Shown piece by piece: positions 1-64,000 of a DNA stretch of 64,000 nucleotides (its first letter is position 1; every line of letters begins with the position of its first letter). The translations under genes were made by a program, and so were the position numbers. The notes beneath the pieces are model-generated. The model did not search any database and was not told the origin of the DNA. It was given only the letters and a program-made list of their open reading frames with translations. Origin of the DNA: Olleya namhaensis (GTDB lineage Bacteria > Bacteroidota > Bacteroidia > Flavobacteriales > Flavobacteriaceae); the NCBI RefSeq assembly GCF_900114005.1, contig NZ_FORM01000001.1, positions 310,001-374,000 on the forward strand, given 5' to 3'.

Positions 1-470
1 ATACCGCTTTGGCGTTTAATAATTAAAATGGATCCCGAAAAAGCAATTAGAAACAATAAAAACGAACCCAAGCCAACTAAAAAGCGCCCCGTACTTTTTA
101 AAAATAACGAACGGTGTAAATTGGTTGTAAACTTAAAGAGGTTGGATACCTCAGGTTTTTCGCCTAAAAAGGCAGCTGTTTTTGGATTAAAATACCCATT
201 TAAAGCAGTCCCATTTTTAGTAATCACAGAAGCAGACACAAATTGATTTGCATCTACTTCTATAGTAATAACTTCTGGATATTGACGTTTAAACGTCGCG
301 ACCGTTTGATCTAAATCAAGCTGATCTAAAGCTTCTATTTTATAGGATTGCAGTTGTTCTGATATAGGCTGAAACGCTAAGACAATACCCGTTGTAGTTG
401 CTAAAAAAACAAATACAAACGATGCTAGTGCCAATGTTAAGTGACTATACCTCCAAATAGAAAGGGTCAT
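1..470 (-). CDS. PepSY-associated membrane protein (partial, C-terminus beyond window)
   Basis: This is an open frame on the minus strand from an ATG at 468-470 to the window edge, with 156 codons visible and no stop. The N-terminus has a membrane segment (about residues 8-32, rich in Leu/Val/Phe). A periplasmic stretch of about 80 residues follows, with PepSY-like spacing. Next comes NLHRSLFLKSTGRFLVGLGS, leading into a second membrane helix that ends in IAFSGSILI. The HR-(x)n-G-R-x-x-(V/I)-G followed by a SG-containing helix is typical of PepSY-associated TM proteins, some of which carry haem and a C-terminal flavin reductase domain that pass electrons across the inner membrane. The gene is 10 bp downstream of the DUF2271 gene on the same strand, and they are probably co-transcribed. 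Whether a reductase domain follows cannot be seen. The family call is strong; the electron-transfer role is inferred. Confidence 0.85.
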   Translation of the reverse strand, partial: MTLSIWRYSHLTLALASFVFVFLATTTGIVLAFQPISEQLQSYKIEALDQLDLDQTVATFKRQYPEVITIEVDANQFVSASVITKNGTALNGYFNPKTAAFLGEKPEVSNLFKFTTNLHRSLFLKSTGRFLVGLGSFLLFLIAFSGSILIIKRQSG

Positions 471-480
471 AAATACGTGA

Positions 481-966
481 TTAGTTAGGCATTAAACGTA
501 CGTAACGTATAAATCCAGTGCCTTCTGTTTTACTTTTTACGCTTTCTGATGTTAGTACAAACTGGACATCTTTAGTGTAATATTCTTGATCCTCTACTGC
601 CGACTCAAAACGGATGCTGTACCCTGCATTGATTTTAGAATCTTCAATCTCAATAACACTTATTGCGCGCTCTCCGCCAGAAATAGTTGCACCTGTAAAG
701 GCATCAATTTCTGCTCTAACTTTGCCTTGAAACTTCCACCATTCTGTAATGTCATGATACCACTCTTCATCATCTCCTTGGACGTATAATGTTTTTTCAT
801 ATGCTCCCTCTGGATTAATTAAAGAGATGGCTATATACGCCCCTTCTCCGCTATAATTGGTCATTTGTACCATACACTTATATTTGGAAGTTGTTGGTAA
901 TGCGGTAAAAGAGAACAGTACTAAACACAGGACTGCAAGGCTAACTATTAGTTTACTTTTTTTCAT
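481..966 (-). CDS. DUF2271 protein with a candidate FMN-attachment motif
   Basis: This 161-residue protein has an N-terminal signal peptide (about residues 1-23) and the general pattern of DUF2271 periplasmic proteins. Residues 88-94 read DAFTGAT, an exact match to the Dxx(S/T)GAT motif at which ApbE-type transferases attach FMN covalently to a threonine (here Thr94). DUF2271 proteins are known to occur next to PepSY membrane proteins, and that is so here (10 bp to the PepSY gene). The gene follows the ankyrin gene on the same strand (9-bp gap). The inferred role is a periplasmic flavoprotein that exchanges electrons with the PepSY membrane protein. No ApbE gene is in the window. The family call is good; the flavinylation is inferred from the motif. 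Confidence 0.78.
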   Translation of the reverse strand: MKKSKLIVSLAVLCLVLFSFTALPTTSKYKCMVQMTNYSGEGAYIAISLINPEGAYEKTLYVQGDDEEWYHDITEWWKFQGKVRAEIDAFTGATISGGERAISVIEIEDSKINAGYSIRFESAVEDQEYYTKDVQFVLTSESVKSKTEGTGFIRYVRLMPN

Positions 967-975
967 TTTATAAAT

Positions 976-2439
976 TTATTTTAAAAAACTTAATGCCACT
1001 TTATTATGAATTAAAATTTCGTTTTCAGATGCTAAATCATAAGCTGTTTCTTCAAAACTTGTTGTCGCTTTTTTATCCGCACCAATAGATAATAAGTATC
1101 TTATAATAGTCGTGTTTGTTGCCTTCATAGCAGCCAAATGCAAAGGTGTATAACCTTCAGCATTAGCTGTATTTACATCCACTTCAAACTGGTTAATTTG
1201 CTTTAAAAAATCAACATTATTTTTATCTAAGGCTAAATGTAATAATGTGTTTCCGTTTTTCTGAGGTTTAGTAAACTCAAAATTGGCTTGTTCTAACACT
1301 TGTAATTTAGCGGTAAAGTCTTTTTCCGTTCTTGGACTAAAAGCGTTGATTAAATAATATGCTAAATTATTTCCGTTAGCATCCACCAACGTTGTACTAG
1401 CCTTTTTAGATAATAGTAGTTTAACCACGTCTGTTGTGTTATTTTGTACTGCTAACATTAAAGCAGATTGCCCTTTTTTATTAGTATAATCAATAGTATC
1501 CACATGTTTTAAAAGCGCTGCAACAACCTCAATACTATTATTACTTACTGCGTTTAAAAATGGTGTATTTCCGTTTTTGTCTGCTGCATTTACAGCAATA
1601 CCTTTTTTAATAAAATAATTAATAACTTCTAAATCTTGACTTCTGGAAGCGACATTATGTAACGGTGTAATATTATCTGCTGTTTTAGTATTTGGCTTTA
1701 AACCAATACTTTCTAAATAATTGTAAACCTCTAATCCGTTAGTTTTACCTCTAGTACCTTGGCTGGCAAATATAAATGCCTGATCGGTACCTTTTTTACC
1801 TTCTTTGATTAGTCCTTTAAGCAACTCTAAATTACCTGTTTTAGCGACGTAGTTAAAAATTCCGTTTCCGTTATTATCAACACTTTTATCGCTTAAACCT
1901 TTGTAAATAAAGTAACCTGTTAATCTAATATCATTAGGTGCTGCTAGCAATAACGCGTTAGCACCATCATGATTAACATCATTTTTTAAATCTGCTCCAT
2001 TTGCAATACAAACGTCATACACCTTAGTGTTAGTCTGTCCTGCGTTTGCTGCAAAATTTAAAGCAGTTAAACCGTGATCATCTAAAATATCTGTCTTGGC
2101 ACCTTTGCTAATAAAATACTCCATTATTTTATCGTTACCAGCGTACGCTGCCCAAAAAATATAAGTACGTCCATCGTGCGTTAATTTGTTAACATCATTC
2201 CCTTTTAAAGACACCAGATACTCTAACACCTCATTTGGTGCCTGCTGTAAAATAGCGTAGACAACAGGATCAAAATTGTTATCATTTAACTCCGTTGGAT
2301 TATTACCTGCATCTACTTGTGCCTTAACAGCATCAATAGTTACGGTAGGATTCCAAAACCCTCTATTTAAAAACACATTGTCTTGCGCACTTACTGTTAT
2401 GCTTACAAGTAGTAAACTTATTGCTATTATTTTTTTCAT
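976..2439 (-). CDS. Secreted ankyrin-repeat protein
   Basis: This 487-residue protein has a signal peptide (MKKIIAISLLLVSITVSAQ, probable cleavage after SAQ). The rest is made almost entirely of ankyrin repeats, visible as NGxTPLHxAA-type units such as DNITPLHNVA, KNGNTLLHLALDK and EGYTPLHLAAMKA, and as LLxKGA-type helix ends. Around a dozen repeats can be counted, several of them degenerate. Ankyrin repeats bind other proteins; the partner here is unknown. The start codon lies 5 bp after the stop of the DUF6607 gene, so the two are probably translated from one mRNA that continues into the DUF2271 and PepSY genes. Its place beside a receptor/HmuY pair suggests a periplasmic accessory role in metal or haem handling, which is inference. 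Confidence 0.88.
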   Translation of the reverse strand: MKKIIAISLLLVSITVSAQDNVFLNRGFWNPTVTIDAVKAQVDAGNNPTELNDNNFDPVVYAILQQAPNEVLEYLVSLKGNDVNKLTHDGRTYIFWAAYAGNDKIMEYFISKGAKTDILDDHGLTALNFAANAGQTNTKVYDVCIANGADLKNDVNHDGANALLLAAPNDIRLTGYFIYKGLSDKSVDNNGNGIFNYVAKTGNLELLKGLIKEGKKGTDQAFIFASQGTRGKTNGLEVYNYLESIGLKPNTKTADNITPLHNVASRSQDLEVINYFIKKGIAVNAADKNGNTPFLNAVSNNSIEVVAALLKHVDTIDYTNKKGQSALMLAVQNNTTDVVKLLLSKKASTTLVDANGNNLAYYLINAFSPRTEKDFTAKLQVLEQANFEFTKPQKNGNTLLHLALDKNNVDFLKQINQFEVDVNTANAEGYTPLHLAAMKATNTTIIRYLLSIGADKKATTSFEETAYDLASENEILIHNKVALSFLK

Positions 2440-2444
2440 ATTAA

Positions 2445-3359
2445 TTATATCTGTTTTTTAATAAAACGTTCAATTATTGGATCTATTTGCTCTGAAGTCG
2501 AGTAATTTTCGTCATCAAATAAATATTTGAATAATACTTTATTATCCACTTTTGCTTCTAACGCTAAATCTTGGTGTCTTGCAAAAACAGACGCCCACTT
2601 AGTACGGACTTTAGCCCACTTTTCTTGCCCTTCTTTCCACCAGTCTTGTGCTGCTTGACACTTACTATCGTCTACCTTTACATAAGTATTATAGCCTTTT
2701 TCTTTGGCTAAAACCACATCTTCTTTTCCTGCTTCTCTAATAATTTTCTCATTGTCTTGATCATGTACCCAACCATAATCCATAGTTTGATGCCTGTTAC
2801 CTCTTAAGGTAATATTATAATCGCTTCTTTTAGTGTATTCGCGTCTTGGTAATGGTGCTGTTGTAGTGTTTTCCCAAAAGCTTTTTCCATCTACATGTAC
2901 CCATGTTGCAGACCCTTCGTAACGTGGACTATCATCCACCTGATATACTTTTTGTGTCCATTGGTTTTTTACGTCGTCTTTAGATTTTGAAACATACGTC
3001 CATTGGTTATCGCCATTAAACATATAAAAATCTGTGTTTTCAAACAACCAGTCTTGTCTCCAATGCTTTACAATATATGGCGACTCAGGAGTACCTACTT
3101 GTAATAAATGCTGAATTACAATTTTATCGTCACTATCCTCAACCAATTGTGCCCACTCCAAACCTTTATCCACTTTAGTTTCTGATGGCTTGTATAAAGA
3201 GTCCTGGCTATAGTTAAAAGTCTCTGTAAAGTTAAAAGTTACCTCATAACACCCACACATGTTTTTAATGGCGTTTTGATCTAGTTTTTTCTTGTCTTGC
3301 GCATGTAGTGCTATAGAAAATGCTAAAAGTAATACTGGTAAAACTGCTAATTGTTTCAT
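2445..3359 (-). CDS. DUF6607 family exported protein
   Basis: This 304-residue protein has a signal peptide (about residues 1-20, ending LHAQ) followed by a Trp/Tyr/Asp-rich globular domain. The early CGCYEV segment and the spread of WTYVSKS, YEGSATWVH and YGWVHDQDN motifs match what I remember of the DUF6607 family of Bacteroidota, whose function is not established. It is the first gene of the leftward operon (DUF6607, ankyrin, DUF2271, PepSY). It starts 92 bp from the divergent TonB-dependent receptor, with shared regulatory DNA between them. Conserved Cys-x-Cys near the mature N-terminus (MCGCYE) may bind a metal or form a disulfide. The family name is from memory of the pattern; treat it as probable. 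Confidence 0.7.
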   Translation of the reverse strand: MKQLAVLPVLLLAFSIALHAQDKKKLDQNAIKNMCGCYEVTFNFTETFNYSQDSLYKPSETKVDKGLEWAQLVEDSDDKIVIQHLLQVGTPESPYIVKHWRQDWLFENTDFYMFNGDNQWTYVSKSKDDVKNQWTQKVYQVDDSPRYEGSATWVHVDGKSFWENTTTAPLPRREYTKRSDYNITLRGNRHQTMDYGWVHDQDNEKIIREAGKEDVVLAKEKGYNTYVKVDDSKCQAAQDWWKEGQEKWAKVRTKWASVFARHQDLALEAKVDNKVLFKYLFDDENYSTSEQIDPIIERFIKKQI

Positions 3360-3398
3360 TTTTAATGGTTTGTTTTTTTTATTAAAAAAATGTTGTTC

Positions 3399-3421
3399 TT
3401 ATTTAGACTGAATTAAAATAA
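3399..3421. promoter_or_regulatory. 23-bp palindromic candidate operator between divergent iron/haem genes
   Basis: The ends TTATTT and AAATAA form an inverted repeat, and the internal positions A-x-T-x-A-x-T are also symmetric (TTATTTnnAnTnAnTnnAAATAA). It lies just upstream of the -7 element of the rightward receptor gene and within the leader of the leftward gene, so one bound repressor could control both. An AT-rich palindrome of this size in front of a TonB receptor/HmuY pair fits a Fur-type metal-responsive site, but the regulator is not identified. Confidence 0.45.
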
Positions 3422-3425
3422 GATA

Positions 3426-3433
3426 TATATTTG
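3426..3433 (+). promoter_or_regulatory. -7 element of TonB-dependent receptor promoter
   Basis: TATATTTG fits the Bacteroidota sigma-A -7 consensus TAnnTTTG and lies 18 bp before the receptor start codon. No good TTG -33 box is placed upstream. The region where it would be is occupied by the palindrome at 3399-3421, consistent with a regulated promoter. Confidence 0.5.
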
Positions 3434-3436
3434 CAG

Positions 3437-3444
3437 CAAATTTA
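3437..3444 (-). promoter_or_regulatory. Candidate -7 element for the leftward DUF6607 operon
   Basis: On the minus strand this reads TAAATTTG (TAnnTTTG). It would start transcription near 3430 and give a leader of about 70 nt that contains the palindrome 3399-3421. It is back-to-back with the rightward -7 element. Position and match support it, but no clear -33 box was found. Confidence 0.4.
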
Positions 3445-3451
3445 ATCAAGA

Positions 3452-5593
3452 ATGATTCTAAATAAAAACTATTTAACGATTTATTTTTCTTTTTTTTTAG
3501 TCGGAATAACTTTCGCTCAAAAAAACAAAACGGTTGTTAAAGATTCCACAATAGTCGAAACACTAGACGAAGTTGTTATTACTGGTCAGTATAATCCACA
3601 ATCGATAAAAAAATCTGTGCATAACGTGATCGTTATAGACCGAAAAAAGATTGATCAACAAGCTGCTAATAATTTAGCAGACTTACTAAATTTTAACCTT
3701 AATTTAAACATTATTCCTAGTGCCCAAACGGGACGTTCTACTATTTCATTTTTTGGCTTAGACTCGCAATACTTTAATATTTTAGTGGATAACATCCCTT
3801 TAGTCAGTGATAATGGCGTGGGGAACAACATAGATTTAACGCAAATAAATTTAGACGATATAGAGCGTATCGAAATCGTCGAAGGTGCAGTAGGTGTAGA
3901 CTATGGTGCCAATGCAGTCTCTGGTGTTATTAATATCATTACCAAAAAATCTATTGCCCATGACTGGGAAATCCAAGCCTTTGTACAAGAAGAAACAGTA
4001 AGTGATGAATATACCTGGTTTGACCAAGGACGCCACATACAAGCATTTAATATTGGTCATAAAATAAACGGAAAATGGTCCGCTAAATTAGGTTTTAACC
4101 GTAATCAATTTGCAGGGTTTTACAACCAACGCGAAGGGCAAAACCATTATACAAATGATGGATTACGGGGTTATGATTGGTTACCAAAAACCCAATTAAC
4201 CTCTAAAGCCAATCTTAATTACTCTGGCACTAACTTTAAATTGTTTTATAAGTTCGAATATTTTAATGAAGACTTAAACTATTACGATGCTGCCGTAAGA
4301 GCAAATATAGATACACAGTCACAAACCAGTAATCCCTCTGCAACAGATAGAATATACACTACTAATAGGTTTGTAAATAACTTAAGTTTAAGCGGTAGTT
4401 TAACTTCTGGAGCTAATTATAATGCGTCGTTTTCCTACCAAACACAAAAACGAGATTTAAACGAATTTAACTACTATATCTTAACCAAAGAAAAGTCTAA
4501 TCAGACCGATGAAACCTACCAATCAAGTGATGTGTTTTTCTCTAAAGGAACCATTAATAATTTATCAAAAAGCGATACGTTTAACTATCAATTGGGTTAC
4601 GAAACTAGATTTATAAAAGGATTTGACACACAGGCATCCGGAGAAGTCACACAACAAGATAAAACACAACAACAGAATAATTATGCTGTGTTTATGTCTT
4701 CAGAATATAAACTATCTAATAAACTATCACTGCGTCCTGGAGTACGATATGAGTACAACTCAAAATTTAAATCGCAAGTATTAGGATCATTTAGCGCTAG
4801 ATATTTACTAAACAAAGGGTACGAGCTAAGAGCAAGTATCGGATCGTCTTACCGTACTCCAAATTTTGAAGAGTTGTACTACTATTTTGTAGACTCTAAC
4901 CACGATGTAAGAGGAAACCAAGACTTAACTCCAGAACAAGGGTTTTCTACTTTTTTAAATCTAAAAAAACGAAGTTGGTTTGGCGAGACTTCTATGACCA
5001 ACAATCTAAAATTAAGTTATATCAACTTAACAGATAAAATTGAATTAGCTGTAGCCAATACAACCCCCTTACAATACCAATATATAAATATTGATGCGTA
5101 TCGTTTAATTGGATTTACATCCGAAAACACCATAAAACAAGATAATTGGACTTTTAATTTAGGTGCAACACTACAAGGTGTCTCTAGAATTATGAACACT
5201 GAGGTTAATGCAGAAAACGACTTTTTATACGCCTTACAGCTTAATACAAGCGCTACATATTTAGTTAAAGATTGGGACACTGCGTTTACTGTACTTTTAA
5301 AACATAACGGAAAACAACAAAACTACATTGCCGAAGGTAGCGATACTGAAGGTCGCACACTATTTAAAAAATATACCACTGATGCATACAGTTGGATGGA
5401 TGCCTCAATAAAAAAGTCCTTTTTAAACAACAAACTACAAGCTACAATTGGAGGAAGAAACTTGCTAGACATTACGACTGTTGCTACTAATGGCAACACG
5501 ACAACTGGCACCCACAGCACAAACAACAGTAGCCTTTTACTAGGTTACGGAAGATCATATTACCTAAAACTATTATATAATTTAAATTTTTAA
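3452..5593 (+). CDS. TonB-dependent outer-membrane receptor (probable haem/iron receptor)
   Basis: This 713-residue protein has a signal peptide (about residues 1-23, ending TFAQ) and a TonB-box-like DEVVITGQ segment at about residues 39-46. A plug domain follows, ending in the classic IERIEIVEGAVGVDYGANAVSGVINIITKK-type stretch near residues 141-170. The rest is a beta-barrel with alternating aromatic strands and a terminal Tyr/Phe-containing strand (LKLLYNLNF). Such receptors import iron complexes, haem or other ligands using TonB energy. It is followed after 11 bp by an HmuY-like lipoprotein, an arrangement comparable to hmuR/hmuY of Porphyromonas, which supports haem as a ligand. The protein is shorter than SusC-type receptors and lacks a long N-terminal extension. 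Specific substrate: inferred only. Confidence 0.9.
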   Translation: MILNKNYLTIYFSFFLVGITFAQKNKTVVKDSTIVETLDEVVITGQYNPQSIKKSVHNVIVIDRKKIDQQAANNLADLLNFNLNLNIIPSAQTGRSTISFFGLDSQYFNILVDNIPLVSDNGVGNNIDLTQINLDDIERIEIVEGAVGVDYGANAVSGVINIITKKSIAHDWEIQAFVQEETVSDEYTWFDQGRHIQAFNIGHKINGKWSAKLGFNRNQFAGFYNQREGQNHYTNDGLRGYDWLPKTQLTSKANLNYSGTNFKLFYKFEYFNEDLNYYDAAVRANIDTQSQTSNPSATDRIYTTNRFVNNLSLSGSLTSGANYNASFSYQTQKRDLNEFNYYILTKEKSNQTDETYQSSDVFFSKGTINNLSKSDTFNYQLGYETRFIKGFDTQASGEVTQQDKTQQQNNYAVFMSSEYKLSNKLSLRPGVRYEYNSKFKSQVLGSFSARYLLNKGYELRASIGSSYRTPNFEELYYYFVDSNHDVRGNQDLTPEQGFSTFLNLKKRSWFGETSMTNNLKLSYINLTDKIELAVANTTPLQYQYINIDAYRLIGFTSENTIKQDNWTFNLGATLQGVSRIMNTEVNAENDFLYALQLNTSATYLVKDWDTAFTVLLKHNGKQQNYIAEGSDTEGRTLFKKYTTDAYSWMDASIKKSFLNNKLQATIGGRNLLDITTVATNGNTTTGTHSTNNSSLLLGYGRSYYLKLLYNLNF

Positions 5594-5604
5594 ACAACAA
5601 TACC

Positions 5605-6696
5605 ATGAAAAACAAACTATTTACTTTAGCCCTTTGCATGACTGCATTAGTTTTTACTAACTGTAGTAGCGATGACGATAATACACCATCACAACCAATA
5701 AGCGTTGTCATTGAAGGTGCTTCGGTAGCGCCAACAGTTGGTGGACCAAACCAACAAAATCAAGTGTATGTAGACTTAAGTACAAACACAACTACAAGTG
5801 TACAACGTGATACTTGGGATTTAGGATTTTATTCTGGATCTGATTTTAAAGTCGTTATTAATGGATCGCTTTATATGGCAGCCGCACAATTAACAGAAAC
5901 TAATATTGATGCTATAAGCAGTACTAGTCAAGAAGTACAAGATTTACAACCACAAGTAGCGGTTGGTACTTTTGATGCTTCAAACATGGCTTATGTTGAT
6001 GCTCCAAATGGCGATATAGCAACTACAGCTATTGCTGAAATTTCGGCTACAGCCTCTAATAACAAAGTCTACCTAGTTAATTTAGGAGATACTATTGGAA
6101 CTGATACACCTGCAACTGGAAGTGTAGATATTTCTGACGATAGTAGAGGTTGGAAAAAAATAAGAGTCCTACAAAATGCAGGGAGTTATGTATTACAATA
6201 TGCAGATTTAGACGCTACAACACACCAAGAAGTAACCATCTCTAAAAATGATAATTACAACTTTACTTTTTTTAGTTTTGATGCTAATAGCACTGTGAGT
6301 GTAGAGCCAACAAAAACCGAATGGGACTTGAATTTTACTGTATTTACTAACGAGATTTCTGGTTATGGATCATATGGTTATTCTGATTATGTAGTAAATA
6401 ACGTCAAGCAAAATGCATTAGCGTATATGATTGATACGGATGTGGATACTGCATTAAGCTATGAAAACTTTATGCTATCGGATGTTGTCAATTCTAACTT
6501 TGCAACAGACCAACGTAATATTGGAAGCAGTTGGAGAAACGGTGGTGGACCAGGAAGTTTACCATCTTTAAAAGACAATGTTTTTTATGTTGTTAATGAT
6601 ACAGACGGAAACTTATATAAATTAAAGTTTTTAGCATTAACCAATAATGATGGAGTACGTGGTTACCCAGAATTTGTATATAGTTTACTACAATAA
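5605..6696 (+). CDS. HmuY-family surface lipoprotein (candidate haemophore)
   Basis: This 363-residue protein has a lipoprotein signal peptide with the lipidated Cys at residue 20 (VFTNC). It is followed directly by SSDDD, the acidic Bacteroidota signal that sends lipoproteins to the cell surface. The mature part holds the motifs of the HmuY family: YVDLSTNTTTSVQRDTWDLGF near the start, the repeat-like EWDLNFTVFTN in the middle, and a C-terminal YKLKFLALTNN-type strand. HmuY proteins bind haem at the surface and hand it to a TonB receptor, here the gene 11 bp upstream. It is longer than Porphyromonas HmuY because of an insertion before the WDLNF motif. Ligand specificity is inferred from family and context. 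Confidence 0.85.
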   Translation: MKNKLFTLALCMTALVFTNCSSDDDNTPSQPISVVIEGASVAPTVGGPNQQNQVYVDLSTNTTTSVQRDTWDLGFYSGSDFKVVINGSLYMAAAQLTETNIDAISSTSQEVQDLQPQVAVGTFDASNMAYVDAPNGDIATTAIAEISATASNNKVYLVNLGDTIGTDTPATGSVDISDDSRGWKKIRVLQNAGSYVLQYADLDATTHQEVTISKNDNYNFTFFSFDANSTVSVEPTKTEWDLNFTVFTNEISGYGSYGYSDYVVNNVKQNALAYMIDTDVDTALSYENFMLSDVVNSNFATDQRNIGSSWRNGGGPGSLPSLKDNVFYVVNDTDGNLYKLKFLALTNNDGVRGYPEFVYSLLQ

Positions 6697-6714
6697 ACCC
6701 ACTATAAAACACAT

Positions 6715-6751
6715 AAAAAAGCCTTAACATTAGATGTTAAGGCTTTTTTTT
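6715..6751. terminator. Bidirectional terminator
   Basis: The stem GCCTTAACAT/ATGTTAAGGC (6721-6743, loop TAG) is flanked by an A-run on the left and eight T on the right. It therefore works for both the HmuY-like gene and the convergent TetR gene. Confidence 0.92.
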
Positions 6752-6760
6752 ATAATTGTA

Positions 6761-7354
6761 CTATTCCATATACTGGTTAGTGTAATTACTGCTAATTATT
6801 CCTTTTAAATTATAAATAACTAAGTGTATAAACAAGTCTTCTTCAGTATATAATTCGAATAAATTAGTGGACTTAAACAATAAATTGTCCACTCTAAAAA
6901 AGTAAATTTTTACTACCAATTCTATATTGACATCTGCTTTAATATTGCCTTCAGCTTTAGCTCGGGTTAGAAGTTCAAACACTGTTTTATTAGACAGGTC
7001 TTCTATAAAACCATCAAACAACTGGCTAGCTTTTGGGTAATATTTCTCTAATCCAAATAAAAAAGAGGGCTTAAAGTATTTTAAATACTCAAACCCTCTA
7101 CGGTAAATTAATATAACACACAAAATAGGATCTTTACCATTGCTATTAACAATCCCATTTATATCCTCTCTAAACTCATTTAATAAACCTTCAAGACTAG
7201 CAGTTACTAGATCTTCTTTGTTTTTAAAAAAAGAATAGATTGTTTTTTTTGATATCCCAAGCGAACCTGCTAACTCATCTAACGTCACATGTTTACTACC
7301 ACATTGCGTAAACATAGTAATAGCATGTTTTAGCAACTCCGCTTTGGTTATCAT
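6761..7354 (-). CDS. TetR/AcrR-family transcriptional regulator
   Basis: This 197-residue protein has an N-terminal TetR helix-turn-helix at about residues 5-50 (LDELAGSLGISKKTIYSFFKNKEDL). A helical ligand-binding domain with no clear sequence specificity follows. It is the last gene of the leftward RND efflux operon, 11 bp after the outer-membrane factor, so its own level follows that of the pump. TetR/AcrR proteins usually repress efflux genes and release DNA when a pump substrate binds; this role is inferred from position. The operon also has a second regulator at its front (13092-13595). Confidence 0.92.
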   Translation of the reverse strand: MITKAELLKHAITMFTQCGSKHVTLDELAGSLGISKKTIYSFFKNKEDLVTASLEGLLNEFREDINGIVNSNGKDPILCVILIYRRGFEYLKYFKPSFLFGLEKYYPKASQLFDGFIEDLSNKTVFELLTRAKAEGNIKADVNIELVVKIYFFRVDNLLFKSTNLFELYTEEDLFIHLVIYNLKGIISSNYTNQYME

Positions 7355-7365
7355 TGTTTTCTATT

Positions 7366-8784
7366 TTATCTCCATCCACCACCAAGTGCTTCGTATAAAT
7401 CGACGATAGACACTAGTTGTTGTAATTTACTATCAATAATATTCAGCTCTGCACTTAAGACACTTTGTCTTGCAGTTAACAGGTCTAAATACGTTGCGTA
7501 ACCATTTTTAAGTAGCTCTTCAGAGTTTGCTTCTGCAGTACGTAATGCTTCCACTTCATTTTCTCTAAATTGAAATTTCTTAGTTTCAGATTCATATGAA
7601 AATAACGCATTTGACACTTCACTTCCTGCAATTAATAACGTCTTTTTAAACTGAAGCAATGCCTGTTCTTGTTGTGCAATTGCAACTTCCTTTTGTGTTT
7701 TTAAAGCACGTTTATTAAATAATGGTTGCGTTAATCCGCCCACTATATTTGCAAAAATTGAGTTTGCATTAAATAATTTATCTATTTCTAAACTTTGTAA
7801 TCCACCTGAAGCTGTTAATTTTAAAGAAGGATATAAATTACTTTTAGCAACATTTGTTAACTCAAAAGATTGAATCAAATTATACTCTGCAGACATCACA
7901 TCTGGTCGGTTACTTAATAGTGTTGCAGGAACACCTAGTTTAAGGTTTTCTTCAATTTTCTGAATATCTAAATTACTTCTCTCAAAATCTTGTGCCGATT
8001 TACCAAGTAAGATACTTAGCATGTTTTCTGTTTTAAAAATCGCAGTTTCAATATCCACTTGCAACGCTTGTGCACTATTGTATTGCGCCACATTTTGATC
8101 TACAGCAACTTGTGTTACTTGTCCCGCTTCTTTTAAAGCTTTAATAGTTTCTACACTTGTTTTTCTAGTCGCAATAGTTTGTTTAGTTACTTCTAATTGT
8201 GCATCTAAAGCTAATAAGTTGTAATACGTATTTGCAATGCTTGAAATCAATTGCGTTTTAACCGCTTGATGCCCTGCTACACTTTGTAAATAAGCCGCTT
8301 GGGTTGCTCTTTTATTACTACGTATTTTACCCCAAATATCTGCTTCCCAAGATAAATTTGCAGTAACGTCAAATTGATCTGTAGACGTGTCCGTTAAAAA
8401 CGCACCAAATTGTGTGTTTTTAGACAACTCTTGATGTGTCCAATTAGTCCCAACACTTACAGATGGTAAGTATCCTGCTTTACCTTGCTTTGCATAAGCT
8501 TGGGCAGCTACCATTTGTTGTATTGCAATACGCACATCCATGTTGTTTTGTAAACCTTCCTCTATGTACTGTTGTAAATATTGGTCTGTAAATAAAGTTT
8601 TCCAAGACACATCTGCAATAGACACGCTATCAGTTGGTAAATTATCTGTTCTGTAAAGCGCATCGCTTACTGGCAGCTCTGGTCTTACATAATCTTGTGC
8701 AACAAAACAACTTTGTAATGTTAGCGCAACGACTAATATTAGTGCTCCCCTACTAAAATTTCTATGTTTTATATTAACTTTCAT
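7366..8784 (-). CDS. RND efflux outer-membrane factor (NodT/OprM type lipoprotein)
   Basis: This 472-residue protein starts with a lipoprotein signal with Cys26 in LQSC. It contains two copies of the outer-membrane efflux protein domain: long coiled helices rich in Gln/Ala and beta-strands such as LSWEADIWGKIRSNKRA and GGLTQPLFNKRAL. The C-terminal YLDLLTARQSVLSAEL helix is typical of TolC-like channels. It forms the trimeric exit duct through periplasm and outer membrane for the RND pump encoded 5 bp upstream. Length and architecture are normal for the NodT subfamily. Confidence 0.93.
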   Translation of the reverse strand: MKVNIKHRNFSRGALILVVALTLQSCFVAQDYVRPELPVSDALYRTDNLPTDSVSIADVSWKTLFTDQYLQQYIEEGLQNNMDVRIAIQQMVAAQAYAKQGKAGYLPSVSVGTNWTHQELSKNTQFGAFLTDTSTDQFDVTANLSWEADIWGKIRSNKRATQAAYLQSVAGHQAVKTQLISSIANTYYNLLALDAQLEVTKQTIATRKTSVETIKALKEAGQVTQVAVDQNVAQYNSAQALQVDIETAIFKTENMLSILLGKSAQDFERSNLDIQKIEENLKLGVPATLLSNRPDVMSAEYNLIQSFELTNVAKSNLYPSLKLTASGGLQSLEIDKLFNANSIFANIVGGLTQPLFNKRALKTQKEVAIAQQEQALLQFKKTLLIAGSEVSNALFSYESETKKFQFRENEVEALRTAEANSEELLKNGYATYLDLLTARQSVLSAELNIIDSKLQQLVSIVDLYEALGGGWR

Positions 8785-8789
8785 TGTTC

Positions 8790-11700
8790 TTATTCTTGAA
8801 TAGTTTGTACTGCTGGTTTACTAGAAACTTTTTCTTGTAACCACTGAAATAATATAAATAGGACAGGGATTACAAAGACCCCTAAAATGGTTCCGATTAA
8901 CATACCTCCTACAGCTCCTGTACCAATAGAGTTGTTTCCTTCAGACCCTACACCTTTTGCAAGTACTAATGGCATCAATCCTAAAATAAAGGCGAAAGAC
9001 GTCATTAAAATTGGACGTAAACGTGATTTTGCACCATCAATTGCTGCATCTACAATACTTTCTCCTTGTTTACGTCTGGCTAATGCAAACTCTACAATAA
9101 GAATCGCATTCTTGGCGAGCAGACCAATAAGCATTATCAGGGCAATTTGGAAGTAAATGTTGTTTTCTAAGCCAAAAAGATAAGTACTGATATATGCTCC
9201 AAAGACACCAAATGGCAATGATAATATTACTGCAAATGGTAGTAAGTAACTTTCATATTGTGCACTTAATAAGAAATACACAAACAAGATACTTAAAGCA
9301 AAAATAAAGGTGGTTTGGTTACCTGCACTAACTTCCTCTCTAGTTAAACCAGAATAAGCTACGGTGTAATTACTTGGTAGTTTAGCAACTTCCTCTTCAA
9401 TAACTCTAATCGCATCCCCTGTACTGTATCCATCATTGGTTGCACCTGATATACTTGTCGAGTTAAATAAGTTGAAACGCGTAACCGATTGTGGTCCATA
9501 CACACGTTTTAAGTTTACAAACTGTGTAATTGGTGACATTTCTCCAGAATCTGTTCTAACAAACATGCTATTTAAAGCATCTACATCTGCTCTGTCATCT
9601 GGCAATGCTTGAATGTATACTCTAAATTGTTTACCAAATTTAGAGAAATCCGAAGCATAAACCCCTCCAATATACCCTTGTAATGTTGAAAATATACTAT
9701 TAATTGGCACCCCTTTTTCTTTAGCTAAAGGCACATTAATTTCCATTTCGTATTGTGGGTAGTTAGTACTAAAAGAAGATTGCGCATATTTAATTTCTGG
9801 ATGACTCATTAACGCCATAGAGAAATCTTTATTTGCTTGATCTAAATCTGTAAACTCGCCACCAAACTTATCTAATAGATTAACTTCAAAACCTGCCGAG
9901 TTACCAAAACCACGGATACTTGGAGGTGAGAAGAAAATAATTTTAGCTTCTGGCATTGTTGCTACCACACCAAATAATTTTCCTGTAATAGCTTGTACAG
10001 ACGTTGAAGGATCTTCACGATCACCCCAATCTGCTAATTTTATTATCCCAAAACCATAATTACTACCTGCACCACTAATTAAACTACGTCCTTTAATAAA
10101 GTTTACTGCGACAATACCATCAATACCATTGATTTTCTCGTATAAATCTCTTGACACAGCATCAGTTCTATCTAAAGACGCACCAGCTGGCAACTCGATG
10201 TTTGCGAAAATGATTCCTCTATCTTCATTAGGTACAAACCCTGTAGGTGTGTTTTGTGATGCCCAGAAAATTCCAACAATAGCTAATCCTAATAACACCA
10301 CTGACACCCATTTTCTTTTGTATAAAAAGTGAAGTGATTGACCATAACGTTGTATTGTTGCATTAAATCCACGGTTAAATAATCTATAAAATCGTTTTAA
10401 TGGACTTTTACCTTTTAACTCTTCGTCGTCCTTATGCGATTTTAATAATAAAGCACATAATGCAGGACTCAAGGTTAAGGCATTTACTGCCGAAATAAGA
10501 ATGGCAATAATTAATGTTACCCCAAACTGTTCGTAAAAGACACCCGTTGGCCCGGTTATAAACGTTACCGGAATAAATACCGCTGCCATTACTAAAGTAA
10601 TAGAAATGATGGCTCCTGATATTTCATTCATAGCGGTTATTGTCGCTGTTTTAGGATCTTTCTCTCCTTCATCCATTTTAGCATGGACTGCTTCCACAAC
10701 TACAATCGCATCATCCACTACAATACCAATAGCGAGGACTAATGCAAATAGCGTTAATAAGTTAATAGAATATCCAAATACGTTCAAGAAAAAGAACGTA
10801 CCAATAATAGATACTGGCACTGCAATAGCCGGAATTAATGTTGAACGGAAATCTTGTAAAAAGATAAACACTACTAAAAACACTAATAAAAAGGCTTCCA
10901 TTAACGTACTAATTACCTTCTCGATAGATGCATTTAAAAACAAACTTGTATCATAAGGTACAAATACATCCAATCCTTCTGGCAGGTCTTTTTTAACACC
11001 TTCTAAAGTTGTTTTAATGTTTTCAATAATTTCTCTTGCATTAGATCCTTTAGTCTGGAAAATACCCATAAATACGGCAGGATGACCTTTACTCATCGCG
11101 TTAGACGCATAAGATTGCGCATCCAACTCGATAGTAGCTACATCACTTAAACGTAAAAACTGTCCGTTACCTAAAGCTTTTATAACAATATCTTCATACT
11201 GTTTTTGTTCTTTAAAACGCCCACTATACGTTAATGTATAAGAAAATGATTCTCCGTTATTTTGTCCTAAAGATCCCGCTGCTGCTTCTAAGTTTTGTTC
11301 TGCTAACGCTGCAGAAATATCTGAAGGTATTAATTTATAGGCTGCTAATTTCTCAGGCTTTAACCAAATACGCATAGCATAATCTTGTTGTGAGAATACA
11401 CTAACATCACCAACACCACTAATACGTTGCATTGCAGGAATTACGTTAATTTTTAAGTAATTCTGAATATATGTAGCATCATAATTCTCGTTCTCCGAGT
11501 ACATTGAAATAAACATCAAGGCACTTGTTTCTTGCTTTTGAGTGGTTACACCCGTTTGAAGTACTTCTTGTGGAAGTAATGAACTTGCTCTAGACACACG
11601 GTTTTGCACGTTTACGGCTGCAATATCCGCATCCATCTCTTGATTAAAGTATACTGTGATTTCTGCTGTTCCTGTATTTGACGCAGTAGAAGTAATGTAT

Positions 11701-11927
11701 GTCATCCCTTCTACACCGTTAATTTGCTCCTCAATAGGGACAATTACACTTTCTAATACCGTTTCTGCATTGGCACCAGGGTACGATGCAGTTACCTTAA
11801 TAGTTGGCGGTGCAATATCTGGATATTCCTCTATAGGTAAGCTTGTTATACTAATAACCCCTAGTATGACTATGATAATAGAGATTACTGTTGAAAGCAC
11901 TGGTCTTTCAATAAATGTTTTTAACAT
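8790..11927 (-). CDS. RND-family multidrug efflux pump, HAE1 type (AcrB-like)
   Basis: This 1045-residue protein is full length for the family. It has an N-terminal helix (FIERPVLSTVISIIIVILG), the porter domain and the paired proton-relay aspartates Asp405-Asp406 in GIVVDDAIVVVEAVHAKM. The second half repeats the fold and ends with the EGNNSIGTGAVGGMLIGT and FVIPVLF segments seen in HAE1 pumps. It would expel hydrophobic or amphiphilic compounds with proton uptake, together with the adaptor upstream (21 bp gap) and channel downstream (5 bp gap). No truncation is seen. The substrate range cannot be told from sequence. Confidence 0.97.
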   Translation of the reverse strand: MLKTFIERPVLSTVISIIIVILGVISITSLPIEEYPDIAPPTIKVTASYPGANAETVLESVIVPIEEQINGVEGMTYITSTASNTGTAEITVYFNQEMDADIAAVNVQNRVSRASSLLPQEVLQTGVTTQKQETSALMFISMYSENENYDATYIQNYLKINVIPAMQRISGVGDVSVFSQQDYAMRIWLKPEKLAAYKLIPSDISAALAEQNLEAAAGSLGQNNGESFSYTLTYSGRFKEQKQYEDIVIKALGNGQFLRLSDVATIELDAQSYASNAMSKGHPAVFMGIFQTKGSNAREIIENIKTTLEGVKKDLPEGLDVFVPYDTSLFLNASIEKVISTLMEAFLLVFLVVFIFLQDFRSTLIPAIAVPVSIIGTFFFLNVFGYSINLLTLFALVLAIGIVVDDAIVVVEAVHAKMDEGEKDPKTATITAMNEISGAIISITLVMAAVFIPVTFITGPTGVFYEQFGVTLIIAILISAVNALTLSPALCALLLKSHKDDEELKGKSPLKRFYRLFNRGFNATIQRYGQSLHFLYKRKWVSVVLLGLAIVGIFWASQNTPTGFVPNEDRGIIFANIELPAGASLDRTDAVSRDLYEKINGIDGIVAVNFIKGRSLISGAGSNYGFGIIKLADWGDREDPSTSVQAITGKLFGVVATMPEAKIIFFSPPSIRGFGNSAGFEVNLLDKFGGEFTDLDQANKDFSMALMSHPEIKYAQSSFSTNYPQYEMEINVPLAKEKGVPINSIFSTLQGYIGGVYASDFSKFGKQFRVYIQALPDDRADVDALNSMFVRTDSGEMSPITQFVNLKRVYGPQSVTRFNLFNSTSISGATNDGYSTGDAIRVIEEEVAKLPSNYTVAYSGLTREEVSAGNQTTFIFALSILFVYFLLSAQYESYLLPFAVILSLPFGVFGAYISTYLFGLENNIYFQIALIMLIGLLAKNAILIVEFALARRKQGESIVDAAIDGAKSRLRPILMTSFAFILGLMPLVLAKGVGSEGNNSIGTGAVGGMLIGTILGVFVIPVLFILFQWLQEKVSSKPAVQTIQE

Positions 11928-11948
11928 GACTAATATATTTGTTAGTTA

Positions 11949-13079
11949 CTAGTTTTTAAATAATACGGCTACTGGCTTAATCGCTTCCTCAAAAGATGTT
12001 TCTTGTGGCGCAATTGCCATTCCAGCTTTTAATTTACCAACACCAGATACGATAATCTTATCCTTTAAGTCTACTCCAGACTCAACCACATATAAATTAT
12101 CAATTGTTGCTTTTATTTTTACTATTGAAGTCACAACCTTATTATCCTCTCCAACTTTAAATACCATCACATTTCCTTGTTGCTCATATGTTGATTGCTG
12201 AGGGATAACGATTGCATTCTCATATACTGATGGAATTTGGATTGTACCACTATTTCCATTAGTTAACAATTGGTTTGGGTTATCAAATACAGCTCTTAAA
12301 CTTACTGTACCCGTATTTTTATTAACCTGACCTGTACTTGTTTCGATTTTACCTTTTTCGGAATAAGTGCTTCCGTTTGCTAAAACCAAATTGATATCAG
12401 CATAATTAGCTAATTTCTCTTTTAAGTTTTTACCTTCTGCGTTTTGTAAGAAGTCTAAGTACTGAGATTCTGTTAAACTAAAAAACGCATACACCTTACT
12501 AATATCACTTACAGTAGTTAAAGGTGTTGGATCTGCAGGGCTAACTAAAGCACCTTCTCTATAATTAATAGCACCAACGTAACCATCTACTTGACTTCTA
12601 ATTGTACCATAACCAATACTTGCAGAGACACTACTATAATTAGCTTTTGCTTGTGCTAAATTAGCTTTAGCAGTTTCTAACTGTACCCCACTAATAATAT
12701 TTTTTTGCACTAATGGAATTAATTTATCAACCTCTACTTGTGCTACATTAACACGTGCCTTTGCTGCTCCAGCATCTTGATTTAAAGACTGTGTTTCTAA
12801 TTTAAATAACACTTGACCTTTACGTACTTTTTGACCTTCGTCAACCATTACTTTTTGAATGTAACCAGATACTTTAGCTCTAACATCACTGTTAACTATA
12901 CCTTCTAAATTTGTTGGATACGCCTTAAAACCTGTTACGGTTTTAGTTTGTACTTCTGTTACAGGAAAAGGTGAAGCTGGCGCTTGAGCTGCTGCTGGAG
13001 CCTCTTGCTTTTTACCACAACTTAAAATGACTAAAAAAGCACTTAATGCTAGTAACGTTACTATTTTATTATGTTTCAT
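11949..13079 (-). CDS. RND efflux periplasmic adaptor (membrane fusion protein)
   Basis: This 376-residue lipoprotein has the lipobox Cys at residue 21 (VILSC). It contains the lipoyl/biotinyl-like half motifs (VRAKVSGYIQKVMVDEGQKVRKGQVLFKL and YGTIRSQVDGYVGAINYREGALV) around a coiled-coil hairpin (about residues 95-150), then beta-barrel and membrane-proximal domains. It belongs to the HlyD/AcrA family and links the inner-membrane pump with the outer-membrane channel. It lies 12 bp after the GbsR-type regulator and 21 bp before the pump, in the normal adaptor-pump-channel order. Confidence 0.95.
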   Translation of the reverse strand: MKHNKIVTLLALSAFLVILSCGKKQEAPAAAQAPASPFPVTEVQTKTVTGFKAYPTNLEGIVNSDVRAKVSGYIQKVMVDEGQKVRKGQVLFKLETQSLNQDAGAAKARVNVAQVEVDKLIPLVQKNIISGVQLETAKANLAQAKANYSSVSASIGYGTIRSQVDGYVGAINYREGALVSPADPTPLTTVSDISKVYAFFSLTESQYLDFLQNAEGKNLKEKLANYADINLVLANGSTYSEKGKIETSTGQVNKNTGTVSLRAVFDNPNQLLTNGNSGTIQIPSVYENAIVIPQQSTYEQQGNVMVFKVGEDNKVVTSIVKIKATIDNLYVVESGVDLKDKIIVSGVGKLKAGMAIAPQETSFEEAIKPVAVLFKN

Positions 13080-13091
13080 TTTTTACTTAGT

Positions 13092-13595
13092 TTAAATATC
13101 GAATTGATTGTCTGTAATTTTTTCTCTTAAATCTTTAATAGAAGCACTAGCTCCGTCTATAAATTTGATGTAATCATCATGAAAATTTAAATCAAATTTT
13201 TCATCTTCATTTTCTATTTTAGTGTTGTTTATAGTCTCCTTATAATCCTTGATTTCTAGATGTATTATGCGTTCTTCGTTCCAATGATTTACCATTTTAT
13301 CAATATGTTGAATTATGGTGTCTTTTTTAATTACAAAATACTTTTTACGGTCTCCTGTTTTTGTGAAGTATTGAATCTTGTTTAAATCCTGTAAATGATT
13401 TAAATGTGTAGAGATTGTACTTTTGCTAGCGCATAGTACGGTAACCATATCTTCAAATGTGGTTCCTTTTTTACCCGTAAGAATTATATAAGCCAATATA
13501 CGCGCAGCAACAGGCGCTAATTGCTCTCTGTTTTCTAAATGGACGCCTAGCTTTTCTACTAACGCCATTTTTTCTTTGCAGATCTCTTCTTTCAT
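13092..13595 (-). CDS. GbsR/MarR-type winged-helix regulator
   Basis: This 167-residue protein has a winged helix-turn-helix at about residues 25-90 (APVAARILAYIIL, then TFEDMVTVLCASKSTISTHLNHLQ, then a FTKTGDRKKYFVIKK wing), as in GbsR/MarR-type regulators. The C-terminal third is helical and Asp/Lys-rich and probably dimerises. It is the first gene of the efflux operon, 12 bp before the adaptor. Its promoter carries a repeat-built operator (13670-13700), which suggests that it represses itself and the pump genes. A longer upstream frame overlaps but has no matching domain, so the ATG at 13593-13595 is preferred. The inducer is unknown. Confidence 0.85.
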   Translation of the reverse strand: MKEEICKEKMALVEKLGVHLENREQLAPVAARILAYIILTGKKGTTFEDMVTVLCASKSTISTHLNHLQDLNKIQYFTKTGDRKKYFVIKKDTIIQHIDKMVNHWNEERIIHLEIKDYKETINNTKIENEDEKFDLNFHDDYIKFIDGASASIKDLREKITDNQFDI

Positions 13596-13655
13596 TTTTA
13601 AACAATTTAATTTCTAAAATCTTAAACACAGCTTTTTTTAAAACTATATCCTGTG

Positions 13656-13663
13656 CAAATTTA
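13656..13663 (-). promoter_or_regulatory. -7 element of the efflux operon promoter
   Basis: It reads TAAATTTG on the minus strand (TAnnTTTG), 60 bp before the regulator start. The position where a -33 box is expected (about 13683-13690) is covered by the repeated operator, so bound repressor would block RNA polymerase. Confidence 0.6.
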
Positions 13664-13669
13664 TAGCTT

Positions 13670-13700
13670 AGTTCGGAACTAACCGAACTAACCGAAGTTA
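13670..13700. promoter_or_regulatory. Operator built of tandem AACTAACCG and inverted AGTTCGG repeats
   Basis: AACTAACCG occurs twice head to tail (13677-13685 and 13686-13694). In addition AGTTCGG (13670-13676) and CCGAACT (13683-13689) form an inverted repeat, with a further partial arm at 13692-13698. It overlaps the -33 region of the GbsR/efflux promoter. It is the likely binding site of the GbsR/MarR or TetR regulator of the operon. Confidence 0.6.
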
Positions 13701-13714
13701 AAATGTTGTTAAAT

Positions 13715-13745
13715 AAAAAAGCCAACTGTTAACAGTTGGCTTTTA
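13715..13745 (-). terminator. Terminator of pheS
   Basis: A perfect 20-bp palindrome GCCAACTGTT/AACAGTTGGC lies at 13721-13740. On the minus strand it is followed by a T-run (the A-run 13715-13720), 25 bp after the pheS stop. A short T stretch on the other side may give weak activity in the other direction. Confidence 0.85.
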
Positions 13746-13768
13746 ATTGTAATTAATTGACGTTTAGA

Positions 13769-14788
13769 CTATAACGCAGATTTAAACTGATTTAAGAATC
13801 TAACATCGTTTTCGCTTAATAAACGAATATCACTAATTTGATGTAGTAACATTGCTATACGATCGATACCTACTCCAAAAGCAAATCCAGAATACGTTTC
13901 TGCATCAATACCGCAATTGGTTAAGACATTTGGATCTACCATACCACAACCTCCAATTTCTAACCAACCGGTTCCTTTGGTGATTTTGTGATCTGTTTCT
14001 GTTTCTAATCCCCAATACACATCTATCTCTGCACTTGGCTCTGTAAACGGGAAGTATGATGGGCGTAATCTAATTTTAGATTTCCCGAAAAGCTCTGTTG
14101 TAAAGTATTGTAAAGTTTGTTTTAAATCTGCAAAGCTTACGTCCTTATCTATATATAACCCTTCCACTTGGTGGAAAAAACAGTGCGAACGCGCAGATAT
14201 TGCTTCGTTACGGTACACACGTCCTGGTGATATTGTACGGATTGGTGGTGGATTATTTTCCATATAACGTACTTGTACAGAACTGGTATGCGTACGTAAT
14301 AAGATATCTGGATTAGTTTGCACAAAAAAGGTATCCTGCATGTCTCTTGCTGGATGATATTCTGGCAAATTAAGTGCTGTAAAGTTGTGCCAATCGTCTT
14401 CTATCTCTGGACCTTCACTGACATTAAATCCAATGTTAGAAAAGATATCGATGATTTGATTTTTTACGATAGATATTGGGTGACGTGATCCAATAGTTAT
14501 TGGCTCTCCTGGTCTTGATAAATCCCCACTTATACCTGCGTCTTGTGTATTATTATCTAGCTCTTCTTTTAAAGCATTCACTTTATTTTGAGCGGTGTTT
14601 TTTAAGGTATTGATCACTTGACCAAATTCTTTTTTCTGGTCTTTTGCTACGTTTTTGAATTCGGCAAAATAGTCGTTAAGCAATCCTTTTTTACCTAAAT
14701 ATTTTATACGAAACGCTTCAACCTCTTCTTTGGTTTGTGCTTTAAAGGCGTCTGCTTCTGCTATAAGTTCTTTTATCTTATCTATCAT
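13769..14788 (-). CDS. pheS: Phenylalanine-tRNA ligase alpha subunit
   Basis: This 339-residue protein is full length for PheS. It has an N-terminal coiled-coil tRNA-binding arm (residues 1-90) and the class II motifs: HPISIVKNQIIDIFSNIGF leading to motif 1, the motif 2 loop around RVYRNEAISARSHCFFHQVEG, and motif 3 in FAFGVGIDRIAMLL. With PheT it charges tRNA-Phe. The pheT gene is not adjacent, which is common in Bacteroidota. It is transcribed alone, with a -7 element at 14807-14814 and a strong terminator after it. Confidence 0.97.
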   Translation of the reverse strand: MIDKIKELIAEADAFKAQTKEEVEAFRIKYLGKKGLLNDYFAEFKNVAKDQKKEFGQVINTLKNTAQNKVNALKEELDNNTQDAGISGDLSRPGEPITIGSRHPISIVKNQIIDIFSNIGFNVSEGPEIEDDWHNFTALNLPEYHPARDMQDTFFVQTNPDILLRTHTSSVQVRYMENNPPPIRTISPGRVYRNEAISARSHCFFHQVEGLYIDKDVSFADLKQTLQYFTTELFGKSKIRLRPSYFPFTEPSAEIDVYWGLETETDHKITKGTGWLEIGGCGMVDPNVLTNCGIDAETYSGFAFGVGIDRIAMLLHQISDIRLLSENDVRFLNQFKSAL

Positions 14789-14806
14789 AATCTTCTAAAT
14801 GATTGG

Positions 14807-14814
14807 CAAATTTA
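14807..14814 (-). promoter_or_regulatory. -7 element of the pheS promoter
   Basis: It reads TAAATTTG on the minus strand (TAnnTTTG), 18 bp before the pheS ATG. A clear -33 TTG was not found; the REP-like element begins 18 bp further upstream. Confidence 0.45.
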
Positions 14815-14832
14815 TGAATTTTATCGTGATTT

Positions 14833-14926
14833 GCGTTAGCGATGGAGGCATTTGTTGAAGCTCTTTTATTTGCCAAAAAGCAAATTAAAAGCGACTGCCG
14901 ATAGCGCGACCCTTGTGGTAACGCCC
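14833..14926. repeat. REP-like palindromic element, copy 1
   Basis: The ends GCGTTA (14833-14838) and TAACGC (14920-14925) are inverted. The right arm AGCGCGACCCTTGTGGTAAC and the left segment GCGTTAGsGATGGA are shared with the copy at 51454-51530. The centre differs but folds on itself (TTTATTTGC pairs imperfectly with GCAAATTAAA). It begins 5 bp after the stop codon of the leftward gene at 14932, the same placement as copy 2 after pyk. Confidence 0.8.
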
Positions 14927-14931
14927 AAAAT

Positions 14932-15288
14932 TTACTTAATATATTCGGTTTCCAGAAAATAATTAACGATCGCTTCTTTCATTAAAACACTTTGTTCTCC
15001 TGCTTTTAAGTTTGGTAACTCGCCGATCGTTTTATAGTGTGGCCAGCCATCTTCATCGGCAAACTCAAACTCGTAATACCCATAAGGCACTAACAATTTA
15101 CAAATTGCAATGTGCATTAAATCTAGTTTGTGATCCTTTTTAAATGTACGTTCCAACTGTCCTAATTCTTGTACACCAATTAAATAAATTATTGCATCTA
15201 AGTCTAGTGTGTCTCCGTCTGCAAATTGGTTAGATAGCTTAGTCACTATCTCCTGCCATCTCTCTTTTAACTGTTCGTCTCTTGCCAT
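14932..15288 (-). CDS. Conserved protein of unknown function
   Basis: This 118-residue soluble protein has no signal peptide or membrane helix. It is acidic and helical at the start (DEQLKERWQEIVTKLSNQF), with a conserved-looking centre (DAIIYLIGVQELGQL) and an aromatic stretch (YGYYEFEFADEDGWPHYK). I do not recognise a named domain. Coding potential is good: it has its own -7 element (TAACTTTG at 15305-15312), normal codon use, and a REP-like element immediately after the stop. It is divergent from cvpA with only 51 bp between them. Its function is unknown. Confidence 0.8.
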   Translation of the reverse strand: MARDEQLKERWQEIVTKLSNQFADGDTLDLDAIIYLIGVQELGQLERTFKKDHKLDLMHIAICKLLVPYGYYEFEFADEDGWPHYKTIGELPNLKAGEQSVLMKEAIVNYFLETEYIK

Positions 15289-15304
15289 AATAATTTTAAA
15301 GTCG

Positions 15305-15312
15305 CAAAGTTA
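15305..15312 (-). promoter_or_regulatory. -7 element for the leftward 118-residue protein gene
   Basis: It reads TAACTTTG on the minus strand (TAnnTTTG). It lies back-to-back with the cvpA -7 element, only 3 bp away, so the two promoters overlap and may compete. Confidence 0.45.
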
Positions 15313-15315
15313 ATT

Positions 15316-15323
15316 TATATTTG
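15316..15323 (+). promoter_or_regulatory. -7 element of the cvpA promoter
   Basis: TATATTTG (TAnnTTTG) lies 16 bp before the cvpA ATG, within the 51-bp divergent gap. Confidence 0.5.
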
Positions 15324-15339
15324 CCTAAAATCTAACTTT

Positions 15340-15885
15340 ATGGCTGTAATTGATATTGTTTTAGGTGCTTTACTATTATTTGGTTTAGTTCGCGGATTGT
15401 TTAAAGGACTTTTTGTAGAGCTTGCCTCTATAGTTGCCTTAATTGCTGGTGTGTATGGCGCCATCCATTTTAGCTATTTTGTTGCTGAGTTTTTGATGGA
15501 TAAAACCTCTTGGAACGAGAAAACAATTAACACCGTTGCGTTTGCTATTACTTTTGTAATTATCATTTTAGTAATTAGCTTAGCCGGTAAAGCCTTAACA
15601 AAGTTAGCGGATTTTGCCTCTTTAGGAATTTTAAATAAGCTTTTAGGTGCCGCTTTTGGAGCACTAAAAATTGGGCTTATCTTAAGTGTTTTATTAATTG
15701 TTTTTGATAAAATGAATAATGCCATCCCGTTTGTACAGGATGAGGATATTGAAGATTCTATATTATATGCGCCAATAAAGTCTTTAGCGCCTATGGTTTT
15801 TCCTAGCATTATTAAATCTGATGCTGATGAGGAAGACAACCAAATTATTGATCCTGCAGAGCCTACAGATGAGTCTGAAGCTTAG
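15340..15885 (+). CDS. CvpA-family membrane protein
   Basis: This 181-residue protein has four predicted membrane helices in its first 130 residues (IVLGALLLFGLVRGLFKGLF, VELASIVALIAGVYGAIHF, TVAFAITFVIIILVISLAGKAL and FGALKIGLILSVLLIVF) and an acidic cytoplasmic tail. The GLFKGLFVELASI segment is typical of CvpA/colicin V production family proteins, which are inner-membrane proteins tied to envelope homeostasis in other bacteria. It ends 3 bp before the convergent carbonic anhydrase gene, and no terminator hairpin is visible between them. Confidence 0.9.
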   Translation: MAVIDIVLGALLLFGLVRGLFKGLFVELASIVALIAGVYGAIHFSYFVAEFLMDKTSWNEKTINTVAFAITFVIIILVISLAGKALTKLADFASLGILNKLLGAAFGALKIGLILSVLLIVFDKMNNAIPFVQDEDIEDSILYAPIKSLAPMVFPSIIKSDADEEDNQIIDPAEPTDESEA

Positions 15886-15888
15886 GAA

Positions 15889-16515
15889 TTAATCTAGGTG
15901 GTAGATTTCCATAATGTCTTCTAAATAGTGCTCAAAATCTATTTTTAAGTCTATTAACTTACCGGTGTGCACATCAAATACCCAACCGTGTACTTTTAGG
16001 CCTCTATCTCTGTATGCTTTTTGTACTGCTGCTGTTTTTAGCAAGTTTACACATTGCTCCTTGACGTTAAGCTCTACCAAACGATCGTACTTTTTCTCTT
16101 CGTCTGTAATTGCATTTAATTCGTCTTTATGTATACGATACACATCACGAATATTACGTAACCATGAGTTTAAGATACCTAAATCTGCAGATTGCATAGC
16201 TGCTTTTACACCACCACAGGCGTAATGCCCGCAAACTACAACATGGTTAACTTTAAGATGCACTACTGCATACTCTACAACAGACATGGCGCTTAAGTCA
16301 TTACCCGACACCATGTTTGCAATGTTACGATGTACAAAGACTTCTCCTGGGCCTAAACCCATTAAATCTTCGGCTGTTACACGACTATCACTACACCCTA
16401 TATAAAGTAATTCTGGGCTTTGTCCTTTTCCTAAATTTTCAAAATAGTCTTTGTCTATGGATAGTTTTGCTTTTACAAATCTTTCGTTATTTTCAAACAC
16501 TTTTTTTATATCCAT
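15889..16515 (-). CDS. Beta-carbonic anhydrase (first of two)
   Basis: This 208-residue protein has the beta-class zinc site: Cys41 with the Asp43-Arg45 dyad (CSDSR) and His97/Cys100 in CGHYACGG. It lacks a signal peptide and so acts in the cytoplasm, interconverting CO2 and bicarbonate. It is the last gene of the bicarbonate locus, 11 bp downstream of a SulP transporter, and the pair is likely co-transcribed. The paralogue at 19194-19820 is clearly divergent, so this is not a recent tandem copy. Confidence 0.95.
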   Translation of the reverse strand: MDIKKVFENNERFVKAKLSIDKDYFENLGKGQSPELLYIGCSDSRVTAEDLMGLGPGEVFVHRNIANMVSGNDLSAMSVVEYAVVHLKVNHVVVCGHYACGGVKAAMQSADLGILNSWLRNIRDVYRIHKDELNAITDEEKKYDRLVELNVKEQCVNLLKTAAVQKAYRDRGLKVHGWVFDVHTGKLIDLKIDFEHYLEDIMEIYHLD

Positions 16516-16526
16516 CAGATCGCTTT

Positions 16527-18389
16527 TTAGAATTGGTCTTTTACATTAGTTTTAACCCATTGTAGACATGAATTAAAGTCTTTAAAAATATGTTCCTTTT
16601 CTACTAAATCTGGAATAATACCGATACGTTCCATCATATATCTTGGCTGCTTTAATAGATTTACAAATAACACGTCTATGTTTTGTTTTCTTAAATCCAC
16701 TAATACATCTTCCATTGCATAAAGTCCAGACTGATCCATATACTGCATACGTCCTAACCTAATTACAACTGTTTTAGCAGTACTTGGTATTTGCTTTGCC
16801 AATTGCTGAAACTCTGACGTTGATCCGAAAAACAAAGGTCCTTTGATATGCTTGATAAATACTTCTTCTGCTAAGTTTGAAGGAAAACCAATCTCATCCG
16901 ACCAAGCTTCTTCCTTTAATGGCTTAACGTCTGAACGTTGTGCTGTTAAATCTCCGATTTTTTTCATGAATAATAACGATGCGATAACCAACCCAATACC
17001 AACTGCATAAATTAAATCCCACATACTAGATAACACTAATACAACCAACATGATTAATACTTCAGAGCTAACTTTTACTGGTCCAATCTTCATGTCTTTT
17101 GGTAATGCTGGAATAGCTTTTAAGCCTTTGTAATCCATTACTCCAATACCTACCGTAAGTAAAATACCTGCTAATACTGCTGCCGGAATTTTTGATGCTA
17201 CAGGTCCAAGTGCTAACAAAATAAATAATAACATAACCCCAGCAATCATACCTGATAACTTTGTACGCCCTCCTGCATTAATGTTTACTACTGTTCTAAT
17301 TGTTGCTCCTGCTCCTGGAATACCTCCAAAAATAGAGGCGATACTGTTACCAATACCTTGCCCTATTAATTCTTTATTTGGGTTGTGCTTTGTTTTAGTC
17401 ATATTATCCGCAACCACACTTGTTAATAACGAATCTATTGCTCCTAAAAGCGCTAAAGTAATGGCTGTAAATATATAGGGTGTAATGCTTTTTAAGCTAA
17501 ACCCTGTAATAATTTCAAAATTGGGCATTGGCAGTCCTGAAGGGATTTCTTCTATTGGACGATAGCCTAAATTAAAACCATATGCCACACCAGAAACCAC
17601 AACCAAGGCTACTAATGCACTTGGTATTTTTGTTGTTATACGTTTAAAACCATACACTATAAAAATGGTTGCTAATGCTAATGCTAGCTCTAACCAATTA
17701 ATATTCTGAATGGCTCTTGGTAATATTTTTAGTGTCCCTAAAACCCCTGAAGCTTCGGTTTTTGCTAATGTTTTAGATTCTTTTGCAATATCTTCTGGTT
17801 TAAGCTCTCCTGCTCTTTTAATGGTTTCTTTAAAATCTTCTAAAACCAAAATCCCTTCGCCTGCTTCTTCTTTAAGTATGTTTTGTAAAATCAACTCTTC
17901 CGCTTGCGGCTTAAATTGACTAACATACTCTGTATCTTCTTTTGGATAATATCCAATAGATGGTAATATTTGTGTGACTAAAATTATAACACCAATAGCA
18001 GTCATAAAACCAGAGACTACAGGATAAGGTATGTATTTAATATACTTTCCAAAACCTAACACACCTAATCCAACTTGGACTAATCCTGCCAATAAAAAGA
18101 CGGTTAAAATGTATGGCAAGGCTTTAGTTACATCGCCATCGTGTGTTGCAATAATACCTGCAATCACAACCATACTTACGGCTGTCATTGGTGCAGTAGG
18201 CCCCGAAATTTGTGTTGGTGTTCCTCCAAAAAAGGCTGCGAAAAAACTGATAAAAATAGCACCATATAAACCTGCGCTTGGTCCTAAACCAGACGACACA
18301 CCAAATGCTAATGCTAGTGGCAAGGCAACAATACCTGCTGTTATCCCTCCAAAAGCATCTCCCTTTAAATTTGCGAAAAATTTCTTCAT
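16527..18389 (-). CDS. SulP-family anion (probably bicarbonate) transporter with STAS domain
   Basis: This 620-residue protein begins with FGGITAGIVALPLALAFGVSSGLGPSAGLYGAI, the SulP signature, has about 12-14 membrane helices, and ends with a cytoplasmic STAS domain (about residues 500-610, VVIRLGRMQYMDQSGLYAMEDV). SulP proteins carry sulfate, bicarbonate or dicarboxylates. Being 11 bp from a carbonic anhydrase gene and near a second SulP/carbonic anhydrase set points to bicarbonate. A hydrophilic insertion at about residues 150-215 (TEYVSQF to KTEASGVL) is longer than in its partner SulP. Its substrate is inferred. Confidence 0.93.
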   Translation of the reverse strand: MKKFFANLKGDAFGGITAGIVALPLALAFGVSSGLGPSAGLYGAIFISFFAAFFGGTPTQISGPTAPMTAVSMVVIAGIIATHDGDVTKALPYILTVFLLAGLVQVGLGVLGFGKYIKYIPYPVVSGFMTAIGVIILVTQILPSIGYYPKEDTEYVSQFKPQAEELILQNILKEEAGEGILVLEDFKETIKRAGELKPEDIAKESKTLAKTEASGVLGTLKILPRAIQNINWLELALALATIFIVYGFKRITTKIPSALVALVVVSGVAYGFNLGYRPIEEIPSGLPMPNFEIITGFSLKSITPYIFTAITLALLGAIDSLLTSVVADNMTKTKHNPNKELIGQGIGNSIASIFGGIPGAGATIRTVVNINAGGRTKLSGMIAGVMLLFILLALGPVASKIPAAVLAGILLTVGIGVMDYKGLKAIPALPKDMKIGPVKVSSEVLIMLVVLVLSSMWDLIYAVGIGLVIASLLFMKKIGDLTAQRSDVKPLKEEAWSDEIGFPSNLAEEVFIKHIKGPLFFGSTSEFQQLAKQIPSTAKTVVIRLGRMQYMDQSGLYAMEDVLVDLRKQNIDVLFVNLLKQPRYMMERIGIIPDLVEKEHIFKDFNSCLQWVKTNVKDQF

Positions 18390-18494
18390 AGCGTAATAGT
18401 TGGTTTTATACTAAAATAACATTTTTTCTTTACAAAAAAAGCGCGGTGCTTTGTAACACTACTAATTAACAGTAAATTATGATTTTAACAGTCT

Positions 18495-19181
18495 CTAAAA
18501 ATTAACGAATGCAATAACGTTTATTTGATCTCTGCTTGAGGTTTCAAAAAACTGATTCATATACCCGATTTCTAACCTTAATTGCTTTGAAAATTGATAT
18601 CCTAATCCACCATACAATCTGTTTCTGTCAAAGATTGCACTTTTAGTGTTTAGAAAAATCTCATTATAAGCGGAAAGGTACAATGGATTATTACCATCTT
18701 CGTTGTTTTGCAACGAAACTTTTAAGCCTAGAAAATACCTGAATCGCATTTTAAAATCAGACTCTACAAAACGTTGTTCAAATCTATAACGGTGACTTAA
18801 ACTAAGTATCCCTACCTTCTGTTTTGTTGTAAACTGCTGAAAGATTCTATGTTCGTTTACTGCTACTTTTTGATCCGTGTCTCCAACATAGTTTTCAGAC
18901 AAAATATAGCCATACCCTAGTAATAGATTATTATTGTTTTCGGTTAAATTATAACCTAACCCTGTTCTTAATAGCAATTGCTCTAAATCTCCAATTGCAT
19001 CGTAATTACGGTATTGGACTTCGTTATGAATATTCCAACCGTTTTTAAGTTCTTTACTTCCAATATAGATCAACCAGTTTCCTAGATTACTGTCTTGGCT
19101 TAGCCCATAAAAAGGCAACACCAGCGATAGAGCTAGTGTTGCGATTATATTTTTCTTCTTCAATTTACTTATTCTCATCAA
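18495..19181 (-). CDS. DUF2490 outer-membrane-type protein
   Basis: This 228-residue protein has a signal peptide (about residues 1-28, ending YGLSQ) and a pattern of alternating strands ending in Phe (INVIAFVNF), typical of a small outer-membrane barrel. The N-terminal W-x-x-YIGSKELKNGWNIHNEVQYRNY and the LLRTGLGYNL motif match the DUF2490 family, for which no firm function is known. It lies 12 bp after the second carbonic anhydrase gene, and 105 bp separate it from the SulP gene downstream. In this context it could be an outer-membrane channel of the bicarbonate locus, which is speculation. Confidence 0.82.
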   Translation of the reverse strand: MMRISKLKKKNIIATLALSLVLPFYGLSQDSNLGNWLIYIGSKELKNGWNIHNEVQYRNYDAIGDLEQLLLRTGLGYNLTENNNNLLLGYGYILSENYVGDTDQKVAVNEHRIFQQFTTKQKVGILSLSHRYRFEQRFVESDFKMRFRYFLGLKVSLQNNEDGNNPLYLSAYNEIFLNTKSAIFDRNRLYGGLGYQFSKQLRLEIGYMNQFFETSSRDQINVIAFVNF

Positions 19182-19193
19182 ATAGGTTTGTTA

Positions 19194-19820
19194 TTAGTAA
19201 AACGCTACAGCACCTGTATTAATATCATACATAGCACCAACAATTTTAATTTCACCGTTTTTCTCCATCTCTGTTAAGATTGGACTTTCCGCGTGAATAC
19301 GATCCATTGTTAACTCAACATTTTTCTTTGATACCTCATCTACAAACGCTAAGTTTTTAGACGTACGTAAGCTTTCATCTTTAGGCTCAGTCACTGCGTT
19401 TACTGCTGGTGTGATTTTTTGGATTAACTTGGTAAGGTTACCCATTTCAGCATGATCACAAGCACCTTTTACAGCACCACAACTTGTATGGCCTAATACC
19501 ACGATAACTTTTGTACCTGCTAATTTACAAGCAAATTCCATACTCCCTAAAATGTCTTCGTTTACAAAGTTACCTGCAATACGTACACTAAATACGTCTC
19601 CAAGACCTTGATCAAAAACTAACTCTGCAGAAACACGAGAGTCAATACAACTTAAGATTGTAGCAAAAGGGAATTGCCCTTCACTTGTATCATTTACTTG
19701 TTCTAAAAGGTTACGATTTGCTTTTAAGTTATTTTGAAACCTTTCATTTCCTTCTACTAAAAACTGTATTGCCTTGTCAGGTGTTAATGTTGCCTGCGTT
19801 TCTTTTGTATGTGCTTTCAT
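19194..19820 (-). CDS. Beta-carbonic anhydrase (second of two)
   Basis: This 208-residue protein has zinc ligands Cys58 (in CIDSR, with Asp60-Arg62), His111 and Cys114 (GHTSCGAVKGAC). The N-terminus is hydrophilic with no signal peptide, so it is cytoplasmic. It catalyses CO2 hydration. It lies between a universal stress protein gene (32 bp upstream) and a DUF2490 gene (12 bp downstream) in the bicarbonate locus. The N-terminal extension (TPDKAIQFLVEGNERF) places it in a different beta subgroup from the first carbonic anhydrase. Confidence 0.95.
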   Translation of the reverse strand: MKAHTKETQATLTPDKAIQFLVEGNERFQNNLKANRNLLEQVNDTSEGQFPFATILSCIDSRVSAELVFDQGLGDVFSVRIAGNFVNEDILGSMEFACKLAGTKVIVVLGHTSCGAVKGACDHAEMGNLTKLIQKITPAVNAVTEPKDESLRTSKNLAFVDEVSKKNVELTMDRIHAESPILTEMEKNGEIKIVGAMYDINTGAVAFY

Positions 19821-19852
19821 ATGTTTTTAATTTTTTATTAGTTAATTAAATA

Positions 19853-20656
19853 CTACCTGTGTAGCATCGTTGTGTTTTTTCCTGTTAGTAATAACGAAAC
19901 ATCAAGTTTGTTAATTACATTTTTTATACTTGTATTAGATTTATCATGATTTGAATTATCAAAACACATTAAATTAATATTGCTTTTTGAAGCGTACTTA
20001 GAAACATTATCTATTGCCGAATCGCCTTTTTCAAAAACAAATTCTACTGTCTTATAAGCCTCTGCATTTTCTAATCTAGACAACTGAGATACTATTTTAA
20101 ATGATTTTATAGGTTGACTGGTTTTAGTAATCAATCCTGCTATAAAATTAGCATCCAAAGGGTGATCGTTGGTGTTTAAAACACCTAAAGTTGCTTCTTG
20201 GTTAGGTTGTAACGCCTTATTTTGATTTGCAATCATAATAGACCCTTTATGCGTTTTTAAGACATAATCTGTAATATTATCTCCCATAAAGTTAAGAGTT
20301 TTAGATTTTCTTTTCCCTAAAACAATAATATCAGGTTGATAAGCATTGATATATGTTTCTATTTCGTGCTTTACATTACCAATAGACACATTATAACCAA
20401 TATTTAATTTAAAGTCCTGACTAATAGGATTAATTAAATTTTCAATAGCTTTATTAGTTACAATATGCTCTTCGTTAATAGATCGCATGGCAGATAGCTG
20501 ACTTTCTCTCTCTACAATGTCTGTTGGTTTTTTAACATGAAACAATGTAATGTCTCCATCAATCATTTTTGCTAAACTTACCGCACTTTTTAATTCTGAA
20601 GTTGCAGACTTATTTAAATCCGAAAGCAACAATATTTTGTATTTATTGTTTTTCAT
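19853..20656 (-). CDS. Universal stress protein (two-domain Usp)
   Basis: This 267-residue protein has an N-terminal UspA-like fold (KILLLSDLNKSATSELKSAVSLAKMIDGDITLFHV, then IIVLGKRKSKTLNFMGDNITDYVLKTHKGSIMIANQ). The second half is degenerate and does not keep the usual ATP-binding GxxG motif clearly. It lies between SulP (10 bp upstream) and carbonic anhydrase (32 bp downstream), an arrangement that suggests it regulates the transporter. That role is inferred from position only. Confidence 0.85.
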   Translation of the reverse strand: MKNNKYKILLLSDLNKSATSELKSAVSLAKMIDGDITLFHVKKPTDIVERESQLSAMRSINEEHIVTNKAIENLINPISQDFKLNIGYNVSIGNVKHEIETYINAYQPDIIVLGKRKSKTLNFMGDNITDYVLKTHKGSIMIANQNKALQPNQEATLGVLNTNDHPLDANFIAGLITKTSQPIKSFKIVSQLSRLENAEAYKTVEFVFEKGDSAIDNVSKYASKSNINLMCFDNSNHDKSNTSIKNVINKLDVSLLLTGKNTTMLHR

Positions 20657-20666
20657 GATTTTAAGT

Positions 20667-22265
20667 TTAGGCTGATTTTGGTCTTAGTTTAAAAAACTCG
20701 ATAAAACTATCTGGATTTTCAACAATACCGCGTTCAGAAGTTAATTGAATATCGATATTACGTTCTTTTGCTTTAAAAGCGAAATCATCTAAAATTTCGA
20801 TAATATCATTATCTAAATAACGTGTTTTTCTAACATCTAACTCTAAGTAAGTATCTCTTGGTAAACTATCTAATTCTTTTAAAATAGCACCTTTGTTAAA
20901 GAAAGTAACCTCTTCTGCAAAAGTCATTTTTATTTTATGCTTTCCATTACTCTTATCTTCAATATGTAAAAAGTGAGAATTCTGGTAACTCTTAATTAAT
21001 ATTACAACAATACCAACTAACAATCCTAAACCAATTCCCCATAATAAATCAATAAAAACAATACCTAAAACAGTAACCACAAATGGTACAAACTGCTTCC
21101 ACCCCATGTCGTACATTTTTTTGAATAATCCTGGTTTTGCTAATTTATATCCTACAATTAAAAGTATAGCTGCTAACACCGATAAAGGAATCATGTTTAA
21201 CAACTTAGGAATTAATACTACTGAGATTAATAGTAAAAACCCGTGAATAATAGCAGACATTTTACTACGCCCACCTGACTGGATATTTGCAGAACTACGC
21301 ACAATTACCTGTGTAATTGGTAAACCTCCAATTAAACCAGAAATAATGTTTCCGGTACCTTGCGCTAATAACTCTCTATTTGTTGGTGTAACATTTTTAT
21401 CTGGGTCTATCTTATCTGTTGCTTCAACACATAATAACGTTTCTAAACTTGCTACTAATGCAATTGTAAATGCTACAATCCAAACATCTGGGTTTGTGAT
21501 GGCACCAAAATTAGGAAAACTAAATTGACCTAAAAAAGAATCTAAACTATCAGGAATTGGCACACTTACTAAATGTGATTGATTAATACCTAAGCTTGTC
21601 CCTTGTGTTACTGCAAAATAAACAATACCCAATACTACTGCTACTAAAGGACCTTGTACAATTTGGAAGATCTTACCTTTTTTAGATAATACCTTATCCC
21701 ATAATAATAAAATGGCTAATCCAATTAAACCTATAACCATAGATCCCAAAGTTATATTATCTGTGATATTTAAAATTGCAGAGAATGTATTTTCTCCAGA
21801 CATTTCTACAAAACTATCTGCACCTTCTGGCTCTGAATCGTAACCAAAAAAGTGAGGGATTTGTTTTAAAATAATAATAATTCCAATACCAGTTAACATC
21901 CCTTTTATTACAGAAGACGGGAAATAATACCCAATAACTCCGGCTTTTAAAATTCCAAATACTATTTGAATAATTCCACCTAACACTACTGCTACTAAAA
22001 AGTTTTCATACCCTCCTAAAGATCCAATTGCAGTTAATACAATAGCTGCTAATCCTGCTGCAGGACCACTTACTCCAATTTTAGAACCACTTAAAGCTCC
22101 AACAACAACTCCACCAATAATTCCGGCAATAACTCCTGAAAAAAGTGGCGCACCACTAGCTAAAGCAATACCTAAACATAAAGGTAATGCTACAAAAAAT
22201 ACAACGATACTTGCTGGCAAGTCGTTTTTTAACGTTTTAAACATATATAAATTCATTTTGACCAT
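20667..22265 (-). CDS. SulP-family anion (probably bicarbonate) transporter
   Basis: This 532-residue protein carries the SulP signature DLPASIVVFFVALPLCLGIALASGAP, about 12 membrane helices and a shorter C-terminal STAS-like region (about residues 440-530, TYLELDVRKTRYLDNDIIEILDDF). It resembles BicA-type sodium/bicarbonate carriers in layout. It begins a tight run (SulP, Usp, carbonic anhydrase, DUF2490). Starts at codon 1 (22265), the ATG at codon 4 (22256) or that at codon 8 (22244) are all possible; the fourth or eighth codon would better match family N-termini. Substrate is inferred from linkage to carbonic anhydrase. Confidence 0.92.
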   Translation of the reverse strand: MVKMNLYMFKTLKNDLPASIVVFFVALPLCLGIALASGAPLFSGVIAGIIGGVVVGALSGSKIGVSGPAAGLAAIVLTAIGSLGGYENFLVAVVLGGIIQIVFGILKAGVIGYYFPSSVIKGMLTGIGIIIILKQIPHFFGYDSEPEGADSFVEMSGENTFSAILNITDNITLGSMVIGLIGLAILLLWDKVLSKKGKIFQIVQGPLVAVVLGIVYFAVTQGTSLGINQSHLVSVPIPDSLDSFLGQFSFPNFGAITNPDVWIVAFTIALVASLETLLCVEATDKIDPDKNVTPTNRELLAQGTGNIISGLIGGLPITQVIVRSSANIQSGGRSKMSAIIHGFLLLISVVLIPKLLNMIPLSVLAAILLIVGYKLAKPGLFKKMYDMGWKQFVPFVVTVLGIVFIDLLWGIGLGLLVGIVVILIKSYQNSHFLHIEDKSNGKHKIKMTFAEEVTFFNKGAILKELDSLPRDTYLELDVRKTRYLDNDIIEILDDFAFKAKERNIDIQLTSERGIVENPDSFIEFFKLRPKSA

Positions 22266-22328
22266 TGAGCACTCTCAATGGTTATATTTTAATAATTTTT
22301 GAATGGACTAAGTCGTCCGCCTAATAAA

Positions 22329-22616
22329 TTACAAAATGAATTCGGGAGGTGGGGAAATTAAATTAAGATGTGGTTTAGGATACGTTTTAAAATGGTACCT
22401 TAAATAATCAGTAGTTTTTGAAGTCTCAAAAAAGGCATCTTCTAAGTTTTGTATAACAAAAGTTAGATTTACATTTTTGTTTTCTTCCTCTTCCTCTGAC
22501 AAGCTGTAAAACACAGAAACATCCACAGAATCATCTATAGCAACAATTATTGATGGAGCTGTAATAAGCGCCAAAAACAATACTGTAAAGAAGATGGATA
22601 CTAACTTTCTGTGCAT
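22329..22616 (-). CDS. Small membrane/exported protein upstream of the bicarbonate operon
   Basis: This 95-residue protein has an N-terminal hydrophobic segment (residues 5-26, LVSIFFTVLFLALITAPSIIVA) that could be a signal peptide or anchor. An acidic patch (SLSEEEEENKNVN) follows, and a Pro-rich C-terminus (KPHLNLISPPPEFIL). I do not recognise a family. It lies 63 bp before the SulP gene on the same strand and probably heads the operon. It could be a small partner of the transporter. Coding is likely but its function is unknown. Confidence 0.65.
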   Translation of the reverse strand: MHRKLVSIFFTVLFLALITAPSIIVAIDDSVDVSVFYSLSEEEEENKNVNLTFVIQNLEDAFFETSKTTDYLRYHFKTYPKPHLNLISPPPEFIL

Positions 22617-22676
22617 TTTTTTACTTTGAGAAAAGCAAATATATAACTATAGACACAGTAATGTGTTAAGGAATGG

Positions 22677-23432
22677 CTAAAAATTGTTTAACAATCTTAT
22701 ATCTTTTGCCGAGATCCAACCGGTTTTACCATCTGCTAATTTGATTTTTTTCCAATTATTAATGGTGTCTAGAACTAATACTTTAGTTCCTTCATGTAGT
22801 GTAAAAGCTTCGTTACCGCTCAAATTCGGTTCGGTTTTAACTTCACTTTTTTGCGCAAATACAATTGCTGGATTATCTCTATTATCTAATGCTTGTTTCT
22901 GAAAAGCTAATCCTACACTAGATAAACTTAAAAACAAAAACACAAATCCTAAGATAAAAGAAACACGCTTACTTTGCGTGCTATAGGTAAAGTAATAAAC
23001 CAGTAATAACACCACAAAAATAACCATCAGTGCAATTGCTAATTTTGCCCAATCATCAAAAGAAAAAAGGTTAGTTACTTTATTGAAAAATCTAGAAAAC
23101 CCCAATTCAGGAACTTCCTGAACAGCATCTACCGTCATCTGTTTAGCATACTCCATATTATTTAAAATATCAGTATCCTCTGGTTTAAGCTGTAACGCTT
23201 TTTCGTAATAATAAATACTTGGTCCTACATTATTAAGCTTGTAATGCGCGTTTGCTAGATTAAAATAGACTTCTGCCGAGTGTTGATTACCGTCAACAAT
23301 AGACTGGTACTTAGCAATAGCGTCCTCAAATTTTCCGTCATTATACAATGCATTAGCTTGATCAAAAACAGATTGGTCTTGAGCTGTAATGCTTCCGCAG
23401 AAAAATAAAAATATGTAAAGTATGTATTTCAT
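22677..23432 (-). CDS. TPR/SH3 protein of the Bat operon (BatE-like)
   Basis: This 251-residue protein has a signal peptide (ending SITAQ), two to three tetratricopeptide repeats (ALYNDGKFEDAIAKYQ and AEVYFNLANAHYKLNNVGPSIYYYEKAL), two membrane helices (about residues 133-180) and a C-terminal bacterial SH3 domain (VKTEPNLSGNEAFTLHEGTKVLVLD...GWISAKDIRLL). This is the usual BatE organisation. It is the last gene of the eight-gene aerotolerance operon, 39 bp after BatD. Bat proteins are envelope proteins tied to oxygen and stress tolerance in Bacteroidota and spirochaetes. Confidence 0.88.
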   Translation of the reverse strand: MKYILYIFLFFCGSITAQDQSVFDQANALYNDGKFEDAIAKYQSIVDGNQHSAEVYFNLANAHYKLNNVGPSIYYYEKALQLKPEDTDILNNMEYAKQMTVDAVQEVPELGFSRFFNKVTNLFSFDDWAKLAIALMVIFVVLLLVYYFTYSTQSKRVSFILGFVFLFLSLSSVGLAFQKQALDNRDNPAIVFAQKSEVKTEPNLSGNEAFTLHEGTKVLVLDTINNWKKIKLADGKTGWISAKDIRLLNNF

Positions 23433-23441
23433 TTATACTAA

Positions 23442-23458
23442 TTTCCGCTTTAGCGAAA
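23442..23458. repeat. Short palindromic repeat (TTTCCGC..AGCGAAA type)
   Basis: TTTCCGCTTTAGCGAAA lies in the 39-bp gap between BatD and BatE-like genes. It is related to TTTCGCTTTCGCGGAA at 27292-27307. Confidence 0.6.
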
Positions 23459-23471
23459 CTAAAAATAAGCG

Positions 23472-25256
23472 TTATTTAATTTGTTTATCTATCTGATTTA
23501 TGGTCGTTGCTGCCTTGTCGTAATCTTGTTGCATTGTTACGTCTGTAATTGGCGTATAACGGGCTAAATCACAATTTTCAAGTATAGCCTCAAAGTCTAA
23601 CACAACAGCTGTATCTACACCTCTTTGTGTTAATAAGCCTGTTATCTTGTCTTTACTTAAATCTGACGTTGTGATACTTAAACGCCCTTTTAAGTAATTA
23701 TGCAATGCTTTTTCTAAAGCGATATAAAAAGATTCTTTTTGTCCAAGTGCCTTTTTAGCTTCTGACAAATACTTTTTAGCTAATCGGTCTGCTTTACGTT
23801 TTCTATTACCAGAAACATCGGCTTGCCTTTCGTCACGTTTTCTTCTATAAAATAATGCTAAAGGAATTGCTAATAATGGTCCTAATAGGCTTGTCCAAAA
23901 TATAGGAGAATTTAAAAATGTTTCGTTTTCCTTAGACACAAAACTAGTTTGCGTTTTGATAGAAGCAAATTGCTTTTGGTTTAAAACATTAGAATCTTTA
24001 CCATTAGTTGCTAGTGGCAAATTGTTATCTGCTTCTGCATAAATTGGCCCTTCTAATACATTAACAACAATGTCTTGAGACGTTACTTCTACATATTTTT
24101 GGGTTTTTAAATCAAAATAAGAAAAGCGTATTGGCGGAATAGGAAACTTACCTTTATACTGCGGAATTATAGTATAACTATCAGAAATCTGACCTTGCAT
24201 ACCCGCTAAATTAGTACGTACATTTTCCGCATGTTCTGGATCGTAAACCTCTAATGTGCTTGGTGTTGTTAATTTTGGTAATTGAAACAACTTCAAGTTT
24301 CCTTTTCCTGAAACTTCAATTTTTGCTTGTAACGACTCCGTGGCATTTAGACTGCTTTTTGTTGTTGTTACATTAAACTTAAAATCTCCAACAGCTCCAG
24401 TAAAATTAGCTGGTTTACCCTCTTCTGGAAGTGCTTTTACAGTGACACTTCTTGTACTTGCGGTAATGGTTCTATGTGCTTGATTTTTGATTTGCCTACC
24501 GTAAATATCACGTCTATTAGTTGGCACTTCTAGTGTAATATCTAAACTTAAAGGCTCAATAATTAGCTCACCCGTTTTTTGCGGATACAAGACTGCCTTT
24601 CTTAACGTCACATAACGATATTCTTCACCTTTATATGTTCCGTTTTGTATTTTAAGACCTCTGTCTTCTATGTTTTGACTCCAAAACCCATTAAACTTAG
24701 GGCTTTCAATCTCTCTGTAGTTACTAATACCAGCCTTAGGTGCCACGTATAATTTATAAACAACGGTAATGGGCTCGTTTAAATAAGGATTAGTCTTAGA
24801 AACCTCAGTAACTAAATGGATGTTTTCCTGTACAATATAATCCGGATCGTTTGGATCGTCTGGTTTTTCTTGTGCTTTGGTAACCTTAACGGTTATTGGA
24901 TTGGTCTTAAAAACAACACCATCAATCTCAATTGTTGCTTCAGCAATAGTAAACACACCCATTTTTTTAGGTGCTAAAAAGTAGCTATAAATTTTAGTAA
25001 AGCGACGTTGTTTTCCATCCCAAGAGTTACTAACCGATTGATTAGGTCCTCCAACAACCACAAAATCCGAAAAGCTTGGCGTTACAAAGTTATCGCCATC
25101 CTTATTCATTTGAAAGTCGACACGTAACCGTTCATTCAATGCTAGTTTTTTCTTACTAACTTTAGCTTGAAACGATACTGCGTCTGTACCTTGCGCCATT
25201 ACTAAAGTAGTAGAACAGGTTATAAAAATTAGGAGTATGTATTTTAGTAATTTCAT
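23472..25256 (-). CDS. batD: BatD oxygen-tolerance protein
   Basis: This 594-residue protein has a signal peptide (ending LVMAQ), long beta-rich immunoglobulin-like regions (VSFQAKVSKKKLALNERLRVDFQMN, then YVVQENIHLVTEVSKTNPYLNEPITVVYKLY-type motifs), a membrane helix near residues 465-482 and a cytoplasmic helical tail. This matches BatD (oxygen tolerance family). It lies 25 bp after the BatC-like gene. In the tail, KKALGQKESFYIALEKALHNYLKGRL is the conserved cytoplasmic part. Function at the molecular level is unknown even in model species. Confidence 0.92.
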   Translation of the reverse strand: MKLLKYILLIFITCSTTLVMAQGTDAVSFQAKVSKKKLALNERLRVDFQMNKDGDNFVTPSFSDFVVVGGPNQSVSNSWDGKQRRFTKIYSYFLAPKKMGVFTIAEATIEIDGVVFKTNPITVKVTKAQEKPDDPNDPDYIVQENIHLVTEVSKTNPYLNEPITVVYKLYVAPKAGISNYREIESPKFNGFWSQNIEDRGLKIQNGTYKGEEYRYVTLRKAVLYPQKTGELIIEPLSLDITLEVPTNRRDIYGRQIKNQAHRTITASTRSVTVKALPEEGKPANFTGAVGDFKFNVTTTKSSLNATESLQAKIEVSGKGNLKLFQLPKLTTPSTLEVYDPEHAENVRTNLAGMQGQISDSYTIIPQYKGKFPIPPIRFSYFDLKTQKYVEVTSQDIVVNVLEGPIYAEADNNLPLATNGKDSNVLNQKQFASIKTQTSFVSKENETFLNSPIFWTSLLGPLLAIPLALFYRRKRDERQADVSGNRKRKADRLAKKYLSEAKKALGQKESFYIALEKALHNYLKGRLSITTSDLSKDKITGLLTQRGVDTAVVLDFEAILENCDLARYTPITDVTMQQDYDKAATTINQIDKQIK

Positions 25257-25281
25257 TTAATTTTCAAATATAAAGATTTAA

Positions 25282-26127
25282 CTACCAATCTTTATCTGTC
25301 TGTTGTTTTGCTCCTTTAACTTTTTGTGCATTTATTTTTTCCTGAACCTTTTGTTCTTGATTATTCATGGCCTCTAGTAAGTTTTTAATTTGCTGAGGCG
25401 ACATTTGGCCTGGTTGTGGTTGATTTTGCTGATTCTCTTTATCACCTTCCTTTGGATCACTTTCTTTATCGTCCTTAGGCGCTCCTTCTTCATCCTTATC
25501 TTGATCACCGTCCTTTTTATCCTTATCGCCTTGATCTTCTTTATCCTGCTGATCCTTGTCTTTATTATCCTCTTGTTCTTTGTCCTTATCTTTATCCTTA
25601 CTATCGTCCTTATCTTTATTATTCTCTCCGTCCTTATCGTCATCCTGAGGGTTATCATCTTCTTGCTGTTTTGCACACGCCTTAGCTAGCGCAAAATTAT
25701 ATCTAGTCTCATCATCCGACGGATCACTTCTAAGCGCGCTTTTGTAAGCCTCTACAGCTTCTTTACACTTTTTTTCTTCCATTAAAATATTACCCATATT
25801 ATGGAAGGCATTATGTTTTTCTTCTTTTGTAGTCGCATTTTTTGCAGCTTGTTGGTTGCGATATAGTGCTTCTTCAAAATTACCTTTTTTAATGTACTGG
25901 TGTCCCAAATTATACGCGCCAGCCACTTGCGTTGGCTTTATGGATAACGCTTTACGGTATTCCATTTCTGCCTCCACAAAAGCATCGCTATCAGCCAAAT
26001 CATTAGCCTCTGCTACAAAACTTTGTGCCTTTAGCTTTAGTTTTAATGCTGCCTTCTCCTCTGTTTTGTCTTGTGCAACAACAGTTATGGATAGTAATAG
26101 TAATATGTAAGTTAAGACGTTTTTCAT
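25282..26127 (-). CDS. TPR protein of the Bat operon (BatC-like) with acidic/Lys tract
   Basis: This 281-residue protein has a signal peptide (ending VVAQ), then tetratricopeptide repeats at residues 33-150 (AEMEYRKALSIKPTQVAGAYNLG and EAVEAYKSALRSDPSDDETRYNFALAKA). A low-complexity tract of about 85 residues made of Asp, Lys, Glu, Gln and Asn follows (about 153-240, DNA about 25410-25670). A short helical end (MSPQQIKNLLEAMNNQEQKVQEKI) closes the protein. This is the BatC-like arrangement between BatB and BatD. The tract makes long antisense open frames that are not genes. Confidence 0.9.
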   Translation of the reverse strand: MKNVLTYILLLLSITVVAQDKTEEKAALKLKLKAQSFVAEANDLADSDAFVEAEMEYRKALSIKPTQVAGAYNLGHQYIKKGNFEEALYRNQQAAKNATTKEEKHNAFHNMGNILMEEKKCKEAVEAYKSALRSDPSDDETRYNFALAKACAKQQEDDNPQDDDKDGENNKDKDDSKDKDKDKEQEDNKDKDQQDKEDQGDKDKKDGDQDKDEEGAPKDDKESDPKEGDKENQQNQPQPGQMSPQQIKNLLEAMNNQEQKVQEKINAQKVKGAKQQTDKDW

Positions 26128-26184
26128 TTAATTATTGTGACTTGTAAATATACTAAAGACCTAGAATTGTTGATGTTAAGGGAT

Positions 26185-27222
26185 TTATAAATTCTCGTTA
26201 AATAAGTTTAACTTTTTAAGCCAAGCTGTTTTTCGTTCTAAAAAGAAAATATCGACAAATAATAACAAGATTGCTAAGCCTAAAAACCATTGGAATCTGC
26301 TTTCAAAGTTAGCAACCTGCTTCGCTTCAAATTCTTTCTTATCCATTTTATTTAAAAGATCCTTAACCTGACTAACAACTTTATCCGTATTAGCGCCATT
26401 AATGTAAACACCGCCCGCTTGATTAGCAATCCCTTTTAAGGTCTCTTCATTTAATTTTGTAACTACAGTTTCTCCTTGTTTATCTTTTTTATAACCTAGC
26501 AAAGTCCCATTTCTTTTTAATGGTATTGGACCTCCCGTTAACTCTCCAACACCAATGGTAAAGATTTTTATACCTTCTTCGTTAGCTTCCTCTGCAACTC
26601 TTAATGCACCTTCACCATGATCTTCTCCATCAGATATTATTACTAAAACACGGTTGGTTTGCTCATCATCGTCGTAGTAGGTTTTAGCTAAAATAATCGC
26701 TTCGTTTATAGCTGTACCTTGAGAGGATAACATGTCTGTATTAAGATTTTGCAAAAACATTTTTGCTGCCGAATAATCCGTAGTAATTGGCAACTGCGGA
26801 AATGCTTTTCCTGCGTAAGCAATAATACCTACACGGTCACTTCCAAGGTTATCAATAACTTTAGACACCAATTGCTGCGCTTTTTCTAATCTGCTAGGTT
26901 TAATATCTTCTGCAAGCATACTTTTAGACACATCCACTGCAAATACAATATCAACACCTTCGCGTTTAACAGTCTCTAAACTTGTCCCTACTTTAGGATT
27001 TACCAATGCTAAAGACAAACTTGCAAAAGCCAAACACAATACTATTAATTTTAAAACCGATTTAAATACGGACTGATTAGGACTTAAACGTTTTAATAAC
27101 GCCTTATTAGCAAACTTTTTTTGTGTGCGTTTTTTCCAAAACTGAAGCAACAAAAAGAAGACTACCAATACCGGAATAACCAGCAGCGTCCAAAACCATA
27201 TTTTTTCTTCTATTTGAAACAT
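26185..27222 (-). CDS. batB: BatB, von Willebrand factor A domain membrane protein
   Basis: This 345-residue protein has two N-terminal membrane helices, a VWA domain with the complete metal site (DVSKSM at about residues 95-100, TAINEA, and ISDGEDHGEG), and a C-terminal membrane helix (FLGLAILLLFVDIFFLERK). It is the second of two adjacent VWA proteins in the Bat operon and belongs with BatA. The domain binds a divalent cation and mediates protein contacts in the periplasm. A 95-bp gap with a short palindrome separates it from BatA. Confidence 0.93.
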   Translation of the reverse strand: MFQIEEKIWFWTLLVIPVLVVFFLLLQFWKKRTQKKFANKALLKRLSPNQSVFKSVLKLIVLCLAFASLSLALVNPKVGTSLETVKREGVDIVFAVDVSKSMLAEDIKPSRLEKAQQLVSKVIDNLGSDRVGIIAYAGKAFPQLPITTDYSAAKMFLQNLNTDMLSSQGTAINEAIILAKTYYDDDEQTNRVLVIISDGEDHGEGALRVAEEANEEGIKIFTIGVGELTGGPIPLKRNGTLLGYKKDKQGETVVTKLNEETLKGIANQAGGVYINGANTDKVVSQVKDLLNKMDKKEFEAKQVANFESRFQWFLGLAILLLFVDIFFLERKTAWLKKLNLFNENL

Positions 27223-27291
27223 TGTCTATACTATTCTATTATTAACCCTTGCTAATTATTTTTGCTTGGATGTTTTAATTAATCTTTTTTA

Positions 27292-27307
27292 TTTCGCTTT
27301 CGCGGAA
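27292..27307. repeat. Short palindromic repeat (TTTCGCTTTCGCGGAA)
   Basis: It lies in the gap between BatA and BatB. It is a 16-base match, in inverse orientation, to 37543-37558. A 13-base part also occurs inside the aldo/keto reductase gene (32316-32328). Confidence 0.7.
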
Positions 27308-27317
27308 TATTTGCCTG

Positions 27318-28322
27318 TTATACAAAACTCTTAAACAGCGTAATCCTTCCTATAAACTCTAACAATAACAACGCAGCTGCAACCCAAACAAACGGTCTAA
27401 AATGCTCGTCATAAGTTGTATATTTTATTTCGTCAATTTCTGTCTTTTCTAGCTTATTAATTTCAGCATAAATCTGTTCTAACTTTTGATTGTTAGTCGC
27501 TCTAAAATATTTTCCACCAGTCACCTTTGCAATATCTTTTAAAAGATCCTCATCAATTTCTACCTGAACTCTCTCATACTGAAACCTACCATTTGCCAAG
27601 ATTTGAATAGGAGACAGGGCCATACCATTTGTTCCAATACCAATAGTGTATACTTTTATACCAAACTCTACTGCCAATTCACTAGCAATTTTTGGATTTA
27701 ATACACCAGAATTATTAACACCATCGGTTAATAAAATAATGACTTTACTTTTAGCTTTACTATCCTTTAATCTATTAACAGAAGTTGCTAACCCACTACC
27801 AATAGCAGTCCCTCCTTCTATAATTGTATTATACTTAATGTCCTCTAGAGAATTTAATACAATAGATTTATCACTTGTTATTGGTGTTTTTGTATAGCTT
27901 TCTCCAGCATATTCCACCAATCCAATTCTGTCATTTGGACGCCCTATAATAAACTTGGCAGCCACTTTTTTTAAAGCTTCAAGACGGTTTGGACTTAAAT
28001 CCTTTGCCAACATACTTGCAGAGACATCAATAGCCATTACAATGTCTATACCTCGTGTTGTTTTGGTTTTTGTATTAGTCTCTGATGTACGTGGTCTAGC
28101 TAAAGCAACAATTAATATTCCTAATGCTAAAAGACGCAAGGCAAACAACACGTGTTTTAGTTTAGGTAATAGAGAATTAGTGACCTGAAACCCTTTAAGA
28201 CTAGATATTTTTAACTCGGCAGTCTGCTTATTGTTTTTAAAAACATACCAAGCAATAGCCAATGGTAATGCTAAAAGCAACCAAAAGAATTCTTTATTCA
28301 AAAATGTAATTCCGTCTAACAT
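27318..28322 (-). CDS. batA: BatA, von Willebrand factor A domain membrane protein
   Basis: This 334-residue protein has membrane helices at both ends and a central VWA domain with DVSASML, GTAIGSGLATSVNRL and LTDGVNNSG, giving a complete MIDAS site. Its ATG overlaps the stop codon of the upstream gene (TAATG), implying translational coupling. Alongside BatB it forms the core of the Bat system. Confidence 0.94.
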   Translation of the reverse strand: MLDGITFLNKEFFWLLLALPLAIAWYVFKNNKQTAELKISSLKGFQVTNSLLPKLKHVLFALRLLALGILIVALARPRTSETNTKTKTTRGIDIVMAIDVSASMLAKDLSPNRLEALKKVAAKFIIGRPNDRIGLVEYAGESYTKTPITSDKSIVLNSLEDIKYNTIIEGGTAIGSGLATSVNRLKDSKAKSKVIILLTDGVNNSGVLNPKIASELAVEFGIKVYTIGIGTNGMALSPIQILANGRFQYERVQVEIDEDLLKDIAKVTGGKYFRATNNQKLEQIYAEINKLEKTEIDEIKYTTYDEHFRPFVWVAAALLLLEFIGRITLFKSFV

Positions 28323-29995
28323 TAGTTTTCTTTTTGATTAAGTTCTACAGATGACAAAATACGCTCCACCACTTGATCCAAGTAAATGTCATCTTTTAAA
28401 TAGGTTATCAAAATTTGCTGCATGACCTGTTTGTTAGCAAAACTTAATATTACAAACTGACCGTTTACATAATCCGATTTAGCATCGTCAACAGGAAAAT
28501 CTAAAGTTCCAGAAGTCTTAACACCTTCTGCACCATTTGGTGTTTTAAACTTATCTTTATTAGATATTATGTTTCGACCACCTTCAGCTTCAATAGCTCT
28601 TAAATTACCTTCAATAGCCTGTAACAAATTATCCTCTGCAGATGGTCCTTTTTCGCCTGTAGGCGAATCCATAAAGGTTGTTGTTACCGTTGCAATTGTA
28701 ACTTTACCTTCTAACTCATAACCAAAAGCAGACACTTTAATTTTATCTTTTAACGCTTCCGGAATTGGTGTGTTTTGTCTTTTTAAAACTTCTGGAGTAG
28801 CAATTGTTATCGGAGGAAAACCATAATCGCTATCTACCCAACCACCTTCTAACAACTGCTTTGTTTCTTTTTGAAATACCGTGTCTACCACATAATCAAA
28901 ACCATATCTATAGCTAAACGCTGCAAACGTCAATCCTAGCATAAATACTAGTGCAGCAATAGTGACCCATATTTTTTGAAGATAATCTTTACGCTCTTGT
29001 TGCTTTTTGTATTCTAAATCTAAAAGTTTCTCTTCTTCAGTTGGTTCTGGCAAGGCTTCTTTTACATGATCAATCTCTTGATCAATAACTGTTCTGTCAA
29101 TTTTTGCCAACTCTACGTCTGGAGCAGATTTTGCAAATTTTACTAAATCGGCACGTTTTAAAACGGTTTCTAGTTTTTTAATATCCGCTTTAGACAGCTC
29201 TATTTGACTACCATCACTTAACACTTCTAATCTTGTAATTAACTCATCTGTTGTGCTTTCTAAAGCCCTATCATAAACCTTCTCGTCTAAATATGTACGG
29301 ATAGCTAATGTTAACTCTGAGTAGTAATCTTTATAGTTGTCCTGAGATAAGTAATTGCTTTCGTCTAATTTCTGTAATGCTAATTTTGCTCTATCATATG
29401 GCGGTAATAGTGCAATTTGCTCTTCTTCTGTTAATGGTTTTTTACGCCAAACAAACCAATAAATAACAAACCCTAATAGTGCTAAAATAGCTAAAATAAG
29501 TAGTACATATTTCCACCAATCACTAGCTGGTTTTTCAACTTCAAGCATTGGTTTTATATCAAACAATTTTTGTTTTGTAGTATCTACAACTATATTGTTA
29601 ACCTCAACCAATAAACTGTCTGACACGTATTGCTTTCCTGCAATAATTACTTTTTGCTGCGGAATAACGTAACGTCCAGAATCGAACTGTGTTAAACCGT
29701 ATTTTTTAATTAGTTTATACTTAGCGTCTAATTTAGTTGTGTCCGTTTTATAAGACTCAATCATTTCTAGAGGTAAAAACGTTTGCCCAACCGGAAAAAT
29801 AACCGAGTTTAAGGTATCCGTCTCTACTTCAATTTTGTAAGTGATTTGCGCTCCAATTTTGATGGAAGTAGAATCTATTGTTGTTTTTACTTGACCAAAA
29901 GACGTTGTAGGTAAAAGCAGCAAGGCAATCGCCACAAGACAAAAACCTATAGCTTTGATTGTATTTACTGTATTAAAATGTATTATTTTTTTCAC
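28322..29995 (-). CDS. Bat-operon membrane protein (DUF4381/BatD-like)
   Basis: This 557-residue protein has a signal peptide (about residues 1-35), a short beta domain (residues 36-150), a membrane helix at about 162-185 (WWKYVLLILAILALLGFVIYWFVW), a long helical cytoplasmic domain (190-330) and a second membrane helix at about 345-362. A C-terminal periplasmic domain follows. The N-terminal half resembles DUF4381-type proteins found between DUF58 and VWA genes of Bat operons. The C-terminal half after the second helix is extra compared with short versions. It is 14 bp after the DUF58 gene and overlaps BatA by one base. Its molecular role is unknown. Confidence 0.85.
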   Translation of the reverse strand: MKKIIHFNTVNTIKAIGFCLVAIALLLLPTTSFGQVKTTIDSTSIKIGAQITYKIEVETDTLNSVIFPVGQTFLPLEMIESYKTDTTKLDAKYKLIKKYGLTQFDSGRYVIPQQKVIIAGKQYVSDSLLVEVNNIVVDTTKQKLFDIKPMLEVEKPASDWWKYVLLILAILALLGFVIYWFVWRKKPLTEEEQIALLPPYDRAKLALQKLDESNYLSQDNYKDYYSELTLAIRTYLDEKVYDRALESTTDELITRLEVLSDGSQIELSKADIKKLETVLKRADLVKFAKSAPDVELAKIDRTVIDQEIDHVKEALPEPTEEEKLLDLEYKKQQERKDYLQKIWVTIAALVFMLGLTFAAFSYRYGFDYVVDTVFQKETKQLLEGGWVDSDYGFPPITIATPEVLKRQNTPIPEALKDKIKVSAFGYELEGKVTIATVTTTFMDSPTGEKGPSAEDNLLQAIEGNLRAIEAEGGRNIISNKDKFKTPNGAEGVKTSGTLDFPVDDAKSDYVNGQFVILSFANKQVMQQILITYLKDDIYLDQVVERILSSVELNQKEN

Positions 29996-30009
29996 TTTTA
30001 ACTAATTAA

Positions 30010-30876
30010 TTATCCTCTTGTTTTAAAGTAACCTAATAACTTTCTTACATAACTTTCGTCTGTTCTACAAGCTATACTACCTGCTCCAGACTTTGCAAAA
30101 CTATCTTTAAAATAGGCTACCTTTTCGTTGTAAAACTTAGCGTAATTTTTTCTTACAGATTTAGAACTGGTATTAACTAACATTAACGCTCCTGTTTCTC
30201 CATCTTGCATTTGTACCATTCCTAAATTAGGGATGTTTTCTTCGTGTCTATCAAAAACTCTAATACCAGTAATATCATGTTTTCCAGCTGCTATTTTAAG
30301 TGTTTGTTGATAATCATCAGCAATAAAATCACTCATTACAAATACAATAGCTTTCTTTTTCATGACACTGCGTAAAAACTTTAAAGCTTCGACAATATTG
30401 GTCTCTTTGCTTTTAGGTGTAAACTCAATTAATTCTCTGATTATTCTTAAGACGTGAGAACGTCCTTTTTTAGGCGGAATAAATAATTCGACTTGATCGG
30501 AAAATAAAATTAATCCAATCTTATCGTTATTCTGAGTGGCAGAAAATGCTAATGTTGCAGCTATTTCTGTTACAATTTCGTTTTTAAACTGATTTTCAGT
30601 ACCAAAAAACTCTGATCCTGAAACGTCCACCATAAGCATCATGGTCAGTTCACGTTCTTCTTCAAAAACTTTAATGTGTGGCTGACTGGTACGTGCGGTA
30701 ACATTCCAATCAATATTTCTAACATCGTCTCCAAATTGGTATTGCCTTACTTCAGAAAAAGTCATACCACGACCTTTGAAGGTAGAATGGTATTCTCCTC
30801 CAAAAATATGATCAGACAAACGACGTGTCTTAATCTCAATTTTACGTACTTTTTTTAGTAGCTCTTTAGTATCCAT
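30010..30876 (-). CDS. DUF58 domain protein
   Basis: This 288-residue protein has the DUF58 core (GRGMTFSEVRQYQFGDDVRNIDWNVTARTSQPHIKVFEEERE) followed by a VWA-like fold with DVSGSEFF, keeping a DxSxS metal-site start. It is cytoplasmic or membrane-associated, with no signal peptide. It lies 99 bp after the MoxR gene and 14 bp before the next Bat gene. DUF58 proteins work with MoxR ATPases, probably as a target or adaptor. Confidence 0.95.
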   Translation of the reverse strand: MDTKELLKKVRKIEIKTRRLSDHIFGGEYHSTFKGRGMTFSEVRQYQFGDDVRNIDWNVTARTSQPHIKVFEEERELTMMLMVDVSGSEFFGTENQFKNEIVTEIAATLAFSATQNNDKIGLILFSDQVELFIPPKKGRSHVLRIIRELIEFTPKSKETNIVEALKFLRSVMKKKAIVFVMSDFIADDYQQTLKIAAGKHDITGIRVFDRHEENIPNLGMVQMQDGETGALMLVNTSSKSVRKNYAKFYNEKVAYFKDSFAKSGAGSIACRTDESYVRKLLGYFKTRG

Positions 30877-30975
30877 TTTTTTTAGTATGCTATGTGCAGT
30901 CTTCAGTAAGCAGTCAAAATATAATCAGTATTAATTTAGCTCAAAGCCTATAAATACTAATTACTGCCAACGCAT

Positions 30976-31977
30976 CTATGGTACTTCAATTTCGTTTACA
31001 ATCTTGTTTATAATATCTTCAGAAGTTACGTTTTCTGCTTCTGCTTCATACGTAATTCCAATTCTGTGACGCAATACATCGTGTACTACAGCACGTACAT
31101 CTTCAGGTATTACATAACCACGACGCTTAATAAACGCATAACATTTAGCTGCTGTTGCTAGGTTAATACTACCACGCGGAGAGGCTCCAAAAGATATTAA
31201 TGGTTTTAAATCTGCTAATTTGTATTGCTCTGGATAACGTGTAGCAAAAATAATATCTAAGATATATTTTTCGATCTTCTCATCCATGTATACTTCTCTA
31301 ACAGCTTCTTGTGCTTTTAAAATTTGTGCAACGGTTACAACAGGATTAACCTTCTCCCAGTTTCCTTTTAAGTTAGCACGCATAATCAACTGCTCTTCTG
31401 CTTGCTTAGGATAATCGATAACGGTTTTAAGCATAAATCTATCAACTTGTGCTTCCGGCAACGTATAAGTCCCTTCTTGTTCTACTGGGTTTTGAGTTGC
31501 CATTACTAAAAATGGCTTATCTAATTTAAATGTTTCGTCTCCAATAGTCACTTGCTTTTCTTGCATCGCTTCTAATAACGCAGATTGCACTTTTGCAGGT
31601 GCTCTGTTAATCTCATCTGCTAAAACAAAATTGGCAAATATTGGTCCTTTTTTAATAGAGAAGTCATTTTCTTTCATATTAAAAATCAACGTTCCAACAA
31701 CATCAGATGGTAATAAATCCGGTGTAAATTGGATACGACTAAAACTAGCATCAATTGCTTGAGACAACGTGTTAATAGCTAAAGTTTTTGCTAATCCAGG
31801 TACACCTTCTAATAAAATGTGACCTTGACCTAAAAGACCAATTAATAATCGCTCAACCATATGTTTTTGGCCAACAATCACTTTATTCATCTCAAGCATA
31901 AGTAAATCTACAAATGCGCTTTCTTTCTCAATTTTCTCGTTAATTGACTTGATATCAATTGTACTTGTTTGTTCCAT
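30976..31977 (-). CDS. MoxR-family AAA+ ATPase of the Bat operon
   Basis: This 333-residue AAA+ protein has Walker A GVPGLAKT, Walker B LADEINRAPAK, sensor 1 ATQNPVEQEGTYTLPEAQVDRFML and an arginine finger region (SFGASPRGSINLA), all typical of MoxR. It is the first gene of the eight-gene leftward Bat operon (to 22677). MoxR ATPases act as chaperones that help assemble VWA-domain partners, here probably BatA/BatB. Upstream is 159 bp of AT-rich DNA separating it from the divergent aldo/keto reductase gene. No promoter stands out there. Confidence 0.96.
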   Translation of the reverse strand: MEQTSTIDIKSINEKIEKESAFVDLLMLEMNKVIVGQKHMVERLLIGLLGQGHILLEGVPGLAKTLAINTLSQAIDASFSRIQFTPDLLPSDVVGTLIFNMKENDFSIKKGPIFANFVLADEINRAPAKVQSALLEAMQEKQVTIGDETFKLDKPFLVMATQNPVEQEGTYTLPEAQVDRFMLKTVIDYPKQAEEQLIMRANLKGNWEKVNPVVTVAQILKAQEAVREVYMDEKIEKYILDIIFATRYPEQYKLADLKPLISFGASPRGSINLATAAKCYAFIKRRGYVIPEDVRAVVHDVLRHRIGITYEAEAENVTSEDIINKIVNEIEVP

Positions 31978-32136
31978 TATATGTTGTTTTTTAAGAAAAT
32001 GAACCGTTATTTAAATTCAAGTGGTGCAAATTGTTAAATTTTTCACTGTAATCGTGTTAATAATTGGTTAAAAATAGGGTGTTTATTGCACTTTTAAGAG
32101 TAATTTATGTTTTACTTTTAATGCTCAATTAACACT

Positions 32137-33012
32137 ATGACAAAAAATAAGTATTCAAAAGTTATTGCAGGAACAATGACTTGGGGACAATGGGGCAAGC
32201 AGTTAGACAAAAAAGCCTTTATACAACTAATGCATCATTGTATTGAAAATCAAATAACTACATTTGATCACGCTGATATTTATGGTGACTACACAACGGA
32301 AGCCCAATTTGGTAACGCTTTCGCGGAATCTAGTATAAACCGTGACAATATTCAGTTAATTTCTAAGTGCGGTATTCAATATATTGGACAAACACGCCCA
32401 GAAAACCAGGTCAAGCATTATAATTATAGTAAAGATTATATTATTTGGTCAACCGAGCAATCACTTAAAAACTTAAAAACAGACTACCTAGACCTACTGT
32501 TATTGCACAGACCTAGCCCATTACTAAACCCAGAAGAAGTTGCAGAAGCCATTACTATTTTAAAACAACAAGGAAAAATTAAAGACTTTGGTGTTTCTAA
32601 TTTTACAGCATCACAAACAGATTTATTATCCAAACATACCGCTGTTTCTGTAAATCAAATAGAATTTTCGTTAACACAACATACCGCTATGCATGACGGT
32701 ATTTTAGACCATATGCAATTAAACAATACACAACCTATGTGTTGGTCTCCTTTAGGTAGCGTATTTAGAGAAGATACAGAGCAAACTAGACGCATCCACA
32801 AACAATTAGGCCTTTTATTGCAAAAATACAATGCAACAGAAGATCAATTATTATTAGCATGGATTTTAAAACATCCTGCTAACATAAAGCCCGTTGTGGG
32901 CACCACAAATACCAAAAGATTAACAGATGCTATAGCGGCAACACATATTACATTGGAATTAGAAGATTGGTTTTCAATATTAGTTGCTAGCCAAGGACAT
33001 AAAGTACCATAA
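32137..33012 (+). CDS. Aldo/keto reductase (YdhF-like)
   Basis: This 291-residue protein has the AKR barrel motifs: GTMTWGQWG at the start, FDHADIYGDY with the catalytic Asp/Tyr, SLKNLKTDYLDLLLLHRP and KDFGVSNF. The C-terminal cofactor site KPVVGTTNTKRL is present. It reduces carbonyl compounds with NADPH; the substrate cannot be told. It leads a four-gene rightward run (AKR, SDR, HD protein, AlbA_2 protein). Its coding sequence includes a 13-bp block CGCTTTCGCGGAA identical to the intergenic palindromes described elsewhere (27295-27307). Confidence 0.93.
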   Translation: MTKNKYSKVIAGTMTWGQWGKQLDKKAFIQLMHHCIENQITTFDHADIYGDYTTEAQFGNAFAESSINRDNIQLISKCGIQYIGQTRPENQVKHYNYSKDYIIWSTEQSLKNLKTDYLDLLLLHRPSPLLNPEEVAEAITILKQQGKIKDFGVSNFTASQTDLLSKHTAVSVNQIEFSLTQHTAMHDGILDHMQLNNTQPMCWSPLGSVFREDTEQTRRIHKQLGLLLQKYNATEDQLLLAWILKHPANIKPVVGTTNTKRLTDAIAATHITLELEDWFSILVASQGHKVP

Positions 33013-33025
33013 AAAAAATACAACA

Positions 33026-33781
33026 ATGAGTAATACAAAAACTGCATTAATTACTGGTGCAACTAGCGGAATAGGTCGCGCAACAGCACATGAGTTTGCT
33101 AAACATGGCATTAACCTTATCCTTTGTGGTCGTCGCCAAGAACGTTTAGACACCATACAAAAAGCACTATCAAAACAAACCAATGTACATACTTTAAATT
33201 TTGATGTTCGCGATAAAAAAGCAGTCTTTGCTGCTATTGAATCGCTTCCTGAAAATTTTAAACAGATAGATATTTTAATAAACAACGCTGGTAATGCACA
33301 TGGTTTAGACCCAATTCAAGATGGTAATTTAGACGATTGGGATGCCATGTTAGACATAAACGTAAAAGGTTTATTATATGTCAGCAAAGCCATTATACCT
33401 CAAATGACTGCACGTCAATCGGGACATATCATCAATATTGGATCTTCTGCCGGAAAAGAAGTGTATCCAAAAGGTAATGTGTATTGCGCAAGTAAACACG
33501 CAGTTGTTGCAGTAACTGAAGGTATGCGCATTGACCTAAATCCTTTTGGAATTAAAGTAACTGCCATAAATCCTGGATTAGTGGAGACTGAATTCTCTCA
33601 AGTTCGTTTTAAAGGAGATGCCAAAGCAGACACTGTTTACAAAGGTTACAAAGCATTACAACCTGAAGATTTAGCAGACGTTATTTACTTTGCAGTATCA
33701 CGTCCAGCACATGTTAACATTGCAGATGTACTTATGTTTTGTACCGCTCAAGCTAGCTCTACAATTGTAAAAAAGGAGTAA
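33026..33781 (+). CDS. Short-chain dehydrogenase/reductase (YdfG-like)
   Basis: This 251-residue protein is measured from ATG 33026; an upstream in-frame start would add residues overlapping the previous gene and is less likely. It shows the Rossmann motif GATSGIGRATAHEFAKHG, the NNAG motif (LINNAGNAHG) and the active site SSAGKEVYPKGNVYCASKHA (Ser, Tyr-x-x-x-Lys). The Arg-rich GRRQERL after the second strand suggests NADP(H). It resembles YdfG-type 3-hydroxy acid dehydrogenases (serine/threonine dehydrogenase). It is 13 bp after the aldo/keto reductase gene. Confidence 0.93.
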   Translation: MSNTKTALITGATSGIGRATAHEFAKHGINLILCGRRQERLDTIQKALSKQTNVHTLNFDVRDKKAVFAAIESLPENFKQIDILINNAGNAHGLDPIQDGNLDDWDAMLDINVKGLLYVSKAIIPQMTARQSGHIINIGSSAGKEVYPKGNVYCASKHAVVAVTEGMRIDLNPFGIKVTAINPGLVETEFSQVRFKGDAKADTVYKGYKALQPEDLADVIYFAVSRPAHVNIADVLMFCTAQASSTIVKKE

Positions 33782-33784
33782 GAA

Positions 33785-34411
33785 ATGATTAATTGGCTTA
33801 AATCCGAATGGCATTTATTAACTAAAAACTATTGCAATAGTACTTTAGCAGAATCGCTTTGGGCAGAAATTGAGTCTCAATACATTATAAAAAACAGGCA
33901 TTACCATAATCTTTCTCATATTTTTAATATGTTGAAACAACTTGATGAGACCAAAACAGAAATCAAAGATTTAGATTCTTTAAAGTTCGCCATTTGGTAT
34001 CACGACATTATTTACAAGTCAACAAATAAAGATAATGAGGAGAAAAGTGCTCTTTTTGCTTTAAATCGACTCAAAAAGATTGATTTTAATCTAAAAAGAA
34101 CACAAAACGTTCAAGACTTAATACTATCTACTAAAAAGCACACTATATTTAAAACACAGAATAATGATAACGCTGTCCTTTTGGACTTAGATTTATCTAT
34201 TCTAGGAACCGATTGGAATACATATAAAAAATACATTTCAAACATTAGAAAAGAGTATAAAATATACCCTAATTTTATGTACAATCCTGGTCGTAAAAAA
34301 GTGCTAAATCACTTTTTAGAAAGAGAAACATTATATTTTACAGAGCACTACAAAAAACAATACGAAGCACAGGCAAGAGACAATCTAAACCGCGAGATAA
34401 AATTACTTTAA
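33785..34411 (+). CDS. HD-domain metal-dependent hydrolase-like protein
   Basis: This 208-residue soluble protein has RHYHNLSHIFNML and FAIWYHDIIY, the histidine/aspartate pairs of the HD superfamily (COG4339-like predicted phosphohydrolases). The remainder is helical, with a typical YKIYPNFMYNPGRKKVLNHFLERETLYFT tail. The start codon is 3 bp after the SDR stop, so the two are translationally linked. The substrate is unknown. Confidence 0.85.
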   Translation: MINWLKSEWHLLTKNYCNSTLAESLWAEIESQYIIKNRHYHNLSHIFNMLKQLDETKTEIKDLDSLKFAIWYHDIIYKSTNKDNEEKSALFALNRLKKIDFNLKRTQNVQDLILSTKKHTIFKTQNNDNAVLLDLDLSILGTDWNTYKKYISNIRKEYKIYPNFMYNPGRKKVLNHFLERETLYFTEHYKKQYEAQARDNLNREIKLL

Positions 34412-34434
34412 AATATTAACCCTGAAAATAAGTC

Positions 34435-35565
34435 ATGATTAATAAACGCTTACTTATCAAAAACTTACTCGCACATAACGACGAGAATAGTTTTTACGAT
34501 AAAAAGCGAAAAATTGACATTGGCCAAAAAGAAGGTAAAGCTAAGTTTTTAAAACACGTTTGCGCACTATCAAACTCCAACCCTAAAAACAATTCGTTTA
34601 TAGTAATTGGCGTAGAAGATGAAGACAACCAAATTATAGGTGTTGACTTTTTTGACGATTCTAAAATTCAAAACCTAATCAATGCCTATTTTAATAATCC
34701 TCCTATAGTACAATACGAGAATATTCCGTTCCCACATTTACCCGACCACAAAGTTGTTGGACTAGTCACTATAAGGCCAAAAGAAGGGCTAACTTCTCTT
34801 AAAAAAAACATCTGGAAGTATTATGGCGGCTCTGTATTTTTTAGAGATGGCAGCATTAGTATGCCCAAGGTTTTTAAAAGCGAAATTACAGACGTAAATT
34901 CTAAAATTGTCGAAGCTATAGAAAGTCACGCGCAAAACAATATTGAATACACATTAGATGGTGTTTTTGATTTTATGAAAAAGCGCCAAGACTACAACCC
35001 TAAATACATTGTTTTCAAGGAGTACTTTGTTTTATGTTGGTCTGGCGAAAAAAAACAGGTTAAAAACGAAACCTTTTACTCTAGAGTAGATATCGAGTTA
35101 ATAAATGAACAAGTCCGATTGTTTTTTTCTACTTTAGACGAAGTTTCTATTAGTTACACAGAACATTCTTTTACCATAATAGAATATTTACAACTCGGAC
35201 TTCAAGACGCTTATAAATACTATCCTTTAGAAAAAACAACCATAAGTTTTTCTGACAATGCCAGCTACAACATAGATTCTACCTTACTTTTTAATGCGCC
35301 TCAATTTGATAAAAAAATTCTACATCACATATATAATAACAATAATGCGATTTTAGAAAAGTTAAAAAAAGGACAAATTTTAAATAATAACGAAACAAAA
35401 GATCTAAACAACCTACCTGATACGTATTTAATATGTTATCTAAATTTATTTCACGAAGCATTAGATAAATTAAATGAGGCTAAACCCTTTTTAAAAGCGC
35501 TTCCTGAAATTTATAGAAAATACAAAGACGTCTTACGTATTTTACGAAAAGTAAAATACAACTAA
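34435..35565 (+). CDS. AlbA_2 (Schlafen-like) domain protein
   Basis: This 376-residue protein has an N-terminal AlbA_2/Schlafen-like domain at about residues 15-140 (EGKAKFLKHVCALSNSNPKNNSFIVIGVEDEDNQIIGVDFFDD, then PHLPDHKVVGLVTIRPKEG). The C-terminal 230 residues are not recognised. AlbA_2 proteins are often annotated as putative DNA-binding or ATP-binding proteins, and some take part in defence, but there is no other defence gene next to it here. It follows the HD gene by 23 bp and ends the run. Confidence 0.8.
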   Translation: MINKRLLIKNLLAHNDENSFYDKKRKIDIGQKEGKAKFLKHVCALSNSNPKNNSFIVIGVEDEDNQIIGVDFFDDSKIQNLINAYFNNPPIVQYENIPFPHLPDHKVVGLVTIRPKEGLTSLKKNIWKYYGGSVFFRDGSISMPKVFKSEITDVNSKIVEAIESHAQNNIEYTLDGVFDFMKKRQDYNPKYIVFKEYFVLCWSGEKKQVKNETFYSRVDIELINEQVRLFFSTLDEVSISYTEHSFTIIEYLQLGLQDAYKYYPLEKTTISFSDNASYNIDSTLLFNAPQFDKKILHHIYNNNNAILEKLKKGQILNNNETKDLNNLPDTYLICYLNLFHEALDKLNEAKPFLKALPEIYRKYKDVLRILRKVKYN

Positions 35566-35718
35566 GACTAAAATGGTTAGCAATAGTATACATAGCGCAC
35601 CATTACAAAGAGTTAATTAAGAACACATTTACAATGAAAGACTAAATTAATTAACTTTAAAAACCTTGATTCTCCCGACAAAGCTCGGCATTGAATATGG
35701 TTTTATATTATGTAAAAA

Positions 35719-35754
35719 GCCAATAATTACAATTGTAATTATTGGCTTTTTTTT
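35719..35754. terminator. Bidirectional terminator
   Basis: A perfect palindrome with arms GCCAATAATTAC/GTAATTATTGGC and AATT centre (35719-35746) is followed by eight T, and preceded by A-rich DNA for the opposite strand. It lies between the AlbA_2 gene and the convergent helix-hairpin-helix gene. The remaining 150 bp of the gap hold nothing else recognised. Confidence 0.9.
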
Positions 35755-35773
35755 ATTTTAATTAAGGTATTTA

Positions 35774-36418
35774 TTACTTACCTCCATCCAATTGGTCCTG
35801 CCAATCATTTAATTCTTTCCATAAGCCTTTAGCTGCTAAATTCGCCTGTCTTGGCCAAGTCCCTGGTTTGTGCATTTCAAAACGCTTACCACCACTTTTT
35901 AAAACCTCTTGACATTTTTCTACACTACAACTTGCTAATGCTGCCCAAGTTGTTACCTCGTGATTATGAAACAGCTCTTTTATTTTTGGTCCAATACCTT
36001 CTACAACAGTTAAATCGTCTTCCTTTATCTTTTTACCAAAAACTGCTTTTGCTGCTACTGCATCAAAAGTGCTTTTTGGAGGAACAACCTCAACAGGTTT
36101 ACTTTGCTTTACAGGTGCTGCACTAGCTGCAACCTCTGTTTTAACCGCAGCGCTTGTTGCTGCTCCTGCTGCAAAAGAAGACACCGTATTGCCCGCTCCA
36201 GAAGATCGTGACACAGATGCTTTACTTGACTGGCAAGCAGCCAAATCTGTTTCTAGTTTACTAATTCTATTTTTATAAACATCTAAGTCAACAGTATTAG
36301 TATTACCGCTACCCGATAGTTTTCCTAAAAGATAACCTAAAATAGCACATATTGCACCCACTAATAAAGGGATTAACCAGCAAGGAATGCTACTAAATAT
36401 ATTTAATGATAAATTCAT
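35774..36418 (-). CDS. Membrane-anchored helix-hairpin-helix protein
   Basis: This 214-residue protein has an N-terminal membrane segment (residues 13-33, CWLIPLLVGAICAILGYLLG), a low-complexity Ala/Ser/Val linker (70-115), and a C-terminal helix-hairpin-helix region (DDLTVVEGIGPKIKELFHNHEVTTWAAL) with a following GKRFEMHKPGTWPRQANLAAKGLW motif. Proteins of this plan are annotated as predicted 5' DNA nuclease (flap endonuclease-1-like), but no catalytic residues can be confirmed. It lies 14 bp after the OmpA-family gene on the same strand. Confidence 0.82.
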   Translation of the reverse strand: MNLSLNIFSSIPCWLIPLLVGAICAILGYLLGKLSGSGNTNTVDLDVYKNRISKLETDLAACQSSKASVSRSSGAGNTVSSFAAGAATSAAVKTEVAASAAPVKQSKPVEVVPPKSTFDAVAAKAVFGKKIKEDDLTVVEGIGPKIKELFHNHEVTTWAALASCSVEKCQEVLKSGGKRFEMHKPGTWPRQANLAAKGLWKELNDWQDQLDGGK

Positions 36419-36432
36419 GATTTTTATTTTTG

Positions 36433-37380
36433 TTAGTTAATGGTTACGACAACGCGTCTATTTTTTGCTTTACCTTCTTCCGTTGCATTACTGGCAATTG
36501 GCGAGTCCGGTCCTTTTGATGCAGTATTAATTTTATTGGCAGCAATGCCATTTTCTACTAAATAACTTTTAGCAAAATCAGCTCTTTCTTGTCCAAGTCT
36601 AACATTAGTTGTTCTACTTCCACTGCTATCCGTATAACCTGTCACGCTTAGTAAAGCGCCATCTACTTTATCCGTATACCTCACCATATCTGCTACTTTT
36701 TGACGTTGCGCTGTGGTTAAATTAATAGATGCTTCTGCAGTGTTAAAATATAAAACTAAAGGATCTGCTTTAATAGCCTCTCCTAATGCTTTTAACGCAT
36801 CTGTTTCGCTACTATCACCTTCTGTCATGGTATTAATACTATAGCCCAATGGTCCATGCAGTATTGCATTACTATCTGCTATAAAATTATCATCTAGTCT
36901 ACCAAACGTATTTATGTTTTTAGACGACAGTCCTTTTGAGATTAAATAATTTTTAACAGTATTAGCACGTGCTAATCCAAGGTTAGGAAAAGCAGAAGTA
37001 TTTGTTTCATCACTTCTAAAATGTCCAGTAATATCAATAGACTTATCTGGGTTTGCCCCTAAATAATCTACAAGTTTTGTCAATCCATTGTCCACCTCAA
37101 CTGATAGTGGTTCTATGTAATGATAGTCTGATGTTTTGAAATTAATATTATCATTAATATCAAAACTTAAATTCCCATTTGCATCGCTTATAGCAAATGC
37201 ATTCATGGTAGTATCTAATTTTGCAGGAACTTCACTCTTAGTTTCTATTGTATTGGCTTTAGAATTGGCATCTGCATCCGCAGTTCCAGTATCACAATTA
37301 CAACAGAAAAACCAGTACAGAATTGTACCTAGAATAATAGTCAGCAAAATACCTAGAAGATAACCGGTTTTTTTACTCAT
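36433..37380 (-). CDS. OmpA-family protein with two OmpA-like regions
   Basis: This 315-residue protein has an N-terminal membrane segment (residues 6-25). It contains a first degenerate OmpA-like half (YLGANPDKSIDITGHFRSDETNTSAFPNLGLARANTVKNYLISKGL) and a second canonical one (GALLSVTGYTDSSGSRTTNVRLGQERADFAKSYLVENGI...NRRVVVTIN). Such domains bind peptidoglycan. The doubled domain and the inner-membrane anchor differ from classic OmpA. It forms a two-gene unit with the downstream helix-hairpin-helix gene. Confidence 0.9.
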   Translation of the reverse strand: MSKKTGYLLGILLTIILGTILYWFFCCNCDTGTADADANSKANTIETKSEVPAKLDTTMNAFAISDANGNLSFDINDNINFKTSDYHYIEPLSVEVDNGLTKLVDYLGANPDKSIDITGHFRSDETNTSAFPNLGLARANTVKNYLISKGLSSKNINTFGRLDDNFIADSNAILHGPLGYSINTMTEGDSSETDALKALGEAIKADPLVLYFNTAEASINLTTAQRQKVADMVRYTDKVDGALLSVTGYTDSSGSRTTNVRLGQERADFAKSYLVENGIAANKINTASKGPDSPIASNATEEGKAKNRRVVVTIN

Positions 37381-37510
37381 TATGGTTTGGTTTTTAAGTT
37401 AATGACTATCAAGTTATTAAAAATTTAAAAACCTTTTAACATTTATTATGATTAAAACTAATTTTAGCCGAAAAAAATCGATAAACGACACAATATGAGA
37501 CCTTAAAACA

Positions 37511-37537
37511 TAAAAAAGCCACATCTTTCGATGTGGC
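37511..37537 (-). terminator. Terminator after the aldehyde dehydrogenase gene
   Basis: The stem GCCACATC/GATGTGGC (37518-37537) with loop TTTC is followed on the minus strand by a T-run (the A-run 37512-37517). It lies 28 bp past the dehydrogenase stop. The short palindrome at 37543-37558 sits between stop and terminator. Confidence 0.9.
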
Positions 37538-37542
37538 TTCAG

Positions 37543-37558
37543 TTCCGCGAAAGCGAAA
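37543..37558. repeat. Short palindromic repeat (inverse of 27292-27307)
   Basis: TTCCGCGAAAGCGAAA lies between the aldehyde dehydrogenase stop and its terminator, and is exactly the reverse complement of 27292-27307. Confidence 0.7.
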
Positions 37559-37564
37559 AAAATA

Positions 37565-39118
37565 TTATAAATCAAACTTAATGCCTTGAGCTAAAGGTAA
37601 TTCGTCTGAATAATTAACTGTATTTGTTTGTCTTCTCATGTATACTTTCCAAGCATCAGATCCAGACTCACGTCCACCACCTGTTTCTTTTTCTCCTCCA
37701 AAAGCTCCACCGATTTCAGCACCTGAAGTTCCGATGTTTACATTTGCAATTCCACAGTCCGATCCTGCAAAGGATAAGAATTTTTCTGCTTCTTTCAACT
37801 CGTTAGTCATAATTGCAGAAGACAATCCTTGCGCAACACCATTTTGAGTATCAATTGCATTTTCTACATCACCAGAATATTTAATTAAATATAATATTGG
37901 CGCAAATGTTTCTGATTGTACGATTTCAAAATCGTTTTTAGCTTCAATAATAGCTGGCTTAACATAACATCCAGACTCATAACCTTCACCTTCTAAAACA
38001 CCACCTTCAACTAATACTTTACCACCTTCAGCTTTTGCTTTTTCAATTGCAGCTAAATATGTGTTTACGGAGTCTTTATCTATTAACGGTCCAATATGAT
38101 TTTTTTGATCCAAAGGATTACCAATTGTTAATTGCCCGTAAGCACCAACAATAGCATCTCTTACTTTATCGTAAACTGATTCGTGTATGATTAGTCTTCT
38201 TGTAGATGTACAACGTTGACCACAAGTACCAACTGCACCAAATACAGCACCAGGAACAACTACTTTTAAATCTGCTGTTGGTGTGATAATAATGGCATTG
38301 TTTCCTCCTAATTCTAATAACGATTTTCCAAAACGCTCTGCTACTGTTGCACCAACAATACGTCCCATTCTAGTAGATCCCGTTGCAGATATTAACGGAA
38401 TTCTATGATCTGTTGTCATAAATTCTCCTACTTTATAGTCTCCATTTATAATTGCCGAAATACCTTCTGGTAAATTGTTTTCTTTTAAAACTGATGCAAT
38501 AATGTTTTGACAAGCTACTGAGCAAAGTGGTGCTTTTTCTGAACCTTTCCAGATACACACATCACCACAAACCCACGCTAAAGCTGTATTCCAAGCCCAA
38601 ACTGCTACAGGAAAGTTAAATGCTGAGATTATTCCAACAACACCCAAAGAGTGCCACTGCTCGCGCATAACGTGTCCTGGACGCTCAGACGGAATTGTTT
38701 GCCCGTTAAGTTGTCTTGATAACCCTACTGCAAAATCGCAGATATCTATCATCTCTTGTACTTCTCCGTATCCTTCTTGTAAAGATTTACCCATCTCATA
38801 AGAGACTAACTTTCCTAAAGGTTCTTTTAATTCTCTTAATTTATTTCCAAATTGTCTTACAATCTCACCTCTTTGTGGTGCTGGCATTGCTCTAAAACCT
38901 TTAAAAGCTTCTGTTGCTGTATTGATTACCTTTTCGTAATCGGCTTTAGTTGTCGTAGATACTTTTCCTATTAATTTACCATCTGTTGGCGAGTAAGATT
39001 CAATTAACTCTCCACTTCCAAAGTTATTTAAACCTGTCGATGTTCCTTCATTTATATCTTTTAAACCTAGTTGTTTTAAGGCTTCTTTTATTCCGAAATC
39101 AGCTGAAACTGCTTGCAT
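37565..39118 (-). CDS. Aldehyde dehydrogenase of ALDH7 type (probable L-aminoadipate-semialdehyde dehydrogenase)
   Basis: This 517-residue protein has the catalytic Cys in GTCGQRCTSTRRLIIHE, the general-base Glu in LELGGNNAIII, and the N-terminal SPTDGKLIGKVSTTTKADYEKVI segment. ESYSPTDG and the AFNFPVAVWAWNTALAWVCGDVCIWKGSEKAP block fit ALDH7 (antiquitin/AmaB), which oxidises piperideine-6-carboxylate/aminoadipate semialdehyde in lysine breakdown. No neighbouring lysine-catabolic gene is seen. It is transcribed alone with its own terminator. The family is well supported; the substrate is inferred. Confidence 0.9.
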   Translation of the reverse strand: MQAVSADFGIKEALKQLGLKDINEGTSTGLNNFGSGELIESYSPTDGKLIGKVSTTTKADYEKVINTATEAFKGFRAMPAPQRGEIVRQFGNKLRELKEPLGKLVSYEMGKSLQEGYGEVQEMIDICDFAVGLSRQLNGQTIPSERPGHVMREQWHSLGVVGIISAFNFPVAVWAWNTALAWVCGDVCIWKGSEKAPLCSVACQNIIASVLKENNLPEGISAIINGDYKVGEFMTTDHRIPLISATGSTRMGRIVGATVAERFGKSLLELGGNNAIIITPTADLKVVVPGAVFGAVGTCGQRCTSTRRLIIHESVYDKVRDAIVGAYGQLTIGNPLDQKNHIGPLIDKDSVNTYLAAIEKAKAEGGKVLVEGGVLEGEGYESGCYVKPAIIEAKNDFEIVQSETFAPILYLIKYSGDVENAIDTQNGVAQGLSSAIMTNELKEAEKFLSFAGSDCGIANVNIGTSGAEIGGAFGGEKETGGGRESGSDAWKVYMRRQTNTVNYSDELPLAQGIKFDL

Positions 39119-39388
39119 ATTATAATGATTTTTACGAATTATTTAATTTTTAGCCAATATACTAATATTTCATCGATTTTTTACGACTTTTATTAGGTTA
39201 AAATTGATTTAAAATTCGATTAAATTTAAGCCTTAATTTTTGAATTTTAGTCTTAAATTTACTCCTCGAAGTTATATTTTACCATAACTTTAACACACTC
39301 TAAAGCACTAATAATCAAAAACCAAACGTAATTAAATTAACAAGTATCTTCTCGTTAATTTTTTTAACCCTATAAATTGTCAACTTCT

Positions 39389-42300
39389 ATGCAACCAAAA
39401 TCGCTATTTACCATTCTTATTATTATTTTACTAGCTCTTTCTTGTAAACAAAAAGACACTGAAACCGACAACCTTTTTAAGTTTAGAGATTATATTAGTT
39501 ATACCTCCTCTGGACGTGTCTCTATTGCAGATAATATCAAAATAAATCTTGCAAAGGATGTTGAGGGTTGGGAACCAGAACAAGCGTTAGACAATAGCAT
39601 TTTTAGTATTTCTCCGCATGTAGAAGGTAAAGCACTTGTGGCTAATAGTCAATCCATAAGTTTTATTCCGGATGAAAATTTAGACGCTGACACGGAGTAT
39701 ACAGTTACTATTAATTTGGGCGAGTTATACAACTCTATTCCTTCAGAGTTTGGTAAATACACTTTCCAATTTAAAACTATTACGCCTAATTTTAATATTC
39801 AAACTAACGACTTACAATCCTATTCTAAAGAATGGCAATACCTTTTAGGAGTAGCAAAATCTTCTGATGTTATTACGTTACAGCAAGCCAAGCAATTGAT
39901 ATCTGCAACACAACAAGGCAAGGATTTAAAAATAGAATGGAATGAAAAAAGCATGCCTTCTAAATATTTCGAATTCAAAATAGATAGTATTAATCGCTTA
40001 GTTGAAGACACGGAAATACTTGTAAAATGGAATGGAAAATCAATCAAAGCAGATAACTCTGGAGAAAACACATTCCCAATTCCTGGAAAAAACAATTTTA
40101 GTATTTTGTCTGTAAACGTAGTTCAAACGCCAGAGCAATACTTGTCAATAAACTTTTCTGACCCTATAAAAAAACAACAAAATTTTGATGGCTTAGTGAC
40201 TATTCAGAATAGTAAAAACCCAAAATTTATCGTTAATGGAAACGTTTTAAAAGCGTACCCAGAATCTAAAATCACAGGTAATGTACAAGTTGATGTTTTT
40301 CAAGGGATAAAAAATACAGACGATTATAAATTAAAAACACCTTTTAGCGAAACCATTGCTTTTGAAGATGTTAAACCACAAGTCAAACTAGTAAACAGTG
40401 GTGTAATACTACCTAATTCGCAAGATTTAAAATTCAATTTTGAAGCGGTTAACTTAAGTGCAGTAGATATCAGAATTATTAAAATCTATGAAGATAATGT
40501 TCTTCAGTTTTTACAAGACAATAACTTAGAGAGCAGTAATTCTAATCAAATAAGACGCGTTGGTAGACGTATCGCAAAACACACAATAACACTTATTGAA
40601 GACCCTGTAGAAAATGATGGTAAATGGAAAACCTATAGCGTTGACCTTTCTAAATACATCAAATCAGATCCTGGATCTATTTACCGTGTAGAATTAGATT
40701 ATAAAAAAGCATACTCCTTATACGATTGCGATGCTAATGCCAATATTAGTAGTAATGATGACGAGGACGATTATTATGAAGACGACTATTACTACGACGA
40801 TTATTACGGTGATGGCGACTACACCTATTCAGATACGGAAGACGAAGATTTAAAAGAAGAAGAATATTGGGACAACATCACTTACAGCTACCGCAATAAC
40901 AACTACAATTGGAGAGAGCGTAACAACCCTTGTAATGATGCCTTTTATAACAATAAGGTTATTTCGCAAAATTTAATAGGTTCTAATTTAGGAGCTATTG
41001 TAAAAAAAGGAGCTGGCAACACCTATCATTTTGCTATTACAAACATCCTGAATACTAATCCGGAACCTGCGTCAAAAATTACACTTTACAGTTTCCAACA
41101 ACAAGAATTAGCTTCAACATCTACAGATAGTGACGGGTTAGCAAAACTTAAAACAGATAAGCTTGCTGCTTTTGCAATTGTATCTAAAGGTAATAATACC
41201 ACTTACGTGAAATTACGTGACGGAAACTCACTGTCACTAAGTAAATATGATGTTTCAGGAACTACATTACAGCGTGGGCTTAAAGGTTATATATATACAG
41301 AAAGAGGTGTGTGGCGACCAGGAGATTCTATTCATTTAACTTTTATGTTAAATGACATCGCAAATAAACTTCCAAAAGAGCATCCTGTAAAGTTAGAAGT
41401 CACCGATGCTAATGGAAAACTTGCATTTAAAAATATCACTAATCAAGGCGTAGATAATTTTTACCAATTTAATATTCCGACTGCAACCGAAGATAAAACC
41501 GGAAATTGGAATGCTAAAGTCAGTGTAGGTGGTGCTACATTTTACAAAGGACTTAAAGTCGAAACTGTAAAACCAAACCGACTTAAAATTAAAATAGATT
41601 TTGAAGATAAAGTACTTAGATCTAACGCACCATTAAACGGAAAACTAGCAGTAAACTGGCTACATGGTGCACCTGCTAAAAATGTAAAAACAGAAATAAA
41701 AGCTAAATTTACAACCTCTTATTCTAGTTTTAAAAATTACGAAGACTACCAATTTAGAGACCCTTCCAAAAAATTTAACACAGAAGAAATTACCATATTT
41801 GATGGTAAAGTAGATGCAGAAGGCTTGGCAGATGTAACCAAAAACTTAAGCATTGGAGAAGATGCACCAGGAATGCTAAACGCACAGTTTTTAGTTCGCG
41901 CATTTGAAAACGGAGGTGACTTTTCTATGGATGCTTTTACAATGCCATATGCACCCTATAACTCTTTTGTTGGTTTAAAATCGCCTAAAGGAAAAGCTTA
42001 CGGTTCCTTTTTTACAGATGAAAACCACACCTTTGATTTAGTAACAGTAGACGACCAAGGAAACCCAATTAAGCGTAATAATTTAGAAATAAAAGTCTAT
42101 AAAATTGAATGGCGTTGGTGGTGGAACTCGTCTTACGACAACCTATCACAATACACCTCTAGCAGCTATCACAAGCCTTTTTTAAATAGTAAAGTAAATA
42201 CTAGTACTAGCGGTAAAGCATCGTTTAACATCAAAGTACCAGAAAACGAAGGCGGACGTTATTACATTACCATAAAAGATCCTATTTCGGGCCATATGAC

Positions 42301-44962
42301 AGGGCGTACAGCATACTTTTATAAAGACTGGTGGAAACGTCAACCTTCTGGAGACAAAGAGGCAGCTAAAATGCTAGTATTTGCTGCAGATAAAGAAAAC
42401 TATAATGTTGGCGAAACTGCAAAAATCACATTCCCATCAGGTACAGAAGGTCGTGCTTTAGTTAGTATAGAAAACGGATCTGAAGTCTTACAAACTACAT
42501 GGGTAAAAACAAAAAAAGGAGAAACTACTGTAGATATCCCTATTACAAAGGATATGGCTCCAAATGTATTTATCAACATCTCATTACTACAACCACACGC
42601 TTCCGTTGCCAACGATTTACCGTTACGTTTATTTGGTGTTATTCCGTTATTAGTAGAAGATCCAAATACGATATTAGAACCAGAAATTAGAATGCCGAGC
42701 GTGTTGCAACCTGAACAAGAATTTGAAGTATTTGTCTCAGAAAAAAACAACAAAGCCATGACCTATACTATTGCTATGGTGGAAGAAGGCTTATTAGACT
42801 TAACACGATTTAAAACACCAAATGCATGGCAATCCTTTTATGCAAGAGAAGCTTTAGGTGTTAAAACCTGGGATGTTTTTGATGATGTTATAGGTGCTTA
42901 TAGCGGAAGCATAGAACAAGTTTTTGCTATTGGAGGTGATGGAAATGCTGCTGATGGAAAAAATAAAAAAGCAAACAGGTTTAAACCTGTCGTTAAATTC
43001 TTTGGACCATTTAAATTAGAATCTGGTGGAAGAAAAACACATAAAATAAAAATGCCAAATTACGTTGGTGCAGTAAGAACAATGGTTGTTGCAGGTAATA
43101 ATACGACTGAAGCATATGGAAGTACTGACAAATCTGTACAAGTCAAAAAACCATTGATGGTATTAGCAACGCTTCCAAGAAAATTAAGTCCAGGAGAAAA
43201 AGTAACACTACCAGTTACCGTTTTTGCAATGGAACCTAATGTAAAAAACGTATCCGTTAAATTAAAATTGAGCAACGGAATTACAGTTGTTGGAGACCAA
43301 TCCAAAGCATTGACTTTTGCCCGTCCAGATGAGCAAATGACTTATTTTGAATTAGACGTTAGTAAAGCAAAAGGCGTAAATACAGTAGAAGTTATTGCGA
43401 CTGGAAATGGTGAGTCGTCAACTTATAAAGTAGAGATAGATGTCGAAAATGTAAATCCGATATCTTCTAAAAGTTTAGACGCGACATTAGATCCAAATGG
43501 GGCAAAAACAATAGATTTTACCACCTTTGGTGTCGTCGGCACAAATAGTGCTAGTGTTGAGTTTTCAACATTGCCTCCAATGGATTTTACTAGAAGATTA
43601 CAGTACCTAATACAGTACCCTCATGGCTGTGTGGAGCAAACGACGTCTAGTGTATTTCCACAGTTATTCTTACAAGACATTTTTGATTTACCGTTTAATA
43701 AAAAGCAAGAAATACAAACTAACATAGAAAACGGAATCAAACGTTTAGGTCATTTTCAAAGACCAAATGGTGGTATGAGTTATTGGATTGGAGAAGGTAG
43801 CGCTAACGATTGGGGAACCAGTTATGCCGGGCACTTCTTATTAGAAGCTGAGAAAAAAGGATTTGTACTACCATTAACTTTTAAAAGCAATTGGATTAAA
43901 TACCAAAAACAAGCTGCACAAAGTTGGAGACCAAGCTACAAAACATATAACTCGGACTTAGCGCAAGCCTATCGTTTATACACTTTAGCATTAGCCGGAA
44001 GCGCTGATTTAGGAGCTATGAATCGCTTACGCGAATTTTCAGAAATTTCTAACGAAGCTAAATGGCGTCTAGCAGCAGCTTATGCATTAGCCGGTCAAGT
44101 CGAAGCTAGTAATAAAGTATCTAGTACTGCAAACATTAATTTTAAGGCACAAAAATACAATTACTACACTTACGGTTCTGTTGACAGAAACAGAGCTATG
44201 GCATTAGAAACTATGATTTTAACTAAAGACAAACGCGCTAAGGATTTATCCGAAACTATAGCAAGAGACCTGTCTAGTCAACGTTGGATGAGCACACAAA
44301 CTACAGCTTATAGCTTATTGGCAATGGCTAAAATGGTTAATGCTAATGGCGGTAAAGCAATGAAGTTAAGCTATACAATAAATGGTAAAACAGAAACGAT
44401 AGACACTAAAAACGCCATTGCCCAACGTCCTTTAATAGTTAATGATGGCAGCAACAATGTAACCATTAAAAACGAAAGAGAAAATGTTGTTTACGTCCGT
44501 GTTTTAAGCTCAGGAAAGCTACCATTAGGTCAAGAACTAGTTGAGCAAAGAGGGTTTACTACAAACGTTATTTATAAGGATTTAAAAGGTAATAGAATTG
44601 ACATCTCAAAACTACAACAAGGTCAAGACTTTGTTGCAACGGTCCAAGTAACCAATACTAAAAATTATAGCGTTAATGATGTTGCGTTGACACAAATTTT
44701 TCCGTCAGGTTGGGAGATAGTGAACACCCGTTTTACAGCTTTTGGAGCGTCTACAACAAGCCAAGCAAGATTTACAGACATTAGAGACGATCGTGTTAAT
44801 TTCTATTTTGACTTAGGTCCGAAAAAAACGAATACCTTTAATGTCATGCTTAACGCATCGTATTTAGGTCAATATTATTTACCAGGATTACAAGCAGAAG
44901 CCATGTATGACAATACGTTTTTAGTTAGAAATAAAGGACAATGGATTGTAGTGGAGAAATAA
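39389..44962 (+). CDS. Alpha-2-macroglobulin family lipoprotein with thioester
   Basis: This protein has about 1857 residues, counted from ATG 39389; a TTG 12 bp earlier is less likely because the lipoprotein signal begins with MQPKSLFTILIIILLALSC (Cys about residue 19). Bacterial alpha-2-macroglobulins trap proteases in the periplasm. MG-type beta domains run through the first 1300 residues, and a GCVEQ thioester sits at residue about 1414 (Cys-x-Glu-Gln), followed by helical thioester-domain repeats. Residues about 452-495 form an unusual Asp/Tyr-rich insert. The penicillin-binding protein 1C gene, its usual partner, lies 2 kb downstream on the same strand. Confidence 0.95.
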   Translation: MQPKSLFTILIIILLALSCKQKDTETDNLFKFRDYISYTSSGRVSIADNIKINLAKDVEGWEPEQALDNSIFSISPHVEGKALVANSQSISFIPDENLDADTEYTVTINLGELYNSIPSEFGKYTFQFKTITPNFNIQTNDLQSYSKEWQYLLGVAKSSDVITLQQAKQLISATQQGKDLKIEWNEKSMPSKYFEFKIDSINRLVEDTEILVKWNGKSIKADNSGENTFPIPGKNNFSILSVNVVQTPEQYLSINFSDPIKKQQNFDGLVTIQNSKNPKFIVNGNVLKAYPESKITGNVQVDVFQGIKNTDDYKLKTPFSETIAFEDVKPQVKLVNSGVILPNSQDLKFNFEAVNLSAVDIRIIKIYEDNVLQFLQDNNLESSNSNQIRRVGRRIAKHTITLIEDPVENDGKWKTYSVDLSKYIKSDPGSIYRVELDYKKAYSLYDCDANANISSNDDEDDYYEDDYYYDDYYGDGDYTYSDTEDEDLKEEEYWDNITYSYRNNNYNWRERNNPCNDAFYNNKVISQNLIGSNLGAIVKKGAGNTYHFAITNILNTNPEPASKITLYSFQQQELASTSTDSDGLAKLKTDKLAAFAIVSKGNNTTYVKLRDGNSLSLSKYDVSGTTLQRGLKGYIYTERGVWRPGDSIHLTFMLNDIANKLPKEHPVKLEVTDANGKLAFKNITNQGVDNFYQFNIPTATEDKTGNWNAKVSVGGATFYKGLKVETVKPNRLKIKIDFEDKVLRSNAPLNGKLAVNWLHGAPAKNVKTEIKAKFTTSYSSFKNYEDYQFRDPSKKFNTEEITIFDGKVDAEGLADVTKNLSIGEDAPGMLNAQFLVRAFENGGDFSMDAFTMPYAPYNSFVGLKSPKGKAYGSFFTDENHTFDLVTVDDQGNPIKRNNLEIKVYKIEWRWWWNSSYDNLSQYTSSSYHKPFLNSKVNTSTSGKASFNIKVPENEGGRYYITIKDPISGHMTGRTAYFYKDWWKRQPSGDKEAAKMLVFAADKENYNVGETAKITFPSGTEGRALVSIENGSEVLQTTWVKTKKGETTVDIPITKDMAPNVFINISLLQPHASVANDLPLRLFGVIPLLVEDPNTILEPEIRMPSVLQPEQEFEVFVSEKNNKAMTYTIAMVEEGLLDLTRFKTPNAWQSFYAREALGVKTWDVFDDVIGAYSGSIEQVFAIGGDGNAADGKNKKANRFKPVVKFFGPFKLESGGRKTHKIKMPNYVGAVRTMVVAGNNTTEAYGSTDKSVQVKKPLMVLATLPRKLSPGEKVTLPVTVFAMEPNVKNVSVKLKLSNGITVVGDQSKALTFARPDEQMTYFELDVSKAKGVNTVEVIATGNGESSTYKVEIDVENVNPISSKSLDATLDPNGAKTIDFTTFGVVGTNSASVEFSTLPPMDFTRRLQYLIQYPHGCVEQTTSSVFPQLFLQDIFDLPFNKKQEIQTNIENGIKRLGHFQRPNGGMSYWIGEGSANDWGTSYAGHFLLEAEKKGFVLPLTFKSNWIKYQKQAAQSWRPSYKTYNSDLAQAYRLYTLALAGSADLGAMNRLREFSEISNEAKWRLAAAYALAGQVEASNKVSSTANINFKAQKYNYYTYGSVDRNRAMALETMILTKDKRAKDLSETIARDLSSQRWMSTQTTAYSLLAMAKMVNANGGKAMKLSYTINGKTETIDTKNAIAQRPLIVNDGSNNVTIKNERENVVYVRVLSSGKLPLGQELVEQRGFTTNVIYKDLKGNRIDISKLQQGQDFVATVQVTNTKNYSVNDVALTQIFPSGWEIVNTRFTAFGASTTSQARFTDIRDDRVNFYFDLGPKKTNTFNVMLNASYLGQYYLPGLQAEAMYDNTFLVRNKGQWIVVEK

Positions 44963-44989
44963 TATATTCCCACGAAAGTGGTAAAAAAA

Positions 44990-46873
44990 TTAACGTTTTA
45001 AAGTAAAATGACCAACACGACGTTGCCCATTAATTATTAAAACATACCAGTAATCTGATGTTGGTAAAGGACTTCCATTAAACGTACCGTTCCAAGCGAA
45101 TGGTGCGTTTTTTGTGCTTTTTAGAAGCTTACCAAACCGATCAAAAAGATACACTTCTGATGTCTCAAAATGCGCTATACCTTTTAAATCGAAGGTATCA
45201 TGATAACCATCGTTATTTGGTGTAAAAAACTGAGGGACGTAAAAGTGTAAAAAACGAGTGGTTACAACATCTGTACAATTACTACCTTTAACATAAATAG
45301 TATATAGACCGCCTTCCATATCACTAAACACGTTTGAGTTTTGGTAGTTAACACCATCTACAGAATACTGAAAATCACCAATATTACTAGTGTTAACTAT
45401 AATGGCACTTTCAATGGACTCCACAGATTCTATAATAGGAATTTCAATTTGTGTTACTGTAAACGTTATAATAGTACTCAAACACCCATTTCCCACTTGA
45501 ACAGCATAAACACCTGCTGTACCAACCTCTAAAAAAGAAGTTATCTCTCCTGTACCCCAAAGGTAAGTTGGACTAGTTATGGCTGTAAGCGCTTGAAGAC
45601 TTATGTTTTCTCCTTGACATAAAGTTAAAAATTCTTCTTGGTTATCAATAGGTTGATCACCAAAAACATCCCAATTACAAGATGTTGTATTAAAAATTGC
45701 ACTTTCCCAACATGCCAAAACAGGCTGATTAGGTTGTACACCTGCAATATCCCAACTACAAGTTACCGTATTAAACGTAGCACTTTCCCAACACGCTAAA
45801 CCTGTCGGAGCTATAGGTTGTGTCCCTGTAATATCCCAACTACAGGTTGTTGTATTTATAGTAGCCGTTTCCCAACATGCCAAAGTTGGAGCTATTCCCA
45901 AATCAGTAACAACCACTTCAAAAACTTCTGAAACCACATTACAAGAACTATTATTGACATTGGCTGCAGACTGCGCCACTTTTGCTCTGTAATACGTCGT
46001 TGTATTAATACCAGAAATAGTAATGTTTTGATTAATTTCTCCAATAATATCAGACCATATTGTCCCATCACTACTTTCTTCCCATTGATAAAAATGAGTA
46101 CTAAAAACAGTATTATCGGGCGTTACAGTTAAGCTAGTACTATACGGTGTTTGATTGCTACACAAATTAACGGTGGCATTATTAGACGCATCACTAATAG
46201 TAATATTATCGCCACAGCTTTTAAAAACAATATCATCAATAGCCAAGTCATTACCACAACCACCGACACCATTATTTTTCATTTTTAAAATAACAGAGGT
46301 TTGACCAGGCAATGTCTGAAACACCAAACCAAATTGCATCCAATTAGGCGTTGTAGTACTGCCAATATCTCCTGTACTTCCTGAAGCTAAAAGATTAGTA
46401 TCCGTGTTATCCCAAATTTCAAAACTGACATTTATCGGAATTGCATTTGCACCACAAAAGCCGGTAGAAGGCGTTATATTTACTAACCACGACGAAAACT
46501 CGTAAGTCGTATTAACACATAACCCGCTAATTGGAGTATTATAAAATTCGCCAGACGTAAAATCAGAATTAATTACCAGCATTTTCCCGTTAGTATCGTC
46601 AGGCGTATGATCAGGAATTGTAAACCAATCAAAATAATTAGTCGTGTTACTTACAGTGTAAAACCCATCATTTGGTTCTGCTCCGTTAGCGTAGGCATAA
46701 GTTGTTGTTCCTGCTGGTAAAGCACTTTGACCTGTACCGACTCCAAAATTTTCCGTAAAAATAGGGTCACCAGAATTTCCATTACAAAATCCCAATTGTG
46801 CCACCACGATTTTTGTAGAAAAAAAAGCAACGCAAATTATGATTGTTTTAAGAGTCTTAAAGTACTTTTTCAC
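44990..46873 (-). CDS. T9SS-exported adhesin-like protein with type B sorting domain
   Basis: This 627-residue protein has a signal peptide (about residues 1-26, ending VVAQ), a large MAM-like/jelly-roll N-terminal part with many Cys and Asn/Thr/Gly, and three near-identical 30-residue repeats (CWExAxxNTxxCxWDxxGxQP, DNA about 45645-45895). A C-terminal gliding-motility-associated sorting domain completes it (FYVPQFFTPNNDGYHDTFDLKGI ... GHFTLKR). That domain routes it through type IX secretion to the cell surface. It lies between the alpha-2-macroglobulin and pbpC genes on the opposite strand. Ligand or role is unknown. Confidence 0.92.
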   Translation of the reverse strand: MKKYFKTLKTIIICVAFFSTKIVVAQLGFCNGNSGDPIFTENFGVGTGQSALPAGTTTYAYANGAEPNDGFYTVSNTTNYFDWFTIPDHTPDDTNGKMLVINSDFTSGEFYNTPISGLCVNTTYEFSSWLVNITPSTGFCGANAIPINVSFEIWDNTDTNLLASGSTGDIGSTTTPNWMQFGLVFQTLPGQTSVILKMKNNGVGGCGNDLAIDDIVFKSCGDNITISDASNNATVNLCSNQTPYSTSLTVTPDNTVFSTHFYQWEESSDGTIWSDIIGEINQNITISGINTTTYYRAKVAQSAANVNNSSCNVVSEVFEVVVTDLGIAPTLACWETATINTTTCSWDITGTQPIAPTGLACWESATFNTVTCSWDIAGVQPNQPVLACWESAIFNTTSCNWDVFGDQPIDNQEEFLTLCQGENISLQALTAITSPTYLWGTGEITSFLEVGTAGVYAVQVGNGCLSTIITFTVTQIEIPIIESVESIESAIIVNTSNIGDFQYSVDGVNYQNSNVFSDMEGGLYTIYVKGSNCTDVVTTRFLHFYVPQFFTPNNDGYHDTFDLKGIAHFETSEVYLFDRFGKLLKSTKNAPFAWNGTFNGSPLPTSDYWYVLIINGQRRVGHFTLKR

Positions 46874-46961
46874 GTTTATTATTTAAATAATCTTATCAAG
46901 TATAAATGTATTTATTTAAATTCACAATTATAAAAGCAACTAAACCACTTCTGTAGTGTTT

Positions 46962-49313
46962 ATGTATAGGTTAATTAACTTTATTAAAAAAAACAAGATC
47001 AAATCCGTAGTGCTTTTAGCGCTATTACTAGCGTATTTACTCTGCTTACCTAAGCAACTTTTTAAAAATCCAACAGCAACCGTAATAACCAGTAATACAA
47101 ACGTTTTACTTGGTGCACAAATAGCAAAAGATGGCCAATGGCGTTTTCCGGAAAGCGATAGTATTCCAGAAAAATTTAAAACTTGCATCATTGCTTTTGA
47201 AGACGAGTACTTTTACAAACATCCGGGATTTAATCCTATTTCAATTGTAAAAGCGCTCAAACAAAATGTTAGTTCTGGTCATGTAAAACGCGGTGGAAGC
47301 ACTATTACACAACAAGTTATTAGACTATCTAGACAAGGTCAATCTAGAACTTATTTAGAAAAATTAAAAGAACTTATTTTAGCCACACGTTTAGAACTAC
47401 GCTATAGCAAAGAAAAAATATTAGCATTATATGCTAGTCATGCGCCTTTTGGCGGAAATGTAGTTGGAATTGATGCTGCTTCTTGGCGTTATTTTAATAG
47501 AAATGCTAACGATTTATCTTGGGCTGAAAGCGCTACACTTGCAGTTTTACCTAACGCACCAAGCTTAATTTATCCAGGGAAAAATCAAAAGCGATTATTA
47601 GAAAAACGAAACCGATTACTTAAAAAATTAGTAGACAATAAAACTATAGATGAGTTAACATACAATTTATCTATTGCTGAAGGTTTACCGCAAAAACCTT
47701 ATGCGCTACCACAAATAGCACCTCATTTATTGCAAACCATTTCAAAAACAAATAAAGGAGAACGCATAAAAACGACAATAAAGAAACAACTCCAAGTGCA
47801 AGTAAATACCATTGTTTTAAATCATTATAACACATTAAAACAAAACGAAATTTACAATATCTCCGTTTTAGTTTTAGATGTTAAAACACGACAAGTACTG
47901 TCTTATGTTGGTAATTCTCCAACGGATAACAAACACCAAAACAGTGTTGATATTATCAACAAACCAAGAAGTACGGGTAGTATTTTAAAACCATTTTTAT
48001 ATGCTGCCATGTTAGATGCAGGTGATATTTTACCTAACACATTAGTGGTTGATATCCCCACTCAATTTGGAAACTACTCTCCAGAAAATTTTAATAAAAC
48101 ATTTGATGGTGCTGTACCTGCAAAACGCGCATTATCTAGATCTTTAAATGTGCCCGCTGTTAGAATGTTACAAGAGTTTGGTTTGGACCGGTTCCATCAT
48201 TACTTAAAAGATTTAAACCTAAAAGATATTAGATACAATGCCAATCACTATGGTTTATCATTAATTTTAGGTGGTGCAGAAAGTAACCTTTGGGATTTAT
48301 GTAAAAGTTATGCTGCCTTCTCTTCCACAATCAATCATTTTAACGACACATCAAGCGAATACTTTTCTAATGAATTTTGTGAACCCACGTATTTTGCTTC
48401 AAAAACGATAGATTTTGGTAAGAAATCTAACGAAAAAACAGTATTTGATGCAGCATCCATATACTTAACATATCAAAGTTTAAAAGAAGTCAACAGACCT
48501 GAAGGTGACGATAATTGGCAGTTTTTTGACAACTCAAAACAAATTGCTTGGAAAACAGGAACAAGTTATGGTTTTAGGGATGCTTGGGCAATTGGAACTA
48601 CCAAAGATTATGTTGTTGGTGTTTGGGTTGGTAATGCAGATGGAGAAGGACGACCTGGTTTAGTAGGTGTCCAAGCTGCTGCCCCTATATTATTTGATGT
48701 TTTTAGTTTACTACCCAATAGTCAATGGTTTAAAAAACCGTTTGATGAAATGCAAGAGGTCGATATTTGCAGTGTTAGTGGTTACAGAGCTTCTGTTAAT
48801 TGTCAAGAAACCGAATTACAACACATCCAATTAAGTGGTTTAAAAACAAAACCATGTCCATATCACACCTTAATACATGTGGATAATACAGGATCATTTC
48901 AGGTTAATACGTCTTGCGAAGATTTAAGTGGCATCCATACTAAATCATGGTTTATACTGCCACCTTTAGTAGAGTATTATTACAAAAAAAAGAATCCATT
49001 TTACAAACCTTTACCACCTTTTAGAGCAGATTGCTTAGGACAAGACGATGTCAACATGCAATTTATTTACCCTAAAAATGCAAGTACCATCTTTTTACCA
49101 AAAGACTTTAATGAAACGATCAATGAGTTGGTTTTAAAAGTAGCCCATTCTGAAAAAAGCAGTACCCTATTCTGGTATATAGACCAAACGTATATTGGTC
49201 AGACTACAGATATACATGATATTGCCATTATACCTGAAGTAGGCCCACACACCATTATTGTTGTTGATAATTATGGAAATGAACTAAAACGAAAGATTAC
49301 CATTTCTAAATAA
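46962..49313 (+). CDS. pbpC: Penicillin-binding protein 1C (glycosyltransferase/transpeptidase)
   Basis: This protein has about 783 residues from ATG 46962; GTG at 46956 would add two residues. It has an N-terminal membrane anchor (residues 16-32), a family 51 glycosyltransferase with FEDEYFYKHPGF and RGGSTITQQVIRLS, and a transpeptidase with the S-x-x-K site in STGSILKPFLYAAMLDAG and KTG in AWKTGTSYG. A C-terminal PBP1C-type domain follows (about 680-783). In many bacteria pbpC pairs with a periplasmic alpha-2-macroglobulin, thought to act together in envelope repair and defence; that pair is present here but split by one opposite-strand gene. Confidence 0.95.
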   Translation: MYRLINFIKKNKIKSVVLLALLLAYLLCLPKQLFKNPTATVITSNTNVLLGAQIAKDGQWRFPESDSIPEKFKTCIIAFEDEYFYKHPGFNPISIVKALKQNVSSGHVKRGGSTITQQVIRLSRQGQSRTYLEKLKELILATRLELRYSKEKILALYASHAPFGGNVVGIDAASWRYFNRNANDLSWAESATLAVLPNAPSLIYPGKNQKRLLEKRNRLLKKLVDNKTIDELTYNLSIAEGLPQKPYALPQIAPHLLQTISKTNKGERIKTTIKKQLQVQVNTIVLNHYNTLKQNEIYNISVLVLDVKTRQVLSYVGNSPTDNKHQNSVDIINKPRSTGSILKPFLYAAMLDAGDILPNTLVVDIPTQFGNYSPENFNKTFDGAVPAKRALSRSLNVPAVRMLQEFGLDRFHHYLKDLNLKDIRYNANHYGLSLILGGAESNLWDLCKSYAAFSSTINHFNDTSSEYFSNEFCEPTYFASKTIDFGKKSNEKTVFDAASIYLTYQSLKEVNRPEGDDNWQFFDNSKQIAWKTGTSYGFRDAWAIGTTKDYVVGVWVGNADGEGRPGLVGVQAAAPILFDVFSLLPNSQWFKKPFDEMQEVDICSVSGYRASVNCQETELQHIQLSGLKTKPCPYHTLIHVDNTGSFQVNTSCEDLSGIHTKSWFILPPLVEYYYKKKNPFYKPLPPFRADCLGQDDVNMQFIYPKNASTIFLPKDFNETINELVLKVAHSEKSSTLFWYIDQTYIGQTTDIHDIAIIPEVGPHTIIVVDNYGNELKRKITISK

Positions 49314-49327
49314 ATGACACACCAACA

Positions 49328-49804
49328 CTACGCCTTATCCCAAGTAATAAATGGGTTATTACTTAATTGCGAATTATAATACCTAACATCTCCTGTTACC
49401 TCTTGACCCAACCAGCTTGGCTTAGTAAACTGTTCGGTTTCAGAATTTAGCTCTACTTCTGCTACGATTAAGCCCTTATTATCTCCAAAAAACTCATCAA
49501 CTTCAAAAATATGTCCGTCCACTTTTACCTCGTAACGTATTTTATCAATAACACCTTCTTCGCATAATTGTAGTAATTGCTCAGCTTCCTCTTTTGGAAT
49601 ACTTTTTTCCCATTCAAACCGTGATAAACCGCTACTGGAAGATTCTCCTTTTATTGTTAAAAAACCGTCGTCTCCTTTTAAACGGACTCTAACTGTGCGC
49701 TTTTTATGCGTATTTAAAAATCCTTGGACAATTCGTGTACTTTTAAATGCTTGGTCTTTAAAAACATCGGATTGTACTAAAAATTTACGTTCTATTTCTA
49801 TCAT
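49328..49804 (-). CDS. CYTH-domain (triphosphate tunnel) protein
   Basis: This protein has 158 residues from the ATG at 49802-49804; an in-frame start two codons earlier is possible. It begins MIEIERKFLV with the CYTH EIERK motif, then has KKRTVRVRLKGDDGFLTIKGE and HIFEVDEFFGDNKGLIVAEVEL, the charged beta strands that line the triphosphate tunnel. It is related to YgiF/ThTPase-type triphosphatases or adenylate cyclase class IV. The substrate (inorganic triphosphate, thiamine triphosphate or nucleotides) cannot be told. It is convergent with pbpC. Confidence 0.92.
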   Translation of the reverse strand: MIEIERKFLVQSDVFKDQAFKSTRIVQGFLNTHKKRTVRVRLKGDDGFLTIKGESSSSGLSRFEWEKSIPKEEAEQLLQLCEEGVIDKIRYEVKVDGHIFEVDEFFGDNKGLIVAEVELNSETEQFTKPSWLGQEVTGDVRYYNSQLSNNPFITWDKA

Positions 49805-49811
49805 TTTCACT

Positions 49812-49827
49812 TTCCGTGATCACGGAA
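49812..49827. repeat. Perfect 16-bp palindrome in the CYTH/dinB divergent region
   Basis: TTCCGTGATCACGGAA is a perfect palindrome, similar in outer arms to the TTCCGC family. It lies 8 bp upstream of the CYTH start codon and 74 bp before dinB, so it may also be an operator. Confidence 0.55.
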
Positions 49828-49900
49828 CTATTTTTATAGATTATTAATATTCTTTTTTTATTGAGATTACTGCCTGCGTAGGAATTAGTAAATTTACAAG

Positions 49901-51004
49901 ATGCAAAACGATTTACCAATAAGAAAAATTATTCATGTGGATATGGATGCCTTTTACGCGTCTGTTGCACAAATGGATAATCCAGAATTAATTGGTAAAG
50001 CTATTGCTGTTGGGGGCGGTGGACCACGCGGTGTTATTAGCGCAGCAAGTTATGAAGCCAGGAAATTTGGTGTAAAAAGCGCCATGTCAGGACGCTTAGC
50101 TATAAAATTGTGCCCCCATCTTATTTTTGTAAAAACAGATTTTGAACGTTATAAAGAAATCTCTAATCGTATTAGAAAAATTTTTTATGACTACACAGAT
50201 TTAGTAGAGCCTTTATCTTTAGATGAAGCGTATTTAGATGTTACGGAAAATAAAAAAGGACATCCAAGTGCTTCCATGCTTGCAGAAGAAATTAGAACAC
50301 GAATTTTTAACGAAGTTGGACTAACCGCATCGGCGGGTATTAGTATTAATAAATTTGTAGCAAAAATTGCCAGTGATTATAATAAGCCTAATGGTCAAAA
50401 AGTAGTTAATCCAGAAGAAGTTTTAGACTTTTTAGAAGCTTTAGATATTAGAAAATTTTACGGTATTGGAAAAGTTACCGCCGAAAAAATGTACCAAAAA
50501 GGAATCTATACCGGATTAGATTTAAAGTCTAAATCGCTTGCATTTTTAGAATCAAATTTTGGTAAATCAGGCACCTCATATTATTATATTGTAAGAGGCA
50601 TCCATAATAGTCCGGTTAAACCGAACCAAATACGGAAAAGCCTAGCTGCAGAACGTACGTTTAATGAAAACTTATCTTCTGAAGTGTTTATGCTAGAAAA
50701 ACTACAACTTATTGCTGACGAAGTTGCCAAGCGTTTAAGTAAAAGTAAAGTGGCAGGAAAAACGGTTACTTTAAAAATAAAATATAGCGACTTTACACTT
50801 CAAACACGCAGTAAAACACTGCCTTATTTTGTGGCTGATGCTGCTGTAATTTTAGAAACTGCAAAGGATTTGTTGTATCAAGAAAAGATGAGCAACTCTG
50901 TACGATTACTAGGTATTTCTTTATCTAATTTAAATACTGTGAAAAAACCAAAAAAGACAGAAGAGGACAAAGCCATTAGTGTCCAATTAAGTTTTAGATT
51001 TTAG
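49901..51004 (+). CDS. dinB: DNA polymerase IV (Y family)
   Basis: This 367-residue protein has the Y-family catalytic motifs HVDMDAFYASVAQMDNPEL and LSLDEAYLDVTE, the thumb motif KFYGIGKVTAEKMYQKGI, and a little-finger domain ending in a Gln-Leu-Ser-Phe clamp-binding-like tail (VQLSFRF). It performs translesion synthesis. Its stop codon overlaps the stop of the convergent 94-residue gene (TTAG shared), so the 3' ends of the mRNAs overlap. Confidence 0.97.
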   Translation: MQNDLPIRKIIHVDMDAFYASVAQMDNPELIGKAIAVGGGGPRGVISAASYEARKFGVKSAMSGRLAIKLCPHLIFVKTDFERYKEISNRIRKIFYDYTDLVEPLSLDEAYLDVTENKKGHPSASMLAEEIRTRIFNEVGLTASAGISINKFVAKIASDYNKPNGQKVVNPEEVLDFLEALDIRKFYGIGKVTAEKMYQKGIYTGLDLKSKSLAFLESNFGKSGTSYYYIVRGIHNSPVKPNQIRKSLAAERTFNENLSSEVFMLEKLQLIADEVAKRLSKSKVAGKTVTLKIKYSDFTLQTRSKTLPYFVADAAVILETAKDLLYQEKMSNSVRLLGISLSNLNTVKKPKKTEEDKAISVQLSFRF

Positions 51005-51285
51005 GCTACGGACAAAATACGTTCTAACGGAATAATAGTGGACGTTTTTAAAATTACATATTTTTCTGTCACACCCCAAATAGTAGTGTTTACCCTTTTT
51101 AAACCTTCGTTATCTGCAAATAAGATGCGTACTTTTTCGTGTTCTATGTTTCCTAAGACCATGGCTCTAGTTAACGTTAGGCAACGCTCTGCTTTTTCTG
51201 TTTTAGATGCTAGTAACTCTTCTTTAGGAAACTTTAAATATTTAATCTCTTCTTTTTCTATTGTTTGTATCGCTAGGTTTCTCAT
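51001..51285 (-). CDS. Conserved small protein of unknown function
   Basis: This 94-residue soluble protein is basic and acidic by turns (MRNLAIQTIEKEEIKYLKFPKEELLASKTEKAERCLTLTRAM) and ends in a beta-rich region (VNTTIWGVTEKYVILKTSTIIPLERILSV). It looks like a single small domain. I recall no family name. Real coding is likely because codon use is normal and the stop overlaps dinB exactly. Its neighbour on the other side is a hairpin-rich gap before pyk. Confidence 0.72.
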   Translation of the reverse strand: MRNLAIQTIEKEEIKYLKFPKEELLASKTEKAERCLTLTRAMVLGNIEHEKVRILFADNEGLKRVNTTIWGVTEKYVILKTSTIIPLERILSVA

Positions 51286-51343
51286 GTTGTTTAATCTTTA
51301 GGGTTTAGTAGATTAAATTACAAAATCATTACGTATTAAACTA

Positions 51344-51428
51344 AAAAAAGTATGGATTTGATACTTTTTTAACACTTCTTGTAAGTGTTTTAAAACAAAA
51401 AACCAGCTATATCTCTATAACTGGTTTT
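51344..51428. terminator. Run of three hairpins, probable pyk terminator region
   Basis: Three inverted repeats lie in a row: AAAAAAGTAT/ATACTTTTTT (51344-51370), AACACTT/AAGTGTT (51371-51389) and AAAACCAG/CTGGTTTT with a TATA stem extension (51399-51428). The last, followed on the minus strand by TTTTGTTTTA, is the likely pyk terminator. The other two may protect the RNA end or serve the opposite strand. Confidence 0.55.
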
Positions 51429-51453
51429 AATTTATTTTACTAGCCTTTATTTT

Positions 51454-51530
51454 GCGTTAGGGATGGAACGGTCTGTCTGAGCTCCTCGCAGAGAGCGAGT
51501 AGTGACAGCGCGACCCTTGTGGTAACGCCC
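51454..51530. repeat. REP-like palindromic element, copy 2
   Basis: It shares GCGTTAGGGATGGA at one end and AGCGCGACCCTTGTGGTAAC near the other with the element at 14833-14926. The inner part is different, with its own hairpin CTCGC-AGAGA-GCGAG. It starts 6 bp after the pyk stop codon. Shared ends with divergent self-pairing centres suggest a mobile REP family or a conserved RNA fold. Confidence 0.85.
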
Positions 51531-51536
51531 TAAAGA

Positions 51537-52979
51537 TTAAAAGTTACAACTTTCAATTTCTGTTACTCTTAATGTATTTACCATTCCTTTATCTTGAATT
51601 GGCATGGCTGCTAAACTAATTAACATGTCGCCTACTTCTAAGAATCCTTTTTTACAAGCTATTGCATTTACGTCCTCTATCGTTTCGTCAGTACTTACGT
51701 ATTTATCATAGAAAAATGCAGTAACACCCCACAGTAAATTTAACTGCGTTAAAATACGCTTATTAGAAGTAAATACTAAGATATGTGTGTTTGGTCTCCA
51801 AGCCGAAATTTGGAATGCTGTATACCCGCTATTTGTTAATGTAGATATTGCTTTTGCATTAATATCGTTTGCCATATGCGCTGCGTGATAGCATATAGAT
51901 TTTGTGATATAACGCTTAGTACGGATATGTGGTGGCGATTGCGGAACTTTAATTAAGTCTGAATCTTCTACACTTTTAATAATATTTGACATCTGGCGAA
52001 TGACTTCTACCGGATATTTTCCAACACTTGTTTCTCCGGATAACATTACTGCATCTGCACCATCCATTACACTGTTTGCAACATCGTTAACTTCTGCTCG
52101 TGTTGGTGTTAAACTTGTAATCATTGTCTCCATCATTTGAGTGGCAATAATTACTGGTATTCTAGCACGCTTAGCACGAAGTACTAATTGTTTTTGTACT
52201 AATGGCACTTCTTCTGCAGGGATTTCTACTCCTAAATCTCCACGCGCAACCATTAAACCATCACAATAAGCTACAATTTTATCGATATTTTCTACAGCTT
52301 CTGGTTTTTCAATCTTAGCTATAATCGGAATTTTATGATCACTATGTTTTTTAATTAACTCTTCTAATTGCATTAAGTCTTCTGCATGACGCACAAATGA
52401 TAATGCCATCCAGTCTACTCCAATCTTACATGCGAAAATAGCATCTTCGATATCTTTTTCTGTTAATGCAGGTTGTGATATGTTTGTATTAGGTAGGTTA
52501 ACTCCTTTTTTAGATTTAAGTGGTCCACCTTGTATTACTTTGGCTTTTACTTCAGACACACCATCTGTAGATATGACTTCAAAATGTAATTTTCCGTCAT
52601 CTAAAAGAATACGTTCTCCTGGTTTTGCATCCTGAGGAAACTTATCGTAAGTCATGTAAACACGCTCCTTAGTCCCTTCAAAACGTTCTCCAGTAGCAAA
52701 AATAATTTCGTCTCCTGGATTAACAACAACCTCACCCTTCATGACACCAACACGTAATTTAGGACCTTGTAAATCTCCTAAAATTGATGCATTATAACCA
52801 AACTCTTCGTTTAGTTCTCTAATCATTTGTACACGTTCTTCAACGTCTTTATAATCTGCGTGAGAAAAGTTGATTCTGAATACATTAGCTCCTTCGTCTA
52901 ACATACCTTTTAATACCTCTTTACTACTGGTTGCAGGTCCTAGAGTTGCAACGATTTTGGTCTTTTTTCTGTTTGGCAT
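51537..52979 (-). CDS. pyk: Pyruvate kinase
   Basis: This 480-residue protein is full length for bacterial pyruvate kinase. It has KIVATLGPATSSKEVL and GANVFRINFSHADY at the N-terminus, the metal and PEP site IIAKIEKPEAVENIDKIV, and the MVARGDLGVEIPAEEVPLVQKQ motif. It makes ATP and pyruvate in the last step of glycolysis. The ATG overlaps the stop of the upstream gene (TAATG), so the two are translationally linked. A REP-like element and hairpins follow. Confidence 0.98.
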   Translation of the reverse strand: MPNRKKTKIVATLGPATSSKEVLKGMLDEGANVFRINFSHADYKDVEERVQMIRELNEEFGYNASILGDLQGPKLRVGVMKGEVVVNPGDEIIFATGERFEGTKERVYMTYDKFPQDAKPGERILLDDGKLHFEVISTDGVSEVKAKVIQGGPLKSKKGVNLPNTNISQPALTEKDIEDAIFACKIGVDWMALSFVRHAEDLMQLEELIKKHSDHKIPIIAKIEKPEAVENIDKIVAYCDGLMVARGDLGVEIPAEEVPLVQKQLVLRAKRARIPVIIATQMMETMITSLTPTRAEVNDVANSVMDGADAVMLSGETSVGKYPVEVIRQMSNIIKSVEDSDLIKVPQSPPHIRTKRYITKSICYHAAHMANDINAKAISTLTNSGYTAFQISAWRPNTHILVFTSNKRILTQLNLLWGVTAFFYDKYVSTDETIEDVNAIACKKGFLEVGDMLISLAAMPIQDKGMVNTLRVTEIESCNF

Positions 52980-53464
52980 TAGTTGAATATTAAGTTGTCT
53001 TTAGATTTTAAGGTGTCTACATCTATTGTGTAAGCTGTAGCAACTTGTGGAATCTTTAGAATGTTATTTAAAATGATTTTTTCTTTATTCTGAAATTCGG
53101 TTTCGATTTTAAGCAAGAAATTGACTTTCTTATACTCTGGTAGCAAATAAAAATTAGTTGCTCCCGAAGTGTCTTCTCCAAATAACGAATTTGATTGCTG
53201 TTCTAAGTTAGTATATTGCACCTTGCATGTATTAGCTACCAAATGGTATGTAGTTAATTGTTTGCAGTCAAACCACTCAAAAAGCGCGTAATTTGTATTT
53301 AAACTTGGATTGGTAATATCATCCTTTCTCCTTTTAAGGGTAATATCCAATGCCCTGTTTATTAAAAATGCTAATCTATAATCTTCTATTACGCAATGAA
53401 TTCCAATTAATGCGTAATGCTCTTCTTCTAAAAAGTCGTCTAAAGAGAGTTTTCGAATAGCCAT
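52979..53464 (-). CDS. IPExxxVDY-family protein
   Basis: This 161-residue soluble protein starts MAIRKLSLDDFLEEEHYALIGIHCVIEDYRLAFLINRAL, the usual opening of this Bacteroidota family. The C-terminal motif is varied to IPQVATAYTID rather than IPExxxVDY. It is linked to pyk by a one-base overlap, as is often seen in Flavobacteriaceae. The function is unknown. Confidence 0.82.
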   Translation of the reverse strand: MAIRKLSLDDFLEEEHYALIGIHCVIEDYRLAFLINRALDITLKRRKDDITNPSLNTNYALFEWFDCKQLTTYHLVANTCKVQYTNLEQQSNSLFGEDTSGATNFYLLPEYKKVNFLLKIETEFQNKEKIILNNILKIPQVATAYTIDVDTLKSKDNLIFN

Positions 53465-53602
53465 TTTAATTACAAAATTAAATGTAAATATAGCATTTAA
53501 ACACTAAGTATTGGTGTGTTTTACGTAATCTTAACATGAAATTATTACGAAAACGTTATAGTAAAGTACTGAATAATAAGAATTAAAGCGTTGTAGATTT
53601 AT

Positions 53603-54349
53603 TTAAATAAATCCTGCTTTATTGATTTGAGATTGTAATGCAAAATAAGCACGTTTTGATGCTTTTTCTTCTGCTTTTTTCTTAGACGTTGCTCTAGCTT
53701 TAGCTATAACTTTTTTGTCTATAGATAATTTTACAGAAAAATGTTTAACATCGTCATTACCGGTATCTTCATACACATTGTAATCAAATACTTTTTTCTC
53801 TTTTTGACACCACTCAATCAACAGACTTTTGTAACTAATTACTTTGCCTTCTAATTTCTCGATATCAACGTAAGGATTAATGACGCGCTTTTGTATAAAT
53901 TTATCGCAGTTTTTATAACCTCTATCTAAATAAATGGCTCCAATTAAAGCTTCAAAAAGATTACCATGGATATTATCGCCAAATTGGCCTTTAGGTATTT
54001 TACTTTCTACTAATTTAATTAATCCTAAATCCTTACCAAGTTCATTTAAATGCTCTCGACTTACAATTTTAGATCTCATTTTAGTTAAGTAACCTTCATC
54101 ACCACCTGGTACTTCCATGTATAAATGATGTGCAATAACAGCGCTAAGCATAGCGTCTCCTAAAAACTCTAAGCGTTCGTAATTAATAATATGCCCTTTG
54201 TCATCTTTAATGTTCATGGAACGATGCGTAAAGGCAGTCTGATAAAACTTTAAAGTCTTAGGTTTAAATTTTAAAATCTTAGAAATAGCAATAAAAAAAT
54301 TCCCATCTTGATTAGATTGGGAATTAAATATGTTACGAATTCTTTTCAT
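53603..54349 (-). CDS. rnc: Ribonuclease III
   Basis: This 248-residue protein has the signature YERLEFLGDAMLSAV at residues 57-71 (Glu61, Asp65), the second acidic site GNLFEALIGAIYLDRG and a C-terminal double-stranded RNA-binding domain (about 175-245, YKSLLIEWCQKEKK ... KAEEKASKRAYFAL). It cuts dsRNA in rRNA and mRNA processing. It lies 8 bp after fabF in the acpP-fabF-rnc operon. Confidence 0.97.
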   Translation of the reverse strand: MKRIRNIFNSQSNQDGNFFIAISKILKFKPKTLKFYQTAFTHRSMNIKDDKGHIINYERLEFLGDAMLSAVIAHHLYMEVPGGDEGYLTKMRSKIVSREHLNELGKDLGLIKLVESKIPKGQFGDNIHGNLFEALIGAIYLDRGYKNCDKFIQKRVINPYVDIEKLEGKVISYKSLLIEWCQKEKKVFDYNVYEDTGNDDVKHFSVKLSIDKKVIAKARATSKKKAEEKASKRAYFALQSQINKAGFI

Positions 54350-54357
54350 TTAAAAAC

Positions 54358-55608
54358 TTAATCTAATTTTTTAAACAACACACAAGCATTGTGACCTCCA
54401 AATCCAAAAGTATTGCTCATAGCAACTTTAATCTCTCTTTTTTGTGGGGTGTTAAGTGTCAAGTTTAATTCAGAATCTATGTTTTCGTCTGGTGTAACGT
54501 GATTAATTGTTGGCGGAACAATACCATGTTCCATTGCTAAAATAGCAGCAATAGACTCAATAGCACCAGCTGCACCTAACAAGTGACCAGTCATAGACTT
54601 TGTAGAATTTATATTGATGTTTTTAGCATGATCGCCAAAAACCTCTTTAATCGCTTTTAACTCGGCAACATCACCTAAAGGTGTAGATGTTCCGTGTGTG
54701 TTGATGTGATCCACATCTTCTGGTTTTAAACCAGCATTTTCTAAACAGTTTTTCATAACTGCTATTACACCAATTCCTTCCGGATGTGGTGCTGTCATAT
54801 GATAAGCATCAGAAGACATTCCGCCTCCTAAAACCTCTGCATATATTTTTGCGCCTCTTGCTTTTGCGTGCTCATATTCTTCTAGAATAATTGCTCCGGC
54901 ACCTTCACCTAAAACAAAACCATCACGTGTACCATCAAAAGGTCTTGATGCTGTTTGTGGGCTTTCGTTTCTAGTTGATAAAGCATGCATAGCATTAAAT
55001 CCTCCCATTCCAGCAATTGTCACTGCTGCTTCACTACCACCTGTTACAATAACATCACAATGTCCTAAACGTATGTAGTTTAAGGCATCAATCATTGCGT
55101 TAGCAGAAGAAGCACATGCAGATACAGTTGTGTAATTAGGACCCATAAAACCATTCTTAATAGAAATGTTTCCGGGTGCAATGTCTGCAATCATCTTAGG
55201 GATAAAGAATGGATTAAATCTAGGTGTACCATCACCAGCAGCAAAATTTAACACTTCATTTTGAAATGTTTCTAAACCACCAATTCCAGCGCCCCAAATA
55301 ACACCAACTCTTAATTTGTTAACGGTCTCTAAGTCTAGTTTAGAGTCCGCAATAGCCTCATCAGATGCGACCATTGCGTACTGCGTAAACCTGTCCATTT
55401 TGCGGGCTTCTTTTCTATCTAGAAAATCAGTTGCCACGAAATTTTTTAACTCGCAAGCAAAGTTTGTCTTGAACTTTTCAGTATCAAAATATGTAATAGG
55501 TGCGGCACCACTTTTACCACTAATAAGACCAGACCAATACTCGTCCTTAGTGTTTCCAATTGGCGTTAACGCTCCTAACCCTGTAACTACTACTCGCTTA
55601 AGTTCCAT
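54358..55608 (-). CDS. fabF: Beta-ketoacyl-ACP synthase II
   Basis: This 416-residue protein has the catalytic Cys165 in TVSACASSANAM, the His residues in NTHGTSTPLGD and GHLLGAAGAIE, and the usual FabF start (RVVVTGLGALTPIGN). It elongates acyl-ACP in fatty acid synthesis. It is 11 bp after acpP and 8 bp before rnc, the conserved Bacteroidota order. Confidence 0.98.
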   Translation of the reverse strand: MELKRVVVTGLGALTPIGNTKDEYWSGLISGKSGAAPITYFDTEKFKTNFACELKNFVATDFLDRKEARKMDRFTQYAMVASDEAIADSKLDLETVNKLRVGVIWGAGIGGLETFQNEVLNFAAGDGTPRFNPFFIPKMIADIAPGNISIKNGFMGPNYTTVSACASSANAMIDALNYIRLGHCDVIVTGGSEAAVTIAGMGGFNAMHALSTRNESPQTASRPFDGTRDGFVLGEGAGAIILEEYEHAKARGAKIYAEVLGGGMSSDAYHMTAPHPEGIGVIAVMKNCLENAGLKPEDVDHINTHGTSTPLGDVAELKAIKEVFGDHAKNININSTKSMTGHLLGAAGAIESIAAILAMEHGIVPPTINHVTPDENIDSELNLTLNTPQKREIKVAMSNTFGFGGHNACVLFKKLD

Positions 55609-55619
55609 AAATATTGTGC

Positions 55620-55853
55620 TTATTTAGCAGCTTCAATATAAGATACAGCCTGACCTACTGTAGCAATGTTCTCTGCTTGGTCATCTGGAATCTGGATATC
55701 GAATTCTTTTTCAAATTCCATGATTAATTCTACAGTATCTAATGAATCTGCTCCTAAGTCGTTCGTGAAGCTAGCTTCAGTTACAACTTCGTTTTCATCA
55801 ACACCTAATTTGTCTACGATAATCGCTTTTACTCTTGATGCAATGTCTGACAT
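55620..55853 (-). CDS. acpP: Acyl carrier protein
   Basis: This 77-residue acidic protein has the phosphopantetheine site [20 protein letters not shown] (Ser37). It carries acyl chains for FabF, encoded 11 bp downstream. It is first in the operon, with a -7 element at 55885-55892. Confidence 0.98.
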
Positions 55854-55884
55854 AATTTTAATTTTTTTAGTTTTAATTAAGGGG

Positions 55885-55892
55885 CAAAAATA
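55885..55892 (-). promoter_or_regulatory. -7 element of the acpP-fabF-rnc promoter
   Basis: It reads TATTTTTG on the minus strand (TAnnTTTG), 31 bp before the acpP ATG. A -33 TTG was not found. Confidence 0.45.
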
Positions 55893-56035
55893 AAAAACTT
55901 TATTTTAAAACACACGTTTACTTTAAAAATGTGCTACGAATTTAATTATTTAAATCGAAGAATTTCGATTTTAGCCCGTAATTGTTAATAATTATTGCTT
56001 TTTTTGTTTGAAGAATTTAACATTGAAAATAGAAA

Positions 56036-56599
56036 ATGAAACGTGTAGTAATTTTTGCGTCCGGTAGCGGAAGTAATGCTGAAAATTTAATAAGGTTTTT
56101 TCAAAATAGAGACAATGCGTCTGTTATTCAGGTATTAACTAACAATCCTCATGCCAAAGTCTTAGATCGTTGTAAAAAACTAAAAGTTAGCGGGTTATCG
56201 TTTAACAAAACAGCCTTTACAGCAACAGATGATGTCTTAAACCTATTAAAAGTTAACCAACCAGACTTAATTGTATTGGCTGGTTTTTTATGGAAATTTC
56301 CAGAAAACATCCTAAAACACTTCCCAAACAAGGTTATAAACGTACACCCTGCATTATTGCCAAAATTTGGAGGAAAAGGCATGTACGGAATGTATGTGCA
56401 CGAGTCTGTTGTAGCTAATAAAGAAACAGAAACAGGGATCACAATACATTATGTAAACGAACATTATGATGAAGGCGCTGTAATTTTTCAGGCTAAATGT
56501 GAGGTTTTAGCTTCAGATACAGCTTTGGACGTCGCAGAAAAGATTCATGAATTAGAAATGAAACATTTTCCGGAAGTCGTAAATAAATTATTAAGTTAG
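56036..56599 (+). CDS. purN: Phosphoribosylglycinamide formyltransferase
   Basis: This 187-residue protein has IFASGSGSNAENLIRFF at the N-terminus and the catalytic NVHPALLPKFGGKGMYG loop. It adds a formyl group to GAR in purine synthesis. It is divergent from acpP with 182 bp of AT-rich DNA between them. The purF-type gene at 62868 is near but on the other side of the island. Confidence 0.97.
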   Translation: MKRVVIFASGSGSNAENLIRFFQNRDNASVIQVLTNNPHAKVLDRCKKLKVSGLSFNKTAFTATDDVLNLLKVNQPDLIVLAGFLWKFPENILKHFPNKVINVHPALLPKFGGKGMYGMYVHESVVANKETETGITIHYVNEHYDEGAVIFQAKCEVLASDTALDVAEKIHELEMKHFPEVVNKLLS

Positions 56600-56673
56600 T
56601 AGATCAACTCTAATCAAAGTACTTTATACAACGTATAATATAACTTTAACTGATTTAAGATAAAACAATACCG

Positions 56674-56691
56674 TTTACGCTTAAGCGGAAA
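56674..56691. repeat. Short palindromic repeat (TTTACGCTTAAGCGGAAA)
   Basis: It lies in the purN/RNase H gap, just before the RNase H start, and is a member of the GCTT/AAGCGGAAA short palindrome family. Confidence 0.55.
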
Positions 56692-56698
56692 TTAAAAA

Positions 56699-57340
56699 AT
56701 GGGTAAAAAGAAGAAAAAATATTACACCGTTTGGCAAGGACATCATAAAGGCGTTTTTGAATCTTGGAATGATTGCAAAGCGCAAATCAAAGATTATCCT
56801 GGAGCGCAATACAAATCCTTTGCTACGTTTGACGCTGCCAAAGCCGCCTTAAAAGGAAACTACTTTGACTACATTGGAAAAAAGGAAGGCTTTAAAAGCG
56901 AGTTAAGCCATGAACAGCTTAAAAAAATTGGGCGTCCAAATTATAATTCTATTTCTGTAGATGCAGCCTCTTCTGGTAATCCCGGGATAATGGAATATCG
57001 TGGCGTAGAAACAAAATCTAAAAAACAACTATTTAAACAAGGTCCTTTTGCTGAAGGCACCAATAATATTGGCGAATTTTTAGCGTTAGTGCATGGTTTA
57101 AGTTTTTTAAAAAAACATAATAGCGACTTACTTATATATACAGACTCTAAAACCGCTATGAGTTGGGTGCGCAAAAAAACGTGTAATAGCAAACTAGAAC
57201 GTAACGCAAAAAACAAACCGGTGTACGATTTAGTAGATCGCGCAGTTAATTGGCTAAAAGAAAACGATTATAAAACCACGATAGTTAAATGGGAAACCAA
57301 AGCTTGGGGTGAAATCCCTGCAGATTTTGGTCGAAAATAA
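56699..57340 (+). CDS. Viroplasmin-type ribonuclease H
   Basis: This 213-residue protein has a viroplasmin RNA/DNA-hybrid binding domain (residues about 6-50, KYYTVWQGHHKGVFESWNDCK) followed by RNase H with catalytic Asp88, Glu126, Asp149 and Asp209. It degrades RNA in RNA-DNA hybrids. Its last 45 bp (57296-57340), encoding TKAWGEIPADFGRK with Asp209, are repeated at 61744-61788 after the island, differing at one base. The gene is intact. The start follows a short palindrome at 56674-56691. Confidence 0.95.
   Translation: MGKKKKKYYTVWQGHHKGVFESWNDCKAQIKDYPGAQYKSFATFDAAKAALKGNYFDYIGKKEGFKSELSHEQLKKIGRPNYNSISVDAASSGNPGIMEYRGVETKSKKQLFKQGPFAEGTNNIGEFLALVHGLSFLKKHNSDLLIYTDSKTAMSWVRKKTCNSKLERNAKNKPVYDLVDRAVNWLKENDYKTTIVKWETKAWGEIPADFGRK
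57296..57340 (+). repeat. Left copy of island-flanking direct repeat (attL-like)
   Basis: This 45-bp segment is the RNase H gene 3' end, from the Thr codon to the TAA. It is 44/45 identical to 61744-61788. The single difference (T here, C in the right copy) is at the third position of the catalytic Asp209 codon. Confidence 0.9.
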
Positions 57341-57346
57341 AAGATG

Positions 57347-57712
57347 TTAACTTTCTAATTGTCCAATTTTTGCTTTAAGCTCATTTATTAAAATACTTTG
57401 CTCTTGTAACCTGATCTCAAACTGTTCAATTAACTTTTCAGATAGCTGGTTAATTGTACCGCTATTGTATAATGCACCATTATTAGTATTGATGGTATCA
57501 ACTTTTATGTGATCTTGTTTTGTAATATCTTCTGGTTTAATCTCGAAAAACTGGCTAATAGCCAATAAATGTGTTGCCCAAGAGTTGCTATTACCACTTT
57601 CAATTCTTGCATATGCAGATTGAGATATTTTTAAAACCTCTGCTAAATCCTCCTGCGTCTTACCTTTGCCCAATCTTAGACTTCTTATTCTTTCACCAAT
57701 AACTGTATTCAT
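57347..57712 (-). CDS. XRE-family regulator with C-terminal coiled coil
   Basis: This 121-residue protein has a helix-turn-helix at about residues 8-60 (RIRSLRLGKGKTQEDLAEVLKISQSAYARIESGNS) and a heptad-rich tail (LSEKLIEQFEIRLQEQSILINELKAKIGQLES, 89-120) that probably dimerises. It is divergent from the secreted peptide and outer-membrane genes of the island and begins 6 bp from the RNase H stop. It has its own -7 element (57731-57738) beside a 15-bp palindrome. It is likely the repressor of the island genes and itself, which is inferred from the arrangement. Confidence 0.9.
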   Translation of the reverse strand: MNTVIGERIRSLRLGKGKTQEDLAEVLKISQSAYARIESGNSNSWATHLLAISQFFEIKPEDITKQDHIKVDTINTNNGALYNSGTINQLSEKLIEQFEIRLQEQSILINELKAKIGQLES

Positions 57713-57730
57713 TAAATATTAGTTTTTACA

Positions 57731-57738
57731 CAAATGTA
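57731..57738 (-). promoter_or_regulatory. -7 element of the XRE regulator promoter
   Basis: It reads TACATTTG on the minus strand (TAnnTTTG), 18 bp before the regulator start. The palindrome at 57755-57769 covers the -33 position. Confidence 0.6.
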
Positions 57739-57754
57739 TTAAAATAATAGTTCT

Positions 57755-57769
57755 ACCCTAAAAAAGGGT
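57755..57769. promoter_or_regulatory. Candidate XRE operator palindrome
   Basis: ACCCT-AAAAA-AGGGT is a 15-bp inverted repeat in the divergent region, overlapping the expected -33 of the XRE promoter and about 48 bp before the -33 box of the peptide promoter. The size and spacing suit an XRE dimer. Confidence 0.5.
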
Positions 57770-57816
57770 TAAATTATTCTATTTTCGGTTTTGAAAGATT
57801 AAAATCATTTAATAGA

Positions 57817-57846
57817 TTTGTCAGAGATGTATTACAAATAACTTTG
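57817..57846 (+). promoter_or_regulatory. Promoter of the secreted peptide / outer-membrane gene set
   Basis: TTTG (57817-57820), 18 bp spacer, TAACTTTG (57839-57846): a full match to the Bacteroidota -33/-7 promoter form. It ends 35 bp before the first possible start of the peptide ORF. Confidence 0.75.
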
Positions 57847-57881
57847 CGCAAGGTTTAAATTACTAATTTTAAAAACTAAAT

Positions 57882-58178
57882 ATTATAAAAAAAACGTTAA
57901 TTATTTTAGCATTAACTTTATGCGGTACAAATTTTGCCAAGAACTCAGTTGAAATAGCAAAAGAATTAGATATAACTTCTAAATTTAACATAGAAGCTAC
58001 TTACAATTCTAAAGATGACTCATGTACTAGAACTTGTTGGGCAACTGCAACAAACAGCGAAACAGGAGAGACTTATTCATTTTCAGGAATGTCTACTGCG
58101 GGAGACTGCTTTACAGCAGCAGGTAACTGCATAGCCAAACTAAGAAATAGAGTACAATCTGTTATATCTGCTAATTAA
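57882..58178 (+). CDS. Small secreted Cys-containing peptide without a standard start codon
   Basis: An open frame follows the strong promoter and ends in TAA 58176-58178. Read from ATT (57882) or ATA (57885) it gives about 97 residues: a signal peptide (KKTLIILALTLCGTNFA, then KN), then a hydrophilic mature chain with Cys at about 47, 51, 75 and 82 (CTRTCW ... GDCFTAAGNC) and a basic end (AKLRNRVQSV). No ATG, GTG or TTG lies between the upstream in-frame stop (57870-57872) and the signal peptide. The codon in the usual place is ATA, so either an ATG mutated, or ATT/ATA is used. The coding pattern and intact signal peptide argue that it is or was a real gene. No family is recognised. Confidence 0.6.
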   Translation: MIKKTLIILALTLCGTNFAKNSVEIAKELDITSKFNIEATYNSKDDSCTRTCWATATNSETGETYSFSGMSTAGDCFTAAGNCIAKLRNRVQSVISAN

Positions 58179-58189
58179 CCTCAATACAA

Positions 58190-58223
58190 AACTTTAGGTT
58201 TGCTTAAAAACAAACCTAAAGTT
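58190..58223 (+). other. Strong 13-bp hairpin between peptide and GLPGLI genes
   Basis: AACTTTAGGTTTG (58190-58202) and CAAACCTAAAGTT (58211-58223) are perfect inverted repeats with an 8-base loop. It starts 12 bp after the peptide stop and ends 21 bp before the GLPGLI start. It lacks a T-run, so it may act as a partial attenuator or RNA-stabilising end giving more peptide than downstream mRNA. Confidence 0.7.
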
Positions 58224-58244
58224 AAATTAATTAATTACTTAATT

Positions 58245-59072
58245 ATGTTAAAAAATATACTGTTTTCATTTTTACTAATCCAATCTTTATTTAGCTATGC
58301 TCAAAAAGATTCTACACGAATCTTTGAAATAGATTTTATTAGAGTTCTGACGCCTCAAAATTCAACAAAAACAATTACTTCAAATTATAAACTAAAAATT
58401 TTCACTGAACATAACATTTCTGTTTTCGCAAACAACAATGCAACTAATTTTTCAAACGATTTAATAAACGATGATGATGATGACGCTATTTTTTACTTCG
58501 ACCCAAAAGGAAAAAACATAAGTTTAGTTTATAAAAATTATTATAAAAATAAGCTTTTTTCAAAGGGAACTATCGCATTTAAAGATTTTACAATAAAAGA
58601 CTCTCTAACAATTTTTAACTGGAGCATAACCAAAGAAACTAAAAAAATTCTGGGCTTCAATTGTCAATTAGCAGAAACAACCTTTAGAGGAAGAAATTAT
58701 AGAGCTTGGTTTAGCTCCGAATTACCAATTGGAGGACCATGGAAATATGACGGCTTACCAGGAATGATTTTACAGATAGAAACACAAGAGCCTTTTATTA
58801 GCTTTAAAGCATCACAAATCAAAAGTCACAAAATAAAATTACACAACACAAAAAACCCTTTTGAAAACGATAAATTTGTGACCTGGCAACAATTTAAAGA
58901 TTTATATAAAAAAAAGGCAATAGCGCTTAGTAAATATACTACTGAATCTGACTTCAAAACTAGCATCATTTCACCGCGTATGGGTATAGAACGTTACATT
59001 GAAGAAAACGACAAAGACTACACAGCTGATAAAGATTTTGAAAAACTGCGCGAGTCTCAAAATGAAAATTAA
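58245..59072 (+). CDS. GLPGLI-family exported protein
   Basis: This protein has 275 residues from the ATG at 58245; a TTG at 58200 would precede it by 15 codons inside the hairpin and gives no signal peptide, so it is rejected. There is a signal peptide (MLKNILFSFLLIQSLFSYAQ), then a beta-rich domain with GGPWKYDGLPGMILQIE, the motif that names the GLPGLI family, here GLPGMI. The function is unknown. Members are often encoded next to TonB-receptor-like proteins, as here. The downstream gene starts 11 bp before its stop. Confidence 0.88.
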   Translation: MLKNILFSFLLIQSLFSYAQKDSTRIFEIDFIRVLTPQNSTKTITSNYKLKIFTEHNISVFANNNATNFSNDLINDDDDDAIFYFDPKGKNISLVYKNYYKNKLFSKGTIAFKDFTIKDSLTIFNWSITKETKKILGFNCQLAETTFRGRNYRAWFSSELPIGGPWKYDGLPGMILQIETQEPFISFKASQIKSHKIKLHNTKNPFENDKFVTWQQFKDLYKKKAIALSKYTTESDFKTSIISPRMGIERYIEENDKDYTADKDFEKLRESQNEN

Positions 59073-61737
59073 CTTATATAATAGGTTAATAATAATTTTA
59101 TTCTTTTTTATTGTTAATAATACTTATTCCCAGATCTTAAAAGGAACTATTAAAGATAAGAACAACAACCCTTTAAGCGCAAAACTATTAGTAAAAAAAG
59201 CTTCAAAACCCAATATAATCTCTGAATTCCACCTTGTAAAAAAAGGTGATTTTTCTTACGCCTTGAAAAAGACATACTCTGAGGACCTTATTTTTGAAAT
59301 ACTCGTAATTGGCTACGTCACATACTCTGAAAAGATTACTATCAAAGATTCTAACGATGTTTTTGAACGAAGTATTTATATGATCAAAGAGGAAACTAAC
59401 AATTTAGACGAAGTATTTATAGTAGGAAAAAAAGCCCCATTTAAAATAAAACATGACACCGTACAATATAACATCAACTCTTATAAGGATGGCACAGAAA
59501 GAAAACTTCAAGACATTTTAAAAAAGCTACCAGGTATTGAGGTAAATGAAACTTCTGGTTTAATTAAATATAATGGAAAACTAATTGAAACAGTAACCCT
59601 AGAAGGAGATAATCTTTTTGGTTACAATTACACTTTAGGCACAAAAAATATTAATGTTGATATGGTCGAAGAGGTAGAAGCTATAGAAAATTATTCTAAT
59701 AACTCATTGTTAAAAGGCTTAGACCAAGACGGAAAGGTAGCATTAAACTTAAAGCTAAAGAAAAACAAAACAGACGTCTCTGGTAATTTAGAATTAGGAC
59801 TTGGCGATTTTAAAGACTCAAGTAAAATCGCAAACAACTCTTCTTTAAATTTATTAGGAATAAATAAATATTATAAATCGTTTGGTACCATTTCATTTAA
59901 TAACGTCGGTTTAAACAATTCTCCTTTTAATTTTTCTTCCCAAGCTAGCAATATGGAAATCTTACAAGAATTAGACTATTTCTCAGAAAAAATCATACCC
60001 GAAGTTTCTATTTTAAATGTATTAGGAGAAAGAAGAGCAAATATTAACAATCAACTATTTAGTAGCTACAATAATATTTTCAATTTTGACAAAAAATTAA
60101 AAGCAAAAGTCAATTTATATTATATTCAAGACAAAATACAAACTATTCAACTTTCCAAAAGCAGCTTTACTTTTAACAATGATGTATTTAATACTTTTGA
60201 CAATATAAATACATCAAAAAAACCAATACAATACAGAGGTGATTTAGAATTAAAATATTTTAATTCTAAATCATCACTTTTTCGTTATACAATAAGTGCT
60301 AGAGATGAAAACATTGAAACAGCATCATCAATTACGTCTAACCAAAACACAAGTTTCAACACTAATCTTAACTCAAAAAATACTTTTGTAAAACAACATA
60401 TAGAATACACTAAAAGATTATCAAAACAAAAAGCCTTACAGGTAGATTTGCATTTTTCTACAAATAACTTAAATCAGGAATACAACATAAATCCGTCTTT
60501 TTTAAACACAAACAGTAACACTTATGACAATCAAAACAGCAATCAGAAAAAAACTGTATTTGAGTTAAAATCAACTTTTTTAGGTATTATAAAAAATAAC
60601 AAATACAGTTTTTCTTCGGGAGTACTATTTGCTAACCAACCATTTAACTCCAACCTTATTAATCTATCGGAAGACAACTCTGTACTATACAACAACAGAA
60701 ACAATGATTTAAATTACTCAAAAAAAACAGCTTACGCAACAGGCTCTTATAACTGGAATGTAGGTAAATTGAAATTAACCCCTAATGTTTCATTACGACT
60801 AATTAATCAAAAATTAAATAATCATATTTTAAACAACCAACAAACCTCTAATATTTTAGTTTTTGAACCCTCTCTGACTCTTTTTTACAAGATTAACTCT
60901 GTTTCTTTTTTATCCAGTAATTTAGGCCTTAATAAAAACACTAATCCAATTCAATATTTATACACGGGAAACATTTTAATAAATAACAGGACACTACTTA
61001 GTAACATACCTGACATTACACTGCAAAAAAACCAATCTTATAGCCTTGCGTATAACCTGAATGATCTTTTTAATCAATCTCAAATTATGTTTGGTGTAAA
61101 TTACACAAAACAAGAAGGCAATTTTTTCTCAAATACAATTATAACTTCCAATTCAAATACAGTTAACTTTTTCTTCTTACCAGAAGCGACAGAAAGCACC
61201 AATTTTAATCTTAGTTATTCAAAATTTATTCCCGCTTTAAATACAAATATTAAACTAAACACATTTCACTCTCTTTTTAACTATAAAAACATAGTTAACA
61301 ACTCTCAATTACGAAGTAATAAAACTAATCACACTAAGAGTCAATTATTTTTAAAAACAGCTTTTTCTACACAACTAAATTTTGAAAATGAAACCACTCA
61401 CGACTACAGTAAAACATTAAGCGAACTTACATTCACGAATAGTACATTTCAAAATAATTTTAAGATAATTTACAAACCATCAAAGGAAATATATGGCACT
61501 TTAACTGCAAACTTTTTTATACCCAATTTAAAGAAAAGGTCAGATAACTTCACTTTTATAGATACAGAAATCTGGTATAAACCAAAAAACAAAGATTGGC
61601 AATTAAGCATTTCTGCTTCCAATCTAACTAACGAGAACAGTTTTTTACAAATTCAAAACAATGATGTTTCTATCAACACATTTAGTAGTGACTTATTAAG
61701 TCGTTCTCTCTTATTAAAATTTAATCACAATTTTTAA
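59062..61737 (+). CDS. Outer-membrane TonB-receptor-like protein with carboxypeptidase-regulatory-like domain
   Basis: This protein has 891 residues, with the start at ATG 59062, which overlaps the GLPGLI stop by 11 bp; an earlier in-frame start has no signal peptide. It has a signal peptide (ending NTYSQ), a CarboxypepD_reg-like domain (residues 22-105, LKGTIKDKNNNPLSAKLLVKKA), a plug-like region (LDEVFIVGKKAPFKIKHDTVQYNINSYKDGTERKLQDILKKLPGI) and a long Asn/Ser-rich barrel ending in HNF. This resembles outer-membrane proteins coupled to GLPGLI proteins in Bacteroidota. Composition is richer in Asn/Lys (AT) than its neighbours, which suggests a different origin. Confidence 0.88.
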   Translation: MKINLYNRLIIILFFFIVNNTYSQILKGTIKDKNNNPLSAKLLVKKASKPNIISEFHLVKKGDFSYALKKTYSEDLIFEILVIGYVTYSEKITIKDSNDVFERSIYMIKEETNNLDEVFIVGKKAPFKIKHDTVQYNINSYKDGTERKLQDILKKLPGIEVNETSGLIKYNGKLIETVTLEGDNLFGYNYTLGTKNINVDMVEEVEAIENYSNNSLLKGLDQDGKVALNLKLKKNKTDVSGNLELGLGDFKDSSKIANNSSLNLLGINKYYKSFGTISFNNVGLNNSPFNFSSQASNMEILQELDYFSEKIIPEVSILNVLGERRANINNQLFSSYNNIFNFDKKLKAKVNLYYIQDKIQTIQLSKSSFTFNNDVFNTFDNINTSKKPIQYRGDLELKYFNSKSSLFRYTISARDENIETASSITSNQNTSFNTNLNSKNTFVKQHIEYTKRLSKQKALQVDLHFSTNNLNQEYNINPSFLNTNSNTYDNQNSNQKKTVFELKSTFLGIIKNNKYSFSSGVLFANQPFNSNLINLSEDNSVLYNNRNNDLNYSKKTAYATGSYNWNVGKLKLTPNVSLRLINQKLNNHILNNQQTSNILVFEPSLTLFYKINSVSFLSSNLGLNKNTNPIQYLYTGNILINNRTLLSNIPDITLQKNQSYSLAYNLNDLFNQSQIMFGVNYTKQEGNFFSNTIITSNSNTVNFFFLPEATESTNFNLSYSKFIPALNTNIKLNTFHSLFNYKNIVNNSQLRSNKTNHTKSQLFLKTAFSTQLNFENETTHDYSKTLSELTFTNSTFQNNFKIIYKPSKEIYGTLTANFFIPNLKKRSDNFTFIDTEIWYKPKNKDWQLSISASNLTNENSFLQIQNNDVSINTFSSDLLSRSLLLKFNHNF

Positions 61738-61743
61738 AACCAC

Positions 61744-61788
61744 ACCAAAGCTTGGGGTGAAATCCCTGCAGACTTTGGTCGAAAATAA
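61744..61788 (+). repeat. Right copy of island-flanking direct repeat (attR-like), RNase H 3' remnant
   Basis: This 45-bp copy of the RNase H gene end encodes TKAWGEIPADFGRK followed by TAA, but is not joined to any gene. It is 44/45 identical to 57296-57340. It begins 6 bp after the stop of the outer-membrane protein gene and marks the end of the island. Confidence 0.9.
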
Positions 61789-61837
61789 TTAGCGTTTCTT
61801 TCAATAGATTCCACTTTTTTACAGAATATATTTTACG

Positions 61838-61845
61838 TAAGTTTG
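61838..61845 (+). promoter_or_regulatory. -7 element of the PfkB kinase promoter
   Basis: TAAGTTTG (TAnnTTTG) lies 21 bp before the ATG; an upstream T-rich stretch may serve as -33. Confidence 0.5.
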
Positions 61846-61866
61846 CACTAAATTTTAAAGCCATTT

Positions 61867-62793
61867 ATGAGCAAGTTAGTAATAGTAGGTACAGTAGCAT
61901 TTGACGCTATAGAAACTCCTTTTGGTAAAACCGATAAAATTCTAGGTGGAGCAGCAACATATATAGGGTTGTCTGCAGCAAACTTTAATGTAGATCAAGC
62001 AGCAGTATCTGTTGTTGGAGGAGATTTTCCTCAGGAATATTTAGATCTTTTAACAGATAGAAATGTAAATATCGAAGGTATCGAAATTGTAAAAGACGGT
62101 AAAACCTTTTTCTGGAGTGGAAAATATCATAATGATATGAATTCTCGTGATACGTTAGCTACAGAATTAAATGTATTAGAGCATTTTAATCCTGTAGTTC
62201 CTGAAAATTATCGTGATGCAGAGATCGTGATGTTAGGTAATTTACACCCTTTAGTACAACAAGGTGTTTTAGACCAAATGACTAAAAAGCCAAAATTAGC
62301 TATTTTAGACACTATGAATTTCTGGATGGACATCGCTTTAGATGATTTAATTTCAGTAATTAAAAATGTGGATGTTATTACTATTAATGATGAAGAGGCA
62401 AGACAATTAACTGGAGAATACAGTTTAGTAGTTGCTGCTAGAAAGATTCATGAAATGGGACCAAAATATGTAGTTATTAAAAAAGGAGAGCACGGTGCTT
62501 TACTTTTCCATGATGACCATATGTTTTACGCACCTGCTTTACCATTAGAAGAAGTCTTTGATCCAACAGGAGCTGGAGATACTTTTGCTGGTGGATTTGC
62601 TGGATATTTAGCAAGCACTGGAGATATTAGTTTTGAAAACATGAAAAACGCAGTAATCTACGGATCTACTTTAGCTTCTTTTTGTGTGGAGAAATTTGGA
62701 ACAGAGCGCATGGTAACCTTGAAAAAAGAGGAAGTCAATACACGTTTGCTGGAGTTTAAAAAACTGACACAGTTCGATATAGAATTAACATAA
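61867..62793 (+). CDS. PfkB-family carbohydrate/nucleoside kinase
   Basis: This 308-residue protein has LGGAATYIGLSAANF near the N-terminus and the catalytic DPTGAGDTFAGGFAGYL motif of ribokinase-like kinases. It phosphorylates a sugar or nucleoside with ATP; the substrate is not identified. Its placement before a purF-type gene is compatible with nucleoside or ribose metabolism but does not prove it. A strong terminator separates the two. Confidence 0.93.
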   Translation: MSKLVIVGTVAFDAIETPFGKTDKILGGAATYIGLSAANFNVDQAAVSVVGGDFPQEYLDLLTDRNVNIEGIEIVKDGKTFFWSGKYHNDMNSRDTLATELNVLEHFNPVVPENYRDAEIVMLGNLHPLVQQGVLDQMTKKPKLAILDTMNFWMDIALDDLISVIKNVDVITINDEEARQLTGEYSLVVAARKIHEMGPKYVVIKKGEHGALLFHDDHMFYAPALPLEEVFDPTGAGDTFAGGFAGYLASTGDISFENMKNAVIYGSTLASFCVEKFGTERMVTLKKEEVNTRLLEFKKLTQFDIELT

Positions 62794-62796
62794 ACT

Positions 62797-62826
62797 AACG
62801 CGCTCATAATTATGAGCGCGTTTTTT
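62797..62826 (+). terminator. Terminator after the PfkB kinase
   Basis: A perfect palindrome with arms AACGCGCTCATAA/TTATGAGCGCGTT (62797-62822) is followed by a run of T. Confidence 0.93.
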
Positions 62827-62867
62827 ATTTTTATTATTTTAATAAAACAACTCACAACACAACAACA

Positions 62868-64000
62868 ATGAGTGATGCTTTAAAACACGAGTGCGGAATT
62901 GCACTTATTAGATTACGTAAACCGTTAGAATTTTACAAAGAGAAATATGGTAGTGCATTTTATGGTGTAAATAAAATGTATTTAATGATGGAAAAGCAAC
63001 ACAATCGTGGTCAAGATGGTGCTGGTTTTGCAAGTATTAAAATGGACACATTACCAGGAGAACGTTACATTAGTCGTGTACGCTCTATCGCACAACAACC
63101 TATTCAGGATATTTTTGCTCAAATTAATGACCGTATTAATAAAGAATTAGCAGATCATCCAGAATACCAAGACAGTGTTGAGCTTCAAAAAAAGCACATC
63201 CCATATATTGGAGAGCTTTTATTAGGTCACGTACGTTATGGTACTTTTGGCAAAAACAGTGTAGAAAGTGTTCATCCTTTTTTAAGACAAAATAACTGGA
63301 TGCACCGTAACCTTATTTTAGCTGGTAACTTTAACATGACTAATGTTAAAGAGCTTTTTCAAAGTTTAGTTGATCTTGGTCAACATCCAAAAGAATATAC
63401 AGACACCATTACTATAATGGAAAAAATAGGTCACTTTTTAGATGATGCGGTAAGCAAAATTTATAAAGAACTTAAAAACGAAGGTTATGGTAAGCATGAG
63501 TGCTCTCCATTAATAGCAGAACGTTTAAAAATTGCTAAAATATTAAGACGTGCTGCAAAAAACTGGGATGGTGGTTATGCTATGGCTGGTTTAATTGGAC
63601 ATGGAGATGCTTTTGTGCTTCGTGATCCTGCAGGAATACGTCCAGTATATTACTATACCGATGACGAGATTGTTGTTGTCGCTTCAGAGCGTCCAGTAAT
63701 ACAAACGGTATTTAATGTAGAGTTTGATGATGTTAAGGAGTTAACCCCTGGTCATGCTTTAATCTCTAAAAAATCGGGTGCTGTTTCAATTAAAAAAATA
63801 TTAGAACCTTTAGAACGCAAATCATGTAGTTTTGAGCGTATTTACTTTTCAAGAGGAAGTGATGCCGAAATATATCAAGAACGTAAAATGTTAGGGCGTT
63901 TATTAATGCCTAAAGTTTTAAAGGCAATTGATAATGACACAGAAAACTCGGTGTTTTCATACATACCAAATACAGCAGAAACATCATTTTACGGAATGAT
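62868..64000 (+). CDS. purF: Amidophosphoribosyltransferase (partial, 3' end beyond window)
   Basis: 377 codons are visible from ATG 62868 (MSDALKHECGIALIRLR), with no stop before the window edge. Cys9 after the short leader is the class II glutamine amidotransferase nucleophile. The features EKQHNRGQDGAGFASIKM, LLLGHVRYGTFGKN (with the Arg/Tyr of the site), NLILAGNFNMTN, RDPAGIRPVYYY and FERIYFSRGSDAEIYQERK follow the purF order. It makes phosphoribosylamine, the first step of purine synthesis. This form has long insertions after the first motif, as usual in Bacteroidota. Confidence 0.93.
   Translation, partial: MSDALKHECGIALIRLRKPLEFYKEKYGSAFYGVNKMYLMMEKQHNRGQDGAGFASIKMDTLPGERYISRVRSIAQQPIQDIFAQINDRINKELADHPEYQDSVELQKKHIPYIGELLLGHVRYGTFGKNSVESVHPFLRQNNWMHRNLILAGNFNMTNVKELFQSLVDLGQHPKEYTDTITIMEKIGHFLDDAVSKIYKELKNEGYGKHECSPLIAERLKIAKILRRAAKNWDGGYAMAGLIGHGDAFVLRDPAGIRPVYYYTDDEIVVVASERPVIQTVFNVEFDDVKELTPGHALISKKSGAVSIKKILEPLERKSCSFERIYFSRGSDAEIYQERKMLGRLLMPKVLKAIDNDTENSVFSYIPNTAETSFYGM

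Follow-up and report, generated by a model that had tools for sequence, protein, structure and literature searches.

A recombinase-free island at a duplicated RNase H gene end in Olleya namhaensis, with related insertions at other genes in Flavobacteriaceae

Introduction

Integrase-driven islands, phages and ICEs enter the 3' ends of genes, an arrangement of the e14/icd type. A duplicated gene end has also been described in laboratory E. coli. In that study, 60 clones were singled out as candidates for illegitimate insertion, and 56 of them yielded the PCR product for a duplicated lacZ end. The duplications measured 109-950 bp in the 14 clones sequenced, and the clones were ascribed to trimming, recircularisation and a single crossover (PMC3240628).

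The window analyzed here is a 64,000-nt stretch of Olleya namhaensis DNA (GCF_900114005.1, contig NZ_FORM01000001.1, forward-strand positions 310,001-374,000). It contains a 4.4-kb insertion at the end of an RNase H gene, which was left complete. No paper describing this gene-end island arrangement was recognized among the literature matches listed.

Structure of the island

The target is a complete viroplasmin-RNase H gene of 213 aa (56699..57340, + strand; PF01693 66.5 bits, PF00075 31.7 bits). A direct-repeat search showed that its final 45 bp (57296..57340, +) recur 4,448 bp downstream (61744..61788, +). The two copies are identical at 44 of 45 positions and each ends at TAA. The sole mismatch, GAT/GAC, falls in the codon for Asp209, which we take to be a catalytic residue. 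A previous sequence-only reading had described this duplication, its common stop codon and the single difference at Asp209, and the search confirmed all three. The 45-nt pair is the best and longest among the direct-repeat families listed (20 of 29) for positions 55000-64000, and chance alone would give about 6e-16 equally good matches in 9 kb. When 161 bp surrounding the RNase H end were used as a query against the 3.52-Mb assembly, the two repeat copies were the only matches (E ≤ 0.001).

Four genes lie between the copies. The first encodes an XRE/HTH_3 regulator of 121 aa (57347..57712, − strand; ORF and Pfam), with its stop codon 6 bp away from that of RNase H. It is followed by a small secreted-type peptide ORF of about 97 aa (57885..58178, +), a GLPGLI family protein of 275 aa (58245..59072, +) that scores 144.3 bits to TIGR01200, where the curated cut-off is 50, and an outer-membrane protein of about 891 aa (59062..61737, +; ORF and Pfam) with a weak CarboxypepD_reg-like N-terminus. 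The stop codon of the last gene is 6 bp 5' of the right repeat. Pfam detected no integrase or transposase domain in any of the four island proteins, and no tRNA was found within the window. The cargo list and the missing integrase of the sequence-only reading thus hold.

The right copy is the displaced original RNase H end, as shown by the repeat search and by comparison with empty sites. Beyond it come the original RNase H-PfkB intergenic DNA (61789..61866, +), which matches the congener G005 at 78/78 positions and the island-free site in G006 at 76/78, and the right flanking gene, a PfkB-family kinase (61867..62793, +; ORF and Pfam). The island is present in 2 of the 10 genomes of the genus. 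In the other 8, PfkB follows RNase H with no second copy detected, and the right copy and right flank of the window correspond to this empty-site sequence. The insertion into a gene end with restoration of RNase H, as first proposed, is therefore real. In its direct repeats at both borders and in the empty site elsewhere, the 4.4 kb resembles an integrase-mobilized genomic island or IME; in having no integrase gene of its own, it does not. The comparison of RNase H-PfkB junctions suggested at that time gave island-free strains with RNase H followed by PfkB, and other genomes with different cargo at this point and their own duplicated end. The island is not shared by every relative, which would have spoken against insertion, and the empty sites, together with the other genomes, rule out a stray local duplication.

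The cargo is best explained as a horizontally acquired peptide-secretion module. The regulator would control a small exported peptide, the GLPGLI protein may be a LolA-like periplasmic carrier, and the outer-membrane protein would either export the peptide or receive it. The peptide ORF is without a standard start codon in the window genome; an intact copy is present in G005. The peptide family has two conserved Cys, and a peptide model (mean pLDDT 69) had no PDB match at E ≤ 0.001. The predicted fold of the GLPGLI protein resembles the N-terminal domain of PNGF-II (E 7e-8, TM 0.45-0.49) and, more weakly, VioE, LolA and ependymin. PNGF-II has about 540 aa and the GLPGLI protein 275 aa, which therefore leaves no room for the catalytic part. 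The profile of the outer-membrane protein matched no solved chain at E ≤ 1.

Recurrence of gene-end insertions

Relatives of the module are found at RNase H in five named species besides the window. Eight genomes (G000, G005, G329, G358, G295, G451, G419 and G185) carry a repeat of the RNase H end, 44 to about 250 bp long, and every one of these repeats contains the last 44 bp of the gene. The cargo is of several kinds and includes, in G451 and G185, grasp-with-spasm RiPP clusters. Two same-strand copies of the RNase H end less than 6 kb apart are present in 5 of 282 matching genomes vs 0 of 392 for the fabF end (p 0.013). Across 74 RNase H loci there are ten direct-repeat pairs, of which seven include the RNase H end and one more is the continuation of one of these seven. 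The seven repeat-bearing loci are not an unbiased sample: they are the finding itself or were selected for island genes (G005, G329) or for a known second copy (G358, G295, G451, G419). RNase H is a recurrent docking point.

Such recurrence favors an integrase supplied in trans and site-specific for the RNase H end, the islands being satellites or decayed mobile elements (CIME-like) with attL and attR. We consider this unlikely. The window island has no integrase domain, and visual inspection of the ORFs in the remaining RNase H islands brought none to light either. An exact-pattern search of viral_contigs gave one match, by eye a phage's own RNase H gene, in a record that also has one integrase match (34 bits). 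In phages and plasmids the 161-bp query hit only genes annotated as RNase H and short matches attributable to chance. A phage or plasmid origin of the RNase H end is not supported by these matches, and the searches, which covered viral contigs, phages and plasmids, yielded no integrase-bearing element that uses this gene end.

In addition, the same module family adjoins other genes, each with a repeat of that gene: the TIGR02757 gene end (72 bp, 71/72), the ComM gene start (221 bp, 91%), the PyrG gene end (28 bp, 96%) and the region after PurB (58 bp, 88%). A dedicated RNase H site is therefore not needed. One of these sites is a gene start, and an integrase-based route would require many different integrases. 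RiPP clusters likewise lie at a bioF-like gene end (125 bp, 122/125), a pxpC-like gene end (193 bp) and a sigma-factor gene end (41 bp). Repeat length across loci runs from 28 to about 250 bp, and no termini common to different islands were seen when compared by eye. A transposon with conserved ends was rejected, no transposase domain being present in the window island and no common termini being visible. A single specific attachment site does not describe these loci, and an RNase H-specific att site is ruled out as the whole story. Of the classic att layout proposed by the sequence-only reading, the direct repeats and the empty site stand. The module family beside other genes, the variable repeats, the lack of common termini and the failure to find a parent element in viral contigs, phages or plasmids lend it no support.

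Spanning repeats (at least 40 bp, at least 85%) were found at 6 of 25 module loci, of which G000 and G005 are not independent, and at 5 of 40 RiPP loci, vs 2 of 200 control windows (Fisher, p 3e-5 and 0.002). The 6 leave out a 143-bp pair (98%) at L239, one end of which falls within the outer-membrane gene, next to ORFs resembling those of insertion sequences. With looser criteria a spanning repeat was present in 11 of 202 control windows, the RNase H one accounting for 2 of these. When 454, 240 and 160 kb of G000, G451 and G419 were each compared with themselves, 10 repeat pairs emerged (38-600 bp, at least 85%, 1-15 kb apart). Three of these lay at a gene end, in each case that of RNase H. 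Generally frequent repeats are rejected as an explanation on this result and on the fabF-end control, which had none.

Mechanism of insertion

Duplication of the local target at variable length with no recombinase, as seen here, is the pattern expected of additive insertion of self-joined DNA by a single crossover. We give an even chance to the island having been added by recombination at a short stretch of gene-end homology, as opposed to an att site specific to RNase H. The incoming DNA, probably a circularized or self-joined fragment, would carry the module beside a short piece of the RNase H end. One crossover within this piece, presumably made by the general recombination of the host, would insert the module, and would leave a complete RNase H gene upstream and the displaced gene end on the other side. 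The sequence-only reading had offered decay, movement in trans or homologous recombination; the last fits best, short of proof.

Several observations count against a single crossover. First, 45 bp, and 28 bp at PyrG, are short for RecA. Second, most relatives have no repeat by the above criteria (19 of the 25 module loci, 35 of the 40 RiPP loci). Third, the G185 insert also carries a transposase-like ORF at a contig end. Fourth, the right copy of Jejuia (G329) is matched better by four other genomes than by its own RNase H. Finally, a site-specific enzyme would also account for repeated use of the RNase H end.

The ancestry of the copies bears on a further alternative, illegitimate insertion with a long target duplication. 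By template switching or a filled-in staggered break, a copying strand would exit at the gene end, copy the cargo and re-enter slightly upstream. Variable length, varied targets and the lack of common ends agree with this, as do the near-identical bioF-like and TIGR02757 pairs. In 7 of 8 genomes, the best match among the 74 RNase H ends is also the genome's own left copy. The copies differ mainly by silent changes at RNase H (17 silent and 7 others) and ComM (11 and 1), an excess over the prediction for decay of a fresh duplicate in a post hoc test, and these copies therefore seem to descend from two working genes. This suggests two parental genes, against illegitimate insertion. The excess is absent from the bioF-like (0 and 3), pxpC-like (3 and 9) and sigma (1 and 2) pairs, in its favor, and from TIGR02757 (1 and 1); all four pairs count against the single-crossover account. 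Repeated use of one gene end is not predicted by illegitimate insertion, and we judge this route distinctly improbable.

The two copies in G000 match each other, as do those in G005, at three sites where the two genomes differ; later gene conversion or exchange must therefore be added to the single-crossover account. Gene conversion keeping the repeats alike is also part of the last alternative, an ancient single insertion at RNase H followed by vertical inheritance and frequent loss. GLPGLI identity to the window protein is 94% in G005 and 51-56% in five other RNase H-site species vs 39-48% for the other aligned modules, and short RNase H-end remnants lie 3' of the outer-membrane gene in Tamlana, Confluentibacter and Flaviramulus, both as ancient insertion would have it. 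Against it, G006, a close relative of G005, has an empty site, the right copy in G000 and G005 is far better kept than the remnants, and unrelated cargo at the same point and modules at other genes are left unexplained. Such a history is very unlikely.

Significance

Movement of small biosynthetic and peptide-secretion operons without integrase or transposase is rarely visible. These loci retain a scar, the second target-gene end, and related recombinase-free islands point to a simple, little-noticed route by which small gene sets spread. Tentatively, and with less than even confidence, conserved housekeeping-gene ends in Flavobacteriaceae may be general docks for small peptide and RiPP cassettes that have no recombinase. 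Each would bring a short tail of its target gene, insert by the resident copy, restore the gene and be able to exit by recombination between the repeats, the RNase H end being a much used dock. The scar makes the entry route testable through crossover position, donor and RecA dependence. It also offers a simple mark by which to search for genes gained without a recombinase, RiPP clusters among them, and the docking points predict where further peptide systems may be sought.

Relation to described systems

Integrase-driven gene-3'-end elements and cis-mobilizable elements share with the window island insertion at a 3' end, a complete gene, direct repeats at the borders and exchange of cargo at one site. 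They differ in that the island has no integrase, related cargo stands at several genes, the repeats vary and no parent element was found. The grasp-with-spasm RiPP clusters (TIGR04192/TIGR04193) are alternative RNase H-end cargo, and G185, like the window, has an XRE regulator, whereas the window module has a GLPGLI and an outer-membrane protein and no ATP-grasp or SPASM protein. Integration of trimmed, recircularized linear DNA by a single crossover, set next to homology-facilitated illegitimate recombination (PMC3240628), is alike in that a variable target-gene duplication flanks foreign DNA and no dedicated recombinase is involved. Those insertions, as described there, arose in laboratory E. 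coli under selection with 109-950 bp duplicated, whereas the present ones are natural, have occurred repeatedly and mostly at gene ends, carry peptide cargo and have shortest repeats of 28-45 bp.

The duplicated RNase H end

The island of the window (57341-61743) extends from the stop codon of the viroplasmin-RNase H gene to a second copy of the end of that gene. The direct repeat (57296-57340 and 61744-61788) is 45 bp long with 44/45 identity, at the positions proposed in the sequence-only reading. A 161-bp query from the RNase H end found only these two copies in its own assembly (3.52 Mb, 36 contigs; E <= 0.001), and the chance expectation for a match this good within 9 kb is ~6e-16. The outer genes reach nearly to the island borders: 6 bp separate the stop codons of RNase H and the regulator, and 6 bp also lie between the outer-membrane gene stop and the right copy that follows. 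Elsewhere in the genome a 156-bp direct repeat (94%; G000:C22:296187-296342 and 301899-302054, loci L202/L203) flanks 5.7 kb of variable genes; by the test applied it lies off gene ends.

Empty sites in the genus

The RNase H gene is present in all ten genomes of the genus examined, and in eight (G001-G004, G006-G009) it is followed by PfkB. Their RNase H stop to PfkB distance is 68-79 bp in six, 251 bp in G004 and 739 bp in G007, where another gene apparently lies inside the gap. A second RNase H end was not detected in any of these eight. The window genome (G000) and its congener G005 carry the same island at the same borders. The right copy and the following 78 bp match the empty site (78/78 against G005, 76/78 against the empty G006), which identifies the right copy as the original RNase H end, displaced by the island. 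With eight of the ten genomes free of the island, the proposed insertion at a gene end is borne out.

For each of five flanking genes, some of which are incomplete sequences, G005 has higher identity with the empty G006 (95.3-97.4%) than with G000 (86.6-96.1%), which points to loss in G006 or separate acquisition. Three repeat sites distinguish G000 from G005, yet agree between both copies within each genome; the empty G006 and G002 depart from G000 at each of the three and from G005 at one of them. Since parallel change in both copies is unlikely, either the copies exchanged sequence or the island re-entered within each lineage.

Other cargo at the same gene end

Second RNase H ends were sought with a pattern for the peptide KAWGEIPADFG, which matched 282 of 397 Flavobacteriaceae genomes, the other 115 being invisible to the test. 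Two same-strand copies, always within 6 kb, were found in five genomes (G000, G005, G295, G329, G358). G185 has two copies on separate contigs, and G080 and G143 have two each, far apart or on separate contigs. A shorter pattern matched 51/52 genomes in the genus of G185; it revealed additional close pairs in G451 and G419, and a second, poorer match elsewhere in five further genomes. It matched 11/11 and 12/12 genomes in the genera of G295 and G329, with a pair in those two only.

The cargo differs between sites. The GLPGLI module lies between repeats of 45 bp in G000 and G005 and 60 bp in G329. In G358 the 44-bp repeats enclose hydrolase and small membrane ORFs, named by eye; a T9SS-sorted protein and a lipoprotein-like ORF lie between 54-bp repeats in G295. 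Grasp-with-spasm RiPP clusters occupy the site in G185 (54 bp; ATP-grasp 249.9 bits; cluster across two contigs, with a transposase-like ORF at a contig end) and in G451 (96 bp, comprising 64 bp of gene and 32 bp beyond; TIGR04192 243.8 bits, TIGR04193 337.6 bits). The G419 repeat is 252 bp, continued by a second piece of 67 bp, and its cargo by eye is a PIN-type pair, an XRE regulator and lipoprotein-like, membrane and hydrolase ORFs. No integrase was recognised among the cargo ORFs, of which, beyond the window island, a few proteins only were run against family libraries. In G358 (L101) a lipoprotein-like ORF after the right RNase H end resembles, by eye, one in the G185 and G451 clusters, possibly reflecting stacked insertions.

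As a control, the FabF gene end was searched in the same 397 genomes: 392 matched, without a same-strand pair within 15 kb on one contig. Six genomes had two same-strand copies, all on different contigs or 1.5 Mb apart. Close pairs thus number 5/282 for RNase H and 0/392 for this single control gene (Fisher p 0.013). Self-comparison of 854 kb from three genomes gave 10 repeat pairs of 38-600 bp; three were at a gene end, all RNase H. Across 74 RNase H loci there were ten repeat pairs; seven include the gene end, and an eighth extends the G419 repeat. The count does not measure frequency, since these seven loci are the finding itself or had been selected because of island genes (G005, G329) or an already known second copy (G358, G295, G451, G419). 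What it does show is that repeats in these stretches sit at the gene end rather than elsewhere.

GLPGLI modules and RiPP clusters at other genes

GLPGLI matches occur in 76/397 family genomes, from which 11 of the top-scoring sites were retrieved. Named genomes, scanned in addition, contributed 21 GLPGLI loci; an outer-membrane gene accompanies all of the best 17, interrupted in one. In L239 (Subsaximicrobium wynnwilliamsii, 2500-6094) insertion-sequence-like ORFs interrupt it. With duplicates removed and the window and G005 included, the set comprises 25 loci. Seven of these adjoin RNase H: G000, G005, Gelidibacter japonicus, Jejuia pallidilutea (G329), Flaviramulus basaltis (G058), Confluentibacter citreus (G316) and Tamlana laminarinivorans. 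An 18-bp remnant of the RNase H end lies 13-26 bp downstream of the outer-membrane gene in Tamlana and Confluentibacter, with scores equalled by 4% and 7% of mismatched pairs in a null that itself contains RNase H matches. Flaviramulus has a similar remnant by eye; the Gelidibacter sequence stops too soon after the module for a judgement.

Elsewhere, modules adjoin a 72-bp repeat (71/72) of the TIGR02757 gene end in Cellulophaga sp. 20_2_10, a 221-bp repeat (91%) of the ComM/YifB start in Polaribacter sp. IC073, a 28-bp repeat (96%) of the PyrG end in G232 (three GLPGLI genes) and a 58-bp repeat (88%) directly after PurB (by eye) in G304. A further G232 locus has a weak 59-bp repeat (78%), and no repeat is seen at several modules, including the one in Cellulophaga fucicola. 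The full target gene is found on either side of the module, depending on the locus. Two Cellulophaga species (L235, L236) carry similar modules at different points around one gene cluster, identified by eye as NRAMP/oxoprolinase: the module follows ComM in C. fucicola and adjoins a TIGR02757 gene in sp. 20_2_10.

In the genus of G185, 40 grasp-with-spasm ATP-grasp loci occur in 26/52 genomes (E <= 1e-20; not all above the family cut-off). Four of the 38 fetched have cluster-spanning repeats: at a bioF-like gene end in G417 (125 bp) and a pxpC-like gene end in G418 (193 bp), both names below the NCBIfam cut-off, at an ECF sigma gene end in G436 (41 bp) and in AT-rich intergenic DNA in G406 (30 bp), which may be chance. 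Including the two at RNase H, repeats occur at 6/40, the G185 pair being split over two contigs. The pxpC-like gene end, next to a RiPP cluster in L263 (G418), has a GLPGLI module beside it in L235 as judged by eye, making it a possible second docking point.

Spanning repeats of at least 40 bp and at least 85% identity occur at 6/25 modules (p 3e-5; G000 and G005 perhaps share one event) and 5/40 RiPP loci (p 0.002), against 2/200 control windows, drawn from G000, G451 and G419 only with the RNase H repeat left out. Away from RNase H the rates are 3/18 (p 0.004) and 3/38 (p 0.03). A repeat is missing at the majority of loci, so either such repeats are lost by decay or DNA also enters by other routes. 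No earlier description of this wider pattern, recombinase-free peptide and RiPP cassettes adjoining duplicated gene ends, was recognised among the literature matches listed.

Cargo proteins

Members of the peptide family (12 aligned sequences) share a signal-like N-terminus and two Cys positions, one invariant and the other nearly so; the model, of moderate confidence, has three strands plus one helix. The window ORF (57885-58178) lacks a standard start codon and the G005 copy is intact, so the cargo may be inactive in G000. For GLPGLI the predicted structure (pLDDT 67) resembles the N-terminal domain of PNGF-II (E 7e-8, TM 0.45-0.49), with weaker similarity to the VioE, LolA and ependymin folds; these matches suggest that it serves as a carrier in the periplasm. 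The window outer-membrane protein has no Pfam match at 0.01; 3/15 relatives have a CarboxypepD_reg-like match. We infer a role of the module in peptide export.

Mechanism of insertion

The att-like reading is supported only in part: it holds as to insertion at a gene end. A dedicated attachment site is opposed by the use of several different target genes (one repeat lies at the start of a gene, another just beyond one), by repeat lengths of 28 to about 250 bp, by termini that, compared by eye, are not shared and by the lack of a recombinase in the window island. The frequent use of RNase H may reflect a gap that tolerates insertion between two conserved, syntenic neighbours, or else a genuine site-specific enzyme.

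Fresh duplication of the gene end followed by decay is opposed by an excess of silent changes over expectation, both among the RNase H pairs (17 silent, 7 not; p 0.003) and over all pairs (35 and 23; p 0.006), ComM being a further driver (11 and 1; p 0.001). PyrG has 2 and 0 and TIGR02757 1 and 1; the pxpC-like (3 and 9), bioF-like (0 and 3) and sigma (1 and 2) pairs lack the excess. This test was devised post hoc, includes mismatches at the repeat edges and presupposes that both copies have the same neutral rates. The excess suggests that at least some pairs unite two functional genes, one from a donor and one from the recipient. In 7/8 genomes the genome's own RNase H is, among 74, the nearest to the right copy; the exception is Jejuia, with four nearer ones, a result also compatible with a foreign parent.

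An E. coli study (PMC3240628) describes a scar of this kind: 56/60 putative illegitimate-insertion clones were PCR-positive for a duplicated lacZ end, 109-950 bp long in 14 sequenced clones and ascribed to partial degradation, recircularisation and a single crossover. Given this precedent and the evidence against both a dedicated site and fresh duplication, the favoured explanation is that the islands would insert by recombination at gene-end homology.
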